The notes beneath the pieces were generated by a model that searched no databases, was not told the origin of the DNA, and saw nothing but the letters and a program-made list of their open reading frames with translations. This document shows positions 1-64,000 of a stretch of 64,000 nucleotides of DNA, piece after piece. Numbering within the stretch: the first letter of the stretch is position 1; each line of letters starts with the position of its first letter. The stretch comes from Pseudomonadota bacterium (GTDB taxonomy: Bacteria > Pseudomonadota > Gammaproteobacteria > Burkholderiales > Burkholderiaceae_C): the NCBI GenBank assembly GCA_021819435.1, contig JAKARB010000007.1:124001-188000 (forward strand), in the 5' to 3' direction. A program made the position numbers and the translations under genes.

Positions 1-1
1 T

Positions 2-1417
2 GATGAATTCACGGCCACGCAGAACATGGCCACGCTGGCGCTGAACCTGAGCAAACTGCGCGGCCACGAGAAGGCCGCCATCATCAACACGGGCGACTCG
101 GTGACCGCCGGCAAGCACCTGGCGGCCTGGCGCGAAGCCCTGGCCGAGACGGGCAAGTCCACCGCCGGCCTGATCGCGGCCGCGCCGAACAGCGAGATCC
201 GCCAGGCCGCGACCGCGCTCAAGGACGAGCTCGAGGCCTACGGCCGGGCCCTGCTGCCCACGCTGGAGCTCATCACCAGCAATGCCCTGAGTTCATCGGC
301 CGAGGCCTACCAGTCCAGCGAAGCCGCGCGCCACGAGGCCGACCAAGCCGAGGCCATCGCAGCCCAGCTCAACACCAGCGTGACGACAATCGCCGACGCC
401 CGCCGCAACACCGTCGAGCACGAGGTGCAATCCACCATCGTTTCGCTGTGGGCGCTGCTGCTGTCGCCCGGCATCATCTTCCTGCCGCTGATGGGCGCGA
501 CCATCTTCTCGATCACCGGCCCGCTGATGCGCGCCGAGGAGATCACCCAGGCCATCGCCCACGGCGACCTGACCCACCAGATCCCGCTGACCGGCAAGGA
601 CGAGATCGCCCACCTGATGTCCTCGATGAAGACCATGCAGGACGGTCTGCGCGACATGGTCGCCTCGGTGCGCGATTCCTCGCAAAGCATGCTGACCGCC
701 TCGACCGAGATCGCGGCGGGCAACCAGGACCTGTCTTCGCGCACCGAGCAGACCGCCTCGAACCTGCAGGCCGCCGCCTCGTCGATGGACCAGCTCAGCA
801 AGACGGTGGAACACTCGGCCGATTCGGCGATCGCGGCCAACGAGCTGGCCTCCAACGCCAGCCGGCGCGCGGCCACGGGCGGCGAGGTCGTCTCCAGCGT
901 GGTGCAGCAGATGGACGACATCAGCGAGGCCTCGCGCAAGATCAACGACATCATCGGCGTGATCGACGGCATCGCCTTCCAGACCAACATCCTGGCCTTG
1001 AACGCCGCCGTGGAAGCCGCGCGGGCCGGTGAACAGGGCCGTGGCTTCGCGGTGGTGGCCGGCGAGGTGCGCTCGCTGGCGCAACGCAGCGCTGAGGCCG
1101 CGCGCGAGATCAAGTCGCTCATCAGCCAGTCGACCGAACGCGTCGAGGTCGGCTCGCAGAAGGTGCGCGAGGCCGGCTCGGTGATGAGCGAGATCGTCGA
1201 CGCCATCCAGCGCGTGTCGCAGGCCATGGGCGAGATCGCCGACGCCACCCGCCAGCAGTCCAGCGGCATCGGGCAGGTCACCCACTCCGTGACCGAGCTC
1301 GACCACATGACGCAGCAAAACGCCGCCCTGGTAGAGCAATCCGCCGCAGCGGCCGACAGCCTGCGCCAACAGGCCATCGACCTGTCGCAAACGGTGCAGC
1401 GCTTCCACCTGAGCTGA
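2..1417 (+). CDS. Methyl-accepting chemotaxis protein, 5'-truncated by the window edge
   Basis: Reading frame is open to the window edge (DEFTATQN before the first Met at 26). HAMP-like segment followed by the MCP signalling hairpin '[55 protein letters not shown]'. Confidence 0.95.
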
Positions 1418-1505
1418 GCTGGGCTGCTGTCCGGTGGCCCCGCGTGGGCCGGCCCCACGCCAAGGGTTCGCCAGGGGCTTCATGACAGGCGGATAATCGC
1501 CAGCC

Positions 1506-2369
1506 ATGAAGCTGCGTTTCACCAAGATGCACGGCGCGGGCAACGACTTCGTCGTGCTCGACGCCACCCGCAGGCCGCTGCCATTGAGCACGGCCCAGTA
1601 CCGTTTCATCGCCGACCGCCGCTTCGGCATCGGCGCTGACCAGATCCTGGTCGTCGAGCCCGGCAACCCGGCCGCTGGCACCGACTTCACCTACCGCATC
1701 TTCAACGCCGACGGCGGCGAGGTCGAGCAGTGCGGCAACGGCGCGCGCTGCTTCGCCCGCTTCGTGCACGACACCGGCCTGACCTCGAAAGAAGTCATCC
1801 GCGTGCAGACGCAAAAGGCCATCATCGAACCTCGACTGCAGGCCGATGGCCGCGTCACGGTCGACATGGGCGCGCCCTTCCTGGTGCCCGCCGAGGTGCC
1901 CTTCGACACCGCCGGCCTCACGCCGAAGCTCGTCAATGGCTGCGAGCTGTGGCCCATCCAACTGGCCAACCACCCGGTCGACGTGGCCGTGGTGTCGATG
2001 GGCAACCCGCACGCCGTCATGCGCGTGGACAGCACCGAACATGCACCGGTCGACGAAATCGGCCCGCAGGTCGAAGGCCACGTGCGCTTTCCGCGCCGGG
2101 TCAACGCCGGCTTCATGGAGGTCGTCTCGCGCAGCCACATCAAGCTGCGCGTGTACGAGCGCGGCACAGGCGAGACCCTGGCCTGCGGCTCGGGCGCCTG
2201 CGCGGCGGTCGTGGCCGGCATTCGCCTGGGCTGGCTCGATGGCACCGTCGACGTCGACATGCCGGGTGGCCGCCTCACCATCTCGTGGGCAGGCCCCGGC
2301 CAGAGCGTGCTCATGACCGGGCCCGCTGTCACCGTCTTCGAAGGCGAGATCGACCTGCCCGCCCTGTGA
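1506..2369 (+). CDS. dapF: Diaminopimelate epimerase
   Basis: [24 protein letters not shown]-terminus, '[14 protein letters not shown]' and '[14 protein letters not shown]' catalytic Cys motifs. Confidence 0.97.
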
Positions 2370-2433
2370 ACCGGGGCTTGAACCTGGCCCCGTGACCCGC
2401 GCCCTGTCACCACCCTCACCCAACGCCCACACC

Positions 2434-3114
2434 ATGACCCTGCAAGGCATCACCGAAGAAGAGATCGCCAACTACCTGGTGCACACGCCCGGCTTCTTCG
2501 AGCGCAACGCCCAGTTGCTGGCCTCCATCCAGCTCACCAGCCCGCACGGCCAGCGCGCCGTCTCGCTGCAAGAGCGCCAGATGGAGATGCTGCGCGACAA
2601 GATCCGCGGCCTGGAAAAACGCATCATGGAGATGATCCGTCTGGGCCAGGAAAACGAAGCCATCGTCGACCGCCTGCATCGCTGGGTGCGCGCCGTGCTG
2701 CTGGCCCACGACGACCGCGCCCTGCCCGACACCCTGGTCGAGACCCTGCGCCACGAGTTCCTCATCCCGCAGGTGGCGGTGCGCGTGTGGTCCACGCCTG
2801 AGCGCGCCCTGCGACCCGAGCTGGCCGACCTGCCCCAAGCCGCCGAAGTCAGCGAAGACGCCCGCAGCTTCGCCGCCAGCCTGAACCAGCCCTACTGCGG
2901 CCTCAACGCCGGCTTCGAAGCGGGCAAGTGGCTCGAAGACAGCGCCCACATCACGTCGCTGGCCCTGATCCCGCTGCACCACGGCGGCGCCTGCTTCGGC
3001 CTGCTGGTGCTGGGCTCGCCCGACGCCACCCGCTACACCTCCGACATGGGCGTGGACTTCCTGCTGCAGGTGGGGGATGTGAGCAGCGCGGCGCTGGCGC
3101 GGCTGCTCGGCTGA
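2434..3114 (+). CDS. DUF484 family protein
   Basis: 'ITEEEIANYLVHTPGFFERNAQLLASIQLTSPHGQRAVSLQERQMEMLRDKIRGLE' is typical of DUF484; directly downstream of dapF. Start at the internal ATG 2434 preferred over ORF start 2392. Confidence 0.9.
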   Translation: MTLQGITEEEIANYLVHTPGFFERNAQLLASIQLTSPHGQRAVSLQERQMEMLRDKIRGLEKRIMEMIRLGQENEAIVDRLHRWVRAVLLAHDDRALPDTLVETLRHEFLIPQVAVRVWSTPERALRPELADLPQAAEVSEDARSFAASLNQPYCGLNAGFEAGKWLEDSAHITSLALIPLHHGGACFGLLVLGSPDATRYTSDMGVDFLLQVGDVSSAALARLLG

Positions 3115-3261
3115 GGCGACGGATCGCCGTCCTTCAGGCGGCCGCAGGGGCCAGAGTCTGCCCCTGAGCCGAACGGATGCCAGATGGCAACACAGCCGTC
3201 ACGATGGCGTCGCGACCCGTCCCGAGAATGATCGTCACAAAATCTCCAGGGACGCCCATTC

Positions 3262-3846
3262 ATGCAAGTCAGACGCCTCACGCTGGCCATGGCAGCCATG
3301 CTGTTCAACTCAGCCGCCATGGCCCACGCCTCGGTGAGCGCGACGGACGTCGGCTTCAGCTGTTCGCAAACCCTTTCGATCGACGACACGGACGGTTTGC
3401 TGGTCGGCTGCACGGGAGACATGCGGGTGTTCGGCGGCGATGAGCGGCTCGGCGGAAGGCTGGATCCGAATCGGCTGCAAGTGTTGAACGTTGGGCAAGA
3501 GGGGCGCGCTGGTGACGTGTCCCTCAGGGTGGCTTTCCAAGCGACGGGCCACATTTCCGGCGCGAACTTCGCGTCCGGCTCTTTGCTGTCAGCATCATCC
3601 GGCCAAATTTCGCCGGGCCACGTCGCCGACATCACGGGCCGCGTTGCCGGGGCGTTCTTCGGCCCAGGCCGCGATGGCGGCACGGTTCTCATCACTGCGC
3701 CTTCGGTCAGCCCGTTGCGATACGCCCAGCCCTTCGTCCTGTCGGCCCCCCGAGTCACGAGCCTCGTGCCCGAACCCGGCAGTTCGGCCCTGGCCGGCTG
3801 CGCGGGGTTGGTGCTGATGGCCGTCAGGCGCCGCCAAAGCACCTGA
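3262..3846 (+). CDS. PEP-CTERM sorting domain protein (secreted)
   Basis: N-terminal signal-like segment and C-terminal 'VPEPGSSALAGCAGLVLMAVRRRQST' (PEP motif, hydrophobic helix, Arg cluster). Confidence 0.82.
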   Translation: MQVRRLTLAMAAMLFNSAAMAHASVSATDVGFSCSQTLSIDDTDGLLVGCTGDMRVFGGDERLGGRLDPNRLQVLNVGQEGRAGDVSLRVAFQATGHISGANFASGSLLSASSGQISPGHVADITGRVAGAFFGPGRDGGTVLITAPSVSPLRYAQPFVLSAPRVTSLVPEPGSSALAGCAGLVLMAVRRRQST

Positions 3847-3951
3847 CGCAGCCCGACCAAGCCCAGGCGAGCGACCACGCGCGCGCAACGCAGGCAGGCG
3901 CTTGAACCGATCATCGCTGCGCAACCACTTCAGGCGATAGGATGCAAGGCC

Positions 3952-3976
3952 GGGCAGCACCGAGCATGTGCTGCCC
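3952..3976. terminator. Perfect 9-bp hairpin GGGCAGCAC-CGAGCAT-GTGCTGCCC before the glycosyltransferase gene
   Basis: Exact inverted repeat seen in sequence; no T-tract, so it may be a structured 5' UTR rather than an intrinsic terminator. Confidence 0.4.
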
Positions 3977-4005
3977 AAGACCCTGCAACCGCTGGAAGTG
4001 ATGAA

Positions 4006-5145
4006 ATGAAGAAGCCGCCCGCCTGGCTGTTTGTGAACCTCGCCGACGCATTTGGTGGGCACGAGGTGATGATGCTGCGCTGGATGCAGGAGCTGGAGAA
4101 GCAAAAACTGGCTCGCGTGGTGCTGCTGTGCATCAAGGGCACGCGGCTGGCATCGCTGGCGCGCGAGTTCTGTGTGGTGAAAGAGGTGGAGCTCCCGCCC
4201 ATCCAGAAATCCCGCCCGCAAAGAGCGCGTGCCCTCGCCACGGTCGTCTTCGCCTTGGCCACCTTGCGCCTGCGATACCGGCCGGCTCTCGCGGTGATCG
4301 CGGAAGGTTGCCTGATGGCCCAGGAGCACAGTTTGAATGGGGCTCGCAAGGTCGGCCTGAAAACGCTGCTGTACGTGCCACTGACCGCCAGCTTCGCGGA
4401 GATGGGTTTCTCAGACGCGGTTGAGATGGACCAGGAAACCCGCCAGCGCTATGCCAAGTGGCCCGACAAGTGGGTCGTCCTCACCGAAGGCCAGGCGAAA
4501 GAACTGCGTGAGTGGACGCATTGCCAACAGCCCATCCTCGTCTTGCCCAACACGGTCGCGCAGCGAATCGCCGATCGCCCGCTGCGCGACCAGGCGGCCC
4601 CGCATGCCCCGGCCCAGCCCTGCAAGGTCTTGATCCTGGGGCGCATCGACTTCTTCCAAAAAGGCATCGACCAGGTGCTGCAGCACCTGAGCCAACACCC
4701 GGAAGATGCCGGTGGATGCCGCATCTCGATCATCGGCGAAGGCCGTGACACGCCCAAGGTCAACGAGGCCCTGGCCAAGCATCCCCACTTGAAAGACATC
4801 ATCACCGTGCGGCCATGGGCCGACAGCGAAGAGGCCATCGCAGAGCATGACGTGTTGCTCTTGCCATCGCGGTTCGAGGGCGTGCCGCTGGTCATGCTGG
4901 AAGCCATGGCGATGCAGCGGCCGGTCATCGCCACCCGCCTGCCTGGCACGCAGCCTTACCTGATGGACGAAGCCCTCAGCGAGGTGGGAGACATGTCGGC
5001 GCTGTTTGCCAACCTGCGCGCCGTGGCAAGCAACCCAGAACGCTACCAGGCGCAGGCGCAAGCCAACCGGCGGATGTTCGAACAACACGCGTCCCCCGCT
5101 GCGTTCGCGCAGGCGGTCTTGAAGATCTCCAAACAGCTCGCATGA
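4006..5145 (+). CDS. Glycosyltransferase (GT4-like)
   Basis: 'KVLILGRIDFFQKGIDQVLQHL' and 'EHDVLLLPSRFEGVPLVMLEAMAMQRPVIATRLPG' C-terminal GT4 motifs. Confidence 0.88.
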   Translation: MKKPPAWLFVNLADAFGGHEVMMLRWMQELEKQKLARVVLLCIKGTRLASLAREFCVVKEVELPPIQKSRPQRARALATVVFALATLRLRYRPALAVIAEGCLMAQEHSLNGARKVGLKTLLYVPLTASFAEMGFSDAVEMDQETRQRYAKWPDKWVVLTEGQAKELREWTHCQQPILVLPNTVAQRIADRPLRDQAAPHAPAQPCKVLILGRIDFFQKGIDQVLQHLSQHPEDAGGCRISIIGEGRDTPKVNEALAKHPHLKDIITVRPWADSEEAIAEHDVLLLPSRFEGVPLVMLEAMAMQRPVIATRLPGTQPYLMDEALSEVGDMSALFANLRAVASNPERYQAQAQANRRMFEQHASPAAFAQAVLKISKQLA

Positions 5146-5149
5146 AGCC

Positions 5150-6130
5150 GTGCAGGTGCCTTCTTCGCCCGATCTGATCACCCGCCACCTCGACCACCTG
5201 CGCGTGCAGCGCCGGCTGGCCGAGCGCACGCTGGCCATGTACGGCGACGCCTTCGCGCGCCTGCAAGCTTTCTGCGAGAAGGAGCGGCTCGACCTGCCGC
5301 AGGTGCGCGCCCATCACACGCGCGGCTGGATGGCCCGCCTGCACAGCCAGGGCCTGGGCCCGCGCAGCCTGGCCATCACCCTCTCGGCCTGGCGGGGCCT
5401 GTTCAAGTGGATGGGCGTGGAAGGCCTGATCCCGCTGAACCCCTGCGATGGCGTGCGCCCGCCCAAGGCGCCCCGCCCGCTGCCCAAGGCCTTGTCGGTG
5501 GACCAGGCCGTGGCGCTGGCAGAGCACATCGACACCGACGCGGCGGCGCGGGCCGCTTCGCCAGCGGCGGCCACGCGCGCCGAGCGCGAAGGCCCGTGGT
5601 TGGCGGCGCGCGACCACGCCATCGTCGAGCTGCTCTACAGCAGCGGCCTGCGCAGCGCCGAGCTGCTGAGCCTCGACGTGAACGCGCACGCCGATGCGCT
5701 GGGCTGGGTCGACCTGCGAGCCGGCGAGGCGCACGTGACGGGCAAGGGCAGCAAGCGGCGCATCGTGCCGGTGGGCGAGGCCGCGCGGCGGGCGCTGGAC
5801 GCCTGGCTGCAGGTGCGCGCCGAACTGGGCCTGCCCGCCGACGAAGCCGCCCTGTTCATCAGCCGCCTGGGCCGCCGGCTCACGCCCATGCAATTGCGCA
5901 ACCGGCTCAAGCAACTGGCTCAGGATGCCGGCCTGCCCACGCACGTGCACCCGCACATGCTGCGCCACAGCTTCGCCAGCCACGTGCTGCAATCCAGTGG
6001 CGACCTGCGCGCCGTGCAAGAGCTGCTCGGCCACGCCCAGATCAGCACCACCCAGGTCTACACGCGGCTGGACTTCCAGCACCTGGCCAAGGTGTACGAC
6101 GCGGCACACCCACGGGCCAAGCGCAAGTAA
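5150..6130 (+). CDS. xerC: Tyrosine recombinase XerC
   Basis: Tyrosine recombinase motifs 'LLYSSGLRSAELLSL', 'HPHMLRHSFASHVLQSSGDLRAVQELLGHAQISTTQVYTRLDFQHL'. GTG start 4 nt after the preceding stop codon. Confidence 0.93.
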   Translation: MQVPSSPDLITRHLDHLRVQRRLAERTLAMYGDAFARLQAFCEKERLDLPQVRAHHTRGWMARLHSQGLGPRSLAITLSAWRGLFKWMGVEGLIPLNPCDGVRPPKAPRPLPKALSVDQAVALAEHIDTDAAARAASPAAATRAEREGPWLAARDHAIVELLYSSGLRSAELLSLDVNAHADALGWVDLRAGEAHVTGKGSKRRIVPVGEAARRALDAWLQVRAELGLPADEAALFISRLGRRLTPMQLRNRLKQLAQDAGLPTHVHPHMLRHSFASHVLQSSGDLRAVQELLGHAQISTTQVYTRLDFQHLAKVYDAAHPRAKRK

Positions 6131-6136
6131 GCCCAG

Positions 6137-7342
6137 TCAGTCCTGGCCGAACAGGTCGCGGCTGTAGACCTTGTCGAGCACGTCCTGCAAATCGGCGCCG
6201 ATGCGGTTGGCGACGATGACATCCGACTTGGCCTTGAACTCGGCCAGGTCCTTGATGACCTTGGAGTTGAAGAACTCGTCTTCCTGCAGCACCGGTTCGT
6301 ACAGCACCACCTCCACACCCTTGGCCTTGATGCGCTTCATCACGCCCTGGATGGAGCTGGCGCGGAAGTTGTCGCTGCCGGCCTTCATGATGAGGCGGTA
6401 GATGCCCACCACCTTCGGCTTGCGCATCAGGATGCTGTCGGCGACGAAATCCTTGCGCGTGGTGTTGGAGGTGACGATGGCGCCGATCAGGTTCTGCGGC
6501 ACCTGCGAGTAGTTGGCCAGCAGCTGCTTGGTGTCCTTGGGCAGGCAGTAGCCGCCGTAGCCGAAGCTGGGGTTGTTGTAGTGCGTGCCCACGCGCGGGT
6601 CCAGGCACACGCCGTCGATGATCTCGCGGGTGTTGAGGCCGTGGGTCTGGGCGTAGGTGTCGAGCTCGTTGAAGTAGGCCACGCGCATCGCGAGGTACGT
6701 GTTGGCGAACAGCTTGATGGCCTCGGCCTCGGACGAGCCGGTCAGCAGCACGGGCACGTCGGTTTTCAGCGCGGCCTGGCTCAGCAGGCCCGCGAAGCGC
6801 TCAGCGCGGGCCGAACGCTCACCCACCACGATGCGGCTGGGGTGCAGGTTGTCATGCAGGGCGCGGCCCTCGCGCAGGAACTCGGGCGAGAAGATCACCT
6901 GCTGGGTGTTGAACTTGCGGTTGACCTCTTCGGTGTAGCCCACGGGGATGGTCGACTTGATCACCATCACGGCCTTCGGGTTGGCCGCCAGCACGGCCTG
7001 GATGACGGACTCCACGCTCTTCGTGTTGAAGCGGTTGGTGTCGGCGTCGTAATCGGTCGGGGTGGCGATGACCACGTACTCGGCTTCGGCGCAGGCTTCG
7101 GCGAGGTTGGTGGAGGCGCGCAGGTCGAGCTTCTCGGTCTGCAGGTACTGGGTGATGTCGGCGTCTTCGATGGGCGAGACGCGGTTGTTCACCTGGTCGA
7201 CGCGGCTTTGCATCACGTCCACGGCCACCACCTGGTTCTGGCGCGCCAGCAGCACGGCGATGGACATGCCGACGTAGCCGAGGCCCACGACGGCGATCTT
7301 CGACGGGGCTTGAGGGGACGGGGTGGACGAGGCGGTGGTCAT
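6137..7342 (-). CDS. ugd: UDP-glucose/GDP-mannose dehydrogenase family (probable UDP-glucose 6-dehydrogenase)
   Basis: '[19 protein letters not shown]' Rossmann start, '[12 protein letters not shown]', '[15 protein letters not shown]' catalytic Cys motif. Confidence 0.93.
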
Positions 7343-7644
7343 GTCGCGCTGGATTCGGGGTGGAGGATCAGAAGGGCCTGGGGGATCAAGGGGTGATGCT
7401 AACCGCGTTCGCCTGCCGCGTCGGATTCATGCGGCGCGGCGAACCGTTGGCAGCGTTGCAAGTTCGGGGCCGCGCTGGTCGCCCTTCGCCGCCTGACTTG
7501 CCGCCAGACCCGCCGGGTGCCAAGGCGAACCGAACGCACCAACATGGTGCCACCACATTCGCGGGGGTCGCCCGAGGCGGGTCGCGCGTCGAGGCCTGCA
7601 ATTTGCATGGCATGCGCTGTTGCAGACGAGAACCCCTTGCCGCG

Positions 7645-8484
7645 ATGACCCCTGACCGCTCTCCCCCCTCTCTCGCGTTGGGCTGCGCCAAGATCGGCTC
7701 GGCGCTGACTCCCTTGAGCGCGCGCGAAACCATCGCCCTGCTGCGGCGTGCCCACGAACTCGGCATCCGGGACTTCGACACCGCGAGCATCTACGGCCAG
7801 GGCGACAGCGAACGCTTCATCGGCCTCGCGCTGGGCGCCCAACGCCACACCCTGCGCATCGCCACCAAAGGCGGGCAAGTGCTTTCGGCCAAGCAGGCCG
7901 TGCTGGCACGCTTCAAGGGGCCGATCCGCTTCCTGGCTGCGCGCACCGGTCGCCTGCGCCAACGCGTGGCCGACGCGCGTGACCAGGGGGTGCCCAAGTG
8001 TTTCGAGGCCGACCACATCGCCCGCTCGCTCGATGCCAGCCTGCGGCGCCTGAGCACCGACCACGTCGACATCTACTACCTGCACAGCCCGCCCATCGGT
8101 GCGCTGGGCGACCAGGCGCTCAAGGGCGTGTTGCGGCGGGCTCGCGCAGCCGGCCAGGCCAAACGGATCGGCGTGTCGTGCGACGACCTCGACCTGGCCT
8201 TGGCCGCCGCCATCGATGCGGACATCGACGTGGTGCAGTTCGCGCTGTCGGACGACCCGCGCTGCCTGCGCGTGCTCGACACCCTCGCGGCACACGGCAA
8301 GCAAGCGGTCGTGCGCGGCCTGCTGGGCGGCGGCTCGCAGGGCCTCGCCGGGCGCATCGCCGCTTCGGTGGCGCACCCCGCGGTGAGCGTCGTCATCCTG
8401 GGCACGACCCACGCCGGCCACCTCGCCGAGAACGTCCGCGCTTTCGAGGAAGCCACGAGCACCCGACTGAAGGACGCCGCATGA
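7645..8484 (+). CDS. Aldo/keto reductase
   Basis: 'LALGCAKIGSAL...GIRDFDTASIYGQGDSERFIGLAL', 'DHVDIYYLHSP'. Internal ATG 7645 preferred over ORF start 7360. Confidence 0.85.
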   Translation: MTPDRSPPSLALGCAKIGSALTPLSARETIALLRRAHELGIRDFDTASIYGQGDSERFIGLALGAQRHTLRIATKGGQVLSAKQAVLARFKGPIRFLAARTGRLRQRVADARDQGVPKCFEADHIARSLDASLRRLSTDHVDIYYLHSPPIGALGDQALKGVLRRARAAGQAKRIGVSCDDLDLALAAAIDADIDVVQFALSDDPRCLRVLDTLAAHGKQAVVRGLLGGGSQGLAGRIAASVAHPAVSVVILGTTHAGHLAENVRAFEEATSTRLKDAA

Positions 8485-10124
8485 TCTTGTCCACCACCCT
8501 CGACACCTTGCAATCGGCAGGCGTCTTCGATGTGTGCATCGTCGGCACGGGCGCCGCCGGCATGACCCTGGCCATGGAGATGGATGGCGGGCCGCTGCGG
8601 GTGCTGCTGATCGACCCCGGCCAGATCCGGCCAGGCGCGGCCACCCCGCAAGACCTGTACGAAGGCAGCACCGACGGCGTCCACCCCGACCCGAGCTATT
8701 TCAGGCGCGTGGGCTATGGCGGCAGCACCCGCATCTGGGGCGGTCGCTGCGTTCCCTACGACGCGGTCGATTTCATGGCCCGCGAGCACGTGCCCAACAG
8801 CGGTTGGCCCATCGCACACGACGAGATCGCACGACACCACGCTGCCGCGATGCGCTACCTCGATGCCGGGGAGGCAGAGTTCCAGGCCTCGGCGGCCATC
8901 GGGGGCGGGAAGTCGATGTTCCCTTTCAGCCTGCGCGGCGGCGACATCAACGTGGACGTGATCGAGCGCTACAGCCTGCCCACGGACTTCGGCAAGCGCT
9001 ACCACGACCGGCTCAAATCCTCGAAGAACGTTTTCGCAGCCGGAGAGGTCCGTGCGCTGCGCATCCTGCCTCGCGGCGGGCATGGCCTGAACCGGCTGGC
9101 CTGCGTGCTGACCCGGCAGGGCCAGCCGCTTGAAATCCAGGCGCGCCACATCGTGCTGGCCACCGGCGGCATCGAGACACCGCGCATCTTGCTGAACTCC
9201 AACGTCGGCAATCAGCATGACCTGGTCGGGCGTTACTACACCTGCCACGTCGAGAAGATCCATGGCGTGGTGCGCTGCCAGACGCCAGGCACGATCTTCG
9301 ACTTCGAACACACCCGCGATGGCGTCTACGCGCGCCGCAAGATCCTGTTCAGCCCCGCCGCCCAGGCGCGCGAGAAGCTCACCAACATCGCCTTCCGGCT
9401 GCATTACCCGGATGTGTCGCTGGCCAGCCACCGCAGCGCCGTGCTCTCGGCGGTCTACCTGGCCAAGCGCACCCTCATCCCCGAGTACCGGCGCATCCTC
9501 CAGCACAGCTCTGACGAGGTGGCCCAGGTGCAGGCGCTGCCGCACGTGATGAACGTGGTCAAAGGCACGCCCGAGCTGATGGGCTTCGCCTACAAGTGGC
9601 TGACGCAGCGCGTGCTGGCGGAGCGCAAGCTGCCCTACGTGCTGGTGCCCAACCCGGACAACAGCTTTCCGCTGGAGTTCAACGCCGAGCAGATCCCGCT
9701 GCGCGACAGCCGCATCACCTTGTCCGACGAGGTCGACGCGCACGGCGTGCGCAAGGTGCATGTGCAATGGCGCAAGTGCGACGAGGATGTGTCGGCCATC
9801 GCCCGCGCCTATCGCCTGCTCAAGCGCGAGCTCGAGGCCACGGGGCGTTGCCAGGTCGATTTCAACGACGCCACGCTGGAGCATGACCTCGAAGGGGCCT
9901 TCGCGGTGGGCGGACACCACATCGGCACAGCCCGCATGGGCGCCACGCCGGAGGAAGGCGTGGTGGATCCGCACGGCGAGGTCTTCGGCCACCCGGGCAT
10001 CCACGTTGCGGGCTCGGCGGCCTTCCCCACGTCGAGCCACGCCAACCCCACGCTCACCATCGTCGCCCAGTCGATCCGGCTGGCGCAACGCCTGCAATCC
10101 CAAGCGCTGCAACACGCCGCATGA
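8481..10124 (+). CDS. FAD-dependent GMC-family oxidoreductase
   Basis: 'DVCIVGTGAAGMTLAMEM' FAD-binding motif; C-terminal 'GGHHIGTARMGATPEEGVVDPHGEVFGHPGIHVAGSAAFPTSSHANPTLTIVAQSIRLA' typical of GMC_oxred_C. ATGA overlap with the preceding gene. Confidence 0.88.
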   Translation: MILSTTLDTLQSAGVFDVCIVGTGAAGMTLAMEMDGGPLRVLLIDPGQIRPGAATPQDLYEGSTDGVHPDPSYFRRVGYGGSTRIWGGRCVPYDAVDFMAREHVPNSGWPIAHDEIARHHAAAMRYLDAGEAEFQASAAIGGGKSMFPFSLRGGDINVDVIERYSLPTDFGKRYHDRLKSSKNVFAAGEVRALRILPRGGHGLNRLACVLTRQGQPLEIQARHIVLATGGIETPRILLNSNVGNQHDLVGRYYTCHVEKIHGVVRCQTPGTIFDFEHTRDGVYARRKILFSPAAQAREKLTNIAFRLHYPDVSLASHRSAVLSAVYLAKRTLIPEYRRILQHSSDEVAQVQALPHVMNVVKGTPELMGFAYKWLTQRVLAERKLPYVLVPNPDNSFPLEFNAEQIPLRDSRITLSDEVDAHGVRKVHVQWRKCDEDVSAIARAYRLLKRELEATGRCQVDFNDATLEHDLEGAFAVGGHHIGTARMGATPEEGVVDPHGEVFGHPGIHVAGSAAFPTSSHANPTLTIVAQSIRLAQRLQSQALQHAA

Positions 10125-11413
10125 CCCAACCCATCGCTGCCTCCCCCGCACGCCGACTCAAGGGGCTCTGGCTGGCCCGCGAGTTCCCGCATCCCCTGGA
10201 CACAGGCGACCGCATCTACACCGCGCAGCTCATCCGCGCCGTGCGCGAGGCGGGCTGCGACCTGACGCTGGCCGCCATCCCCCAGGACGGCGTTGACCGC
10301 ATGCCCGATGAGTGGGGCGTGAACTGCGTGCCGGTGCCCGGCGGCCGAACGCCTTCATGGCGCGCCCTGCTGAGCGCGATGCCGATGGTGGCGGCCACGC
10401 ACGCCACGCCGGCATACCGGTCGGTGGTGCAGCGCCTGGCCATGCAGGACTGGGATTTCGTCGTCATCGACCAGTACGGCATGGGGTGGGCCATCCCCTT
10501 TTTCACACAGCCAGCAGGTCAGGCGGGACCGGCGGGGCAAGCACGCAAGCCCGTGCTGGTCCATGTCGCGCACGACCACGAGGCCTCGGTGTGCCGCTCG
10601 CTGGCACACGGCTTTCGGGGCAACCCCCTCAAGAAGCTGGCCTTGCGCCTCAACGCTGTGAAGGCCGGCACGCTGGAGCGGCGCATCGCTCGCCAGGTGG
10701 ACCTGCTGACAGCCATCACCGACGAGGATGCCGCGTTGTTCCGCCAAGACGCGCCCGGCACCGCCAGCGTGGTCTTGACCCCGGGCTACGACGGCACGAT
10801 CTTCGACAGCCGGACCATCGACGAACACGTGCCCCGGCGCGTCATCATGGTCGGCTCCTACAAGTGGATGGCCAAGGAAGAAAACCTGCGCCAGTTCGTC
10901 AACGAGGCCGATCCGGCGTTCGCCAAGGCCGGCATCGAGCTGCATGTGATCGGGTCGATGAACGAGGGCATGAAGGAGCACATCCGCACGCAATGCAAAG
11001 CGACGGTCGTGCATGGCTTCGTGGACGACCTCGAGCCGCACATGCGCGCCGCCCGCATCGCCGCTGTTCCCGAAGCCATCGGCGGCGGCTTCAAACTCAA
11101 GTTCCTCGACTACATCTTCAGCCGGGTGCCCGTGGCGACCATCGCTCACGCGGCGGCAGGGCTGCCTGGGCACGTTCGGGGCAGCATGATCCAAAGCGAG
11201 GACATGGCCTCGCTGGTGCGCGACATCATCGGGCACATCGACCAGGTCGAGCAGCTTGACGCCCGCCAGGCGCAGGCTCTGGAGGCCGCAGCGGCACTCT
11301 ACCGGTGGTCCGACCGGGGCGTGGCTTTGCGCGATGCCATCGTGGCGCGGATGCGGCAGGCGCCGCGCGAGGTCAAGGCGTTGCCGGCGCGGGTCGGGGC
11401 CACATCGTCCTGA
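10121..11413 (+). CDS. Glycosyltransferase (GT4-like)
   Basis: 'LKGLWLAREFPHPLDTGDRIYTAQLIRAV', 'AAVPEAIGGGFKLKFLDYIFSRVPVAT'; ATGA overlap with the GMC gene. Confidence 0.75.
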   Translation: MTQPIAASPARRLKGLWLAREFPHPLDTGDRIYTAQLIRAVREAGCDLTLAAIPQDGVDRMPDEWGVNCVPVPGGRTPSWRALLSAMPMVAATHATPAYRSVVQRLAMQDWDFVVIDQYGMGWAIPFFTQPAGQAGPAGQARKPVLVHVAHDHEASVCRSLAHGFRGNPLKKLALRLNAVKAGTLERRIARQVDLLTAITDEDAALFRQDAPGTASVVLTPGYDGTIFDSRTIDEHVPRRVIMVGSYKWMAKEENLRQFVNEADPAFAKAGIELHVIGSMNEGMKEHIRTQCKATVVHGFVDDLEPHMRAARIAAVPEAIGGGFKLKFLDYIFSRVPVATIAHAAAGLPGHVRGSMIQSEDMASLVRDIIGHIDQVEQLDARQAQALEAAAALYRWSDRGVALRDAIVARMRQAPREVKALPARVGATSS

Positions 11414-13364
11414 ACAAGGGCGCCAGCACGGCGGCCCCGCGTTCGCTGAGGTGGTCGTCGTCGTAATAGACGGGCACGCCATCGCGCATGGCACGGCAGA
11501 CCCCGCCGGGGCACAACAGCGGCGTGGCATCGAGCAGCTTCACGCCACAGCGCTGCGCCGCCAGCGCCTGGGCCTGGCGCACCTCGCGCGTTCTCTCCAG
11601 GTGCTCGGCCAGCGGCACCGACACCTCCACGGGATGCCCCACCAGCATCGAACGGCCCACGGTGCGTGGTACATCGCGGCCCATCTCGGGGATCGGGCTG
11701 AGCATGTAGACCTGGCGATACCGCTGGAAGGCGCAGGCGGTTTCCACCAGCCCCTCGATGGCCGCCTGCTTGTGGGCCTCGTCGTAATCGGGGGACACAC
11801 GTGGCCCGACATGGAAGCGGGGGCCGGCGGCACCTGGATTGGGCTCGCCCTCGTTCGGGCCGCGCATCAGCACCGCCGCACGGTTGACGATCAGCAGCGG
11901 CACATCGGGCGGCAGGCCGCGTTGTTTGTCGAAGGCGTAGCGCAGGAACTCGGCACAGCGGTAGTCCCGGTCGGCGCGGCGCGAGGCGTGAATGTCGAAA
12001 GCGGTGAAGCAGGTGCTCAGGGTCCAGTCCAGCACATGCAGGTCGGACGAGGGCAAGGCTTTTTCAACCGTGCGAATCACCGCCGCGGCATGGCTGTCGC
12101 CCAGCACGATGACGCCCAGCCGAGGACCACCGTAGGTGCACTCGGGCACCTTGGCCATGCCTTGTTTGTGACAGGCTTCACGCAAGGGGTTCTTGTCCAG
12201 CGCCGCGCTGAAGACGGTGTCCACCGCCGGGGGCAAGCGGCCCGGCACACCTTTGAGCAAAACGATCACCACGCTGGCCAGCAGGGTCACCAGCGCCGCG
12301 CCCAACGCCCAGCTCAACGAAGGCTTGCCACCTCCTGGCGTGGTCGCCTTGGCGCTCTTGAGGAACCGCTGCTCGACCCAGGCGTGCGAGGCGTGCCCCA
12401 GCAGCATCGAAAGCAGGATGCCCACGACGGGAAACCAGCTGCGCATGGGCGCGTCATCGGGCAGGTAGCCGCCCGCGACGAAAACCGGCCAGTGCCAAAG
12501 GTAGATCGAGTAGGAGCGCGTGCCCAGCCATTGGCAGATGGGGTGATCCAGCACCGGCTCCACACCTTGGCCCGCCCAGATGACCAGGGCGCATCCGAGC
12601 ACCGGAATCAGCGTCCAGGCATTGGGCCAGGACACCCCCTCCCCGAGCGTGAGGCCGAACACCACGATGGCCAGCAAGGCGCCCCGAGCCACCCAGCGCC
12701 GCAAGGCGAGGTGGCCCGCCAGCCAGGGCGCGAGGTGATACGCCAGGCCACCGGCGGCCATCTCCCAGGCCCGTGTGGGCAGGAGGTAGAAGTTCGCACT
12801 GGGCCAGTCGGCGGTGGTCAGCAGGCACAGCAACAGCGACGCCAGGAAGATGGCCAGGCAGTTCCAGGCGAAGCGGGCGGGCGCCTTCGTCACGCGGTGC
12901 ACGGCCCACATCCCCCAGGGCAGCAACATGTAGAACTGCCACTCCACGCTCAATGACCAGGTGTGCAGCAGCCACTTGAACTGCGAGCCCACATCGAAGT
13001 AACCCGCCTCGCGCCAGAACTTGAAGTTCGACAGGAAGGGCAGCGCCGACATGGCCTGTTTGGCCAGCAAGCTCAGGTCGAAGGCCGGCAGGAAGACCAG
13101 CCCCAGCAGGAGCAGGCCGCCCACCATGGCGATCAGGGCCGGCGCGATGCGGCGGAACCGCGCCTTGTAGAAATCCCAGATGGACAGCTGATCCTTGTCC
13201 AGCGCCCGCGCGAGGATGCCGAACATGAGGTAGCCCGAGATGACGAAGAACACGTCGACCCCGGCATAGCCCCCCGCGAAGCCAGGCACCTGGAAGTGGA
13301 ACAACACCACCAGCGCCACAGCCAGCGCCCGCAGTCCGTTGATGTCTCGTCGAAAACCGGTCAT
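11373..13364 (-). CDS. Acyltransferase family membrane protein with C-terminal SGNH domain (OafA/YrhL-like)
   Basis: 'FRRDINGLRALAVALVVLFHF...GGYAGVDVFFVISGYLM' acyltransferase-3 signature; C-terminal 'LGVIVLGDSHAAAVIR' SGNH motif and 'DDDHLS'. Confidence 0.92.
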   Translation of the reverse strand: MTGFRRDINGLRALAVALVVLFHFQVPGFAGGYAGVDVFFVISGYLMFGILARALDKDQLSIWDFYKARFRRIAPALIAMVGGLLLLGLVFLPAFDLSLLAKQAMSALPFLSNFKFWREAGYFDVGSQFKWLLHTWSLSVEWQFYMLLPWGMWAVHRVTKAPARFAWNCLAIFLASLLLCLLTTADWPSANFYLLPTRAWEMAAGGLAYHLAPWLAGHLALRRWVARGALLAIVVFGLTLGEGVSWPNAWTLIPVLGCALVIWAGQGVEPVLDHPICQWLGTRSYSIYLWHWPVFVAGGYLPDDAPMRSWFPVVGILLSMLLGHASHAWVEQRFLKSAKATTPGGGKPSLSWALGAALVTLLASVVIVLLKGVPGRLPPAVDTVFSAALDKNPLREACHKQGMAKVPECTYGGPRLGVIVLGDSHAAAVIRTVEKALPSSDLHVLDWTLSTCFTAFDIHASRRADRDYRCAEFLRYAFDKQRGLPPDVPLLIVNRAAVLMRGPNEGEPNPGAAGPRFHVGPRVSPDYDEAHKQAAIEGLVETACAFQRYRQVYMLSPIPEMGRDVPRTVGRSMLVGHPVEVSVPLAEHLERTREVRQAQALAAQRCGVKLLDATPLLCPGGVCRAMRDGVPVYYDDDHLSERGAAVLAPLFRTMWPRPAPATP

Positions 13365-13390
13365 GCCAGCACGTTTGCGAAAGAGGCGCC

Positions 13391-14440
13391 TCAGCGCCGG
13401 TACAGCGGAGCCGGTCGCAACCAGGTCCGCAAGATCGGCACCCGCGCCACGCAGCGCGAGTCCACCCACCACAAGCCGATCACGACGGTGATCGACAGCA
13501 AGAGCGCACCAGCACCACCCAGGTCCAGCGGCGCCAGCAATTTGGCGAAGGCGTTTTGGAGGGGCGCATGAAACAGCAGGATGAACAGCGTGGAGCGCCC
13601 CACGGCCACGAGACCGTCGAGCCACCGGCCACGCAGCAGCGGGCAGGCGCCTCCCGCCAGGCCCCACAGGGCCAGGCAACCCGACAAAGCGCCCAACACA
13701 CACCAGGCCGGCGCCATCAACATCCGTGCGTTGAGGTCGAGCATGGCCCCTTGGCCAAAAGCCACACAGAACAACGCCACGCCAACGCCAAAAGCGCACC
13801 AGGCCGCCGGGGCATCACGGCCAAGCCTGTCGGAAGCACCTCGCAAGTGGCGCCCCAGCAAGAACAAGGGCAGGATGAGCAGCGTCAGGTCCAGCCCCAA
13901 GGGCCAACCCACGCGACTGGCCGACACGCTTGGCACCCAAGGTTCGTCACGGCGCCCTTCGGGGATGACCACGCAAGCCAGCACCACCATGGCAACGGCC
14001 AGCATCGCCTTGAGCTTGGCGTTTGCTGGCCAACGATCCCAGGCCCACAACCATGCAAGGCAGCAGGCCACCACGCCCAGGTACCAGGTCGGCTGGTTGA
14101 CGAGCCCGTAGCTGTTCATCCAGAACAGCCCACCGACGATTTCCAGGAGGTCGCCTTGCTGACGATGCCAGGCCAACGGCAAGAAAAGCAGCCAGACCAC
14201 GAGGAAGGGCTGCATCAGCGCCCGCATGCGGTCGAACAGGTGGCCCTTGTCATGCATGAGCGGCGTCACCATGCCCGTGGCGATCAGGAAAGCCGGCATG
14301 TGCATCAGGTAGATGGCGCGGTACCACTGCTCATGCTCCAAGCGGATGGTTTCGTTGTGTCCCAGCACCACCAGCCAGATCGCGATCGCCTTGACGACAT
14401 CGAGGATGGGCTGGCGGCCGGTCGGCGTTCGCGCACTCAT
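13391..14440 (-). CDS. Acyltransferase family (acyltransferase 3) membrane protein
   Basis: 'ILDVVKAIAIWLVVLGHNE', 'MHMPAFLIATGMV', multiple hydrophobic segments. Confidence 0.85.
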   Translation of the reverse strand: MSARTPTGRQPILDVVKAIAIWLVVLGHNETIRLEHEQWYRAIYLMHMPAFLIATGMVTPLMHDKGHLFDRMRALMQPFLVVWLLFLPLAWHRQQGDLLEIVGGLFWMNSYGLVNQPTWYLGVVACCLAWLWAWDRWPANAKLKAMLAVAMVVLACVVIPEGRRDEPWVPSVSASRVGWPLGLDLTLLILPLFLLGRHLRGASDRLGRDAPAAWCAFGVGVALFCVAFGQGAMLDLNARMLMAPAWCVLGALSGCLALWGLAGGACPLLRGRWLDGLVAVGRSTLFILLFHAPLQNAFAKLLAPLDLGGAGALLLSITVVIGLWWVDSRCVARVPILRTWLRPAPLYRR

Positions 14441-15639
14441 CCGCCCCGCCTTCCATCCTTCACCGTCAACCAGATGCGCTCATAGGCCGGGTAACGGTTG
14501 GCCATGTCGAACTCGGGGGCCTTGCGCCAGCAGCGATCGCGCAGGGATGATTGATCGGCTGCTTCGAGGCGCTGCAGGGCGGCATCGAGCGCGGCCGCAT
14601 CGCCCGCCGCGTAGACCTCGCCCGTGAGCCCGGGTTCGACGATCTCCTTCATGCCACCGGCGTCGCTCACCACACAGGGCACGCCATGCGTGTAGGCCTC
14701 GTAGATGACACGGCCCAAGGGCTCTTCCCACACCGATGGCACCACGAGCACGTCGATCTGATCGAACAGGGTCGTGGGCTCGACCCGCCCCAGAAAGCGC
14801 ACCAGCCCTTCGGGCGCCTGGGCGCGAAGGTGCTCGACATAGTCAGCCTCACCCTTGCCGGCCACCGCGCAGCTCACCTGCCGACGTGCGCGCACATGAT
14901 GCAGGGCCTGCATCAAGGTCTCGATGCCCTTGTTGGCTTCGACGCGGCCGAGGTAGCCGATGCGCAGCACCTCCGAGGCCGTGCGTTCGGGCATGTGCTC
15001 GGGCTGCTGGACATGCGCCGCACCATGGATGACGGCCACGTGGCGCACGCCCGGAAAGGCCCCGAAGGCGCGCACCTTGTCCAGCGTGGCTTGGCTCAAC
15101 GAGATGACGCCGCCCGGCATGCCCGAGAGCGCGCGCCTCGGCGCGGTGATGACCCGGCATCGGGCGCAAGGGCTGGAGCAGTTGTGCCCTTCCCTGAAGG
15201 TCGATGAATTGGCGCAGATGGGGTAGTAGTCGTGCAGCATCTGCACGATGGGGATGCGCAACAGGCGCGCTGACAACCACACCGCACATGAAAAGCCCAG
15301 CAGGTTGCTGCTCTGCACGAGGTCAGGCCGCTCGGCGCGCAGGATCTTGAACACCCGCCAGGCCATCAGCGGATTGAAGGCATCCACCATGTTCCAGCAC
15401 AGGCGCCGCCAGGCGCTGCGCTGGGTGCCCCCGAAAGGCCAGAAGAAGTTCAGCAGCCTTTCGTAGTGGACGCGCACACCACCGACATCGCGCGTCTGCC
15501 GCGCGCCATCCGGCGCGAGCGTGATCACCACGGCCTCGTGTCCATGCGCAACCAGCGATTCGGCCAGCGTCTGCACGGTCTTCTCCGCGCCACCCAGCAC
15601 ATTCGGGTGATAGAGCGTGTTGATGAAGAGCACCTTCAT
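14437..15639 (-). CDS. Glycosyltransferase family 4
   Basis: 'MKVLFINTLYHPNVLGGAEKTVQTLAESLVAHGHEAVVITL', 'IDVLVVPSVWEEPLGRVIYEAYTHGVPCVVSDAGGMKEIV'. Confidence 0.92.
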   Translation of the reverse strand: MKVLFINTLYHPNVLGGAEKTVQTLAESLVAHGHEAVVITLAPDGARQTRDVGGVRVHYERLLNFFWPFGGTQRSAWRRLCWNMVDAFNPLMAWRVFKILRAERPDLVQSSNLLGFSCAVWLSARLLRIPIVQMLHDYYPICANSSTFREGHNCSSPCARCRVITAPRRALSGMPGGVISLSQATLDKVRAFGAFPGVRHVAVIHGAAHVQQPEHMPERTASEVLRIGYLGRVEANKGIETLMQALHHVRARRQVSCAVAGKGEADYVEHLRAQAPEGLVRFLGRVEPTTLFDQIDVLVVPSVWEEPLGRVIYEAYTHGVPCVVSDAGGMKEIVEPGLTGEVYAAGDAAALDAALQRLEAADQSSLRDRCWRKAPEFDMANRYPAYERIWLTVKDGRRGG

Positions 15640-17135
15640 GACGCACCCCGCGAATGTCGCGTCCGTCCCAGCTGTTTCATGACCATGGTTCGCATGTCCG
15701 GCATGCACGCAACAACCAGGCCCGCGTACACCCCCATCCCCAGGGGAACGCCTGCCAGCAAGCGCAGCCAGGCCGGCTGGCCGCCCAACAGCACCGGCAC
15801 CGCCCACCAGAGAACACCCCCCATCAGCGCGGCGCACAGGCACTGCGGAGCCAGCGCCCGCAGCAGCCGCCCCACACTCACCTCGATCTGGCTGAGCGCG
15901 AAGTAGCACGTCGGCAGGAACAGCAGCGCATTGACCACCGCGTAGCACCGCGCCACGCCCAGGTACCCATCGCTGAGGCCGATGAACATGCCCACCAGCG
16001 TCGCAGCCGTGCTGAACATGCCCCAGCGGAACATCGTTTTCGTCCGCCCGGTGACCATGTAGATCATGCCCATGGTGGTGGTGATGGACTGCACCAGCCC
16101 GACGGGGCACAACCAAGCCAGGATGTCGGCCACCGGCATCCAGGCCTTCCCGAGCACGGTCTCGACAAAGGGCTCACGCAGCACGAACAACCCCGACATC
16201 AGCGGAAAGGTCAGCAGGGAAATGAGCCTGACCGAGCGGAAATAGCCCTGCGCCACCAAAGCGGGATCGGACTGAACCTGCGACAGCTTCGGGAAGGTCG
16301 CGCGCGCCACCACGAGCGCCAGGTTGTACAGAGGGAACAGCATCAACTTGTAGGCCATGCTGTACCAACCGAGGGCCTGAGCACCCAGGAAGCGCCCCAC
16401 CAACATGGCGTCGGCGTTGCGCGCGAAGTAGTTGAGCAGTTGCGAGCCGAAGAGGTTGCTGCTGTAGCCGTAGATGCTGCGGAACTCGGCCTGACTCCAG
16501 TGCCAGGAAGGTCGCCAGCCCGACACCACCCACAAGCCCAAAGCGTTCACCACCGTGATGGTCAACTGGTTGACCACCAGGCTGTAGGCCCCCATGTCCG
16601 CCTTCGCGGCAGCCACCGCCGTGCCCAGGCCAACCAGCGCCGAGCCGACTTCGATGAAGGCCAGGCCCTTGAACCGCTGTTGCCGCTCCAGCAGCGCCTG
16701 GTGAACAGCCCCCGAGCTGGCGACGGGGTAGCCCACCGCCAACGCCAGCAGCAAGCCCGCCACAGCCGGCTCTGCGAAAGCATGCGCCACCCACGGAGCC
16801 GTGCCCGCGACGATCAGGCCCAGGCCAAGGCCCAGCATCACGTTGAACCAGAACACGGTGGACAACAGCGAGTCGTCCACGACCTTGCGCTGAATCACCG
16901 CAGCGGCCGTGCCCATGTCACGCAGGATGAAGACCAGCGAGGTGATGGTCCCCGCGAGGGCGAAGGCACCAAAGTCCCGGGCGGGCACCAGCCGCGACAG
17001 CGCAACCAGCGTCACCATTTGCAGGCCGATGCGTCCGGCCTGCGACACGCCAGCCCACGCCACCGTTCTCGATGAACTCAAAGTTTCTTTCCTCTCTGTC
17101 TTGCCCGTCCGCTGGGCGCGCGCCTCACTTGGCAC
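15636..17135 (-). CDS. Polysaccharide flippase / oligosaccharide transporter (Wzx-like)
   Basis: 'TVAWAGVSQAGRIGLQMVTLVALSRLVPARDFGAFALAGTI' and many TM segments; position within an EPS operon. True start may be internal. Confidence 0.87.
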   Translation of the reverse strand: MPSEARAQRTGKTERKETLSSSRTVAWAGVSQAGRIGLQMVTLVALSRLVPARDFGAFALAGTITSLVFILRDMGTAAAVIQRKVVDDSLLSTVFWFNVMLGLGLGLIVAGTAPWVAHAFAEPAVAGLLLALAVGYPVASSGAVHQALLERQQRFKGLAFIEVGSALVGLGTAVAAAKADMGAYSLVVNQLTITVVNALGLWVVSGWRPSWHWSQAEFRSIYGYSSNLFGSQLLNYFARNADAMLVGRFLGAQALGWYSMAYKLMLFPLYNLALVVARATFPKLSQVQSDPALVAQGYFRSVRLISLLTFPLMSGLFVLREPFVETVLGKAWMPVADILAWLCPVGLVQSITTTMGMIYMVTGRTKTMFRWGMFSTAATLVGMFIGLSDGYLGVARCYAVVNALLFLPTCYFALSQIEVSVGRLLRALAPQCLCAALMGGVLWWAVPVLLGGQPAWLRLLAGVPLGMGVYAGLVVACMPDMRTMVMKQLGRTRHSRGAS

Positions 17136-18171
17136 GCTCCTTCGGCTTCTTCAACTGAGCGCGCATGGCTTCTACGTACGCGACACGCGTGGCCCTCAGG
17201 TCATCGGCGCTCAACTCCGCGCGGTAGTCCCGCGCGGGGTAGTTCCAATAAGCTTGGTAGAGCACGCGGTTCTCCGCCACCCAGCGCAAGGTGTTGGTCA
17301 CGAAGGCCGGGCTGTCGCCACCCCCGTGGCCATCAGGCCGGTAACCCGTGCCCCATTCGGGCAGCGAGATCCACTTGCCCCGCTCACCCGCGAAGCGCCG
17401 CAGCCAGTCCAGGCCACGGGGAGCGCGTTCGTAGCGCAGCCAACGCAACTGCTCGTTGGGCGAATCCGGGAACCAAGTCTGGTGATAGAAATCGGCGCCA
17501 ATCACATCGACCACGTCATCACCCGGATAAGCCTTTTCAACTGGGTTCGCGTCGTTGTCGGACAAGGTGTAGGTCCAGTCAAACAGGAAGGCCTGGCCTG
17601 GCACCGAACGCATGGCGCCCACCGCGCGGCGCCAAGCCGCCTTCCACTGGTCTTCGCGTCCCTTGGCACGCCAAGGGAACCAGCCACCATTGAATTCCCA
17701 GCCCAGGCGCACGATGGCATCGCTGTGACCGCTGTCGACCAGCACGCGCGCGATGGCCGCGAAGTCCGCGTCATGCCCGCCCTGAGCCACCTGGTCGAGC
17801 TTGTCTGCATCGGTGCGCGGCAGCAAGGGCACCGACACCACCAAGCGGCGCCCCTGCCCCGCCGGATGGCAGCGGGTCACCAGCTTTGCGGTAGAGACCA
17901 TGGCCAGCCAACTGTCGGAAGCGAGGAAATCAACCACCACGGTCTGCGGACTACCGACCAGCTCGTCGAAACGCTGCAGCCGCTCCTTCGCATGACAGGC
18001 CGGCCCGCCATAGCTGCCCCACAGCGGCAGGCTGGCCCCCACCTGCGCGCCCGCACCAGCAAAGCCACATGACAGGCTGAAGCAGCCAGCCAGCCAGCAC
18101 ACAAGCAGCAAACCCCAAGCGGGCTGTCGAACGACGCCCATGCGCTGCTTCAAAGCATCCATCGCCGTCAT
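17125..18171 (-). CDS. GH26-like glycoside hydrolase (mannanase-type fold), predicted lipoprotein
   Basis: 'RLGWEFNGGWFPW' and 'ISLPEWG' resemble GH26 catalytic regions; N-terminal 'LLLVCWLAGC' lipobox. Confidence 0.72.
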   Translation of the reverse strand: MTAMDALKQRMGVVRQPAWGLLLVCWLAGCFSLSCGFAGAGAQVGASLPLWGSYGGPACHAKERLQRFDELVGSPQTVVVDFLASDSWLAMVSTAKLVTRCHPAGQGRRLVVSVPLLPRTDADKLDQVAQGGHDADFAAIARVLVDSGHSDAIVRLGWEFNGGWFPWRAKGREDQWKAAWRRAVGAMRSVPGQAFLFDWTYTLSDNDANPVEKAYPGDDVVDVIGADFYHQTWFPDSPNEQLRWLRYERAPRGLDWLRRFAGERGKWISLPEWGTGYRPDGHGGGDSPAFVTNTLRWVAENRVLYQAYWNYPARDYRAELSADDLRATRVAYVEAMRAQLKKPKERAK

Positions 18172-18740
18172 GCCTCACCCACCGGATGCTCGACATCGGG
18201 AGCCACCCCGCTGCGCACCACCTGCGAAGGGTTGCCCACCACCAGGCTGCCCGGCGGCACGTCGCGGTTCACGAAAGCGCCCCCGGCGATGCGCGAACCC
18301 TTGCCCACTCGCGCGCCAACGACGATGGCATGCGGCCCAATCCAAACATCGTCCTCAATGACAGGGTAGCGAGTGCTTCGCCGGCCATCGGCATCCACGT
18401 GGTCCGACTGCCCCAGCGTGACGCCGTGGTAGAGCGTGACGTTGTCCCCGATGCGCGCGGAGGCATTGACGACAAGGCCCCAGCCGTGGTCGATTCGAAG
18501 TCCGCGACCCAGTGTTGTCTGGTGGGGAAAATCCATTTTTGCCACCCAACGGAAGAAGGCATGCAAGGCCAGCAGCGGCGGGCGCAACACGCCACGCCCT
18601 GGCTTTTGCGCGGCCCACTGCAACAAGCGAGCTGTCGCGATAGGACGGAAGGTTCGCTTGAGCAACAGCGACTTCAACAGCAGGCCAGCACTCCTGCGGC
18701 CATGCAGCCGGTGCACATCGTCCATGAGTGGCCCGATCAT
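18168..18740 (-). CDS. Serine acetyltransferase-like hexapeptide-repeat transferase
   Basis: 'GRGLRIDHGWGLVVNASARIGDNVTLYHGVTLGQ...IEDDVWIGPHAIVVGARVGKGSRIAGGAFVNRDVPPGSLVVGNPSQVV'. Confidence 0.88.
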   Translation of the reverse strand: MIGPLMDDVHRLHGRRSAGLLLKSLLLKRTFRPIATARLLQWAAQKPGRGVLRPPLLALHAFFRWVAKMDFPHQTTLGRGLRIDHGWGLVVNASARIGDNVTLYHGVTLGQSDHVDADGRRSTRYPVIEDDVWIGPHAIVVGARVGKGSRIAGGAFVNRDVPPGSLVVGNPSQVVRSGVAPDVEHPVGEA

Positions 18741-19993
18741 CGCCCCCCCCTTGGTCCTGATGGGGGCGTGGCTCGCAGGTCATTGGGCCACGCCAGCAAG
18801 CTCAAGGCCAGGCCGTGGCTGAAGACGATGTAGTTGCCGCTCAAAAAATAGGTCACGTAAACCGCCACGCGCAGCACCAGCGGCGCGGGCGAACGAAACA
18901 CCACCCAGGCCAGCAAGCCGAAATAGAGCAGGCCACCCAGCAAGCCAAACTCGAAAACCATCTTGGGCACCGCCATCTCGGCCACCGGCACGCTCACCAG
19001 GGGCGCGTAGTCCTTGAAGGTCCCCGCGCCATAGCCCAGCAGGGCGCGGACAGGCTCATCCCACAGGAACTGATCGAACAGGTAAAAACCGCCGACGAAG
19101 CGGGCGAAGGCGCTGGAGCCCGAACTCTGGAACTCGTTCGCTCGGCTGACGAACAAGTCGAGGTTGAGGTAGTCCGCGCCAATCACGACCACCGTCCCGG
19201 CCAGCACCGCCAGCGGCACCAGTTGCCAACGCCGGTACACCACCGCCACCACCGGCAGGCACACGGCCAGCACGATCATGCCCGTGCCCGAATAAGACAG
19301 CACCAGCGCCAGCCCCATGACCGCCACACGCATCCATGCCCCGGTGACCGCGAGCTCGAAGACGATGCCGATCGCCATGAGCTGACTGAAGAACGAAGGC
19401 TCCAGCAGGAACACGCCATTGGAGCGGTAGATGTTGTAGCCATAGGCCAGCGGTCCTTGCTTGTTGAAGGCCTGCACCTGCAACGCATCGGGCAAGAAAC
19501 TCTCGATGGGAAAGGCGAGCACCGGCCCGATCACGAACTGGATGCCGAACTGGACGATGCCGCACCAAGCCAGGAACACGCACAGCTGCGAGAACAGGCG
19601 CTGCATCGCACCGGCATCCAACGCTCGCCCCCCGGCAGCAACGAGCACATACGGCGCATGCAGCACCATCAGGAACAGCAGCGAGGGCAACGAATAGGCT
19701 TCGCCCCGCAACATCGGGCCGATGCCAGCGAAGGCGAACAACATCGCAAAACCAGCCAGCACCCTCGCATCAAGCAAGAGCCGGCCGCTGGCCAGCCCCC
19801 ACGCCCCAGCGACGACATTCAAAAACATGCCAATGGCGATGCCCATCGCGCCCAGCGGAGGCACCGCCAGTTTGGCCAGGAAGGTGGCCCCGATCAAAGG
19901 CACGGCCATGAGCGCGAGCGTCCAACGCTCAGCCGACATCAGCGCGCCCGGCGGCCGGGCCGCCGTGATGGGCGCGCAGCTCGTGCTCGACAT
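18737..19993 (-). CDS. O-antigen polymerase-like membrane protein (Wzy-like)
   Basis: Polytopic membrane protein with a large periplasmic-type loop, placed between acetyltransferase and tyrosine kinase genes in an EPS operon. Internal Met at 19993 preferred. Confidence 0.65.
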   Translation of the reverse strand: MSSTSCAPITAARPPGALMSAERWTLALMAVPLIGATFLAKLAVPPLGAMGIAIGMFLNVVAGAWGLASGRLLLDARVLAGFAMLFAFAGIGPMLRGEAYSLPSLLFLMVLHAPYVLVAAGGRALDAGAMQRLFSQLCVFLAWCGIVQFGIQFVIGPVLAFPIESFLPDALQVQAFNKQGPLAYGYNIYRSNGVFLLEPSFFSQLMAIGIVFELAVTGAWMRVAVMGLALVLSYSGTGMIVLAVCLPVVAVVYRRWQLVPLAVLAGTVVVIGADYLNLDLFVSRANEFQSSGSSAFARFVGGFYLFDQFLWDEPVRALLGYGAGTFKDYAPLVSVPVAEMAVPKMVFEFGLLGGLLYFGLLAWVVFRSPAPLVLRVAVYVTYFLSGNYIVFSHGLALSLLAWPNDLRATPPSGPRGGR

Positions 19994-20001
19994 GGCCTGC
20001 T

Positions 20002-20874
20002 TCACCCGTTGACCACCGCCCCAGCGATGCGTGCACCCGCATCCTTCAGCGCGGCGACCGCCTGGCGCGACAGGGTGGCATCCGAACCATTGGCACGCGT
20101 GACGAACACCGAAGCCCCAGCGCGCGCGCAAACGATCTGCGCGTCGGCGAAATCAGCGATGGGCGGGGTGTCGATGACGATTGCCTCATAGTGTTGCGAC
20201 GCCTCAAGCAACAGGCGCGTGAACGCCGAGCGAACCAACAGCTCCTGCGGGTTAGGCGCCTGCGGCCCGGCCACCAGCACCGACAGCGAAGGCAGCTCGG
20301 GCACGGGCGAGGCGCACTCCAGGCCCGCGCGGCCCGACAGACAACTGCTCAAGCCCACTCGCGTGTCCAGCCCGAACAGCTTGTGCTGGCGGGGGCTGCG
20401 CATGTCGGCATCGATGAGCAACGTGCGCTCACCCAATTGAGAAAAAACCACCGCCAAGTTGGCCGCGATGAAGCTGCGCCCTTCCCCAGCCAGCGCGCTG
20501 GTGACGGCGTAGCTGCGCGGCGCGCCCCGGGCCGCGAGTTGCTGCAACAACAAGCGCACCCGCAACGAACGCATCTGCTCGGCCACGGCCGCGTGCGGCT
20601 GGTAGGCAGCCACCACCTCGGTCGCCACGCGTGACTCGGTCTGGCTCAGGTAGCTGAACCCGAATTGGCTGGACAACGCGGCCTCCAACTCGTCCACGCT
20701 GAGCAAGTCGAGCTTGATCGCAGCCTGACCAAAAGGCAGCTTGGAGCGCACCTGCTCGGCGGTGATCTTGAGCACGTCATCGTGCGTGAGGTGTCCACTG
20801 GCGACCAAGATCTCCCCGATCGACAGCGCCCGCTCCACGGGAACGAGCTTCTGGTGTTGTTCCATGACAGTCAT
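20002..20874 (-). CDS. Chain-length determinant-associated protein kinase/ATPase (EpsG-like BY-kinase) with N-terminal MshEN-like segment
   Basis: 'SALAGEGRSFIAANLAVVFSQLGERTLLIDADMRSPRQHKLFGL', 'YEAIVIDTPPIADFADAQIV'; N-terminal 'IGEILVASGHLTHDDVLKI...FGQAAIKLDLLSVDELEAALSSQFGFSYL'. Confidence 0.87.
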   Translation of the reverse strand: MTVMEQHQKLVPVERALSIGEILVASGHLTHDDVLKITAEQVRSKLPFGQAAIKLDLLSVDELEAALSSQFGFSYLSQTESRVATEVVAAYQPHAAVAEQMRSLRVRLLLQQLAARGAPRSYAVTSALAGEGRSFIAANLAVVFSQLGERTLLIDADMRSPRQHKLFGLDTRVGLSSCLSGRAGLECASPVPELPSLSVLVAGPQAPNPQELLVRSAFTRLLLEASQHYEAIVIDTPPIADFADAQIVCARAGASVFVTRANGSDATLSRQAVAALKDAGARIAGAVVNG

Positions 20875-20896
20875 GTCAGTCCCCTTTTCGCGAAGA

Positions 20897-22309
20897 TCAC
20901 GCCCGGCCCAACTTCAACAGCGCGGGCGCACGTTCCAGCAACCCACCCGACGCACGCCCATCGCCGAGGCGGGACACGGTGGCCAGCACGGGCAGGCCCA
21001 GCAGCGCATCCACGTCCTGCGCGTCGCGGATGACGGGTCTGCGCGTCTCCAGGATCAGCGCCACGCCCATCGCCAGCATCGCGCCGAAGATCAGCCCCAC
21101 GACCGTGTTGAGCAGGACCCGCGGCTTGGCTGCCGAGATGGGCGGCACGGCTGTCGTCACGATCGACACGTTGTTCTGCTGCAGGCGCGACTCCAGCGCG
21201 GCCTGGCTCTGCTGCATGTCGATGCTGTCAAGCGCTTTCTGGGCACGCTCGACATCGCGACGCAACACCACCAACTCGTCGTTGCCGGCCTTCAGGGCCA
21301 ACACCTTCTGCTTCTGCCGATCAAGGTCGGCCGACACCGCTGCCAGCCGGCGCTCCACGATTTCGCTCGAGCCGCCCACCGTGCGCGCCACGCTCGCACG
21401 CTCCTGGTTGAGCTGTGCCTTCTGCGAAGCCAATTGCTCTTGCGCCGCTTTCAGCGTCGGGTGAGACGCACCGAGCTGTTCGCTCAACTGCTTGACCGTC
21501 GCCTCCGATCGCGCGATTTCAGCCTTGAGCGAGGCAATCAGCGGGTTGTTCTGCACCTCGGCCGAAGTGTCGAGCCGCATCGCCTGCTGCCGGCGCGATT
21601 CGGCGTCCGCCCGCTGCCCCTGCAGCTCCGCCAACTGCGCCGTCAGGCTGGCCAGCTTGGCGTTCTCCACATCGATCTGCCCCTCTCCGACAGACAGCAA
21701 GCCCTTTTCCTGCTGGTAGTCCGACAGCTTCTTTTGCGCCAGGCTCAATTGACCCGCGAACAAGCGGCGCTGCTCCTCGAACCAGCCTGCGGCCCGTTTG
21801 GCCGGATCCACCTTCAGCTCCAGGTTGACGTCGATGTAGGCCTGCGCGAAGGCATTCGCGAGCGTCGCCGCCCTGACCGGATCAGAATCGGTGAACTGGA
21901 TGCCGATGATCGACGCCTCCTTGGCCGGCACAACATCCAGGTTGCGCAACAAGCCGAGCGCCAGGAAGGCGACCACATCGCCCTTGCCGTCCGTTTGCGC
22001 CATCCAATCGCGCACCAGCTCGGGCTGATCGAGCATGTGCGTGATGCGGACCACCTGCCGTGCCACCCGCTCAGAGCGGATCAGCTCCACCTGTGTCTGC
22101 ATGATCGACTGCGAAGTCAGCTGCAGCGTCGAGCGACGGCCATCGCCGAAATCGGGGGCCCGCAAGTCCACCAGCACAGACGAGCCCGCCGTGTACTGTT
22201 TCGTGGCCACCAAGCTCACCAGGAGGGCCAACAGCGTGATGCCGGCGGTGATCAGCGCCACCAGCGCTCGACGGCTGCGCAGGATCTTGATCAATTGGCT
22301 GAGTGTCAT
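20897..22309 (-). CDS. Polysaccharide chain-length determinant protein (EpsF/Wzz-like)
   Basis: 'LSQLIKILRSRRALVALITAGITLLALLVSLVATKQYTAGSSVLVDLR', long coiled coil, C-terminal TM 'NTVVGLIFGAMLAMGVALILETRRPVIRDAQDV'. Confidence 0.9.
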   Translation of the reverse strand: MTLSQLIKILRSRRALVALITAGITLLALLVSLVATKQYTAGSSVLVDLRAPDFGDGRRSTLQLTSQSIMQTQVELIRSERVARQVVRITHMLDQPELVRDWMAQTDGKGDVVAFLALGLLRNLDVVPAKEASIIGIQFTDSDPVRAATLANAFAQAYIDVNLELKVDPAKRAAGWFEEQRRLFAGQLSLAQKKLSDYQQEKGLLSVGEGQIDVENAKLASLTAQLAELQGQRADAESRRQQAMRLDTSAEVQNNPLIASLKAEIARSEATVKQLSEQLGASHPTLKAAQEQLASQKAQLNQERASVARTVGGSSEIVERRLAAVSADLDRQKQKVLALKAGNDELVVLRRDVERAQKALDSIDMQQSQAALESRLQQNNVSIVTTAVPPISAAKPRVLLNTVVGLIFGAMLAMGVALILETRRPVIRDAQDVDALLGLPVLATVSRLGDGRASGGLLERAPALLKLGRA

Positions 22310-23343
22310 GCTGATGCGATGGGAGTGAGGTGAAGAGCGGCCTGCGTGTCGGCATCCCAGCGGGATTCCCTGACCTTCAGCAAGCCGGTGACAAAGCCTT
22401 TGGCCCAAGCCATGTGCATCGCGAAAGCAGCGGGCCAGGCCAGCAGTCCCACCAGCGAGCGATGCCGCACGGCCAGGCTCAAGGCCGTGAACAGCAAGAT
22501 CGATCCGTACAACGCGGGCCAGGCCAGCAGCAGCGGCCACCATGGCCCGAGCAACAAGCCGCCGAACACCAGCACGGCATTGATCGGCACGGCCATCTGC
22601 CGCAGGCGCCACGAGTCAGGGTGCTTGCGAATCGTGCGTGAACGCCCCGCCCCGTAGTTCGAGTACTGCTTCCACAGGCCCTTGAAACTGTCGCGCGGCA
22701 GGTAGCCAATGCGGATGCCGCTGTCGAGGTAGATGCGCGAGCCGAGGGCGCGCTGGCGGCAATCCAGCTCAGCGTCTTCGTTGTGGCTGAAGGTCTCGTC
22801 ATACCCGCCCGCCCGACAGAACGAAGCCATGCGGAAGGCAGCGTGGTGCCCGTGGTCGACAAAACCACTGCGCGCCCCGCCCCGGTGGGCCGAACCGCCC
22901 GAACCCACCACCGTGTCGGAAACCCAAGCCACGGCCTTCTGCCAAGGCGCATCGCCAACCGAGTCCATGGGCACGACGACCGCATCGGCCTCGTGCGCCT
23001 GCATCGAAGCGTGCAGGCGCACGATGAAGCCAGGCGGGTAGCTGGCGTGCGCATCACAGCGCACCAACAAGTCGCACCCCTGTCCGAAGTGCTTCACCGC
23101 GAGGTTCACCGCCGCGCTTTGCAGGCGCTTGGGGTTGTGCAGCAAGGTCAGTCGCCAAGGCCACGATGCGGCCAGGCCACGAACGATGTCGGGCGTGCCA
23201 TCGGTGCTGCCACCGTCCGACACGACAAAGTGAACCGGTGCCCCCACGTCCACGCCCACGCACAGCTCACGCAGCACCTGCTCGATGTGAGCGGCTTCGT
23301 TGAGTGTCGGGATGACAACCAGCGTGGCAGGCAGTTGCATGGT
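22306..23343 (-). CDS. Glycosyltransferase family 2 (ExoA-like)
   Basis: 'LVVIPTLNEAAHIEQVLREL', 'VVSDGGSTDGTPDIV', 'NPKRLQSAAVNLAVKH', 'FSHNEDAELDCRQRALG'. Confidence 0.9.
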   Translation of the reverse strand, partial: TMQLPATLVVIPTLNEAAHIEQVLRELCVGVDVGAPVHFVVSDGGSTDGTPDIVRGLAASWPWRLTLLHNPKRLQSAAVNLAVKHFGQGCDLLVRCDAHASYPPGFIVRLHASMQAHEADAVVVPMDSVGDAPWQKAVAWVSDTVVGSGGSAHRGGARSGFVDHGHHAAFRMASFCRAGGYDETFSHNEDAELDCRQRALGSRIYLDSGIRIGYLPRDSFKGLWKQYSNYGAGRSRTIRKHPDSWRLRQMAVPINAVLVFGGLLLGPWWPLLLAWPALYGSILLFTALSLAVRHRSLVGLLAWPAAFAMHMAWAKGFVTGLLKVRESRWDADTQAALHLTPIASA

Positions 23344-23611
23344 GGTGGCGGGGTGAATGGACACGGGTTTTCCAGAGGTCAAGCACAGGTCATGCCCACT
23401 CGTGGTTCATCGGTCCACATTTGCCCCCCTCGACCAAGGGCCTTGCGCCCCTTGCCAGCGCAGGCCGACGCGCGCGCCCCGCAGCGGGGCGCACCAAGTC
23501 CAGGCGGGTTGCGTCAAAACGTGTCCGGGCGTGGTGCAGATCGCCATGTCCGAAGCCCCGAACATGGTCGCAAAACGCCTCAAACCCCTCAAACCCCCTC
23601 ATTCGACTGGG

Positions 23612-23627
23612 TGGCACAGCACATGCA
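23612..23627 (+). promoter_or_regulatory. Candidate sigma-54 (-24/-12) promoter upstream of the sugar transferase gene
   Basis: TGGCACAGCACATGCA against consensus TGGCAC-N5-TTGCA: GG and GC correctly spaced, one mismatch; 50 bp upstream of ATG 23677. Confidence 0.6.
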
Positions 23628-23676
23628 TAACCAGAAATCAAGGCTGGTAAACGCTAGCCATGTAGGGAGTGCAGTC

Positions 23677-24354
23677 ATGTCGAGTTCAACGTCATATGTC
23701 GTCACAGGTCTGAGCGTCAAATCGCGCCTTCGCGAAAAGAACCGCTTCGATCGCCTCATCACCTGGCTCAACCAGCTGGGCGCGCTGATCCTGCTGACGC
23801 TGTTCTCGCCGTTGATGGCTGTGGTCGCCTGGCTGATCTGGCGCAAAGATGGCAACCCCATCTTCTTCGGGCACTACCGCGTCGGCCGCGATGGGCAGAT
23901 GTTCAAGTGCTGGAAGTTCCGCAGCATGGTGGTCAACTCTGCCGAGATCCTCGCCGAGCTGCTCAAGAACGACCCTGCCGCCAAGGCCGAGTGGGACCGC
24001 GACCAGAAGCTCACCAACGACCCGCGCATCACCCCGGTCGGCGCCTTCCTGCGCAAGACCAGCCTCGACGAACTGCCCCAGCTTTTCAACGTGCTCAAGG
24101 GCGAGATGCGCCTGGTGGGCCCGCGTCCCATCACCCTCGGCGAGCTCGACCGCTACGGCGAGGCCCGCTGGCACTACCTCAACGCCATGCCCGGCATGAC
24201 CGGCCTGTGGCAAGTCAGCGGCCGCAGCGACACCACCTATGAAGAACGCGTCGAGCTCGATCGCGACTACGTCGAACAGCGCAGCCTCTGGAGCGATGTC
24301 GTCATCCTGGTGAAGACCATCGCCGTCGTCCTGGGCAAAGGTGGCGCGCGCTGA
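23677..24354 (+). CDS. Undecaprenyl-phosphate sugar-1-phosphate transferase (initiating; bacterial sugar transferase)
   Basis: 'NPIFFGHYRVGRDGQMFKCWKFRSM', 'LRKTSLDELPQLFNVLKGEMRLVGPRPI', 'PGMTGLWQVSGRSD'. Confidence 0.95.
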   Translation: MSSSTSYVVTGLSVKSRLREKNRFDRLITWLNQLGALILLTLFSPLMAVVAWLIWRKDGNPIFFGHYRVGRDGQMFKCWKFRSMVVNSAEILAELLKNDPAAKAEWDRDQKLTNDPRITPVGAFLRKTSLDELPQLFNVLKGEMRLVGPRPITLGELDRYGEARWHYLNAMPGMTGLWQVSGRSDTTYEERVELDRDYVEQRSLWSDVVILVKTIAVVLGKGGAR

Positions 24355-24358
24355 CCCC

Positions 24359-25522
24359 ATGACCGACCTCTCCAACGCTCACCACGCCCCCGATCGCGTC
24401 CAGGGGCACGTGCTCCACATCGTGGGCGACCTCACCGAAGCCGTTTTCGGCTTCATGGGGCCCGCCACCGAAACGCTCGCGCGCGCCGGCTACCAACAAA
24501 CCGTGGTGATGCTCGACCAGCCCAGCCACCGCCACTTGCAGGGCCGCTTCCGCAAGGGCATCCACCTTGTCACCGTGCCATGCGAGCCGCGCAGCCGGCG
24601 CCATTGGCTGACCCTGGCGCGCGTGGTGCAGCAGCAAATCGGCCAGCAGGCCTTCAGCGCAGTGCACCTGCACGGGTTCCTTCCCTGGGCGCTGGGCACG
24701 CGCATGGGCCGCCTGCTGCCGCGCGAGACCCGGGTCTACTACTCGCCTCACGGCTCGCGCACCCTGGGCCTGCTGCGCCCGCTGCAAATCGCCCTGGGGG
24801 GCCTGATGTCGCTGGCGGGCGTGCGCCAGCCCGAGGTGATCGCCAGCAGCCTGTCGGACGCACAACGGCTCAAGGGCCTGGTCGCCGCCACCATCCAGAC
24901 GGCCGAAACGCCCGTTGACGAACGCTTCTTCCAGGCCGTCCGCCACGAGGCGCGTCGCCCCTTGCTTGTCTCGGGCGATCCCGAGGGCAACCCGCGCTCG
25001 GTCGAGCTGTTTTGCCGACTGGCGGTGCTGCTCAGCGCCGCCGAGCTGGGCCTGAGCTTCAACTGGTATGGCCCGACCGACGAACTCACCGCCGCGCGCC
25101 TGAAAGCGGCCAACGTCGGCGGCTTCTCCATCCATGAAACCGCCGAACTCGTCTCGCGCCTGTCGGCCGGCTGGATCTTCATGGCCGCCAGCGAGACCGA
25201 AGAATTCCCCGTCATGCTGAGCTGGGCCATGGCCCTGGGCTTGCCCTGCGTGGCCGCCGACACGCCCCATCACCGCGACCTGATCCGCGACGGCGCCACT
25301 GGCCTGCTCTACCGCTCCGAAGAAGAAGCTCTGGCCCAGGTCAGCCGCCTGATCGACGACCCTGCCCTGCGCGAGAAGCTGGGCCAGGCCGCGCGCCAAC
25401 AGGTGCGTGAGCGCCTGAGCCCGGCGCGCCTGGACCAGGCCATCCTTGGCGCCTACGCTGGCGCACCGGGGCTCGACGCCACGCCGCCGAGGGTGACACC
25501 GGCTGAGCAAAGTCCGGCCTGA
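24359..25522 (+). CDS. Glycosyltransferase (GT4-like)
   Basis: 'VYYSPHGSRTLG', 'SRLSAGWIFMAASETEEFPVMLSWAMALGLPCVAADTPHHRDLI'. Confidence 0.85.
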   Translation: MTDLSNAHHAPDRVQGHVLHIVGDLTEAVFGFMGPATETLARAGYQQTVVMLDQPSHRHLQGRFRKGIHLVTVPCEPRSRRHWLTLARVVQQQIGQQAFSAVHLHGFLPWALGTRMGRLLPRETRVYYSPHGSRTLGLLRPLQIALGGLMSLAGVRQPEVIASSLSDAQRLKGLVAATIQTAETPVDERFFQAVRHEARRPLLVSGDPEGNPRSVELFCRLAVLLSAAELGLSFNWYGPTDELTAARLKAANVGGFSIHETAELVSRLSAGWIFMAASETEEFPVMLSWAMALGLPCVAADTPHHRDLIRDGATGLLYRSEEEALAQVSRLIDDPALREKLGQAARQQVRERLSPARLDQAILGAYAGAPGLDATPPRVTPAEQSPA

Positions 25523-25648
25523 GTCGGCTCGCGCGCGGACTCTGGCTGGCCCAAGCCAAAATCCAAGCCCTGGCCGCCCAACCGCCCTGGCCCTGCTTCG
25601 GGGGCCTTGGAGGACAATCCAGGGTTTTCATGCGACCCGATCCCGAAG

Positions 25649-26854
25649 ATGAAAACGATCACCCTGCGCGAAGGCAAAGAGCGCTCCCTGCTGCGTCAAC
25701 ACCCCTGGGTCTTCCAGGGCAGCATCGCCAAGGGCGGCGGTGACCAGGGTGAAACCGTGCGAGTTCAGTCGCACGACGGCCGCTTCCTGGCCTGGGCCGC
25801 CTTCAGCCCCAGCTCTCAGATCCGCGTGCGGGCCTGGAGCTTCGACGAGGCCGAGCGCATCGACGCCGATTTCTTCAGCCGCCGCGTGCAGGCCGCCGTC
25901 GCGCTGCGCAAACGCCTGGCCATCGCCTCCAACGGCGTGCGCCTCATCCACGGCGAGGCCGACGGGCTGCCCGGCCTGATCGTCGACCAATACGCCGACG
26001 TGCTCTCGGCCCAGTTCCTCAGCGCCGGCACCGAACGCTGGAAAGAAGCCATCGCCGACGCCCTGGTCACCGCCACCGGCTGCCCTTTCATTTACGAACG
26101 CTCCGATTCGGGCGTGCGGGGCCTCGAAGGCCTCGCGCCCGTCACCGGCTGGCTGCGCCACCCCGACACGGCCGGTGGCGACAAGCGCCCCACCGGAGTC
26201 ACCATCGACGAAAACGGCTGGCAACTCACCCTCGACGTGGCCGAGGGCCACAAGACCGGCTACTACCTCGACCAGCGCGACAACCGGGGCCTGTTCGCCA
26301 AATTGGTGCATGAACTCGGCTGCAAGACGGTGCTCAACTGCTACAGCTACACCGGCGGCTTCAGCGTGGCGGCCCTCGCTGGCGGCGCAACGCAGGTGAC
26401 CAGCGTCGACTCCTCGGCGCCGGCGCTGGCGAGAGCCACCCACCACGTCGCCCTCAATGGCTTTGACCCCGCCGCCCACACGGCGCTGGACGCTGACGTA
26501 AATGGCACCCTGCGTCAGTTCCTGAAAGATGGCCGCACCTTCGACGCCATCGTGCTCGATCCGCCCAAGTTCGCGCCCAGCGCCGCCCACGCCGAACGCG
26601 CCAGCCGCGCCTACAAAGACATCAACCGCCTGGCCTTCAAGCTGCTCAACCCGGGCGGCCTGTTGCTGACCTTCTCCTGCTCAGGTGGCATCGGCGCAGA
26701 GCTGTTCCACAAGATCGTCGCCGGCGCCGGGCTCGACGCCCAGGTCGACGGCTACCTGTTGCGCCGCCTCGAAGCCACCAGCGACCACCCCACCACCATC
26801 AACTTCCCCGAAGGCGAGTACCTCAAAGGCCTGGCCATCTTGCGCAAGGCCTGA
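25649..26854 (+). CDS. rlmI: Class I SAM-dependent rRNA methyltransferase (RlmI family)
   Basis: PUA-like N-terminus 'REGKERSLLRQHPWVFQGSI', 'KTGYYLDQRDNRGLFAKL', 'VLNCYSYTGGFSVAAL', 'FDAIVLDPPKFAPS'. Confidence 0.9.
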   Translation: MKTITLREGKERSLLRQHPWVFQGSIAKGGGDQGETVRVQSHDGRFLAWAAFSPSSQIRVRAWSFDEAERIDADFFSRRVQAAVALRKRLAIASNGVRLIHGEADGLPGLIVDQYADVLSAQFLSAGTERWKEAIADALVTATGCPFIYERSDSGVRGLEGLAPVTGWLRHPDTAGGDKRPTGVTIDENGWQLTLDVAEGHKTGYYLDQRDNRGLFAKLVHELGCKTVLNCYSYTGGFSVAALAGGATQVTSVDSSAPALARATHHVALNGFDPAAHTALDADVNGTLRQFLKDGRTFDAIVLDPPKFAPSAAHAERASRAYKDINRLAFKLLNPGGLLLTFSCSGGIGAELFHKIVAGAGLDAQVDGYLLRRLEATSDHPTTINFPEGEYLKGLAILRKA

Positions 26855-26884
26855 ATCACCCCACTTTCGACGAATTTCACGGAT

Positions 26885-26900
26885 TTGTTCAACTGAACAA
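26885..26900. promoter_or_regulatory. Dyad TTGTTCA-AC-TGAACAA
   Basis: 7-bp perfect arms with a 2-bp spacer in the region upstream of the AraC-type regulator. Confidence 0.5.
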
Positions 26901-26915
26901 CAATTGGACGAGGGT

Positions 26916-26943
26916 CTCATCCATTCGTACATAATTGGATGAG
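26916..26943. promoter_or_regulatory. Dyad CTCATCCA-N12-TGGATGAG upstream of the AraC-type regulator
   Basis: 8-bp perfect inverted repeat; the right arm is also a direct-repeat partner of AATTGGACGAG at 26902-26912. Confidence 0.5.
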
Positions 26944-26973
26944 AATGTGAATCGTTTTGATTTTGGAAACGGT

Positions 26974-28062
26974 ATGAGCGCCAAGAGCCTTCCAAGGCAA
27001 CTTTGGGATTTCCGCCGCGGCATGGCCACGGCCCGCGTGCTGTGTCAGCTCGGGCAAGACCATGGGCTCGGCATCGAGCAACTCCTGCAACACACCGGAC
27101 TGAGTCGCGCCCAGCTCGACGACCCGAAGGGCGAGATCGAGGCCCAGCAAGAGATCCAGATCATCCGCAACCTCATCAGCGGGTTGCCGAACATGGCCAC
27201 GCTGGGCATCGAGGCGGGCAAGCGCTACCACGTCACCACTTACGGCCTGTGGGGCTACGCGGTGCTCTCCAGCCCGACGCTGGGCATGGCGGTGAGCATG
27301 ACCTCGCGCATGCTCAACCAGACCTTCTCCCTGACCACCAACGAGGTCGAGCAGGTTGGCGACGAGGTCCTGGTGACCTACCACACCGACCACCTGCCGC
27401 CCGACGTGCGCCAGTTCGTCGTCGACCGCGACCGCGCCTCCGTGCTCACGCTGCAACGCGAGATCCTCGGCCAGCCGATGACCTACGTGGCCGTGCAGAT
27501 GCGCCGCACCGAGCCCTCGCCCGAACTGGTCGAGGCCTACACCGAGCTCTTCGGGGTGCGCCCGCAATTCGGCCAGCCCCACGACCGCAGCGTGTTCGCC
27601 GCCTCCTTGATGCACGAGCCCCTGCCCCAGGCCGATCCGCACACCGCCGCCCTGTGCGAGCAGATGTGCAAGAAGCTGGTCGACGCCCGCAGCAGCCGCA
27701 CCGGCGTGGCCGCCCAGGTGCGTGACCGCCTGATGCGCACCCCAGGCCGCATCCCCGACATGGAAGCCATCGCAGCGGAGATGGAGATCACCTCGCGGAC
27801 GCTGCGCCGCCACCTCACGTCCGAAGGCGCCTCCTTCCGCGCCCTGCTCGAAGAGGTGCGCTCCACGCTGGCCGAGGAGCTCATGACCAGCGCCAGCCTG
27901 ACGCACTCCGAGATCGCCGAGCGCCTGGGCTACGCTGACGTCACCACCTTCATCGAAGCCTTCCGCCGCTGGAAGGGTGTGCCACCCAGCGAATTCCGCA
28001 AAGCCCAGGGCCTGCAACGCCCAGGCGGCCTGACAACCCGGCGGCGCTTCATCCCGCGCTGA
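26974..28062 (+). CDS. AraC family transcriptional regulator
   Basis: N-terminal Arabinose_bd-like domain; C-terminal 'AAEMEITSRTLRRHLTSEGASFRALLEEVRSTLAEELM...HSEIAERLGYADVTTFIEAFRRWKGVPPSEFR' HTH_18. Confidence 0.92.
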   Translation: MSAKSLPRQLWDFRRGMATARVLCQLGQDHGLGIEQLLQHTGLSRAQLDDPKGEIEAQQEIQIIRNLISGLPNMATLGIEAGKRYHVTTYGLWGYAVLSSPTLGMAVSMTSRMLNQTFSLTTNEVEQVGDEVLVTYHTDHLPPDVRQFVVDRDRASVLTLQREILGQPMTYVAVQMRRTEPSPELVEAYTELFGVRPQFGQPHDRSVFAASLMHEPLPQADPHTAALCEQMCKKLVDARSSRTGVAAQVRDRLMRTPGRIPDMEAIAAEMEITSRTLRRHLTSEGASFRALLEEVRSTLAEELMTSASLTHSEIAERLGYADVTTFIEAFRRWKGVPPSEFRKAQGLQRPGGLTTRRRFIPR

Positions 28063-28115
28063 GCAAAAAAGCGGGCGGGCAGATCCGCCCACCGGGTTGG
28101 ATCCCCCTCCCGCGG

Positions 28116-28154
28116 GACCGATGGCGCCGTCACCGCGCAGGCTTGCCATCGGTC
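28116..28154. repeat. Inverted repeat GACCGATGGC / GCCATCGGTC (10-bp arms, 19-nt loop)
   Basis: Exact complementary arms at 28116-28125 and 28145-28154 between the AraC and HDOD genes. Confidence 0.6.
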
Positions 28155-28252
28155 AAAAGGCCATAAAGGCGGCTTGGACGCGAACTGTTTCACGGTTCGC
28201 AGCGCGTCCCCCCGCCTAGACTGCGGGAGACGCGTCCGAGGTTTCCCCCCAA

Positions 28253-29065
28253 CTGCGCAACCTGAACATCGACCTGCCGGCCTGCCCGAGCACGCTGGTC
28301 AAGCTGTCCCTGTTGATGGCCGACGAGAACAGCTCGACCGACCAGCTCGCCGCCCTGATCGAGACCGACATGGCCTTGTCCTCGGCCGTGGTGCGCACCG
28401 TCAACTCGGCGCTGTTCGGCCTGCTCAAGCGCGTCGAGACCGTGCACGAGGGCATCCGCTACCTGGGCATGGCGCAAGTCGCCGGCCTGACCTACGAAAT
28501 CGGCCTGCGCGGGGCCTTCCCGCCCAGCCCGCTGCTGCAAAGCATCTGGGACCGCGCCGGCGTGCGCGGCCTGGCCATGGGCCGCATCGCCCGCCAGCTC
28601 GACGTTGATCCCTGGCAGGCCCACACCTCCGGCCTGTTCGCCGAGAGCGGCCGCGCTGTGCTCTACGCCTACGATCGCCAGCGCTACGCCGCGCTGGAAG
28701 TCGACCCCACCGACGAAGCCCTGCTCTGCGCCGCAGAAATCGAGGCCTTCGGCGTCAGCCACTCCGCCTTGGGTGGTGCGCTGTGCCAGTCCTGGGGCCT
28801 CTCGCGCGAGGTCACCGACAGCGTGCGCGCCCGCCCCAACGCCGCCACCCAGTGGGCCCAGGAACGCCCCGCTGTGCAGAAGCTGCTAACCATCGGCGCC
28901 GCCGTGGACGCCCTGCTGCTCAACCCCGTTCGCTCGGACGACCCGGCCGAAGTCTGGGCCGAGCTGGAGCCCATCTCGCACCAGGTCGGCCTGCACTTCC
29001 AGGCCTTCCAACTCGCCACCATGCGGGTCTGCGAACGCCTCAACATCCCGCAAGGCGAGGGCTGA
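28253..29065 (+). CDS. HDOD domain protein; start codon uncertain
   Basis: 'NIDLPACPSTLVKLSLLMADENSSTDQLAALIETDMALSSAVVRTVNSALFGLLKRVETVHEGIRYLGM' is HDOD-like and extends upstream of the ORF-track start 28313. In-frame stop at 28217 with no ATG/GTG/TTG before 28313; first CTG at 28253. Confidence 0.75.
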   Translation: MRNLNIDLPACPSTLVKLSLLMADENSSTDQLAALIETDMALSSAVVRTVNSALFGLLKRVETVHEGIRYLGMAQVAGLTYEIGLRGAFPPSPLLQSIWDRAGVRGLAMGRIARQLDVDPWQAHTSGLFAESGRAVLYAYDRQRYAALEVDPTDEALLCAAEIEAFGVSHSALGGALCQSWGLSREVTDSVRARPNAATQWAQERPAVQKLLTIGAAVDALLLNPVRSDDPAEVWAELEPISHQVGLHFQAFQLATMRVCERLNIPQGEG

Positions 29066-29250
29066 GACCAGGCGGCCCCCCGGTTTCGCGGGGGTCGCTG
29101 TGGCGCACAGAGCTGCGCAAGGCCTTTTGCGCTGTTTGTCCGGTTGACATGACCTGCCGCTCATCGCAGGATCCATGTCCCATTTCACAAACATCAGGGC
29201 AGCCTGAAGCAGCGCACTGCGGGGCGAGCTGCCAGGCACCGCCAGTTCGC

Positions 29251-31176
29251 ATGCCGTTCGGTTTCCCCGCCTTCATGCTTCCCCTCATCGGGGGCTCCCC
29301 ACCGCCAGAGGCGCAAGACCCGGAGCTCAATCGCCAGATCCGTGGCGAGCGCATCCGCATGCTGTTCGCACCCACGGTGCCCGTGGCCATCTCGAGCGCC
29401 CTGGTCTGTGTCGCCCTGGCCGTGGCCATCTCCGACCAGACCGGCCGCAGTTGGGCCGTGGGATGGGCCGTGCTGTGTGTCCTGGCGTCCATCGTGCGCC
29501 TGCTGCACCTGCGTGCCTACCGCCGCAGCACCCAACGCGACCACCCCATGTGGCTGCAAAGCCTGACGCTGATGTGCGCCCTGCACGGCTGCTGCTGGGG
29601 CCTCATCGGCCTGATGATGCCCATCGAGGACATGGTGACCAGCTCGGTGCTGGCCTCGACCCTGGTGGGCGCCTGTGCGGTCGGCACCTTCACGCTGCAG
29701 GCCCACCTGCGCCCCAACCTCGCCACCAACCTGCCCACCCTGGTGCCAGCCAGCCTGATGATGCTCTCCAGGCAAGACAGCTACGGTTTCTTCGGCGGCC
29801 TGGGCCTGCTCTCGCTGATGGCGCTGATGCTGTTCGAGAGCCGCCGTGCCGAACGCCGCATCACCGAGCTGCTTTGGTTGCGCTTCACGACCGACCGCAT
29901 CGCCCGTGAGCGCACACACGCCTTGGTGCTGGCCCAGCGCCACAGCGCCGTGAAAGACCAGTTCCTGGCCACCATGAGCCACGAGATGCGCACGCCCCTG
30001 CACGGCATCCTCGGCCTGGCGCGCCTGCTGCTCGACCGCCTGCCCGAGCGACCCGGCGTGATGCACGAGTCCCGCCACCAGATCGAGCTCATTGAACGCG
30101 CGGGCGAACACCTGCTGCACATCATCAACGACGTGCTCGACTTCTCACGCATCGAAGCCGGCAAACTGCAGATCCAGCACGCCGCCTTCGACCTGCGCAC
30201 CCTCATCGACGAGGTGGTCGAGCTGCAACGCGTCACCGCCCAGGAAAAAGGCTTGCGCCTGCTCGCCGACGTGCGCCTGCCCCAGCCATGCTGGGTCCTG
30301 GGCGATGCCTCGCGCCTGCGACAGATGCTGCACAACCTGGTGGGCAACGCCATCAAGTTCACCGAGCTCGGCGAGATCCGCGTCCGCGTGGGCCACGAGG
30401 ACCAGGGCCCTGGAGGCAGCATCGCCTTCCACATCCAGGACACAGGCGTCGGCATCCCGGCCGATCAACTCGCCTTCATCTTCGACGCCTTCCACCAGGT
30501 CGATGGCGGCTTCGCGCGCCGCCACAAGGGCACCGGCCTGGGCCTGACCATCACGCGCGAGATCGCCCGGGCCATGGGTGGCGAAGTGGCGTGTGAAAGC
30601 GAGGTCGGTCGGGGCTCGGTGTTCACGCTCAGGGTGCCCCTGCCCCCAACATCAGTGCCCGCGCACGCTGGCGGCCAAGCCGCCCTCCCGGCGACAGCCA
30701 CCGAAGCCGCATCCGACCCCGCCACGGCTGCCAGCGAAGCACGCCAGGAAGGCGCCAGCACGCCGTCACGCTTTCACGGCCATGTCCTGCTCGTCGAAGA
30801 CAACCCCGTCAACGCGATGGTGGCCGAGGCCAACCTGGCCCGCCTGGGTCTGGCCGTCACACGTGCCGAAGACGGCGCCCAGGCGCTGACCTTGCTGCAA
30901 CACCTCGACAGGCCATTCGACCTCGTCCTCATGGACCTGCAGATGCCCGAGCTCGACGGCATGGAGGCCACTCGCCGCCTGCGTTCCTGGGAAAACGACC
31001 AAAGGCTGGAACCCATCCCGGTTGTGGCGCTGACCGCCAATGCGCTGAGCACCGACCGCGCGCACTGCCTGTCGGCAGGCATGGACGACCACCTGCCCAA
31101 GCCCTTCCGCGCAGAAGAACTCATGGCGGTGCTGCAACGGCACCTGCCGCCAACGCCCTCGGGCTTGCCAACCTGA
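29251..31176 (+). CDS. Membrane hybrid sensor histidine kinase with C-terminal receiver domain
   Basis: N-terminal TM helices, 'KDQFLATMSHEMRTPLHGILGLARLL' HisKA, HATPase 'GTGLGLTITREI', REC 'FDLVLMDLQMPELDGMEATRRLR'. Confidence 0.92.
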   Translation: MPFGFPAFMLPLIGGSPPPEAQDPELNRQIRGERIRMLFAPTVPVAISSALVCVALAVAISDQTGRSWAVGWAVLCVLASIVRLLHLRAYRRSTQRDHPMWLQSLTLMCALHGCCWGLIGLMMPIEDMVTSSVLASTLVGACAVGTFTLQAHLRPNLATNLPTLVPASLMMLSRQDSYGFFGGLGLLSLMALMLFESRRAERRITELLWLRFTTDRIARERTHALVLAQRHSAVKDQFLATMSHEMRTPLHGILGLARLLLDRLPERPGVMHESRHQIELIERAGEHLLHIINDVLDFSRIEAGKLQIQHAAFDLRTLIDEVVELQRVTAQEKGLRLLADVRLPQPCWVLGDASRLRQMLHNLVGNAIKFTELGEIRVRVGHEDQGPGGSIAFHIQDTGVGIPADQLAFIFDAFHQVDGGFARRHKGTGLGLTITREIARAMGGEVACESEVGRGSVFTLRVPLPPTSVPAHAGGQAALPATATEAASDPATAASEARQEGASTPSRFHGHVLLVEDNPVNAMVAEANLARLGLAVTRAEDGAQALTLLQHLDRPFDLVLMDLQMPELDGMEATRRLRSWENDQRLEPIPVVALTANALSTDRAHCLSAGMDDHLPKPFRAEELMAVLQRHLPPTPSGLPT

Positions 31177-31179
31177 AAA

Positions 31180-31216
31180 AACGAGGGCCCATCGACAACA
31201 GCCAGGGCCCTTCGTT
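31180..31216. terminator. Bidirectional terminator-like hairpin between histidine kinase and YceI genes
   Basis: AACGAGGGCCC ... GGGCCCTTCGTT arms with an A-tract on the left, between convergent genes. Confidence 0.65.
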
Positions 31217-31245
31217 CAGAGGTCACGCCATGCGGCGTGGCGCCA

Positions 31246-31833
31246 TCACTGCTGGATGGCTTCCAGCGAGATGGTGATGGTGACGTCGTCACCCACCAGC
31301 GGCGCGTACTTGCCGGCGCCGAAGTCGCTGCGCTTGATCTGCGTGCTGGCGTTCGCGCCGATGGCGTCCTTCTTCATCATCGGGTGAGCCATGTTGGCAA
31401 AGTGGGTCACTTTCAGCACCACGGGCTTGGTCACGCCCTTGATGGTCAGGTTGCCTTCGATGGTCGAGGGTGCGTCACCGTCGAACACCACCTTGGTCGA
31501 CTTGAAGGTCGCGGTCGGGAACTTCTCGGTGTCGAGGAAGTCGGCGCCCTGGATGTGACCGTTGAACAGGTTGGAGCCGGTGTCCACCGACTTCATGTCG
31601 ATGGTGATGTCCACCGAACCCGTCTTGGCGGCCTTGTCGTACACGACGGTGCCGGTGGTCTTGTTGAACTTGCTGATCTGCGTCGACAGGCCCATGTGGC
31701 TGTACGAGAAGTTCGCGTACGTGTGGTTGGGCTCGACACCGTAGGTTTCGGGGGCAGCGAACGCCGAGGTGGCGAAAGCCGATGCCAGGGCGGTGGCGGC
31801 GAACAGACGGGTCAGGCTGTGGATGCGGTTCAT
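31246..31833 (-). CDS. YceI family protein (secreted, lipocalin-like)
   Basis: Signal peptide 'MNRIHSLTRLFAATALASAFATSAFA'; 'YGVEPNHTYANFSYSHMGLSTQISKFNKTTGTVVYD', 'KFPTATFKSTKV', 'LTIKGVTKPVVL'. Confidence 0.93.
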   Translation of the reverse strand: MNRIHSLTRLFAATALASAFATSAFAAPETYGVEPNHTYANFSYSHMGLSTQISKFNKTTGTVVYDKAAKTGSVDITIDMKSVDTGSNLFNGHIQGADFLDTEKFPTATFKSTKVVFDGDAPSTIEGNLTIKGVTKPVVLKVTHFANMAHPMMKKDAIGANASTQIKRSDFGAGKYAPLVGDDVTITISLEAIQQ

Positions 31834-31960
31834 GAAAGCTCCTTGTGTGAAGGCAGGTGAGAAATCGAAAAGGAAAACGAAAAGAACGAACACGCTGACG
31901 GCTCGTTAAGAGCGGACGCGCCGATGCTCGACGCCGCGCAGCGCGGCCCGAGCAGCTCGC

Positions 31961-32587
31961 TCACTGCGCAGGCACGCCTTGCAGCACGAGCTTGAACTTC
32001 ACCTGGACATCGTTGGCGACGATGGACGTGTCGGCCCAATCGCCATCGCCCACCTTGAAGTCCAGGCGCTTGAGGGTGAAGCCGCCGGTGACCGTGCTGA
32101 CACCCCCGGCCTGGGCCAACTGCATCGGCACCAACACGTCGCGGCTGCTGCCCTTGATGCTGAGCTTGCCAGCCACCTCGAACTTGCCGCCACCCAAAGC
32201 CTTGATGCCCGTGGACTGAAAAGTGGCTTGCGGGAACTTCGCCGTGGCAAACCAGTCGGGCTTGCCGAGCTCGGGGTCTGCATCGGCGCTGACCGTGGCG
32301 CTGCCCAGCTCGAAGCGCATCGTGACCTGGCTGGTCTGCGGCGACTTGGGGTTGAAGTTGGTCTGCACGCCAAAGCGTTTGAAACGGCCATTGACGGGCA
32401 CGCCAAGCTGCTTGATGGTGAAGCCCACTTCGCTTTGCGGCGCCACCAGCGTGACGGCGGGTTCAGCGGCGGAAGCCGTGGCTGGGCTGGTGGCCGACGC
32501 CGGCTGGCAAACGGTGGCCAGCATCAGGCAGGCCGCACCAAAGGTCAGGGCGCGAAGGCGGAAGAAAGAAGGCATGGCGGTATTCAT
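31961..32587 (-). CDS. YceI family protein
   Basis: Signal peptide; 'SEVGFTIKQLGVPVNGRFKRF', 'KFPQATFQSTGIKALGGGKFEVAGKLSIKGSSRDVLVP'. Confidence 0.9.
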   Translation of the reverse strand: MNTAMPSFFRLRALTFGAACLMLATVCQPASATSPATASAAEPAVTLVAPQSEVGFTIKQLGVPVNGRFKRFGVQTNFNPKSPQTSQVTMRFELGSATVSADADPELGKPDWFATAKFPQATFQSTGIKALGGGKFEVAGKLSIKGSSRDVLVPMQLAQAGGVSTVTGGFTLKRLDFKVGDGDWADTSIVANDVQVKFKLVLQGVPAQ

Positions 32588-32654
32588 GGAGGTGGTCACG
32601 GGCAAGCTCCTGGCCGAATGGTTGACTGCGTTTGTCTCGCGAGGCGAAGCCGGC

Positions 32655-33233
32655 TCAAGCGCCCGCACCCGGGCGCATGCGCGCCAACAGCCCGTCGCGG
32701 TCGATGAACTGGTGCTTGAGTGCGGCGCCCACGTGCAGCCCCACCAGGCCGATCAGCGCCCAGGCTGCCAGCGCATGCAGCGGCTTGATGGCCTCGGCCA
32801 ACGCCGGATCGGGCGCCACCAGATCGGGCAGCGGCAGCACCCCGAACCAGACGATGGGGAAGCCTTTGGCCGAGCTGTAGGCCCAACCCAGCAGGGGCAC
32901 GGCGAAGAACAACAGGTACATCAGATGGTGGGTGCCATGGTAGGCAGCGCGCTGCCAGCCCGGCATGGTGGACTCGATTTTCGCGGGCAGCGCCGGCGGC
33001 CTGTGCGTCAGGCGCCAGAGCAGGCGCAGCAACGACAGCGCCAGGATCGTCACCCCGGCCCACTTGTGCCAATTGATAAGCTTGAGCTTGGTCGGCGAAA
33101 AAGGCATGTCGTCAACATACAGCCCCACGCAGAACGCGGTGAGGATCGCCACAGCCAGCACCCAGTGCAAGACGATGGCTGTGAGCGTGTAGCGCGCTGC
33201 GGACGAACTGGCAGAAGGAATCGCGGGTTTCAT
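32655..33233 (-). CDS. Cytochrome b561 family protein
   Basis: 'YTLTAIVLHWVLAVAILTAFCVGLYVDDM', 'LINWHKWAGVTILALSLLRLLWRLTHRPP', 'HALAAWALIGLVGLHVGAALKHQFIDRDGLLARM'. Confidence 0.93.
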   Translation of the reverse strand: MKPAIPSASSSAARYTLTAIVLHWVLAVAILTAFCVGLYVDDMPFSPTKLKLINWHKWAGVTILALSLLRLLWRLTHRPPALPAKIESTMPGWQRAAYHGTHHLMYLLFFAVPLLGWAYSSAKGFPIVWFGVLPLPDLVAPDPALAEAIKPLHALAAWALIGLVGLHVGAALKHQFIDRDGLLARMRPGAGA

Positions 33234-33428
33234 GGCAGGCCACCGAGTGGGCTAGTGGATCACAATGTGTGAGATTAAGGATCTTGGCTTCAGTTGGGTT
33301 GAGCGGGTTTGTCCCCTTGGTTCAAATTTTCTGAATTCGAGAGGGCCCCGCACCCAGGCCTCGGGTTGCCCCTGATCCAGCTCTGCCTCCAAGTGTCGAA
33401 GTCGCTTCCAACAGTGGCCCACAACCTC

Positions 33429-34685
33429 ATGGAATCTGCCGGCTCATCGAAGTGGTCAAACTGGCTGTTCAGCCGCGACCCCCGGCAACGGTTGCGCATC
33501 AAGCGCTCGTTGCTGGCCGCCAATGTGTTCGGCGCCTGCGCACTGACGGCGATTTACGCCGGTTGGATGGGTTTCATGGCCTTCGACGACGTGCGCATGC
33601 TGTGCGCGGTCATGGCCATCAACTGCACCCTCTGGTATGCGCTGCTTCGCTCCGGCCTCAACAAGGGCTTCGCCGATCCGGCCCTGACCCTGCCCCAGAT
33701 CCTCGCGGCGCTGACCATCATCGTCGGCGCCTACGCCGTCACCGGCCCCTTCCATGGCTCGACCATGATGCTGCTCGTGCTGGTGCTGGTCTTTGGCGTC
33801 TTCAACCTGAGCCCCAAGGGCGCGCGCATCGCGGCCACCTACACCGTGGGTCTGCTGGGCTGCGTGCAGCTCATCAAGATGGAGACCGACCCGGTCAACT
33901 ACCCTTTCAAGCTCGAGATCGTGCACTTCCTGCTGACGGCAGCCAGCGTGCCGACCATCTCCAGCCTGGCTTCGCAACTCAGCAGCCTGCGCGTTCGCCT
34001 GCAAAGCCAGAAAGACGAGCTAGCCCAGGCGCTCACGCGCATCCAGATCCTGGCCACGCGTGACGAGCTCACCGGCCTCGTCAACCGCCGCCACATGATG
34101 GACGTGCTGCTGCAGCACCGCAAACGCCTGCAGCGCTCGGGCTACCACCGCTTCTGCCTGGCGATCCTCGACCTCGACCACTTCAAGCGCGTCAACGACA
34201 CGCATGGCCACGGCGTGGGAGACGAGGTGCTGCGCCGCTTCGCAACGGTGGCGCAACAGGCACTGCGCGACACCGACGTGCTGGCTCGCTGGGGCGGTGA
34301 GGAGTTCCTGGTGCTGCTCAACGACACCACCACAGAACAGGCTGAGGTCGGCCTGGAGCGCGTGCGCGAGATGCTCGCCGACGCGCGCCTGTGCAGCGAG
34401 TTGCCCGAGCTGCGCGCCACCTTCTCGGCGGGGCTGACGGCCTATCACTGGGGCGAGCCACTGGACGTGTGCATCGAACGCGCGGACCGTGCGCTCTACG
34501 AGGCCAAGGCCGCCGGCCGCAACCGCACGGTCGTTCACCAAGGCCCACCACCAACCCAACGCCCCCACGTCGAGGCCAGCGAGGCCCCATTGCCCAATGG
34601 CAGCGCCGACGGCGGCAGCCTGGTCGCTGCGGCCCTGCTGGACCAGGCTGACAACCGAGACGATGAAGACATGCCAGCACCTTGA
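33429..34685 (+). CDS. Membrane GGDEF-domain diguanylate cyclase
   Basis: TM-rich N-terminus and 'DELTGLVNRRHMMDVLL...LAILDLDHFKRVNDTHGHGVGDEVLRRFA...RWGGEEFLVLL' with GGEEF active site. Confidence 0.93.
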   Translation: MESAGSSKWSNWLFSRDPRQRLRIKRSLLAANVFGACALTAIYAGWMGFMAFDDVRMLCAVMAINCTLWYALLRSGLNKGFADPALTLPQILAALTIIVGAYAVTGPFHGSTMMLLVLVLVFGVFNLSPKGARIAATYTVGLLGCVQLIKMETDPVNYPFKLEIVHFLLTAASVPTISSLASQLSSLRVRLQSQKDELAQALTRIQILATRDELTGLVNRRHMMDVLLQHRKRLQRSGYHRFCLAILDLDHFKRVNDTHGHGVGDEVLRRFATVAQQALRDTDVLARWGGEEFLVLLNDTTTEQAEVGLERVREMLADARLCSELPELRATFSAGLTAYHWGEPLDVCIERADRALYEAKAAGRNRTVVHQGPPPTQRPHVEASEAPLPNGSADGGSLVAAALLDQADNRDDEDMPAP

Positions 34686-34939
34686 TGGGCCCTTGAGATG
34701 CCGCGCTTGTTGCCAGCGCGGCGAACGGGTTATCCTCATTGAACATTGCAAGGTCGTCTTCTTGCCCTTGAGGGCGCGTTTTGAAACACCTGCTTGCAAC
34801 AGACGAACGTCGGCATGACGGTCGCACCGGGCACACCACCCCTGGCGCGATGCAGTGAAGGCGGCCGCCGCCGAATCAGGCGCTCCGCGAGGGGCCAGGC
34901 AGGCGCAATGGCCGTGGGTGGTGACGCAACCTGCCATCC

Positions 34940-36565
34940 ATGACCAGCCTGCCACCAGGCCCCACACCTGCACCGAGCGATGACCAGCTGATTGCCCCCT
35001 CGGGGGCCACCGCCGAACGTCGCGACGCGCCTTATCGCCTGATCTTCAATCGCGCCGGCATCGGCATGGCTCGCCTGAACCTCGCGGGGGGCATCGTCGA
35101 GGTCAACCAGCGTTTCGCCGACATCGTCGGGCGCCAGCCGAGCCAGCTCATCGGCCTGCATGCCGACGACATCACCCACCCGCAGGATGTCGTGCCTTCG
35201 CGCGCCCACCTCGAAAACGTGCTGGCCGGTCGGCAAGAAGGGTTCCAGACGGAGAAGCGCTACGTGCGCCCCGATGGCCAAGTCGTCTGGGCGGCCGTCA
35301 ACGTGGTGCTGCTGCACGAGGACGATGGGCGGCCACGCGAACTGGTCGCCGTCATCGAAGACGTCAGTGAGCGCCAGCGCATGCAGGAAGCCATGAGTTC
35401 CGCGCGCGCGGCCGAGCGAGCGAGCAAGGCCAAGACCGAATTCCTCTCACGCATGAGCCACGAGCTGCGCACGCCACTCAACGCCATGCTGGGCTTCGCG
35501 CAACTGCTGCGTGTTGACCCGCGCCACCCGCTGCACGACGAGCAGCGCACCAAGGTCGCCCACATCGAGCGCGCCGGCGCCCACCTGCTGGCCATGCTCA
35601 CAGACGTGCTCGACCTCTCACGCATCGAAGCCGGCAGCCTGCCGATGTCGATCGAGCCGCTGGCCGTGGGCGATGTCATCGAGGCCGCGCTGGCCATGAC
35701 CAGCACCCAGGCCACCGACGCCGGCGTGCAACTGCTGGCCACGCCGCCAGAGGCCGGCCTGCGCGTGCGCGCCGATCAACTGCGGCTGCGCCAAGTGCTG
35801 GTCAACCTGCTGAGCAACGCCGTCAAGTACAACCGGCGAGCCGGACAAGTGCTGGTGGAAGCCATCGGCGTGAACAACGAGGTCGTCATCAGCGTCAACG
35901 ACACTGGCCGCGGCATGGACGCCCAGCAGATCGCCCACCTCTTCGAGCCCTTCAACCGCCTGGGCGCCGAACGCACATCCATCGAAGGCACAGGCATCGG
36001 CTTGGTCATCGTCAAGCGCCTGGTCGAGCTCATGCAAGGCCGCATCGAAGTCAGCAGCCAGCCCGAACAGGGCACGCGCTTTCGCGTCTGGCTGCCGCGC
36101 GCCGAGCGCCAGACAGACGCCGAGGACAGCGACTTCAGCCAGCGCGCCCGCACCAATTTCGGCGGGCTCGACACCGGCGTCGACGCCACCCTCACCCTGC
36201 TCTACGCGGAAGACAACGCCATCAACGTCGAGTTGCTGCGCCAGGTCATGCGCATGCGCCCGCAGTGGCACCTCGAAGTCGCACGCGATGGCCACTCGGC
36301 GATCGCCATGGCACGCGCCGAGCCGCCCGACCTGCTGCTGCTCGACATGCACCTGGGCGACATGAGCGGCCTCGACGTGTCGGACGCGCTGATGATGGAC
36401 GTGCACACGGCGATGATCCCGCGCGTGGCGCTCTCGGCCGACGTGATGCCCGACCAGATCACCGAAGCCCGCCAGCGCGGCTTCATCGAGTACCTGACCA
36501 AGCCGCTGGATGTCTCGCGGCTGCTGCACCTGCTCGATTGCTGCGCGCGCGGCGAGGCGCCTTGA
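34940..36565 (+). CDS. PAS sensor hybrid histidine kinase / response regulator
   Basis: PAS, HisKA 'KTEFLSRMSHELRTPLNAMLGFAQLL', HATPase 'GTGIGLVIVKRLVELM', REC 'PDLLLLDMHLGDMSGLDV'. Confidence 0.92.
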   Translation: MTSLPPGPTPAPSDDQLIAPSGATAERRDAPYRLIFNRAGIGMARLNLAGGIVEVNQRFADIVGRQPSQLIGLHADDITHPQDVVPSRAHLENVLAGRQEGFQTEKRYVRPDGQVVWAAVNVVLLHEDDGRPRELVAVIEDVSERQRMQEAMSSARAAERASKAKTEFLSRMSHELRTPLNAMLGFAQLLRVDPRHPLHDEQRTKVAHIERAGAHLLAMLTDVLDLSRIEAGSLPMSIEPLAVGDVIEAALAMTSTQATDAGVQLLATPPEAGLRVRADQLRLRQVLVNLLSNAVKYNRRAGQVLVEAIGVNNEVVISVNDTGRGMDAQQIAHLFEPFNRLGAERTSIEGTGIGLVIVKRLVELMQGRIEVSSQPEQGTRFRVWLPRAERQTDAEDSDFSQRARTNFGGLDTGVDATLTLLYAEDNAINVELLRQVMRMRPQWHLEVARDGHSAIAMARAEPPDLLLLDMHLGDMSGLDVSDALMMDVHTAMIPRVALSADVMPDQITEARQRGFIEYLTKPLDVSRLLHLLDCCARGEAP

Positions 36566-36631
36566 TGTGATGAGCGCCAAGGCGACTGCCGGCCTGCCCG
36601 CGAGCGCGGGGTCGGTGCGTCGGGCCACCTG

Positions 36632-36685
36632 AACGCCCAGAACGCCCAGAACGCCCAGAACGCCAAGAACGCCCCGAAGGCCCCG
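36632..36685. repeat. Degenerate 9-bp tandem repeat (AACGCCCAG), about six units
   Basis: AACGCCCAG x3, AACGCCAAG, AACGCCCCG, AAGGCCCCG read directly; lies between convergent genes. Confidence 0.85.
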
Positions 36686-36688
36686 AAC

Positions 36689-37207
36689 TCAGCCCGAGAA
36701 ATCGGTGACGAAGCGCCCGCCGTGGAAGACCAGCGGCGCGGCCCCCACGCGACGGCGACAGTGCTCGACCTCGCCGACGAAGATCACGTGGTCGCCTTCA
36801 TCGTGCTGGCTGCGATGGCGGCATTCGAACACCGCCACGGCGCCATCGATCACCGGCGCGCCAGTGAGCCCTGCCCGCCAGGCCACGCCCTCGTACCGGT
36901 CGATGCCCTTGCGCGAAAAGCGCTCGGCCAGCAGGCGCTGGTCGGCCGCCAGCACGTTGATGGCGTAGTGCGTGGCGCCCAGGAAGCCCGGCATCGAACT
37001 CGACTGCCGCGACAGGCTCCACAGCACCAACGGCGGCGCCAGCGACACCGAGTTGAAGGAGTTGGCCGTCAGGCCCAGCAGCCGCCCATCCTCAGCCCGC
37101 GCGGTGACGATCGTGACACCGGTGGCGAACTGGCCCAACGCGGCGCGGTATTCCTCGGGCGTGAAAGGCGCGGGCGAACCGGGCTGGGGATCGGACATCG
37201 ACGACAT
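36689..37207 (-). CDS. Flavin reductase family protein
   Basis: 'YRAALGQFATGVTIVTARAEDGRLLGLTANSFNSVSLAPPLVLWSLSRQSSSMPGF...YAINVLAADQRLLAERFS'. Confidence 0.93.
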   Translation of the reverse strand: MSSMSDPQPGSPAPFTPEEYRAALGQFATGVTIVTARAEDGRLLGLTANSFNSVSLAPPLVLWSLSRQSSSMPGFLGATHYAINVLAADQRLLAERFSRKGIDRYEGVAWRAGLTGAPVIDGAVAVFECRHRSQHDEGDHVIFVGEVEHCRRRVGAAPLVFHGGRFVTDFSG

Positions 37208-37390
37208 GGGCTGGGGGTGCAAAAGCTTGCAGTGTAGACGGCGGGAATCAACCGCGTGGTGGTGGGCTGTTCGGGCGATGGCATGCGTCGGTCAAGCACA
37301 AGGTACTGCGAGCCCATGGCTGCTCAGGCTTTTCCTCCATCTGAGATGGCCTCTGCGGCGCCCCAGCCCCCTGGGCAGACCTTTTTGTGC

Positions 37391-37452
37391 CAGCAAACGC
37401 TGTACTGGATGTGCTGTCGGGGCAGAGGGTGCAATTGCAGAAGCGTTTGCTG
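37391..37452. repeat. 11-bp perfect inverted repeat CAGCAAACGCT / AGCGTTTGCTG, 40 bp apart
   Basis: Exact arms at 37391-37401 and 37442-37452 in the gap between the flavin reductase and the toxin gene. Confidence 0.7.
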
Positions 37453-37470
37453 ACTTCGCCTGACCAAATG

Positions 37471-37863
37471 CTAGGCCACCAAAGCAACAGCGCGCTTTGG
37501 GAAGGCCTTGAGCACCTTCCTGTCCATCGTCACCAGCCTGGCATCCAGGCGCTCGGCCAGGACAACGAACTCGCAGTCGTAGGCTGAGCATTCGCTGCCT
37601 CGAACCAGTTCAAGCACTTCGCGCGAAGGCACGTCGAACTCGAAGCCGGCCATCAACGCCTCGGCTTCGGCTTGGAGGCTGCAAGCCTGCTCAAAGCTCA
37701 GCGTGCCACGACGCAAGTACCCGGCCAGGATGTTGCGAAACTCGCTGCGCCACAGCGGTGGTGCTGCCCACTCTGGCTCGCGCTCCAGCATGGCTTCAGC
37801 GGCTTGCGTGAACTCACCGGGCAGGTACAGGTACGCCAGGATGTTGGTGTCGACAACGATCAC
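37471..37863 (-). CDS. PIN-domain toxin (VapC/FitB-like)
   Basis: 'MIVVDTNILAYLYLPGEF', 'WRSEFRNIL', 'SAYDCEFVVLAERLDARLVTMDRKVLKAFP' acidic PIN motifs; 4-nt overlap with the antitoxin gene. Confidence 0.9.
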   Translation of the reverse strand: MIVVDTNILAYLYLPGEFTQAAEAMLEREPEWAAPPLWRSEFRNILAGYLRRGTLSFEQACSLQAEAEALMAGFEFDVPSREVLELVRGSECSAYDCEFVVLAERLDARLVTMDRKVLKAFPKRAVALVA

Positions 37864-38105
37864 TTGCGCCCCGCTCGCTTGGCCGCGTCGATGTCCTGCG
37901 CGGTGAATGCGCCTTGGGCCAGGCCAGCACGGAGTTCACGGGCGCGGGCCAGGCGCTCGCTGGGGGCAACTCGGTGAGGCATCAGCACGGCCTCCAGGCA
38001 GACGATGGCCTCGCTGTTCATGCTGCGCCGGTGCAACTCGGCGGCAGCCTTGAGCCGCTCATACACGGCGTCCGGGATGTTCTTGAGCGTCAGGGATGTG
38101 GGCAT
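37860..38105 (-). CDS. Ribbon-helix-helix antitoxin (FitA/VapB-like)
   Basis: 'MPTSLTLKNIPDAVYERLKAAAELHRRSMNSEAIVCLEAVL' Arc/FitA-type RHH; GGAGG RBS upstream; precedes the PIN gene. Confidence 0.88.
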   Translation of the reverse strand: MPTSLTLKNIPDAVYERLKAAAELHRRSMNSEAIVCLEAVLMPHRVAPSERLARARELRAGLAQGAFTAQDIDAAKRAGRK

Positions 38106-38130
38106 GCTAACGCCTCCAATTGCAATCAAA

Positions 38131-38155
38131 GCAACCAAAACGGTTGCATTTTGGT
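38131..38155. promoter_or_regulatory. Overlapping dyads at the toxin-antitoxin promoter (GCAACC-N5-GGTTGC; ACCAAAA-N8-TTTTGGT)
   Basis: Both inverted repeats are exact and lie 26-50 bp upstream of the antitoxin ATG. Confidence 0.55.
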
Positions 38156-38176
38156 GCACAAAGGCGTCGTTCGCAA

Positions 38177-39004
38177 TCACCCCTGCTGGGGACACTGGCT
38201 CAGGCGATACACCCACACCGGCCTGCCGCCGCCGAGCTCCCAGCGCGCCACCGACTTCCACGCCCGTCCCTCGGCGTCTCGCGCCTCGAACTCCAGGCTG
38301 ACCAGCCAGCTGCCCGGGCGCATCTCGCGGTGGGCCTTGTCCATGGCGCGCGGCATGGTTTCGGGCCGCTGGAACAGGTAGACGAGCTCGAATGCGGACC
38401 AGTCGTCCGCCCACATGTCACCCCGACGCACGCTGGCCCAGGGGCAGCGCCAGGCGCTCACGGCGCGCCACAGGGCGCTCCATTCGACGCCCTCGATGCG
38501 GGCTTGGGGCAAGGCTCGGTGCAATTCGATGAGGCCGTCGCCCATGCCACAGCCGGCGTCCAGCACGCGCGCGCCGGCAGGCAGCTTCACGTGCTGGGCC
38601 AACTCGGCCAAGGCCCCGCGCGGCGTCGGAAAGACAGGCGCGTCACGCCAGGCGCGGCGGGGGTAGGCCAGCAGCAACAGGGCCAGGGGCGCAAGCCACA
38701 ACCAAGCCACACCCGCCCCGCCCTGCCCATGTCCACCAGGTTCGCCCGAGCCACTCGTCAGGCCGAGCGCCATCACGCTCAACGGGAATCCAGCCGCCAC
38801 GAACACGCGCCGCCAGGCGGTGGTGGCCACGAAAGGCAGCAGGGCCGCGCAAGCACCCAGAGCGGTGGGCAGCACCAGGGCGGCCCACAGCGGGGCGCCA
38901 GCGGCCCGCAAAGCCCAGGCCAGGGCCCAGGCCGCCAACCAGGTCAGCACGGCCGGCACAGGCCAGCCGAAGGCCCTGGTGAGCAGGTGAGCGGCCGGGT
39001 TCAT
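38177..39004 (-). CDS. Class I SAM-dependent methyltransferase-like protein with N-terminal membrane segments
   Basis: 'LPAGARVLDAGCGMGDGLIELHRALPQARIEGVEWSAL' SAM motif following TM segments. Confidence 0.8.
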   Translation of the reverse strand: MNPAAHLLTRAFGWPVPAVLTWLAAWALAWALRAAGAPLWAALVLPTALGACAALLPFVATTAWRRVFVAAGFPLSVMALGLTSGSGEPGGHGQGGAGVAWLWLAPLALLLLAYPRRAWRDAPVFPTPRGALAELAQHVKLPAGARVLDAGCGMGDGLIELHRALPQARIEGVEWSALWRAVSAWRCPWASVRRGDMWADDWSAFELVYLFQRPETMPRAMDKAHREMRPGSWLVSLEFEARDAEGRAWKSVARWELGGGRPVWVYRLSQCPQQG

Positions 39005-39118
39005 GCTGAAAGCGGCATCAGAAGGCGTGGTCAGGCATGGACGGCATCGGCGTCCGCCACAGGGAAAGGGCTGCCGCGCATCGCAACCGTCACCCGCTCG
39101 CCTCGGCTCGGTGCGGGC

Positions 39119-40033
39119 TCAGGCCGCCTCGCCGCCACCGGCAGCGCGCAACTTGTCCAGCAAGCCATTGAGTTCATCGAGGCTGCCGAACTGGATTGTG
39201 ACCTCACCCTGCTCGCCACGCACCGTCTTACGGCGGATGTGAATGCTCACTTGCGCCGTGAGCAAGTCAGAGAGCTCTTCTTCCAGGCGCAGCACGTCGC
39301 GCGTTTTCTCGCTCTTGACGCGCAGCAGCGGGGTCTGGCGACCCTGACCCTGGGCCTTGGCGACGAGCTTTTCGGTCTCGCGCACGTTGAGCTTCTTGGC
39401 CACCACCTCGGTGGCGGTGGTGATCTGCACGGCTTTGTCGAGCGGCAGCAGCGCGCGGGCGTGGCCCATGTCGAGGTCGCCGGCCATCAGCATGGACTGA
39501 ACGGGCTCGGCCAGGTTGAGCAGGCGCAGCAGGTTGCTGGCGGCGCTGCGCGAGCGGCCCACGGCCTGCGCAGCCTGCTCGTGCGTGAGTCCGAACTCGG
39601 CCGTCAGTCGCTGCAAGCCCTGGGCTTCTTCGAGCGGGTTGAGGTCTTCACGCTGGATGTTCTCGATCAGGGCCATGGCCGCAGCGGCCTCGTCGGGCAC
39701 GTCCTTGACGAGCACGGGCACCTCGGTCAGGCCGGCGAGCCTGGCGGCGCGTGAACGGCGTTCACCAGCGATGATCTCGTACTTGCCACCGCCCACCGGT
39801 CGCACCAGGATGGGCTGCATGATGCCCTGCGACTTGATGCTCTCGGCCAGCTCGTAGAGCGAGCCTTCGTCCATGCGCGTGCGCGGCTGGTACTTGCCGG
39901 GCTGCATGAGGTCGAGGCGCAGGGTCGAGGGCGTGCCCTCGCCCGCCTGGTTGATTGGGGTGATGTCGCTGACTTTGGGGCCCAGCAGGGCCTCCAGGCC
40001 CATGCCCAGGCCTTTGGATTTCTTGGTCGCCAT
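39119..40033 (-). CDS. parB: Chromosome partitioning protein ParB
   Basis: 'KGLGMGLEALLG', 'GKYQPRTRMDEGSLYELAESIKSQGIMQPILVRP', 'YEIIAGERRSRAARLAGL', HTH 'LTHEQAAQAVGRSRSAASNLLRLLNL'. Confidence 0.97.
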   Translation of the reverse strand: MATKKSKGLGMGLEALLGPKVSDITPINQAGEGTPSTLRLDLMQPGKYQPRTRMDEGSLYELAESIKSQGIMQPILVRPVGGGKYEIIAGERRSRAARLAGLTEVPVLVKDVPDEAAAAMALIENIQREDLNPLEEAQGLQRLTAEFGLTHEQAAQAVGRSRSAASNLLRLLNLAEPVQSMLMAGDLDMGHARALLPLDKAVQITTATEVVAKKLNVRETEKLVAKAQGQGRQTPLLRVKSEKTRDVLRLEEELSDLLTAQVSIHIRRKTVRGEQGEVTIQFGSLDELNGLLDKLRAAGGGEAA

Positions 40034-40111
40034 GGGCGTGATTGTCCGACGTTTCAGCGGCGATTCCGGCACGCCCCCAGCACGTCTTCTTGCGTCCGGC
40101 GAATCCGAATC

Positions 40112-40918
40112 TCAGGCCGAGGCCACCACCGTGCTGGCTGGCGCCTTGCGCCCGCTGGCCACGCGCTGGACCAGCTCCTGCGCGAAGGCCACGAAGGCTT
40201 GGGCGCCCTTTGAAGACGGGTCGAACACCACGCCAGGCAGCCCATAGCTGGGCGCCTCGGCCAGGCGCACGTTGCGCGGGATCACCGTGTCGAACACCTT
40301 GTCCCCGAAGTGCGCCTTGAGCTGGTCGCTGACCTGCTGCTGCAAGGTGATGCGCGGGTCGAACATGACTCGCAACAAGCCGATGAGTTGCAGTTCGCGG
40401 TTGAGGTTGGCGTGCACCTGCTTGACGGTGTTGACCAAATCGGTGAGGCCTTCGAGCGCGAAGTACTCGCATTGCATCGGCACGATCACGCCGTGGGCGC
40501 AGGTCAGGCCATTGAGCGTGAGCAGGCTCAGCGATGGCGGGCAGTCGATGAGCACGAAGTCGTAGTCGGCGGCCGTGGCTTCGATGGCCGTCTTCAGGCG
40601 GCGGTCGCGGCGCTCGAGGTTGACGAGCTCGACCTCGGCACCCGCGAGCTCGCGGTTGGCGCCCAGCACGTCGTAGCCGACCTTCTCGCTGCGCACGCGG
40701 GCCTCGGCGATGGTGGCGTCTTCGAGCAGCACATCGTAGACCGAGTGCGAGAGGGTGCGCTTGTCCACGCCCGAGCCCATCGTGGCGTTGCCCTGCGGAT
40801 CGAGGTCTACGATGAGCACGCGCTGGCCCACCTTGGCCAGGCCAGCGGCCAGGTTCACCGTGGTGGTCGTTTTGCCCACCCCACCCTTTTGGTTCGCGAT
40901 GCAGAAGATGTGCGGCAT
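40112..40918 (-). CDS. parA: Chromosome partitioning ATPase ParA (Soj)
   Basis: 'MPHIFCIANQKGGVGKTTTTVNLAAGLAKVGQRVLIVDLDPQGNATMGSG' deviant Walker A. Confidence 0.97.
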   Translation of the reverse strand: MPHIFCIANQKGGVGKTTTTVNLAAGLAKVGQRVLIVDLDPQGNATMGSGVDKRTLSHSVYDVLLEDATIAEARVRSEKVGYDVLGANRELAGAEVELVNLERRDRRLKTAIEATAADYDFVLIDCPPSLSLLTLNGLTCAHGVIVPMQCEYFALEGLTDLVNTVKQVHANLNRELQLIGLLRVMFDPRITLQQQVSDQLKAHFGDKVFDTVIPRNVRLAEAPSYGLPGVVFDPSSKGAQAFVAFAQELVQRVASGRKAPASTVVASA

Positions 40919-41015
40919 GCGCGCATTATCGCCGCAGGGTCGACCAGGTGATCGCCCTCAGGCACGGGGCGATCACTTTGAACGCACGTTGTGGTGGCCC
41001 ATGCCAGCGCATGGT

Positions 41016-42107
41016 TCAGCCCTTCTTCGCGGCGGACGTGCTGGATCGCATGTCAACGCTTGGTCGTTTGGCGGAGCGCTGCGGGGCCTTGCGGGGCGCT
41101 TTCCGAGGGGTCTCTTGGCGGGCCAACTTGGCCGCCGCCTTGCCCTCCGCCGCTGGACGGTTTTTCATGTGAGCATGCTGCTCAAGCTGCTTGGCGTGGC
41201 CATTTGCTTGGACAGCGGCGGCATGCCGGCTCGGCTCCGCCTTTTCGCCTCGCGCAACCTTCTTTTCCTTGGATGGGCGACCTTCGGCGGCCCCGGTCGC
41301 TTTGCGATGGGTGGACGCCAGCCGATCAACCTTGGCTGGCTCTCCAGCTTGGTTGGCCTTGACAAAACGCGCTGCGCCAGAAGCGGGCTGGTTGCCCTTG
41401 GCTGCAAGCAGCCGCTGCGATGGCTTCGCGCGTTCTTGCGTCCGGCCATGGTCTTGCGCTGCATGCTTGCTCGCTGGGCGAGTGCGGCTTGTGGCCTCGG
41501 ACTCGCTGGGCCGATTCGAGCGCCCCGTCACGGCCTTGGCTTTTGCAAATGCTGGGTCTGACGACTTGTTGCTGGCGTGCCGTGTCGTCGAGTTTGGGGC
41601 CGACAGGGGTTCTTCACGAACACGACGCGTGGCCGTCGTGTCGCGGTGGAGCTTGTCTGGTGTGTGGGTTTTCGCAGCCCCGGCCTTTGCGTTTTCAGGT
41701 GCGCGTTCACGCTCCTGGCGAGGTGCCTGCTTGCGCCCCGCCACGCGTTCACCGGCAGCCAAATCTCGGACGCGTCGTGCCGACATGGTCTCCTCGCCGG
41801 TAGCCGACACCAGCCGCCGCAAGGGCTTCGGTGGCGTCGCGGTGGCCGGAGCATGCGAGCCCTCCTCCTTCGCCACGGTGCGCGCGGCCTCTTTGCTGGC
41901 CCCCGAGGCCTCTTCGTGGAACAGCGGTGTGTCCGGGGTCCAGCCCTTGGGGGGCGACACCTCCACCGCACGGCTCACCTCACCCGCGTCGGCAGCAGAC
42001 GCAGGGTGGGCGGCCAAACCAGCCATCACGCAAACAACCCACCACCCTGCGGCACGATGCGCCATTCGGCTCCGCACGCTCGGCTGACCATGTCGCTTCA
42101 AATTCAT
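41016..42107 (-). CDS. Hypothetical exported-type, Lys/Arg/Ala/Pro-rich low-complexity protein
   Basis: Signal-like 'MAHRAAGWWVVCVMAGLAAHPASAADA', then a long basic disordered segment; ATGA overlap with the rsmG stop. Confidence 0.6.
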   Translation of the reverse strand: MNLKRHGQPSVRSRMAHRAAGWWVVCVMAGLAAHPASAADAGEVSRAVEVSPPKGWTPDTPLFHEEASGASKEAARTVAKEEGSHAPATATPPKPLRRLVSATGEETMSARRVRDLAAGERVAGRKQAPRQERERAPENAKAGAAKTHTPDKLHRDTTATRRVREEPLSAPNSTTRHASNKSSDPAFAKAKAVTGRSNRPSESEATSRTRPASKHAAQDHGRTQERAKPSQRLLAAKGNQPASGAARFVKANQAGEPAKVDRLASTHRKATGAAEGRPSKEKKVARGEKAEPSRHAAAVQANGHAKQLEQHAHMKNRPAAEGKAAAKLARQETPRKAPRKAPQRSAKRPSVDMRSSTSAAKKG

Positions 42108-42961
42108 CCGCGAGTCCTCATCCAAACCAGGCAGCGCTCGGCATCCAGGCCTGGCACCTGCATTTGTTCCACGTGAAACACCTCGATGTCGGCGGGCAAA
42201 ACCGCCTGTTCATCGTCGGGCGATTTGCCTTTCATGGCCATCCAGACCCCACCAGGCGCCAAGCGCTCGCGCGTGAGCGAAACAAAATCAGCCAGGGACG
42301 CAAACGCCCGAGACGTGATGATGTCATGCTGAGAGTTCAGGTCTTCGACACGCGCGTGTTCCGCACGCAGGTTGGGCAAACGCAACTCCGCTGCCACTTG
42401 GCGGATGAAGGCGGCCTTCTTGCCCACCGTGTCCACGCAGCAGACCTGTACATCGGGCCGTGCGATGGCGAGCAAGACCCCGGGCAGACCACCACCACTG
42501 CCCACGTCGAGCAAGCGCACGGGGGCTTGACTGGGGGACGAGGCAGCGATTTTCTCGTTGATGTTTCCTGCTGAGGCGGGAGGGGCGCCCACACCACGCC
42601 CCGATCCATCGGCCCCGCGTTTTGCCAGGTGAGCCGCCAGATGCGGCAGCACCGCCAAGCAATCGCTGAGGTGGTGGGTGAACATCTCCGGCGCATCGCG
42701 CAAAGCGGTCAGGTTGTAGGTGCCGTTCCAGTGCGAGAGCATGCCCATGTAGTCTGCACAGCGCTGCCGCTGCGCCTCGTCCAGGCTGATCCCGAGGGAA
42801 TCCAACACAGGCCCCAGCGCGGCCAACCATTGCGCCTGAGACCAGTTGATGGCTCTGTGCACGTTTGATTTGGGAGCCTGACGAGGCTGTGGTCGAGACG
42901 CTGACGCACCACCGCCACCGACATGGTTGCTGTGACCGAGTGGTCGCCTGTATCCCTTCAT
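42104..42961 (-). CDS. rsmG: 16S rRNA (guanine527-N7)-methyltransferase RsmG (GidB)
   Basis: '[37 protein letters not shown]', '[44 protein letters not shown]', '[15 protein letters not shown]'; adjacent to mnmG. Confidence 0.96.
42165..42180. other. parS: parS-like ParB binding site (1 mismatch) within rsmG
   Basis: TGTTCCACGTGAAACA vs consensus TGTTTCACGTGAAACA. Confidence 0.82.
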
Positions 42962-45099
42962 GCCGCCTCTCCTGCAGCGTGAGTTTGGGAAGAACCGGGG
43001 GCAGGCGTGGCGCTGTCGGTTGCCCCGCCCCCGCCGGTGAAGCCCTTGAACCGCCCCTTCTTCAAGTGGATCAGCAGCAGCGAAATGGCCGCCGGCGTGA
43101 TCCCCGAAAGGCGTGCGGCCTGCCCCAAGGTTTCGGGCCGATGCTTGTTCAGCTTCTGCCGGGCCTCGTGACTGAGGGCGCTCACGGCCATGTAATCCAG
43201 ATCTTCGGGCAGGCGCAGATTCTCATAATGAGCCGCCCGCTCGACCTCTTCGTTCTGCTTGTCGATGTAGCCGGCGTACTTGATGCTGATTTCGACCTGC
43301 TCAATCACGGCCTCGGCCAACTTGGCGCCCAAAGCGCCCGTCAACGCGGCACGGCCCGTTGTTTCACGTGGAACATCGCCGATCTGGGGCGTCATCGACT
43401 TGCCCGTCTCAGCCCGGAGGCGCGCATGGTTGTCCGCAGCGACCTCCCCTGCCTCCGCCGCCTGGTCATAGTTCACCCCAGGTCGGCGCAACAAGTCAGC
43501 AAGGCTGTACTCACGCTCAAGGGCCTTGCCCACCAGTCTCTCAGCATCAGCCGCCGGCAAGGTGGCGGGCCGTACCCAGGTGTTGCGCAGCCAGGCTGTT
43601 TCACGTGAAACAGCGTCCCGCTTGCGGTTGAATGCATTCCAACGCCTGTCGTCCACCAGACCGATCTCACGACCCAGTTCAGTCAGACGCATGTCGGCGT
43701 TGTCCTCGCGCAGCTGCAGGCGGAATTCGGCACGGCTGGTGAACATGCGATAGGGCTCGGTCACGCCCTTGGTGATGAGGTCATCGACCAGCACGCCAAG
43801 GTAAGCCTGGTCGCGGCGCAGCGTGAAGGCGTCTTTGCCCTGCGCCTGCAAGGCAGCATTGACTCCGGCGTACAGGCCCTGCGCCGCCGCTTCTTCGTAA
43901 CCCGTCGTGCCGTTGATCTGACCGGCGAAGAACAGACCGCCAATGGCTTTGGTCTCGAAGGTGGACTTCAGCTCACGCGGGTCGAAGTAGTCGTACTCGA
44001 TGGCGTAGCCTGGCCGCAGGATGTAGGCGTTCTCCAGGCCAGGCATGGTGCGCAGCGCGCCCAGTTGGATGTCGAACGGCAGCGAGGTGCTGATCCCATT
44101 CGGGTAGAACTCGTTCGTCGTCAGGCCCTCGGGCTCCAGGAAGATCTGGTGCGAGTCCTTGTCGGCGAAACGGTTGATCTTGTCCTCGATGGAAGGGCAG
44201 TAGCGCGGCCCCACCCCTTCGATCACGCCGGTGAACATCGGGCTGCGGTCGAAGCCCGAGCGGATGATGTCGTGCGTGCGCTGGTTGGTGTGCGTGATCC
44301 AGCAAGGCAGTTGGCGAGGGTGCATCTCGGGCGTGCCCAGGAAGCTGAACACCGGCACCTCCGGGCCCGTGGGCGCCGACAGCGGCTCGCCGGGTGCGCC
44401 CCAGCCGCCCACCAGACCGACGCCATCCCCCGGCTGTTCGGTGAGCTTGCTGAAATCGATGCTGCGCCCGTCGATGCGCGGCGGCGTGCCGGTTTTCAGG
44501 CGCCCTTGCGGCAGCTTGAGTTCCTTCAAGCGACCGGACAGCGACACGGCCGGCGGGTCACCCGCCCGCCCAGCGCTGTAGTTGTTCAGCCCGACGTGGA
44601 TCTTCCCGTCCAGGAAGGTGCCGGCCGTCAACACCACCGCACGCGCGCGAAAACGCAACCCCACCTGCGTGACGGCACCCACCACCCGGGCCCCATCGCC
44701 ATCGCCCTCCACCATCAGGTCGTCCACCGCCTGCTGGAACAGCCACAGGTTTGGCTGGTTCTCCAGGCGACGGCGGATCGCGGCCTTGTAGAGGATGCGA
44801 TCGGCCTGGGCGCGGGTGGCCCGCACCGCCGGACCCTTGCTCGAATTGAGGATGCGGAACTGGATACCGCCTTCGTCGGTCGCCAGGCCCATGGCCCCCC
44901 CCAATGCGTCCACCTCTTTGACCAGGTGGCCCTTGCCGATGCCGCCGATCGACGGGTTGCAACTCATCTGGCCCAGCGTCTCGATGTTGTGGGTGAGCAG
45001 CAGCGTGGCGCAGCCCATGCGGGCCGCAGCCAGGGCGGCCTCGGTGCCGGCGTGGCCACCACCGACCACGATGACGTCAAATTCTTGGGGATACAGCAT
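42958..45099 (-). CDS. mnmG: tRNA uridine-5-carboxymethylaminomethyl modification enzyme MnmG (GidA)
   Basis: '[62 protein letters not shown]', '[41 protein letters not shown]'. Confidence 0.98.
43360..43375. other. parS: parS-like ParB binding site (1 mismatch) within mnmG
   Basis: TGTTTCACGTGGAACA; exact reverse complement of the site at 42165-42180. Confidence 0.83.
43597..43612. other. parS: parS ParB binding site (perfect consensus palindrome) within mnmG
   Basis: TGTTTCACGTGAAACA, perfect 16-bp palindrome. Confidence 0.95.
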
Positions 45100-45314
45100 G
45101 CGCACCTCGCTGGCAAAGCTCATGGGAGCCTGGGAGCCGGCCCGGATGCCAGCTCGCCAGCCCGCGCCGACTTTTGTCGGCTCTCGGGGTTGCCTCATTT
45201 TTGAGCAACCTTCCATTTTACCCAGGGCTCATGTCCTGTGGGACGCTCGATGCGCGATTCCGTGGCATCGCCACGGGCATCAGGCCCATGCCTGCCCGGC
45301 GCACAATCTCGCCC

Positions 45315-45581
45315 ATGAAATGCCGCCCAGCCTGCGCCGCCTGCTGCATCGCCCCGTCAATCAGCACCCCCATGCCGGGACTGCCCCATGGCAAACCCTC
45401 TGGCGTGCCCTGCCCTCACCTCGACGAGGCCCTGCGCTGCCGCCTGTTCGGTCAACCCGAACGCCCTGCCGTGTGCGGCTCGCTGCAACCCTCACCCGAA
45501 ATGTGCGGCGACAGCCGAGAACAGGCCCTGCGCTGGCTCGGGCACCTCGAAGAAGCCACCCGGACCACCCCAGAGCGATGA
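45315..45581 (+). CDS. YkgJ family cysteine cluster protein
   Basis: 'CRPACAACCIAPSISTPMPGLPHGKPSGVPCPHLDEALRCRLFGQPERPAVCGSLQP' Cys-rich pattern. Confidence 0.85.
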   Translation: MKCRPACAACCIAPSISTPMPGLPHGKPSGVPCPHLDEALRCRLFGQPERPAVCGSLQPSPEMCGDSREQALRWLGHLEEATRTTPER

Positions 45582-45657
45582 CACCGGCGCCACAGCCCCC
45601 GCACAGTGCCGCCCGGCGCGCACGCCCGCGTCCAGCGCAAAACGCAAGGCCCAAAGC

Positions 45658-45693
45658 AAAAAACCCGAGCCCGGCACCGCACCGAACTCGGGT
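45658..45693 (-). terminator. Intrinsic terminator for the sterol desaturase-family gene
   Basis: ACCCGAG ... CTCGGGT stem (45663-45669 / 45687-45693) followed on the minus strand by a T-run. Confidence 0.65.
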
Positions 45694-45716
45694 CTTGGGC
45701 GCTCGCCCAGCGTCCT

Positions 45717-46748
45717 TCAAGCCCTTGACAAGGCGTCAGCGCGGGGAGAAGTCGGCCCCGCCGCAGCCCCAACTGCAGCCGCAGGCGGCTCATCCTTGCC
45801 TTCGAGCAACCACTCGGGCGGTGCACCGGCTGCCTCGCCCGTGAGCTGCGTCATCTTCTCGCGCAGCCCCTCGGTGGTCAGGCCCTTGCCATGCGGCGCC
45901 CAGCCCGGCGGCCCGAACAGGTAGCCGAGGGCATGCAGCGGGTTGCGCACCTTCAGCAGGTCGCGCCCGATGGCCACCCACTCGGCCAGCAGCACCCACA
46001 GCGCGTTGTACGAGGTCTGCGACTTCACCAGCCCATAGCGAATCGGCACGCCGTCCTTCTCTTCCACGTAGGTGCCGAACAGCCGGTCGAACAGCATGAT
46101 CGTGCCGCCGTAGTTGCAGTCCAGGTACTCGACGTTGGCGGCGTGGTGCACGCGGTGCGCCGACGGCGTGTTGAAGACACCCTCCATCCAGCCCAGCTTG
46201 GAAACCATGTCGGTATGGATCCAGAACTGGTAGACCAGGTTCAGGCCATAGGAGATCAGCACCGCGTCGGGCGAAAAGCCCAGCAGGCACTGCGGCGCGA
46301 AGAACACGAAGCCGCCCGTCACCTTGCCGGTGATCGACTGGCGGAAGGCCGCCGACAGGTTGTACTGGTTGCCCGAGTGGTGCACCTGGTGCGAAGCCCA
46401 GTACCAGCGAATGCGGTGACCCGCGCGGTGCATCCAGTAGTAGAAGAACTCGGTGCAAAAGAACATCGCCACCCAGCCCCACCAGGTGTCCATGGGCACC
46501 GTCCAAAGGCGATGCTCGTACATCCAGGCGCCGAAGGGCAGCGAGGCACCGAGCACCACGCCCATCGGGATGGCTTCCACCACGGTGCGCCACAGGTTGA
46601 TGCGCACCGTCGTCCAAAAGGCGCGCCAGTCATAGGACCCGCGGCCGGCCTTGCGGCCGATCAGCACGCCTTCCATCGCCGTGACCGCCACGGCGGAGGC
46701 CCCCAGGATGGCCATCATGGCCTGGATGACATTCAACTTCTCGATCAT
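45717..46748 (-). CDS. Sterol desaturase / fatty acid hydroxylase family protein
   Basis: Histidine box motifs 'YWMHRAGHRIRWYWASHQVHHSG' and 'SAHRVHHAAN'; TM segments. Confidence 0.93.
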   Translation of the reverse strand: MIEKLNVIQAMMAILGASAVAVTAMEGVLIGRKAGRGSYDWRAFWTTVRINLWRTVVEAIPMGVVLGASLPFGAWMYEHRLWTVPMDTWWGWVAMFFCTEFFYYWMHRAGHRIRWYWASHQVHHSGNQYNLSAAFRQSITGKVTGGFVFFAPQCLLGFSPDAVLISYGLNLVYQFWIHTDMVSKLGWMEGVFNTPSAHRVHHAANVEYLDCNYGGTIMLFDRLFGTYVEEKDGVPIRYGLVKSQTSYNALWVLLAEWVAIGRDLLKVRNPLHALGYLFGPPGWAPHGKGLTTEGLREKMTQLTGEAAGAPPEWLLEGKDEPPAAAVGAAAGPTSPRADALSRA

Positions 46749-46937
46749 GTCGGGCTCGATTCTTGGTTGTTCGTCACTGACTCATTCGTCAACGCCTGAA
46801 CCATAGAGACAACCCCGCGCCTTGTCGCCCGGGGAAGCCCTTTCGGTGCGCGTTAAACCCCGTGAGTAAGGGGGCCACGCGTTTGCGCTGCGTCAGCTCC
46901 CTGCCCCGTTGTCGCCCCGTCCCACCCTCAACCTGGC

Positions 46938-47351
46938 TCAGGCGGCGTCGAGCGCGCAGGTGTAGAACCAGCGCCCGCCCTCGCGCACGAAGCCGCTGCG
47001 TTCAGCCAGGCGGTGCGCACGGCCCCCCAGCTTGCTGCGTGCCACGAAGCTCACTTCGCCCTGGTCGGGCCCGAGCAGCGCTGCACGCTTCACCTCCAGC
47101 CCCAGCCAGCGCAAACCGGGCTCCGGCGGCTCCAGGGCGGCCGGACGGTGATCAGGGTGCCAAGTGGCCAGCAGGTAGTCGCGCAAGTCGAGCACGAAAG
47201 CGCTGTAGCGCGAGCGCATGAGCGCCTCCGGATCGGGGGCCTGGAGGTGGAGCGGCCCTGCGTGGTAGCGCCCACAGCAGGCCTCGTAAGCCAGCCCCCG
47301 TCCGCACGGGCACGGGGAGGCAGGCGCCAGGACCGAGGCCGATGTCGTCAT
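46938..47351 (-). CDS. YchJ family protein (UPF0225; SEC-C-like motif)
   Basis: 'CPCGRGLAYEACCGRYHAG', 'PEALMRSRYSAFVLDLRDYLLATWHPDHRP'. Confidence 0.93.
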   Translation of the reverse strand: MTTSASVLAPASPCPCGRGLAYEACCGRYHAGPLHLQAPDPEALMRSRYSAFVLDLRDYLLATWHPDHRPAALEPPEPGLRWLGLEVKRAALLGPDQGEVSFVARSKLGGRAHRLAERSGFVREGGRWFYTCALDAA

Positions 47352-48319
47352 TCGGTGCCGCCCTGCCCTTCGGCCTCATCGGCGGCCTGCAAGGCCAGGT
47401 AGACCTCGCACACCCCACGCAGGTAGACCAAGGTGGGCAACACCAGGGCCAGCGCGAAGATCACCCCGCCGCCCACCGAGGCCGCCGAGATGTAGGTCAG
47501 GTCGCGCGCGGCCACGGTCGACACGTCGGCGATCATCACCGTGCGGCCGAACAGCCCGGCCATCAACACCTGCGGCGGCACATTGACACCGAGCACGGCA
47601 ACCGAAGCCTCGGCCATGACCCGACCACCGACCAACACCATCACGCTGGTCGCCGCGCCCACCAGGCCCGTGGCCAGGCTGACGCCGCCCGTGAGCACCC
47701 CGGCCTGCAACAAACGCTCGCGGATGAGACGCCACAGTGTGCACACCGCCTGCCAGGTCGAGGCACCAGACCACACGGTGGGCCCGGTCAGGGGCGCCAC
47801 CACCGCCACGCCCGCCAACATCGCCAGCCCGATCAGCAGCACCGTGACAGGCACCGCCAGCGCGAACAGCCACACTCCCAGCTCACCCAGGCCACTGAGC
47901 CAATACAGGCCCAGCACGGCACCGGCCAGCGCAGCAGCGGCCAGCATCATCGTTAGCAAGGCCAGCAACACCCGGTGGCCGATCCCCAAGGCGTCGAAAA
48001 CCGCGTCACGCGGATCGCGCACGGGTCGGCCCATGGCCCGGTCCATCAGCATCAAGCCCGCCGCGTTGGTGCCATAAAAGGCGATGAACAGCGCCGCCGT
48101 GCCCAGGCCAATGGCCCATGGCAACTGGCCCTGCCCATAAGCCCGGATCGCTGACGCCATCGATGTGCCCGCGCCTGCGTAGGCCACCAGCAGCATGTAC
48201 ATGGCACGGCCATCACGCACGGCCTCGATGCTGGAAAGCACCCTCACCAGCGCCTGCCACCAATCGAACCGGCTGCCGCGACCGAGGGCACGGTTGAGGG
48301 TTTCAGGTGCGTTGGGCAT
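47348..48319 (-). CDS. Polytopic membrane protein of unknown function
   Basis: Multiple hydrophobic helices; overlaps the ychJ-like gene start by 4 nt; no family recognised. Confidence 0.7.
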   Translation of the reverse strand: MPNAPETLNRALGRGSRFDWWQALVRVLSSIEAVRDGRAMYMLLVAYAGAGTSMASAIRAYGQGQLPWAIGLGTAALFIAFYGTNAAGLMLMDRAMGRPVRDPRDAVFDALGIGHRVLLALLTMMLAAAALAGAVLGLYWLSGLGELGVWLFALAVPVTVLLIGLAMLAGVAVVAPLTGPTVWSGASTWQAVCTLWRLIRERLLQAGVLTGGVSLATGLVGAATSVMVLVGGRVMAEASVAVLGVNVPPQVLMAGLFGRTVMIADVSTVAARDLTYISAASVGGGVIFALALVLPTLVYLRGVCEVYLALQAADEAEGQGGTE

Positions 48320-48569
48320 CGTGTTTTCGGACTCGGGTGAGGGTTGAATGGGTCTCGATCATAGGGCTGGCCCCTATGAAAACCTGAGGGTCGGGTACCA
48401 CAAAAGTTCATCAAAGTGGCCGTCGGCCGAAAAATACGGGTGGGAAACGCTGGTGCAACCCAAAACCTTCACCCATAATGGTTCAGTCTGTGTCTGGAAG
48501 CGGCACCGTCTTTGGAATGGGTCCTGATGGGTTGAAGCTCCACATGGTTACTTTGAAAGGGGCTCACTC

Positions 48570-49007
48570 GTGGGCAACAAACTTTACGTGGGCAATCTGG
48601 CCTACTCCGTGCGTGATCAGGATCTGAGTGACGCTTTCTCCCAATACGGTGCCGTGAGCTCCGCCAAGGTCATGATGGACCGCGAAACCGGCCGTTCCAA
48701 GGGTTTCGGTTTCGTGGAAATGGGCTCCGACGCTGAAGCCCAGGCCGCCATCAACGGCCTGAACGGTCAGCCCGTGGCAGGCCGCGCAGTGGTTGTCAAC
48801 GAAGCTCGCCCCCGTGAAGAGCGTCCCGCTGGTTTCCGCAGCCCCTACGGCGGCGGCAATGGTGGTGGTGGTGGCGGCGGCTTTGGCGGCGGTCGCCGTG
48901 AAGGTGGCGGTGGCGGCTACGGCGGTGGCCGTCGCGAAGGCGGCGGTGGTGGCTACGGCGGTGGCCGTGGCGATGGCGGCGGCGGCTACGGTCGCGGCGG
49001 CTACTGA
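48570..49007 (+). CDS. RRM RNA-binding protein with glycine-rich C-terminus
   Basis: 'NKLYVGNLAYSVRDQDLSDAFSQYGAVSSAKVMMDRETGRSKGFGFVEM' RNP motifs; RREGGGGGYGGG tail; GTG start with AAGGGG RBS. Confidence 0.94.
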   Translation: MGNKLYVGNLAYSVRDQDLSDAFSQYGAVSSAKVMMDRETGRSKGFGFVEMGSDAEAQAAINGLNGQPVAGRAVVVNEARPREERPAGFRSPYGGGNGGGGGGGFGGGRREGGGGGYGGGRREGGGGGYGGGRGDGGGGYGRGGY

Positions 49008-49061
49008 TCGCCGGGTGCACCAAGCACACCCTCGCTGGGCGGCTTTCACGCCCGGCACATG

Positions 49062-49090
49062 AACAAGGCCCTGCGGGGCCTTGTTTTGTT
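49062..49090 (+). terminator. Intrinsic terminator downstream of the RRM gene
   Basis: ACAAGGCCC-TGCG-GGGCCTTGT stem followed by TTTGTTT. Confidence 0.8.
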
Positions 49091-49166
49091 TCAAGGTCCG
49101 CAAGGCCTGTCACGCATCGACACAGGTCTCCGTCATCCCCTCATGCGGCGACCGCGTTGAAAAGGC

Positions 49167-49604
49167 ATGAAGACCTCATCTCTCCGCCCCCTGCTTGCCT
49201 TGGCGACCCTCGCCGCCTCGGTGTCGTTCAACCCTGCCGCCCAGGCGCAAAACGTCGGGGTGAGCATTGGCGTCAGCCAACCTGGCTTCTACGGCCGCGT
49301 CGACATCGGCAACACCCAGCCGGTGCTGGTCTATCCGCAGCCGGTGGTCATCGCGCCGCCAGCCTATGGCGTGTATCAGCGCCCGATCTACATGCGCGTG
49401 CCACCGGGCCATGCCAAGGATTGGAAGCACTACTGCTCACGCTACAGCGCCTGCAATCAGCCGGTGTATTTCGTGCGTGACGATGGCGGTCACTACCGGC
49501 CCTATGGCCGACCCGGAGGAGATGACCACGATCACGACGACCATGACCACGGTCCCGGCAAGGGCCATGGGCATGGCAAGGGTCACGGCCGAGGCCGGGA
49601 CTGA
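49167..49604 (+). CDS. Hypothetical secreted protein with His/Asp-rich C-terminal tail
   Basis: Signal peptide 'MKTSSLRPLLALATLAASVSFNPAAQAQ'; C-terminal 'DDHDHDDHDHGPGKGHGHGKGHGRGRD'. Confidence 0.75.
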   Translation: MKTSSLRPLLALATLAASVSFNPAAQAQNVGVSIGVSQPGFYGRVDIGNTQPVLVYPQPVVIAPPAYGVYQRPIYMRVPPGHAKDWKHYCSRYSACNQPVYFVRDDGGHYRPYGRPGGDDHDHDDHDHGPGKGHGHGKGHGRGRD

Positions 49605-49643
49605 GTTCGCATCACGCCGGGCGCAAGACCGCGCAGGGCGTGA

Positions 49644-50288
49644 TCAGCGGGATGCTGAAACCAGGCTCCCGCGCACCCGACCGCCCAGCTCCGTGATGCC
49701 GGCGGGCTCGTCGTGCCGCAAGGTCTGGGCCTTCACCACGCTGCCTTCGCGCAGCACCGTCACAGGCTGACGCGAAGTCAACACCCGCACGCGGGTGTCG
49801 AGTTCCAGTCGCTCGCCCAGGATGCGGGTGACGCCAGCACCCTCGCTGGCATTGGGATCGACACGCAGCGGCAGCACCGCACCAACGTCGGCCAGCCGCA
49901 CGTCGGCTTCGCCGGTCAGGCTGGCCAGGCCCAGGCTGTCGTTCCATTCGCCTTCGCGCGCCTGGGCGAGCAGGCGCCGGCCATCGGGGTTGCGCATCGC
50001 CAATTGCATGGCGTCGATCTGCACGGCCTGCGTGACCTGGTAGTGGCGCATGCGCTCGCCGTCCACAACGGCCTCAAGCCGGCCTTGGGCGTCGAAACGG
50101 GCCAGCCGGGCGTGGGCCAATTCGTAATCGGGCGTGCCTTGGTCGGGCAGGGTCGCGCGGGCCTCTTCGGTGTGGGGTGATGACACCACCAGCCACCAGG
50201 TGAAGCCGGCCAGCAAGCCGGCAAGCACCAGTGGCGCAGCCGCTTGGGCACGTGCCAGCCAATCCATCCGGGGCGCCCGACCGCTCAT
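49644..50288 (-). CDS. lptC: LPS export ABC transporter periplasmic protein LptC
   Basis: N-terminal TM anchor, 'TPDYELAHARLARFDAQGRLEAVVDGERMRHY', 'LTGEADVRL', 'LTSRQPVTVLREGSVVKAQTL'; 4-nt overlap with kdsC. Confidence 0.88.
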   Translation of the reverse strand: MSGRAPRMDWLARAQAAAPLVLAGLLAGFTWWLVVSSPHTEEARATLPDQGTPDYELAHARLARFDAQGRLEAVVDGERMRHYQVTQAVQIDAMQLAMRNPDGRRLLAQAREGEWNDSLGLASLTGEADVRLADVGAVLPLRVDPNASEGAGVTRILGERLELDTRVRVLTSRQPVTVLREGSVVKAQTLRHDEPAGITELGGRVRGSLVSASR

Positions 50289-50872
50289 GCCTTGGGCCCG
50301 TCGCTGTTGGTGTCGAGCGTCTCCAGGTGGCCGTGCAGCAGCGCCTCGTAACGGCCGGTGGCCCACAGCAGCAGGTCGCAGCACTCGCGGGCCGCGCCAT
50401 GGCCACCTAACAGGGGGCTGACGTGGTCGGCCACGGCCTTGACCTCGGGGTGCGCGTTGGCGGGCGCCACGGCGAAACCACAGCGCGTGAGCAGCGGCAG
50501 GTCGGGCCAGTCGTCACCCATGGCGGCGGTTTGCTCCCAGCTCACGCCGAGTTGCGCGAGCAGCGGTTCGGCGGCAGCCAGTTTGTCGTGCACGCCGAAA
50601 ACGGCGTTGAGCAGGCCCAGGTCTTTCAGGCGACGGCGCACCGAGGGCGAATCGCGGCCAGTGATGACGATGGGCGTGATGCCGCCCTGGGCCAGCAGCT
50701 TGAGGCCATGGCCATCGAGCGCGTGGAAAGCCTTGAGCGTTTCGCCAGCTTCGCTGATGTAGATCGTGCCGTCGGTGAGCACGCCGTCGACATCGAAGAT
50801 GGCGGCGCGGATGCCTTGTGCCTGCTGGCGCAGCGCGGCGGGGAATTGCAGCGTGGGGGTCAGGGCTCGCAT
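50285..50872 (-). CDS. kdsC: 3-deoxy-D-manno-octulosonate 8-phosphate phosphatase (HAD family)
   Basis: 'IRAAIFDVDGVLTDGTIYISEAGETLKAFHALDGHGLKLL', 'GITPIVITGRDSPSVRRRL', 'MGDDWPDLPLL'. Confidence 0.95.
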   Translation of the reverse strand: MRALTPTLQFPAALRQQAQGIRAAIFDVDGVLTDGTIYISEAGETLKAFHALDGHGLKLLAQGGITPIVITGRDSPSVRRRLKDLGLLNAVFGVHDKLAAAEPLLAQLGVSWEQTAAMGDDWPDLPLLTRCGFAVAPANAHPEVKAVADHVSPLLGGHGAARECCDLLLWATGRYEALLHGHLETLDTNSDGPKA

Positions 50873-50883
50873 GTCATGTCACC

Positions 50884-51921
50884 TCAGATCACCTTGGCGC
50901 GCATCAGGTCGTTGGTATTGACGGCGCCCACGAGCTGGCCGCTGGCGTCGGTCACCAGCAGGGTGTTGATGCGGTGGTCTTCCATGAGGCTGACGGCCTC
51001 GGCGGCGAGCACGTCGTCGCGGATGGTGCGCGGCGACGGGCTCATGAGTTCACGCGCTGTGAGCGTGCGCAGGTCGACGCCGGCTTCGATCTTGCGGCGC
51101 AGGTCTCCGTCGGTGAAGATGCCCAGCAGGTGGCCTTGCGCATCAACCACGGCGGTGGCGCCCAGGCCCTTGCGGCTCATCTCGGACATCACCTCGCCAA
51201 AGCCCACTTCGGGCGCCACGCGCGGCACGGCGTCGCCACTGCGCATCACGTCGCGCAGGTGGGTCAGCAGCTTGCGGCCCAGGGCGCCGCCGGGGTGCGA
51301 GCGCGCGAAGTCCTCGGCCTTGAAGCCACGCGCATCGAGCAGCACCACGGCGAGTGCATCGCCCAGCGCCATCTGCGCGGTGGTGGAGGCGGTGGGGGCG
51401 AGGTTGAGCGGGCAGGCCTCCACCGCCACGGCGCTGTCGAGCACGATGTCGGCGTGGCGGGCCAGCGATGACTGCGGCTTGCCCGTCATGGCGATGAGTG
51501 GCACGCCCTGGCGCTTGAGCACGGGCAGCAGGGCCGTGAGCTCTTCGCTTTCGCCAGAGTTGGAGATGGCAAGCACCACGTCGCCGGGCTGGACCATGCC
51601 GAGGTCGCCGTGGTGGGCCTCGGCCGGGTGCACGAACATGGCCGGCGTGCCGGTGGAGGCGAGCGTGGCAGCGATCTTGCGTCCCACATGACCGCTTTTG
51701 CCCATGCCCATGATGACGGCCCGGCCGCGGCAGGCCAACACGGTCTGCACGGCTCGGATGAAGGCCTGGCCGGGTTCGCCGTCGAGGCGGGCGCGCAATT
51801 CGGTGAGGGCGCGGGCCTCGATGTCGAGCGCCTGGCGGGCCAGCTCGACGAGTTCGGCGGGACTGAGGTTGGAGTGGGGAAGGTTCACAAGCAAGACATC
51901 ACGGTGACGCCCCGGCAACAT
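50884..51921 (-). CDS. kdsD: Arabinose-5-phosphate isomerase (SIS domain plus CBS pair)
   Basis: 'GRAVIMGMGKSGHVGRKIAATLASTGTPAMFVHPAEAHHGDLGMVQPGDVVLAISNSGESEEL', CBS domains at the C-terminus. Confidence 0.95.
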   Translation of the reverse strand: MLPGRHRDVLLVNLPHSNLSPAELVELARQALDIEARALTELRARLDGEPGQAFIRAVQTVLACRGRAVIMGMGKSGHVGRKIAATLASTGTPAMFVHPAEAHHGDLGMVQPGDVVLAISNSGESEELTALLPVLKRQGVPLIAMTGKPQSSLARHADIVLDSAVAVEACPLNLAPTASTTAQMALGDALAVVLLDARGFKAEDFARSHPGGALGRKLLTHLRDVMRSGDAVPRVAPEVGFGEVMSEMSRKGLGATAVVDAQGHLLGIFTDGDLRRKIEAGVDLRTLTARELMSPSPRTIRDDVLAAEAVSLMEDHRINTLLVTDASGQLVGAVNTNDLMRAKVI

Positions 51922-51982
51922 CGCGGCGCCCCAGCGGGCACCGCCACCGTGGCAGTTACGATCGGGAGATTCTAGGGACAAC

Positions 51983-54019
51983 ATGGCATCCACGCTCGAA
52001 CTCACGCTGCTTTACCTCTTCGCCGCCGTGATCGGCGTGGTGCTGTGCCGACTGGCCAAGCTGCCGCCCATGCTGGGCTACCTGGCGGTGGGTGTGGTGA
52101 TCGGGCCCAATGCGCTGGCCTTGGCAAGGGATTCGGCTGGCATCGAGTACCTGGCCGAGTTCGGCGTGGTCTTCCTGATGTTCGTCATCGGGCTGGAGTT
52201 CAACCTGCCCAAGCTGCGCAGCATGCGCTCGCTGGTGTTCGGCCTGGGCTTCAGCCAGGTCACGTTGACGATGGCGGCCACGCTGATCGGGCACCTCGCC
52301 TTGAGCGCGGCGCTGGCGTGGCTGGGCGCCCGCGGGATGATGACGGGCATGGAGCGCGGCCTGCTCGGCTGGGGCGTCGATTGGCAGAGCGCCGTGGCCT
52401 TGGGCGGCGCGCTGGCGATGAGCTCCACCGCCATCGTCGTGAAGATGATGGCCGACCGCATCGAGCTCGACACCGAACACGGTCGCCGCGTGATGGGCGT
52501 GCTGCTGTTCCAGGACCTGGCCGTGGTGCCGCTGCTGGTGCTGATCCCCGCCCTGGGCGACAGCGCCGCCGAGATGACGACCACGCTGGCCTGGGCCTTC
52601 GCGAAGGCCGCGTTGCTGCTGACCATCCTGTTGGCGGGCGGGCAGCGCGTGATGCACTTCTGGCTCAAGCTGGTGGCGCAGCGCAAGAGCGAAGAGCTCT
52701 TCATGATGAACGTGTTGCTGGTCACGCTGGGCCTGGCCTGGTTGACCGAGCACTTCGGGCTGTCGCTGGCGCTGGGCGCCTTCATCGCCGGCATGCTGAT
52801 CGCCGAGACCGACTACAAGCACCAGGTCGAGACCGACATCCGCCCTTTCCACGACCTGCTGCTGGGCCTGTTCTTCATCACCATCGGCATGAAGCTGGAC
52901 TGGCACAGCCTGGTCGACAGCTGGGCGCTGGTGCTGGTGCTGGCCACGCTGCCCGTGGTCTTCAAGCTGGGCCTGGTCACGGCGCTGGCCAAGGCCTTCG
53001 GCGCGCCCACCGGCGTGGCGCTGCGCACGGGCCTGTACCTGGCGCAGGCCGGCGAGTTCGGCTTCGTGCTGGTGACGCTGGCGGCCGACCATCACCTCAT
53101 CCCCGCCCGCGTGGAAAGCCCGCTGCTGGCGGCCATGGTGCTGTCGATGCTGGCCACGCCGCTGATCATCCAGTACAGCAACCGCATCGTGATGCGCGTG
53201 TCCTCCACCGACTGGCTGATGCAGTCGCTGGCGATGACGAAGATCGCCACGCGCTCGATCAACGCCGACCGCCACGTCATCATCTGCGGCTACGGGCGCA
53301 GCGGCCAGAACCTGGCGCGCCTGCTGGACCAGGAAGGCATCCCCTACATGGCGCTGGACCTCGACCCCGACCGCGTGCAGCAGGCGCAGGCGGCCGGCCA
53401 GAGCGTGTCCTTCGGCGATGCGACGCGGCTGCAAAGCCTGCAGGCCGCAGGGCTGGGGCGCGCCAGCGCGTTGGTCGTGACCTACCCGCACACGGCTTCG
53501 GCGCGCAAGATCTTGCGGCTGGTGCGTGAACACGCGCCGCAAGTGCCGGTGGCCGTGCGCACCATCGACGACGCGCCGCTCGACGAACTGCAGCAGGCCG
53601 GCGCCACCGCCGTGGTGCCCGAGGCGCTGGAGGGCTCGCTGATGCTGGCCTCGCAGACGCTGGCGCTGGTGGGCGTGCCCATCCGCCGCGTGATTCGGCT
53701 GGTGCAAGATCAGCGCGTGGCCCGCTACGGCCTGCTGCGCGGCTACTTCCATGGAGCCGACGACGACAGCGTCGACGAGCTGGAGTTGCAGCGCCTGCGT
53801 TCGGTCACCCTGACGCCTGACGCTGCCGCGATCGGCCAAACGTTGGAAGCGGCCTTGCACGAAGTGCTGGCCGACGTGACCGTGGTGTCGGTGCGCCGCG
53901 CCCATGGCCGTGTGGAAACGCCGTCGCTGGGGCTTGAGCTGGCCGCTGGCGACACCTTGGTGATCTCAGGTCGGCCTCGGGCCCTCGCGCACACCGAGGC
54001 GCTGTTGCTCAAAGGATGA
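51983..54019 (+). CDS. Monovalent cation:proton antiporter-2 (CPA2/Kef-type) with TrkA-N and TrkA-C domains
   Basis: 'GYLAVGVVIGPNALAL', 'LGAFIAGMLIAETDYKHQVETDIRPFHDLLLGLFFITIGMKLD', RCK 'HVIICGYGRSGQNLARLLDQEGIPYMALDLDPDRV'. Confidence 0.95.
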   Translation: MASTLELTLLYLFAAVIGVVLCRLAKLPPMLGYLAVGVVIGPNALALARDSAGIEYLAEFGVVFLMFVIGLEFNLPKLRSMRSLVFGLGFSQVTLTMAATLIGHLALSAALAWLGARGMMTGMERGLLGWGVDWQSAVALGGALAMSSTAIVVKMMADRIELDTEHGRRVMGVLLFQDLAVVPLLVLIPALGDSAAEMTTTLAWAFAKAALLLTILLAGGQRVMHFWLKLVAQRKSEELFMMNVLLVTLGLAWLTEHFGLSLALGAFIAGMLIAETDYKHQVETDIRPFHDLLLGLFFITIGMKLDWHSLVDSWALVLVLATLPVVFKLGLVTALAKAFGAPTGVALRTGLYLAQAGEFGFVLVTLAADHHLIPARVESPLLAAMVLSMLATPLIIQYSNRIVMRVSSTDWLMQSLAMTKIATRSINADRHVIICGYGRSGQNLARLLDQEGIPYMALDLDPDRVQQAQAAGQSVSFGDATRLQSLQAAGLGRASALVVTYPHTASARKILRLVREHAPQVPVAVRTIDDAPLDELQQAGATAVVPEALEGSLMLASQTLALVGVPIRRVIRLVQDQRVARYGLLRGYFHGADDDSVDELELQRLRSVTLTPDAAAIGQTLEAALHEVLADVTVVSVRRAHGRVETPSLGLELAAGDTLVISGRPRALAHTEALLLKG

Positions 54020-54125
54020 AGCCCCCCAGGGGCCCAGTGGATGTCCCTAGCCAGGCGGGCGATGACGGGAGCAAACTCGCATCAACAACAATGCGCCAGG
54101 GTCTGATGGGCCTTCTGTCGGCGCC

Positions 54126-58202
<4,077 letters not shown>

Positions 58203-58256
58203 CGCGGACCCGCAGCCACCTGCAGCAGCCTCGCGACCCGCTCGATCACGCCTTGT

Positions 58257-59321
58257 TCAGGCCACCAGCTCGCTGGCCGTGCCTCGCTCGTCGGCGTACA
58301 AGTCCATCACCCGCAGCACCTCGAACTGCGCCTGAAAGAAGGCATCGAGCAGCGTCGGGTCGAACGCCTTGCCCCGCTCCTCGGCCATCGTCGCCAGCGA
58401 CTGCGAGGTGCTGAACGCCGGCTTGTATGGCCGCTTGTTCATCAGCGCATCGAACACATCGGCGATGGCCACGATGCGCCCGAACACCGGGATCTGCTCG
58501 CCATGCAAGCCTTGCGGGTAACCCGTGCCATCCCAGCGCTCATGGTGGTTCAGCGCGATGGTGCGCGCCGCAGCCAGCAGCTCGTTGTCATGCTTGCCGA
58601 TGATGTCGGCGCCGATCTGGGGGTGGCGGCGCATCAACGCGCGCTCGGCGTCATCCAGCGGGCCTGGCTTGAGCAGGATGTGATCGGGCACGCCGATCTT
58701 GCCCACGTCGTGCAGGGCGGCCGTCTGGAACAGCAGCTGCACCGCCTCAGGCCCCATGCCCACCTGCTGCGCGATCAAGCGCGAGACATGGCTGATGCGG
58801 ATGATGTGGTTGCCCGTCTCGTTGTCCTTGAACTCGGCGGCACGCCCCAGGCGGCGGATGACCTGCTGGCGCGTGGCCATCAGCTCGGCCGTGCGCTGCG
58901 CCACCATGCGCTCAAGCTCGCGCGACTGGTCGTACAACGCCAGGTGCGTGCGCACGCGCGCCTGCACCAGCGGCGGGCTGATCGGCTTGGTGATGTAGTC
59001 GACCGCGCCCAGGCTCAAGCCCAGGGCCTCATCCTCGATCGTGCTCATCGCGGTCACGAAAATGATGGGGATGCGGCGGCGATCCGGGTTGGACTTGATG
59101 CGCCGGCAGACCTCGTGGCCGCTGAGATCGGGCATCATGATGTCGAGCAGGATCAGGTCAGGCGGCTCGTCGGAGTAGACGATCTTGAGTGCCTTGTCAC
59201 CGGAGGTTGCCACCTTGACACGGTATTCCTGCCCCAGCACCCGAGACAGCAGCTCGATGTTCTGCGGTGAGTCGTCGGCAACGAGCACCGTCGGCCGACG
59301 CAGCCCCAAGGTTGAAGACAT
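58257..59321 (-). CDS. Response regulator with HD-GYP c-di-GMP phosphodiesterase domain (RpfG-like)
   Basis: REC 'PPDLILLDIMMPDLSGHEVCRRI'; 'TAALHDVGKIGVPDHILLKPGPL...NHHERWDGTGYPQGLHGEQIPVFGRIVAIADVFDAL'. Confidence 0.95.
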   Translation of the reverse strand: MSSTLGLRRPTVLVADDSPQNIELLSRVLGQEYRVKVATSGDKALKIVYSDEPPDLILLDIMMPDLSGHEVCRRIKSNPDRRRIPIIFVTAMSTIEDEALGLSLGAVDYITKPISPPLVQARVRTHLALYDQSRELERMVAQRTAELMATRQQVIRRLGRAAEFKDNETGNHIIRISHVSRLIAQQVGMGPEAVQLLFQTAALHDVGKIGVPDHILLKPGPLDDAERALMRRHPQIGADIIGKHDNELLAAARTIALNHHERWDGTGYPQGLHGEQIPVFGRIVAIADVFDALMNKRPYKPAFSTSQSLATMAEERGKAFDPTLLDAFFQAQFEVLRVMDLYADERGTASELVA

Positions 59322-59375
59322 CCTGACCTGACCCCCCGCGTTTTGAAACTCGATTCTGAACCCTTTGCGCCATCC

Positions 59376-59843
59376 TCAGGCTGAGGGCAATTGCTGGGTC
59401 AGGTTGGCGCGCATGCGCCACGCCATCACGGTGCCGGCACCACGCAACACCTCAAGCGCCACGGCCGGCACGCGCTGGGCCAGTTCTTCGAAGCGAGGCA
59501 GCCGCAAGGCGAACACCACCGCATTGCCCATGGCCTCGACATTGGCCATGCGCGGCACGTCGCCGAACAGGCCCGGCTCGCCCACCATGGCACCAGGCCG
59601 CAACAGCCCGATGCGCGAAGCCCCGGGCGGCGCGCCGGTGACGAACACCTGCAGCGTGCCCTGTCCCAGGAAGTAAAGCGTGCGATCGTGGTCGCCCTGG
59701 CGCACAAGCAAGTCCCCCGCCCGCAGCTCGTGGCGGGTCAGGTACTGGGCGAAGGTCCGCCACTGTTGGGCGTTCAGACGCGGCCGGAACGCGTCTTCCG
59801 TGTTGAGCGTCTGAATGGCCTGGATCAGTGCGATGGCGTCCAT
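59376..59843 (-). CDS. Cyclic nucleotide-binding domain protein
   Basis: 'LVRQGDHDRTLYFLGQGTLQVFV...LRPGAMVGEPGLFGDVPRMANVEAMGNAVVFAL' cNMP fold. Confidence 0.88.
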   Translation of the reverse strand: MDAIALIQAIQTLNTEDAFRPRLNAQQWRTFAQYLTRHELRAGDLLVRQGDHDRTLYFLGQGTLQVFVTGAPPGASRIGLLRPGAMVGEPGLFGDVPRMANVEAMGNAVVFALRLPRFEELAQRVPAVALEVLRGAGTVMAWRMRANLTQQLPSA

Positions 59844-60006
59844 CTCGTGAAGGCCGCCGGAGGTCGACGGCAACTGTGACCGGGAGTGAACAATTTAATC
59901 CAAGCGTGACCCGCCTGTCAGGGAATTGTGGTGCCCTTTTGTCGTGAAAAATGCATGCAAACCACAGACGGCGCCCACCTTTGGGCCGAGCGAGCCTGAT
60001 CTGGCC

Positions 60007-61530
60007 TCATTTGCCGATGCAAAAGCGCGTGAAGATCTCGCCCAGCAGGTCGTCGGCGGAAAACGCCCCGGTGATGCGGCCCAGGGCGTTGTGCGCCAGG
60101 CGCAACTCCTCGGCCAGCAAATCGAGCGCCCCGTCCTGCCGCGCGGCGTGCTCGCCGGCAAGCGCCAGGTGGTCACGCGCTTCATGCAAGGCCTGGACAT
60201 GGCGCTGCCGGGCGATGAACACGCCCTCGGGCGCCGCCTGCCAGCCCGCCTGCTCCAGCAGCGCCTGCCGCAAAGCCTGCAAGCCCTCCCCCGTGCGCGC
60301 CGACAAGCGCAGCACCGCGCCCGCCGGTTTCAGGGCCTGCGGCCCAGGCACCACGGACACCGCAGCGCCAACCCGCCCCGCCGCCACGGTCACATCGGAC
60401 CCGACGTCACCAGTCCCATCCACATCCGCCACATCCGCCTTGTTGAACACGTGCAGCACCGTCATGCCTGCGGGCAGGCGCCCGGCGATGTCCGCATCGG
60501 CCTGGGCGTAGACCGGATCGGCCCAACGCGTGAGGTCGTGCAGGAACAGCACCGCATCGGCTTCGGCAATCGCCTCCCAACTGCGCGCCATGCCAATGCG
60601 CTCCACTTCATCCGAGGCCTCGTGATCAGCGCGCAGCCCGGCCGTGTCGATCACGTGCAGCGGCACCCCTTCGATCTGGATCGTTTCGCTGACCTTGTCG
60701 CGCGTGGTCCCGGCGATCGGCGTGACGATGGCCAGCTCGGCCCCGGCCAAGGCATTGAGCAAGGAGCTCTTGCCGGCGTTGGGCTGGCCGGCCAGCACCA
60801 CCCGCAGGCCCTCGCGCAGCAGCGCGCCCTGACGGGCCTGGCGCAGCACGCCGTCGAGCGCGGCGGCCAGGCGGTCGAGGCGGCCGCGCGCATCGGCCTT
60901 CTCCAGGAAATCGATCTCTTCTTCCGGGAAGTCAAGCGTGGCCTCCACCAGCATGCGCAGGTTGATCATCTGGTCGCGCAGCGCCTCGATCTCGCGGCTG
61001 AAGGCGCCGCCCAGCGAACGGCTGGCCGAGCGCGCGGCGGCCTCCGTGCTGGCGTCGATCAGGTCGGCGATGGCCTCGGCCTGCGCCAAGTCGATCTTGT
61101 CGTTCAAGAAGGCGCGCTGGGTGAACTCGCCCGGCTCGGCCAGACGCAGGCCGGGCAGGCGGGCGCGCCCGGTGACGGGATCGGTTTCAGCAGCAGCCGC
61201 CAGGCAACGCGCCAGGAGCAACTGCATCACCACCGGACCGCCATGGCCCTGCAGCTCCAGCACGTCCTCGCCGGTGTAGCTGTGCGGCCCGGGGAAAAAC
61301 AGCGCCAGCCCGTGGTCGATGGCCTCGCCACCCGCGTCGAGGAAAGGCCCGTAGTGCGCCATGCGTGACTGCAGCAAGCGGCCGCACAAGGCCTGGGCCA
61401 GCGGCATCAAGCCCCGCCCTGACACCCGCACGATGCCCACGGCACCCCGCCCCGGGGCGGTGGCCACGGCCACGATGGGCGACTGACGGTCCAGCCACGA
61501 ATGCGACACCCTGTCTCCGTTTCCAAGCAT
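60007..61530 (-). CDS. mnmE: tRNA modification GTPase MnmE (TrmE)
   Basis: '[25 protein letters not shown]', G1 '[16 protein letters not shown]', 'TTRD', C-terminal '[15 protein letters not shown]'. Confidence 0.97.
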
Positions 61531-61693
61531 GTGTTGACGACAGCCGGGATTGTCGCCGCAGCCACGCCAGTCGGCTGACATCTGGTTTCACCTTCACGTC
61601 ATGTCGCTCGCGCAACAATGGCATCATTGCTGCGCCGCACCAATTGACCCTGGGCGTCAATCAGAAATAAAACACGACACTCAAGAGGAAGCC

Positions 61694-61822
61694 ATGCTGG
61701 ACACCCTGAAGAGCCTGCTGATGATCGGCGCACCCACCCAGACCGACGGGCCACTTTGGCCTTTCCTGCTGGCTGGCGCCATGGCCGCCGCCGTCCTGCT
61801 CAACCGCATCGGCCGCGACTGA
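61694..61822 (+). CDS. Putative 42-aa single-TM small protein
   Basis: MLDTLKSLLMIGAPTQTDGPLWPFLLAGAMAAAVLLNRIGRD; AAGAGGAA RBS-like sequence just upstream of ATG; followed by a strong terminator. Confidence 0.5.
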   Translation: MLDTLKSLLMIGAPTQTDGPLWPFLLAGAMAAAVLLNRIGRD

Positions 61823-61887
61823 AACCCTCTGACCAACACGCCGACGCTCGCCTCACGCCGGCTTTTCAGCTTTTCAGCGCCCAACAA

Positions 61888-61922
61888 AAAACCGCCTGCC
61901 CCGTGAGGGTTCAGGCGGTTTT
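61888..61922. terminator. Bidirectional intrinsic terminator
   Basis: AAAACCGCCTG / CAGGCGGTTTT 11-bp perfect arms between the small ORF (+) and yidC (-). Confidence 0.9.
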
Positions 61923-61962
61923 GCTTTAGCGGTGCGCGCTTTGTTCAGCGCGCCTCGTCAGC

Positions 61963-63666
61963 TCAGTTCTGCACACCCAGGCGCTTGTTGATGAACCATT
62001 GCTGGGCGATCGACAGGATGTTGTTCGTCAACCAGTACAGCACCAAGCCAGCCGGGAAGAAGAAGAACATGACCGAGAACAGCAGCGGCATGATCCACAT
62101 CATCTTGGCCTGGACCGGGTCCGGCGGGGTCGGGTTCAGCCAGGTCTGCAGCAGGGTCGAGCCGGTCATCAGCGCTGGCAGCACGTAGTACGGGTCCATC
62201 ACCGAGAGGTCATGGATCCAGCCGATCCAGGGCGCGTTGCGGATCTCGACGGAAGACGACAGCACCGAGTACAGCGCGATGAACACGGGGATCTGGATCA
62301 GGATCGGCAGGCAGCCGCCGATCGGGTTGACCTTCTCCTCGCGGTAGATCTTCAGCATCTCCTGCTGCATCTCCTGCGGCTTGTCCTTCAAGCGCTCGCG
62401 CAGCTCCTGGATGCGCGGGTTCAGCGCCTTCATCTTGGCCATCGAACGGTAGGCGCTGGCGTTGAGCCAGTAGAAGGCCGCCTTGAGCAGCACCACCAGG
62501 GCCACGATCGCCCAGCCCCAGTTGCCGATCACGCCGTGCAGGAACTTCAGCAGCAGGTACAGCGGCTTGGCCAGGATGTGGGTCCAGCCGTAGTCCTTGA
62601 CCAGCTCCAGACCGGGGGCCAAGGCGCTGAGCTTGTCTTCTTCCTCGGGGCCGACGAACAGCACGGTGTCGAGCGCCTTGCTCTGGCCCGGGGCGATCTC
62701 GCCCAGCGGCAGCAGCATGCCGGTGGCATACAGGTTGTGGGCCACCTTCTGCACATAGAACTCGCGCTGCGCCTTCTGGTTGTACAGCCACGCCGATGCG
62801 AAATGGTGCTGCACCATGGCGATCCAGCCGTTGTCATCGGCCTTCTCGAAATCGAGCTTGCCTTCTTCGATGTGCTTGAAATCGAGCTTCTGGTACTTGC
62901 CCTTGTCGTTGTAGAGGGCCATGCCGGTGTAGGCCACCGGGCCTTGCAGGAAGGACGGACCCGATGGGCCCTTGGGCGGCGTGCCATCGCGCTGCAACTG
63001 TACGTACAACTGCGGGCTCACGGCCGCGGCCGAGGTGTTGACCACCTCCTGCTTCACATCGATGGCATAGCCCCCGCGCGGGAAGCTGTAGGTCTTGACC
63101 AGTTTGACGCCGTTGACCGGCTCCGACTCGAGCTTGACGACCAGGGCCTTGTCACCCGCGGCCAGCTCACGCTCGTTGCTCACCAGCTTGAACGGGGTCT
63201 TGTGCGTGGGCAACTGCAGTGAAGCCGTGCCGACCAAGCCCGATTGCGCCAGGTAGGTGTGCACCTTCGAGTTGTCCAGCACCACCATGTTGCGGCTGCG
63301 GTCGTCCTGGTCCTGGTGCTTGAGCAGCTCCACGCGGACCAGGCTGGCCCCCAGGGTGTCGATGGTGGCCTTGACCACGTCGGTGGTGAAGACCAGCTGC
63401 TCGCCCGTGGCCACAGCCGCACCAGCGGGTGCGCTGGCGCCATCGGCGGCTGGCGTGGCAGCAGCGGCCACACCGGTGTCGGTCTGGGCAGCCTTCGGCA
63501 CATCGGCAGCCGAAGCACCAGAAGCGCCTTCGGCGGCGGCCACGCTGGCCGCGGGCGCCGGCGCGAACAGGGAGGGCTGACCGGTGTGACGCAGCCAGCC
63601 ATCCCACAACATCAGCAGCGAGACGGCGAAGACCGACCACAGCAGGGTGCGACGCAGATCATTCAT
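61963..63666 (-). CDS. yidC: Membrane protein insertase YidC
   Basis: 'MNDLRRTLLWSVFAVSLLMLWDGW', 'GNWGWAIVALVVLLKAAFYWLNASAYRSMAKMKALNPRIQELRERLKDKPQEMQQEMLKIYREEKVNPIGGCLPILIQIPVFIALYSVL'. Confidence 0.98.
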   Translation of the reverse strand: MNDLRRTLLWSVFAVSLLMLWDGWLRHTGQPSLFAPAPAASVAAAEGASGASAADVPKAAQTDTGVAAAATPAADGASAPAGAAVATGEQLVFTTDVVKATIDTLGASLVRVELLKHQDQDDRSRNMVVLDNSKVHTYLAQSGLVGTASLQLPTHKTPFKLVSNERELAAGDKALVVKLESEPVNGVKLVKTYSFPRGGYAIDVKQEVVNTSAAAVSPQLYVQLQRDGTPPKGPSGPSFLQGPVAYTGMALYNDKGKYQKLDFKHIEEGKLDFEKADDNGWIAMVQHHFASAWLYNQKAQREFYVQKVAHNLYATGMLLPLGEIAPGQSKALDTVLFVGPEEEDKLSALAPGLELVKDYGWTHILAKPLYLLLKFLHGVIGNWGWAIVALVVLLKAAFYWLNASAYRSMAKMKALNPRIQELRERLKDKPQEMQQEMLKIYREEKVNPIGGCLPILIQIPVFIALYSVLSSSVEIRNAPWIGWIHDLSVMDPYYVLPALMTGSTLLQTWLNPTPPDPVQAKMMWIMPLLFSVMFFFFPAGLVLYWLTNNILSIAQQWFINKRLGVQN

Positions 63667-63977
63667 GGGTGAGAGGAATCCGACGAGGGGTTGGAAAAAC
63701 GGGAAAACAGGCCCGGCGCCCGGTCAGGCACCGGATCGTGCCCACCGGGGCAGCCCGGATGGCAGCGCAACAATCGGCGCGCAGCGAGGTAACTGCCCGC
63801 AGCCGGACCATGGCGTTGCAAGGATTCGAGCGCGTACTGCGAGCAGGTTGGCGTGAACCGGCAAGCAGAGCCCAGCCAGGGACTCAGGAAGAAGCGGTAG
63901 GCGCGGACCACGCCCATCAGCAAGGCGTTGACCACGCCAGACAAGCCGGCCAGCAGTTTGCGCAAGACCCGCATCAT
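63663..63977 (-). CDS. yidD: Membrane protein insertion efficiency factor YidD
   Basis: 'VVRAYRFFLSPWLGSACRFTPTCSQYALESLQRHGPAAGSYLAARRLLRCHPGCPGGHDPVP'; 4-nt overlap with yidC. Confidence 0.96.
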   Translation of the reverse strand: MMRVLRKLLAGLSGVVNALLMGVVRAYRFFLSPWLGSACRFTPTCSQYALESLQRHGPAAGSYLAARRLLRCHPGCPGGHDPVPDRAPGLFSRFSNPSSDSSHP

Positions 63978-64000
63978 GCCCGAGGTCCTCCCACGCGCGA
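63974..64000 (-). CDS. rnpA: Probable 3' end of ribonuclease P protein component (truncated by window edge)
   Basis: Open frame ...SRVGGPRA* whose TGA overlaps the yidD start; call rests on the conserved rpmH-rnpA-yidD-yidC-mnmE gene order only. Confidence 0.4.
   Translation of the reverse strand, partial: SRVGGPRA

Follow-up and report, generated by a model that had tools for sequence, protein, structure and literature searches.

Why does a 16-bp word resembling the chromosomal centromere site parS occur three times inside two conserved RNA-modification genes that lie directly upstream of parA and parB? We examined this question in a stretch of 64,000 nucleotides of DNA from a Burkholderiales bacterium (the window), in the 4.41 Mb genome to which it belongs (a draft assembly in 27 contigs, without a closed map) and in related loci. 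The three sites are as follows.

42165–42180, TGTTCCACGTGAAACA on the plus strand: parS site 1, near the 3' end of rsmG; on the minus strand (G)TG TTT CAC GTG GAA CA(A), encoding V261-F-H-V-E-Q.
43360–43375, TGTTTCACGTGGAACA on the plus strand: parS site 2, inside mnmG, in a linker of variable length; on the minus strand (T)GTT CCA CGT GAA ACA, encoding V615-P-R-E-T.
43597–43612: parS site 3, the perfect palindrome TGTTTCACGTGAAACA, inside mnmG; (T)GTT TCA CGT GAA ACA, encoding V536-S-R-E-T.

Exactly these three matches were recovered when the window was scanned at up to three mismatches, with one mismatch each in sites 1 and 2 and none in site 3, and together they span 1.45 kb. The positions and mismatches proposed in a first-pass annotation made from the sequence were therefore exact, its translations (VSRET and VPRET in MnmG, VFHVEQ in RsmG) were right, and its impression, gained by eye, that the window holds no other match was borne out even at this threshold. 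The genome search at up to two mismatches returned the same three sites and no further match in the 4.41 Mb, and the reversed control pattern gave 0 matches. Shuffled versions of the window are expected to contain 0.04 matches at up to three mismatches, and three were reached in 0 of 100 shuffles; from base composition, 0.0001 perfect sites and 0.006 sites at up to one mismatch are expected in the genome. A chance origin of the three sites is ruled out by these shuffles, the genome search and the base-composition estimate. All three conform to the 16-bp palindrome TGTTNCACGTGAAACA of chromosomal ParABS systems or to its variants at positions 1/16 and 5/12. They are chromosomal parS sites of the canonical type: site 3 is perfect, and sites 1 and 2 differ from it by the tolerated change at position 5/12. 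Sites 1 and 2 are reverse complements of each other because both bear this change of the known consensus; parS tolerates one internal change (at position 5 or 12), and the complementarity carries no additional information.

Transcription of the neighbourhood runs on the minus strand from mnmG through rsmG and an ORF that matched no family to parA and then parB.

42958–45216, minus strand: mnmG (gidA), matching TIGR00136 (867 bits) and E. coli MnmG structures; hosts sites 2 and 3.
42104–42961, minus strand: rsmG (gidB), matching TIGR00138 (145.9 bits); hosts site 1.
41016–42125, minus strand: ORF of 369 amino acids between rsmG and parA, overlapping the end of rsmG.
40112–40918, minus strand: parA, a deviant Walker ATPase and partition motor, matching AAA_31 (4.8e-62) and ParA families.
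39119–40072, minus strand: parB, the parS-binding CTP-dependent clamp, matching PF02195, PF17762, PF23552 and TIGR00180.

These matches uphold the gene identities given earlier for MnmG, RsmG, ParB and the AAA_31-type ParA. The description of the host genes as essential-type was too strong: both belong to the conserved housekeeping set, yet they are usually not essential and are dispensable in model bacteria. MnmG residues of about 587–630 form a linker, some 40 residues long, with no aligned counterpart in E. coli MnmG; it varies widely in length among relatives and houses the second parS. Compared with E. coli GidB, RsmG carries an insertion of about 35 residues (at about 110–148), between its N-terminal region and the methyltransferase core. 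The 369-residue ORF is rich in Ala, Lys and Arg and has a signal-peptide-like start; it matched no family in NCBIfam or Pfam, and could be either a gene particular to this lineage or an ORF that arose by chance.

The distance from the rsmG site is 1.25 kb to the start codon of parA and 2.1–3.0 kb to parB, as the annotated 1.2–3 kb had it. The two genes are linked, and the encoded ParB has the ParB_N, HTH (HTH_ParB) and C-terminal dimerisation (ParB_C) domains of chromosomal ParABS systems; its CTP-binding motif, GERRxRA, reads GERRSRA, and solved structures of its relatives include 7bnk and 6t1f. At the specificity positions it has R173 and G201 (Caulobacter numbering), the residues conserved in all parS-specific ParBs, while the Noc class has Q173 and R201 in the same numbering (PMC7383237). 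The window ParB thus lacks the specificity residues of Noc, the nucleoid-occlusion protein that acts at NBS sites; its score against the Noc model was 218 bits, under the model cut-off of 315 bits. The genome encodes one canonical ParB only. A second, weak ParB_N match (4.8e-7) was found in a 672-residue protein (contig C16, 277550–279568; locus L118, 3551–5569) that adjoins an integrase-like ORF, and is probably a ParB-like protein of a mobile element.

The GC skew near dnaA fluctuated too strongly for the origin to be located from it, so we relied on the dnaA gene and DnaA boxes. Some 1.1 kb past the end of the window, dnaA starts at contig position 189129; a perfect DnaA box lies at 189057, and further boxes with one mismatch are found between dnaA and the next ORF. 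With 21.5 kb between dnaA and site 3, the closest of the three, the parS cluster is origin-proximal, and the 27-contig draft holds no further copy of the word at up to two mismatches. The view of a compact cluster of about 1.45 kb near the origin thus stands.

We then considered the relatives. A match was present in 41 of 41 genomes of the first search. All 24 genomes of the same genus had at least one match, with a comparable cluster of two to three sites in most of those listed, two sites often lying about 190–260 bp apart. Each of 80 other Burkholderiales loci had at least one parS-like site in or near mnmG-rsmG-parAB. In the alignments, the codon column of site 3 held a parS in 56 of 81 MnmG genes (VSRET) and that of site 1 in 39 of 80 RsmG genes (FHVE), always in the same frame; the linker of MnmG carried a parS in 30 of 81 genes, at an alignment position that floats. 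These counts are of sequences and not of independent events, with an effective number lowered by phylogenetic non-independence, and close relatives are over-represented among loci picked by MnmG similarity. On an MnmG tree that excluded the site columns, a minimum of 8 changes was needed for seat 3, 3 for seat 1 and 11 for seat 2, on a quick build with many open forks. In the 44-row clade containing the window, 7 of 7 losses of the conserved mnmG seat fell on rows that have a linker site, a small and phylogenetically non-independent set.

Oxalobacteraceae, some Alcaligenaceae and Gallionellaceae rows lacked both the mnmG and the rsmG seats, and their parS lay upstream of mnmG; the exact seat thus moves within a constant neighbourhood. 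Among 300 genomes taken order-wide, strict context patterns were found in 18 (mnmG) and 9 (rsmG), which are undercounts, since the patterns require exact flanking codons and the rsmG pattern misses even the window. In-gene sites are absent from many Burkholderiales families, and no single in-gene seat is therefore indispensable. Two single loci stood out. In Pusillimonas sp. T2 (locus L115, 11425–11440) the seat-3 site is changed at position 15 (TGTTTCACGTGAAATA, VSREI) and three other sites lie upstream of mnmG; this suggests a centromere seat on its way to loss, or one gained in part. A Methylobacillus sp. MAG (L108) had all three seats and fell among Comamonadaceae-like rows in the MnmG tree, which is unexpected for Methylophilaceae; it is possibly a mislabelled or contaminated bin.

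The movement of the seat bears on a regulatory reading, in which the sites would act mainly as operators, with ParB or another CACGTG-binding regulator repressing or tuning the mnmG-rsmG-parAB region. The host genes do immediately precede parAB and share its strand, and in P. aeruginosa an excess of ParB reportedly potentiates repression of promoters next to parS3 and parS4 (PMC5521831). But here they sit deep in coding sequence, away from promoters, their seat is intergenic in some relatives and intragenic in others, and the full 16-bp word fits parS and not a generic E-box. We consider a mainly regulatory role very improbable.

A second alternative is that these peptides are required in MnmG and RsmG and that the likeness to parS is coincidental, as might be supposed for sites translated in frame in conserved genes. 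The codons argue otherwise. Among sequences chosen by peptide alone, VSRET at seat 3 was encoded by the identical 14 nt GTTTCACGTGAAAC in 55 of 55 cases, and VSRET at the main linker column by the same 14 nt in 22 of 22; for conserved MnmG pentapeptides, the share of the most common encoding had a median of 0.20 and reached 0.72 in the best one clear of any site. Despite six serine codons, the Ser of seat 3 was TCA in 56 of 56 genes, and among four-fold columns conserved among carriers (n=158) the third base was invariant only at the Val of the site. The codons thus frozen are rare ones in DNA of 67% GC (GTT 5.5%, TCA 8.6%, CGT 13% and ACA 6.6% of synonyms). Position 16, a four-fold degenerate position outside the essential core and equal in that respect to the inner third bases, varied in 8 of 56 genes; the inner third bases never did, nor did any four-fold or six-fold position within the 14 nt (55 of 55). 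Genes lacking the word carry VAREL, VALEL, IAREQ or similar peptides in the place of VSRET, and the linker peptide falls within the part of the protein left unaligned to E. coli MnmG. Protein constraint alone is refuted, as relatives encode VSRET or FHVE only with parS codons, and a by-product of protein conservation is the least probable of the readings, with next to no weight left to it.

Natural deviations from the perfect word were found at positions 1, 5, 12 and 16, plus the single change at 15. In surface plasmon resonance (SPR) in vitro with B. cenocepacia ParB on parSc1, symmetrical changes abolish binding, apart from those at 1/16 and a transition at 5/12 (PMC5450999), and this match indicates that the coding sequence varies where ParB tolerates change. 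The palindrome offers two usable reading frames, the third containing TGA, and both are used (VSRET in mnmG, FHVx in rsmG). Position 12 is G in each of the 39 rsmG carriers, so that Glu is encoded and not Lys, which we infer to reflect a preference of the protein. On this codon record, selection acts on the DNA itself and not on protein alone, because VSRET always uses the same 14 nt and variation stays at ParB-tolerated positions. The suggestion of dual selection on codon choice has thus found extreme codon conservation in its favour.

Our preferred reading, to which we give a probability of about 0.96, is that the three sites are the chromosome's ParB-loaded parS centromere, kept inside mnmG and rsmG because the DNA word and the encoded protein are selected together. 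It draws on the sites, which are unique in the genome and conserved in position and codons, on the parS-class ParB and on the proximity to the origin. Following established ParABS biology, from which loading, spreading, CTP-dependent sliding, ParA transport and SMC recruitment are taken, ParB encoded 2–3 kb away would load onto the three sites, close as a CTP-bound clamp and spread across mnmG-rsmG-parAB. It would then be the cargo that ParA moves, separating the two replicated origins, and it probably loads SMC as well. The sites would have stayed within mnmG and rsmG during the divergence of Burkholderiales families.

A wider reading, for which we see even odds, is that the centromere wrote amino acids into housekeeping proteins. 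VSRET would have replaced an ancestral peptide of the VAREL or IAREQ type and entered the variable linker as a tag because parS needs those bases, and the seats would be kept or lost as units of DNA and peptide across Burkholderiales; the direction of the peptide change depends on the tree. The point of note is long-lived dual coding in which parS would also fix amino acids. The locus offers a clean natural case of one DNA stretch under two selections, as codons of a tRNA- and an rRNA-modifying enzyme and as a centromere. A frozen word in differing frames and seats also provides an evolutionary readout of the parS bases that ParB requires, in agreement with the in vitro data. It is likewise a warning that the apparent conservation of MnmG residues such as VSRET need not stem from what the enzyme does. 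Our literature search found no dedicated report on parS with mnmG or rsmG; Livny et al. 2007, reportedly the original survey of parS distribution, was outside its reach.

Comparison with known systems places the locus among familiar ones. Chromosome 1 of B. cenocepacia (parSc1) uses the same 16-bp word, and the positions tolerated there in SPR, 1/16 and 5/12, are those that vary naturally here; two parS sites are tabulated for it (PMC7022226), against three here, all in coding sequence, and the homologous mnmG site is present in the Burkholderia loci (L085, L096, L097). In Pseudomonas the motif is fixed as TGTTCCACGTGGAACA (PMC5450999), in contrast to the T5/A12 form with one-arm variants found here. 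The consensus of B. subtilis, TGTTNCACGTGAAACA, with sites near oriC (PMC7022226), is fitted on one strand by both imperfect sites, but B. subtilis has 10 sites, 8 of them in the origin domain, compared with three in 1.45 kb here. The parS sites of P. aeruginosa form an origin-proximal cluster, as here, and nine of its ten are predicted within coding sequences (PMC4368675). Intragenic parS is thus an already known and common kind, and the arrangement described here is not unusual.
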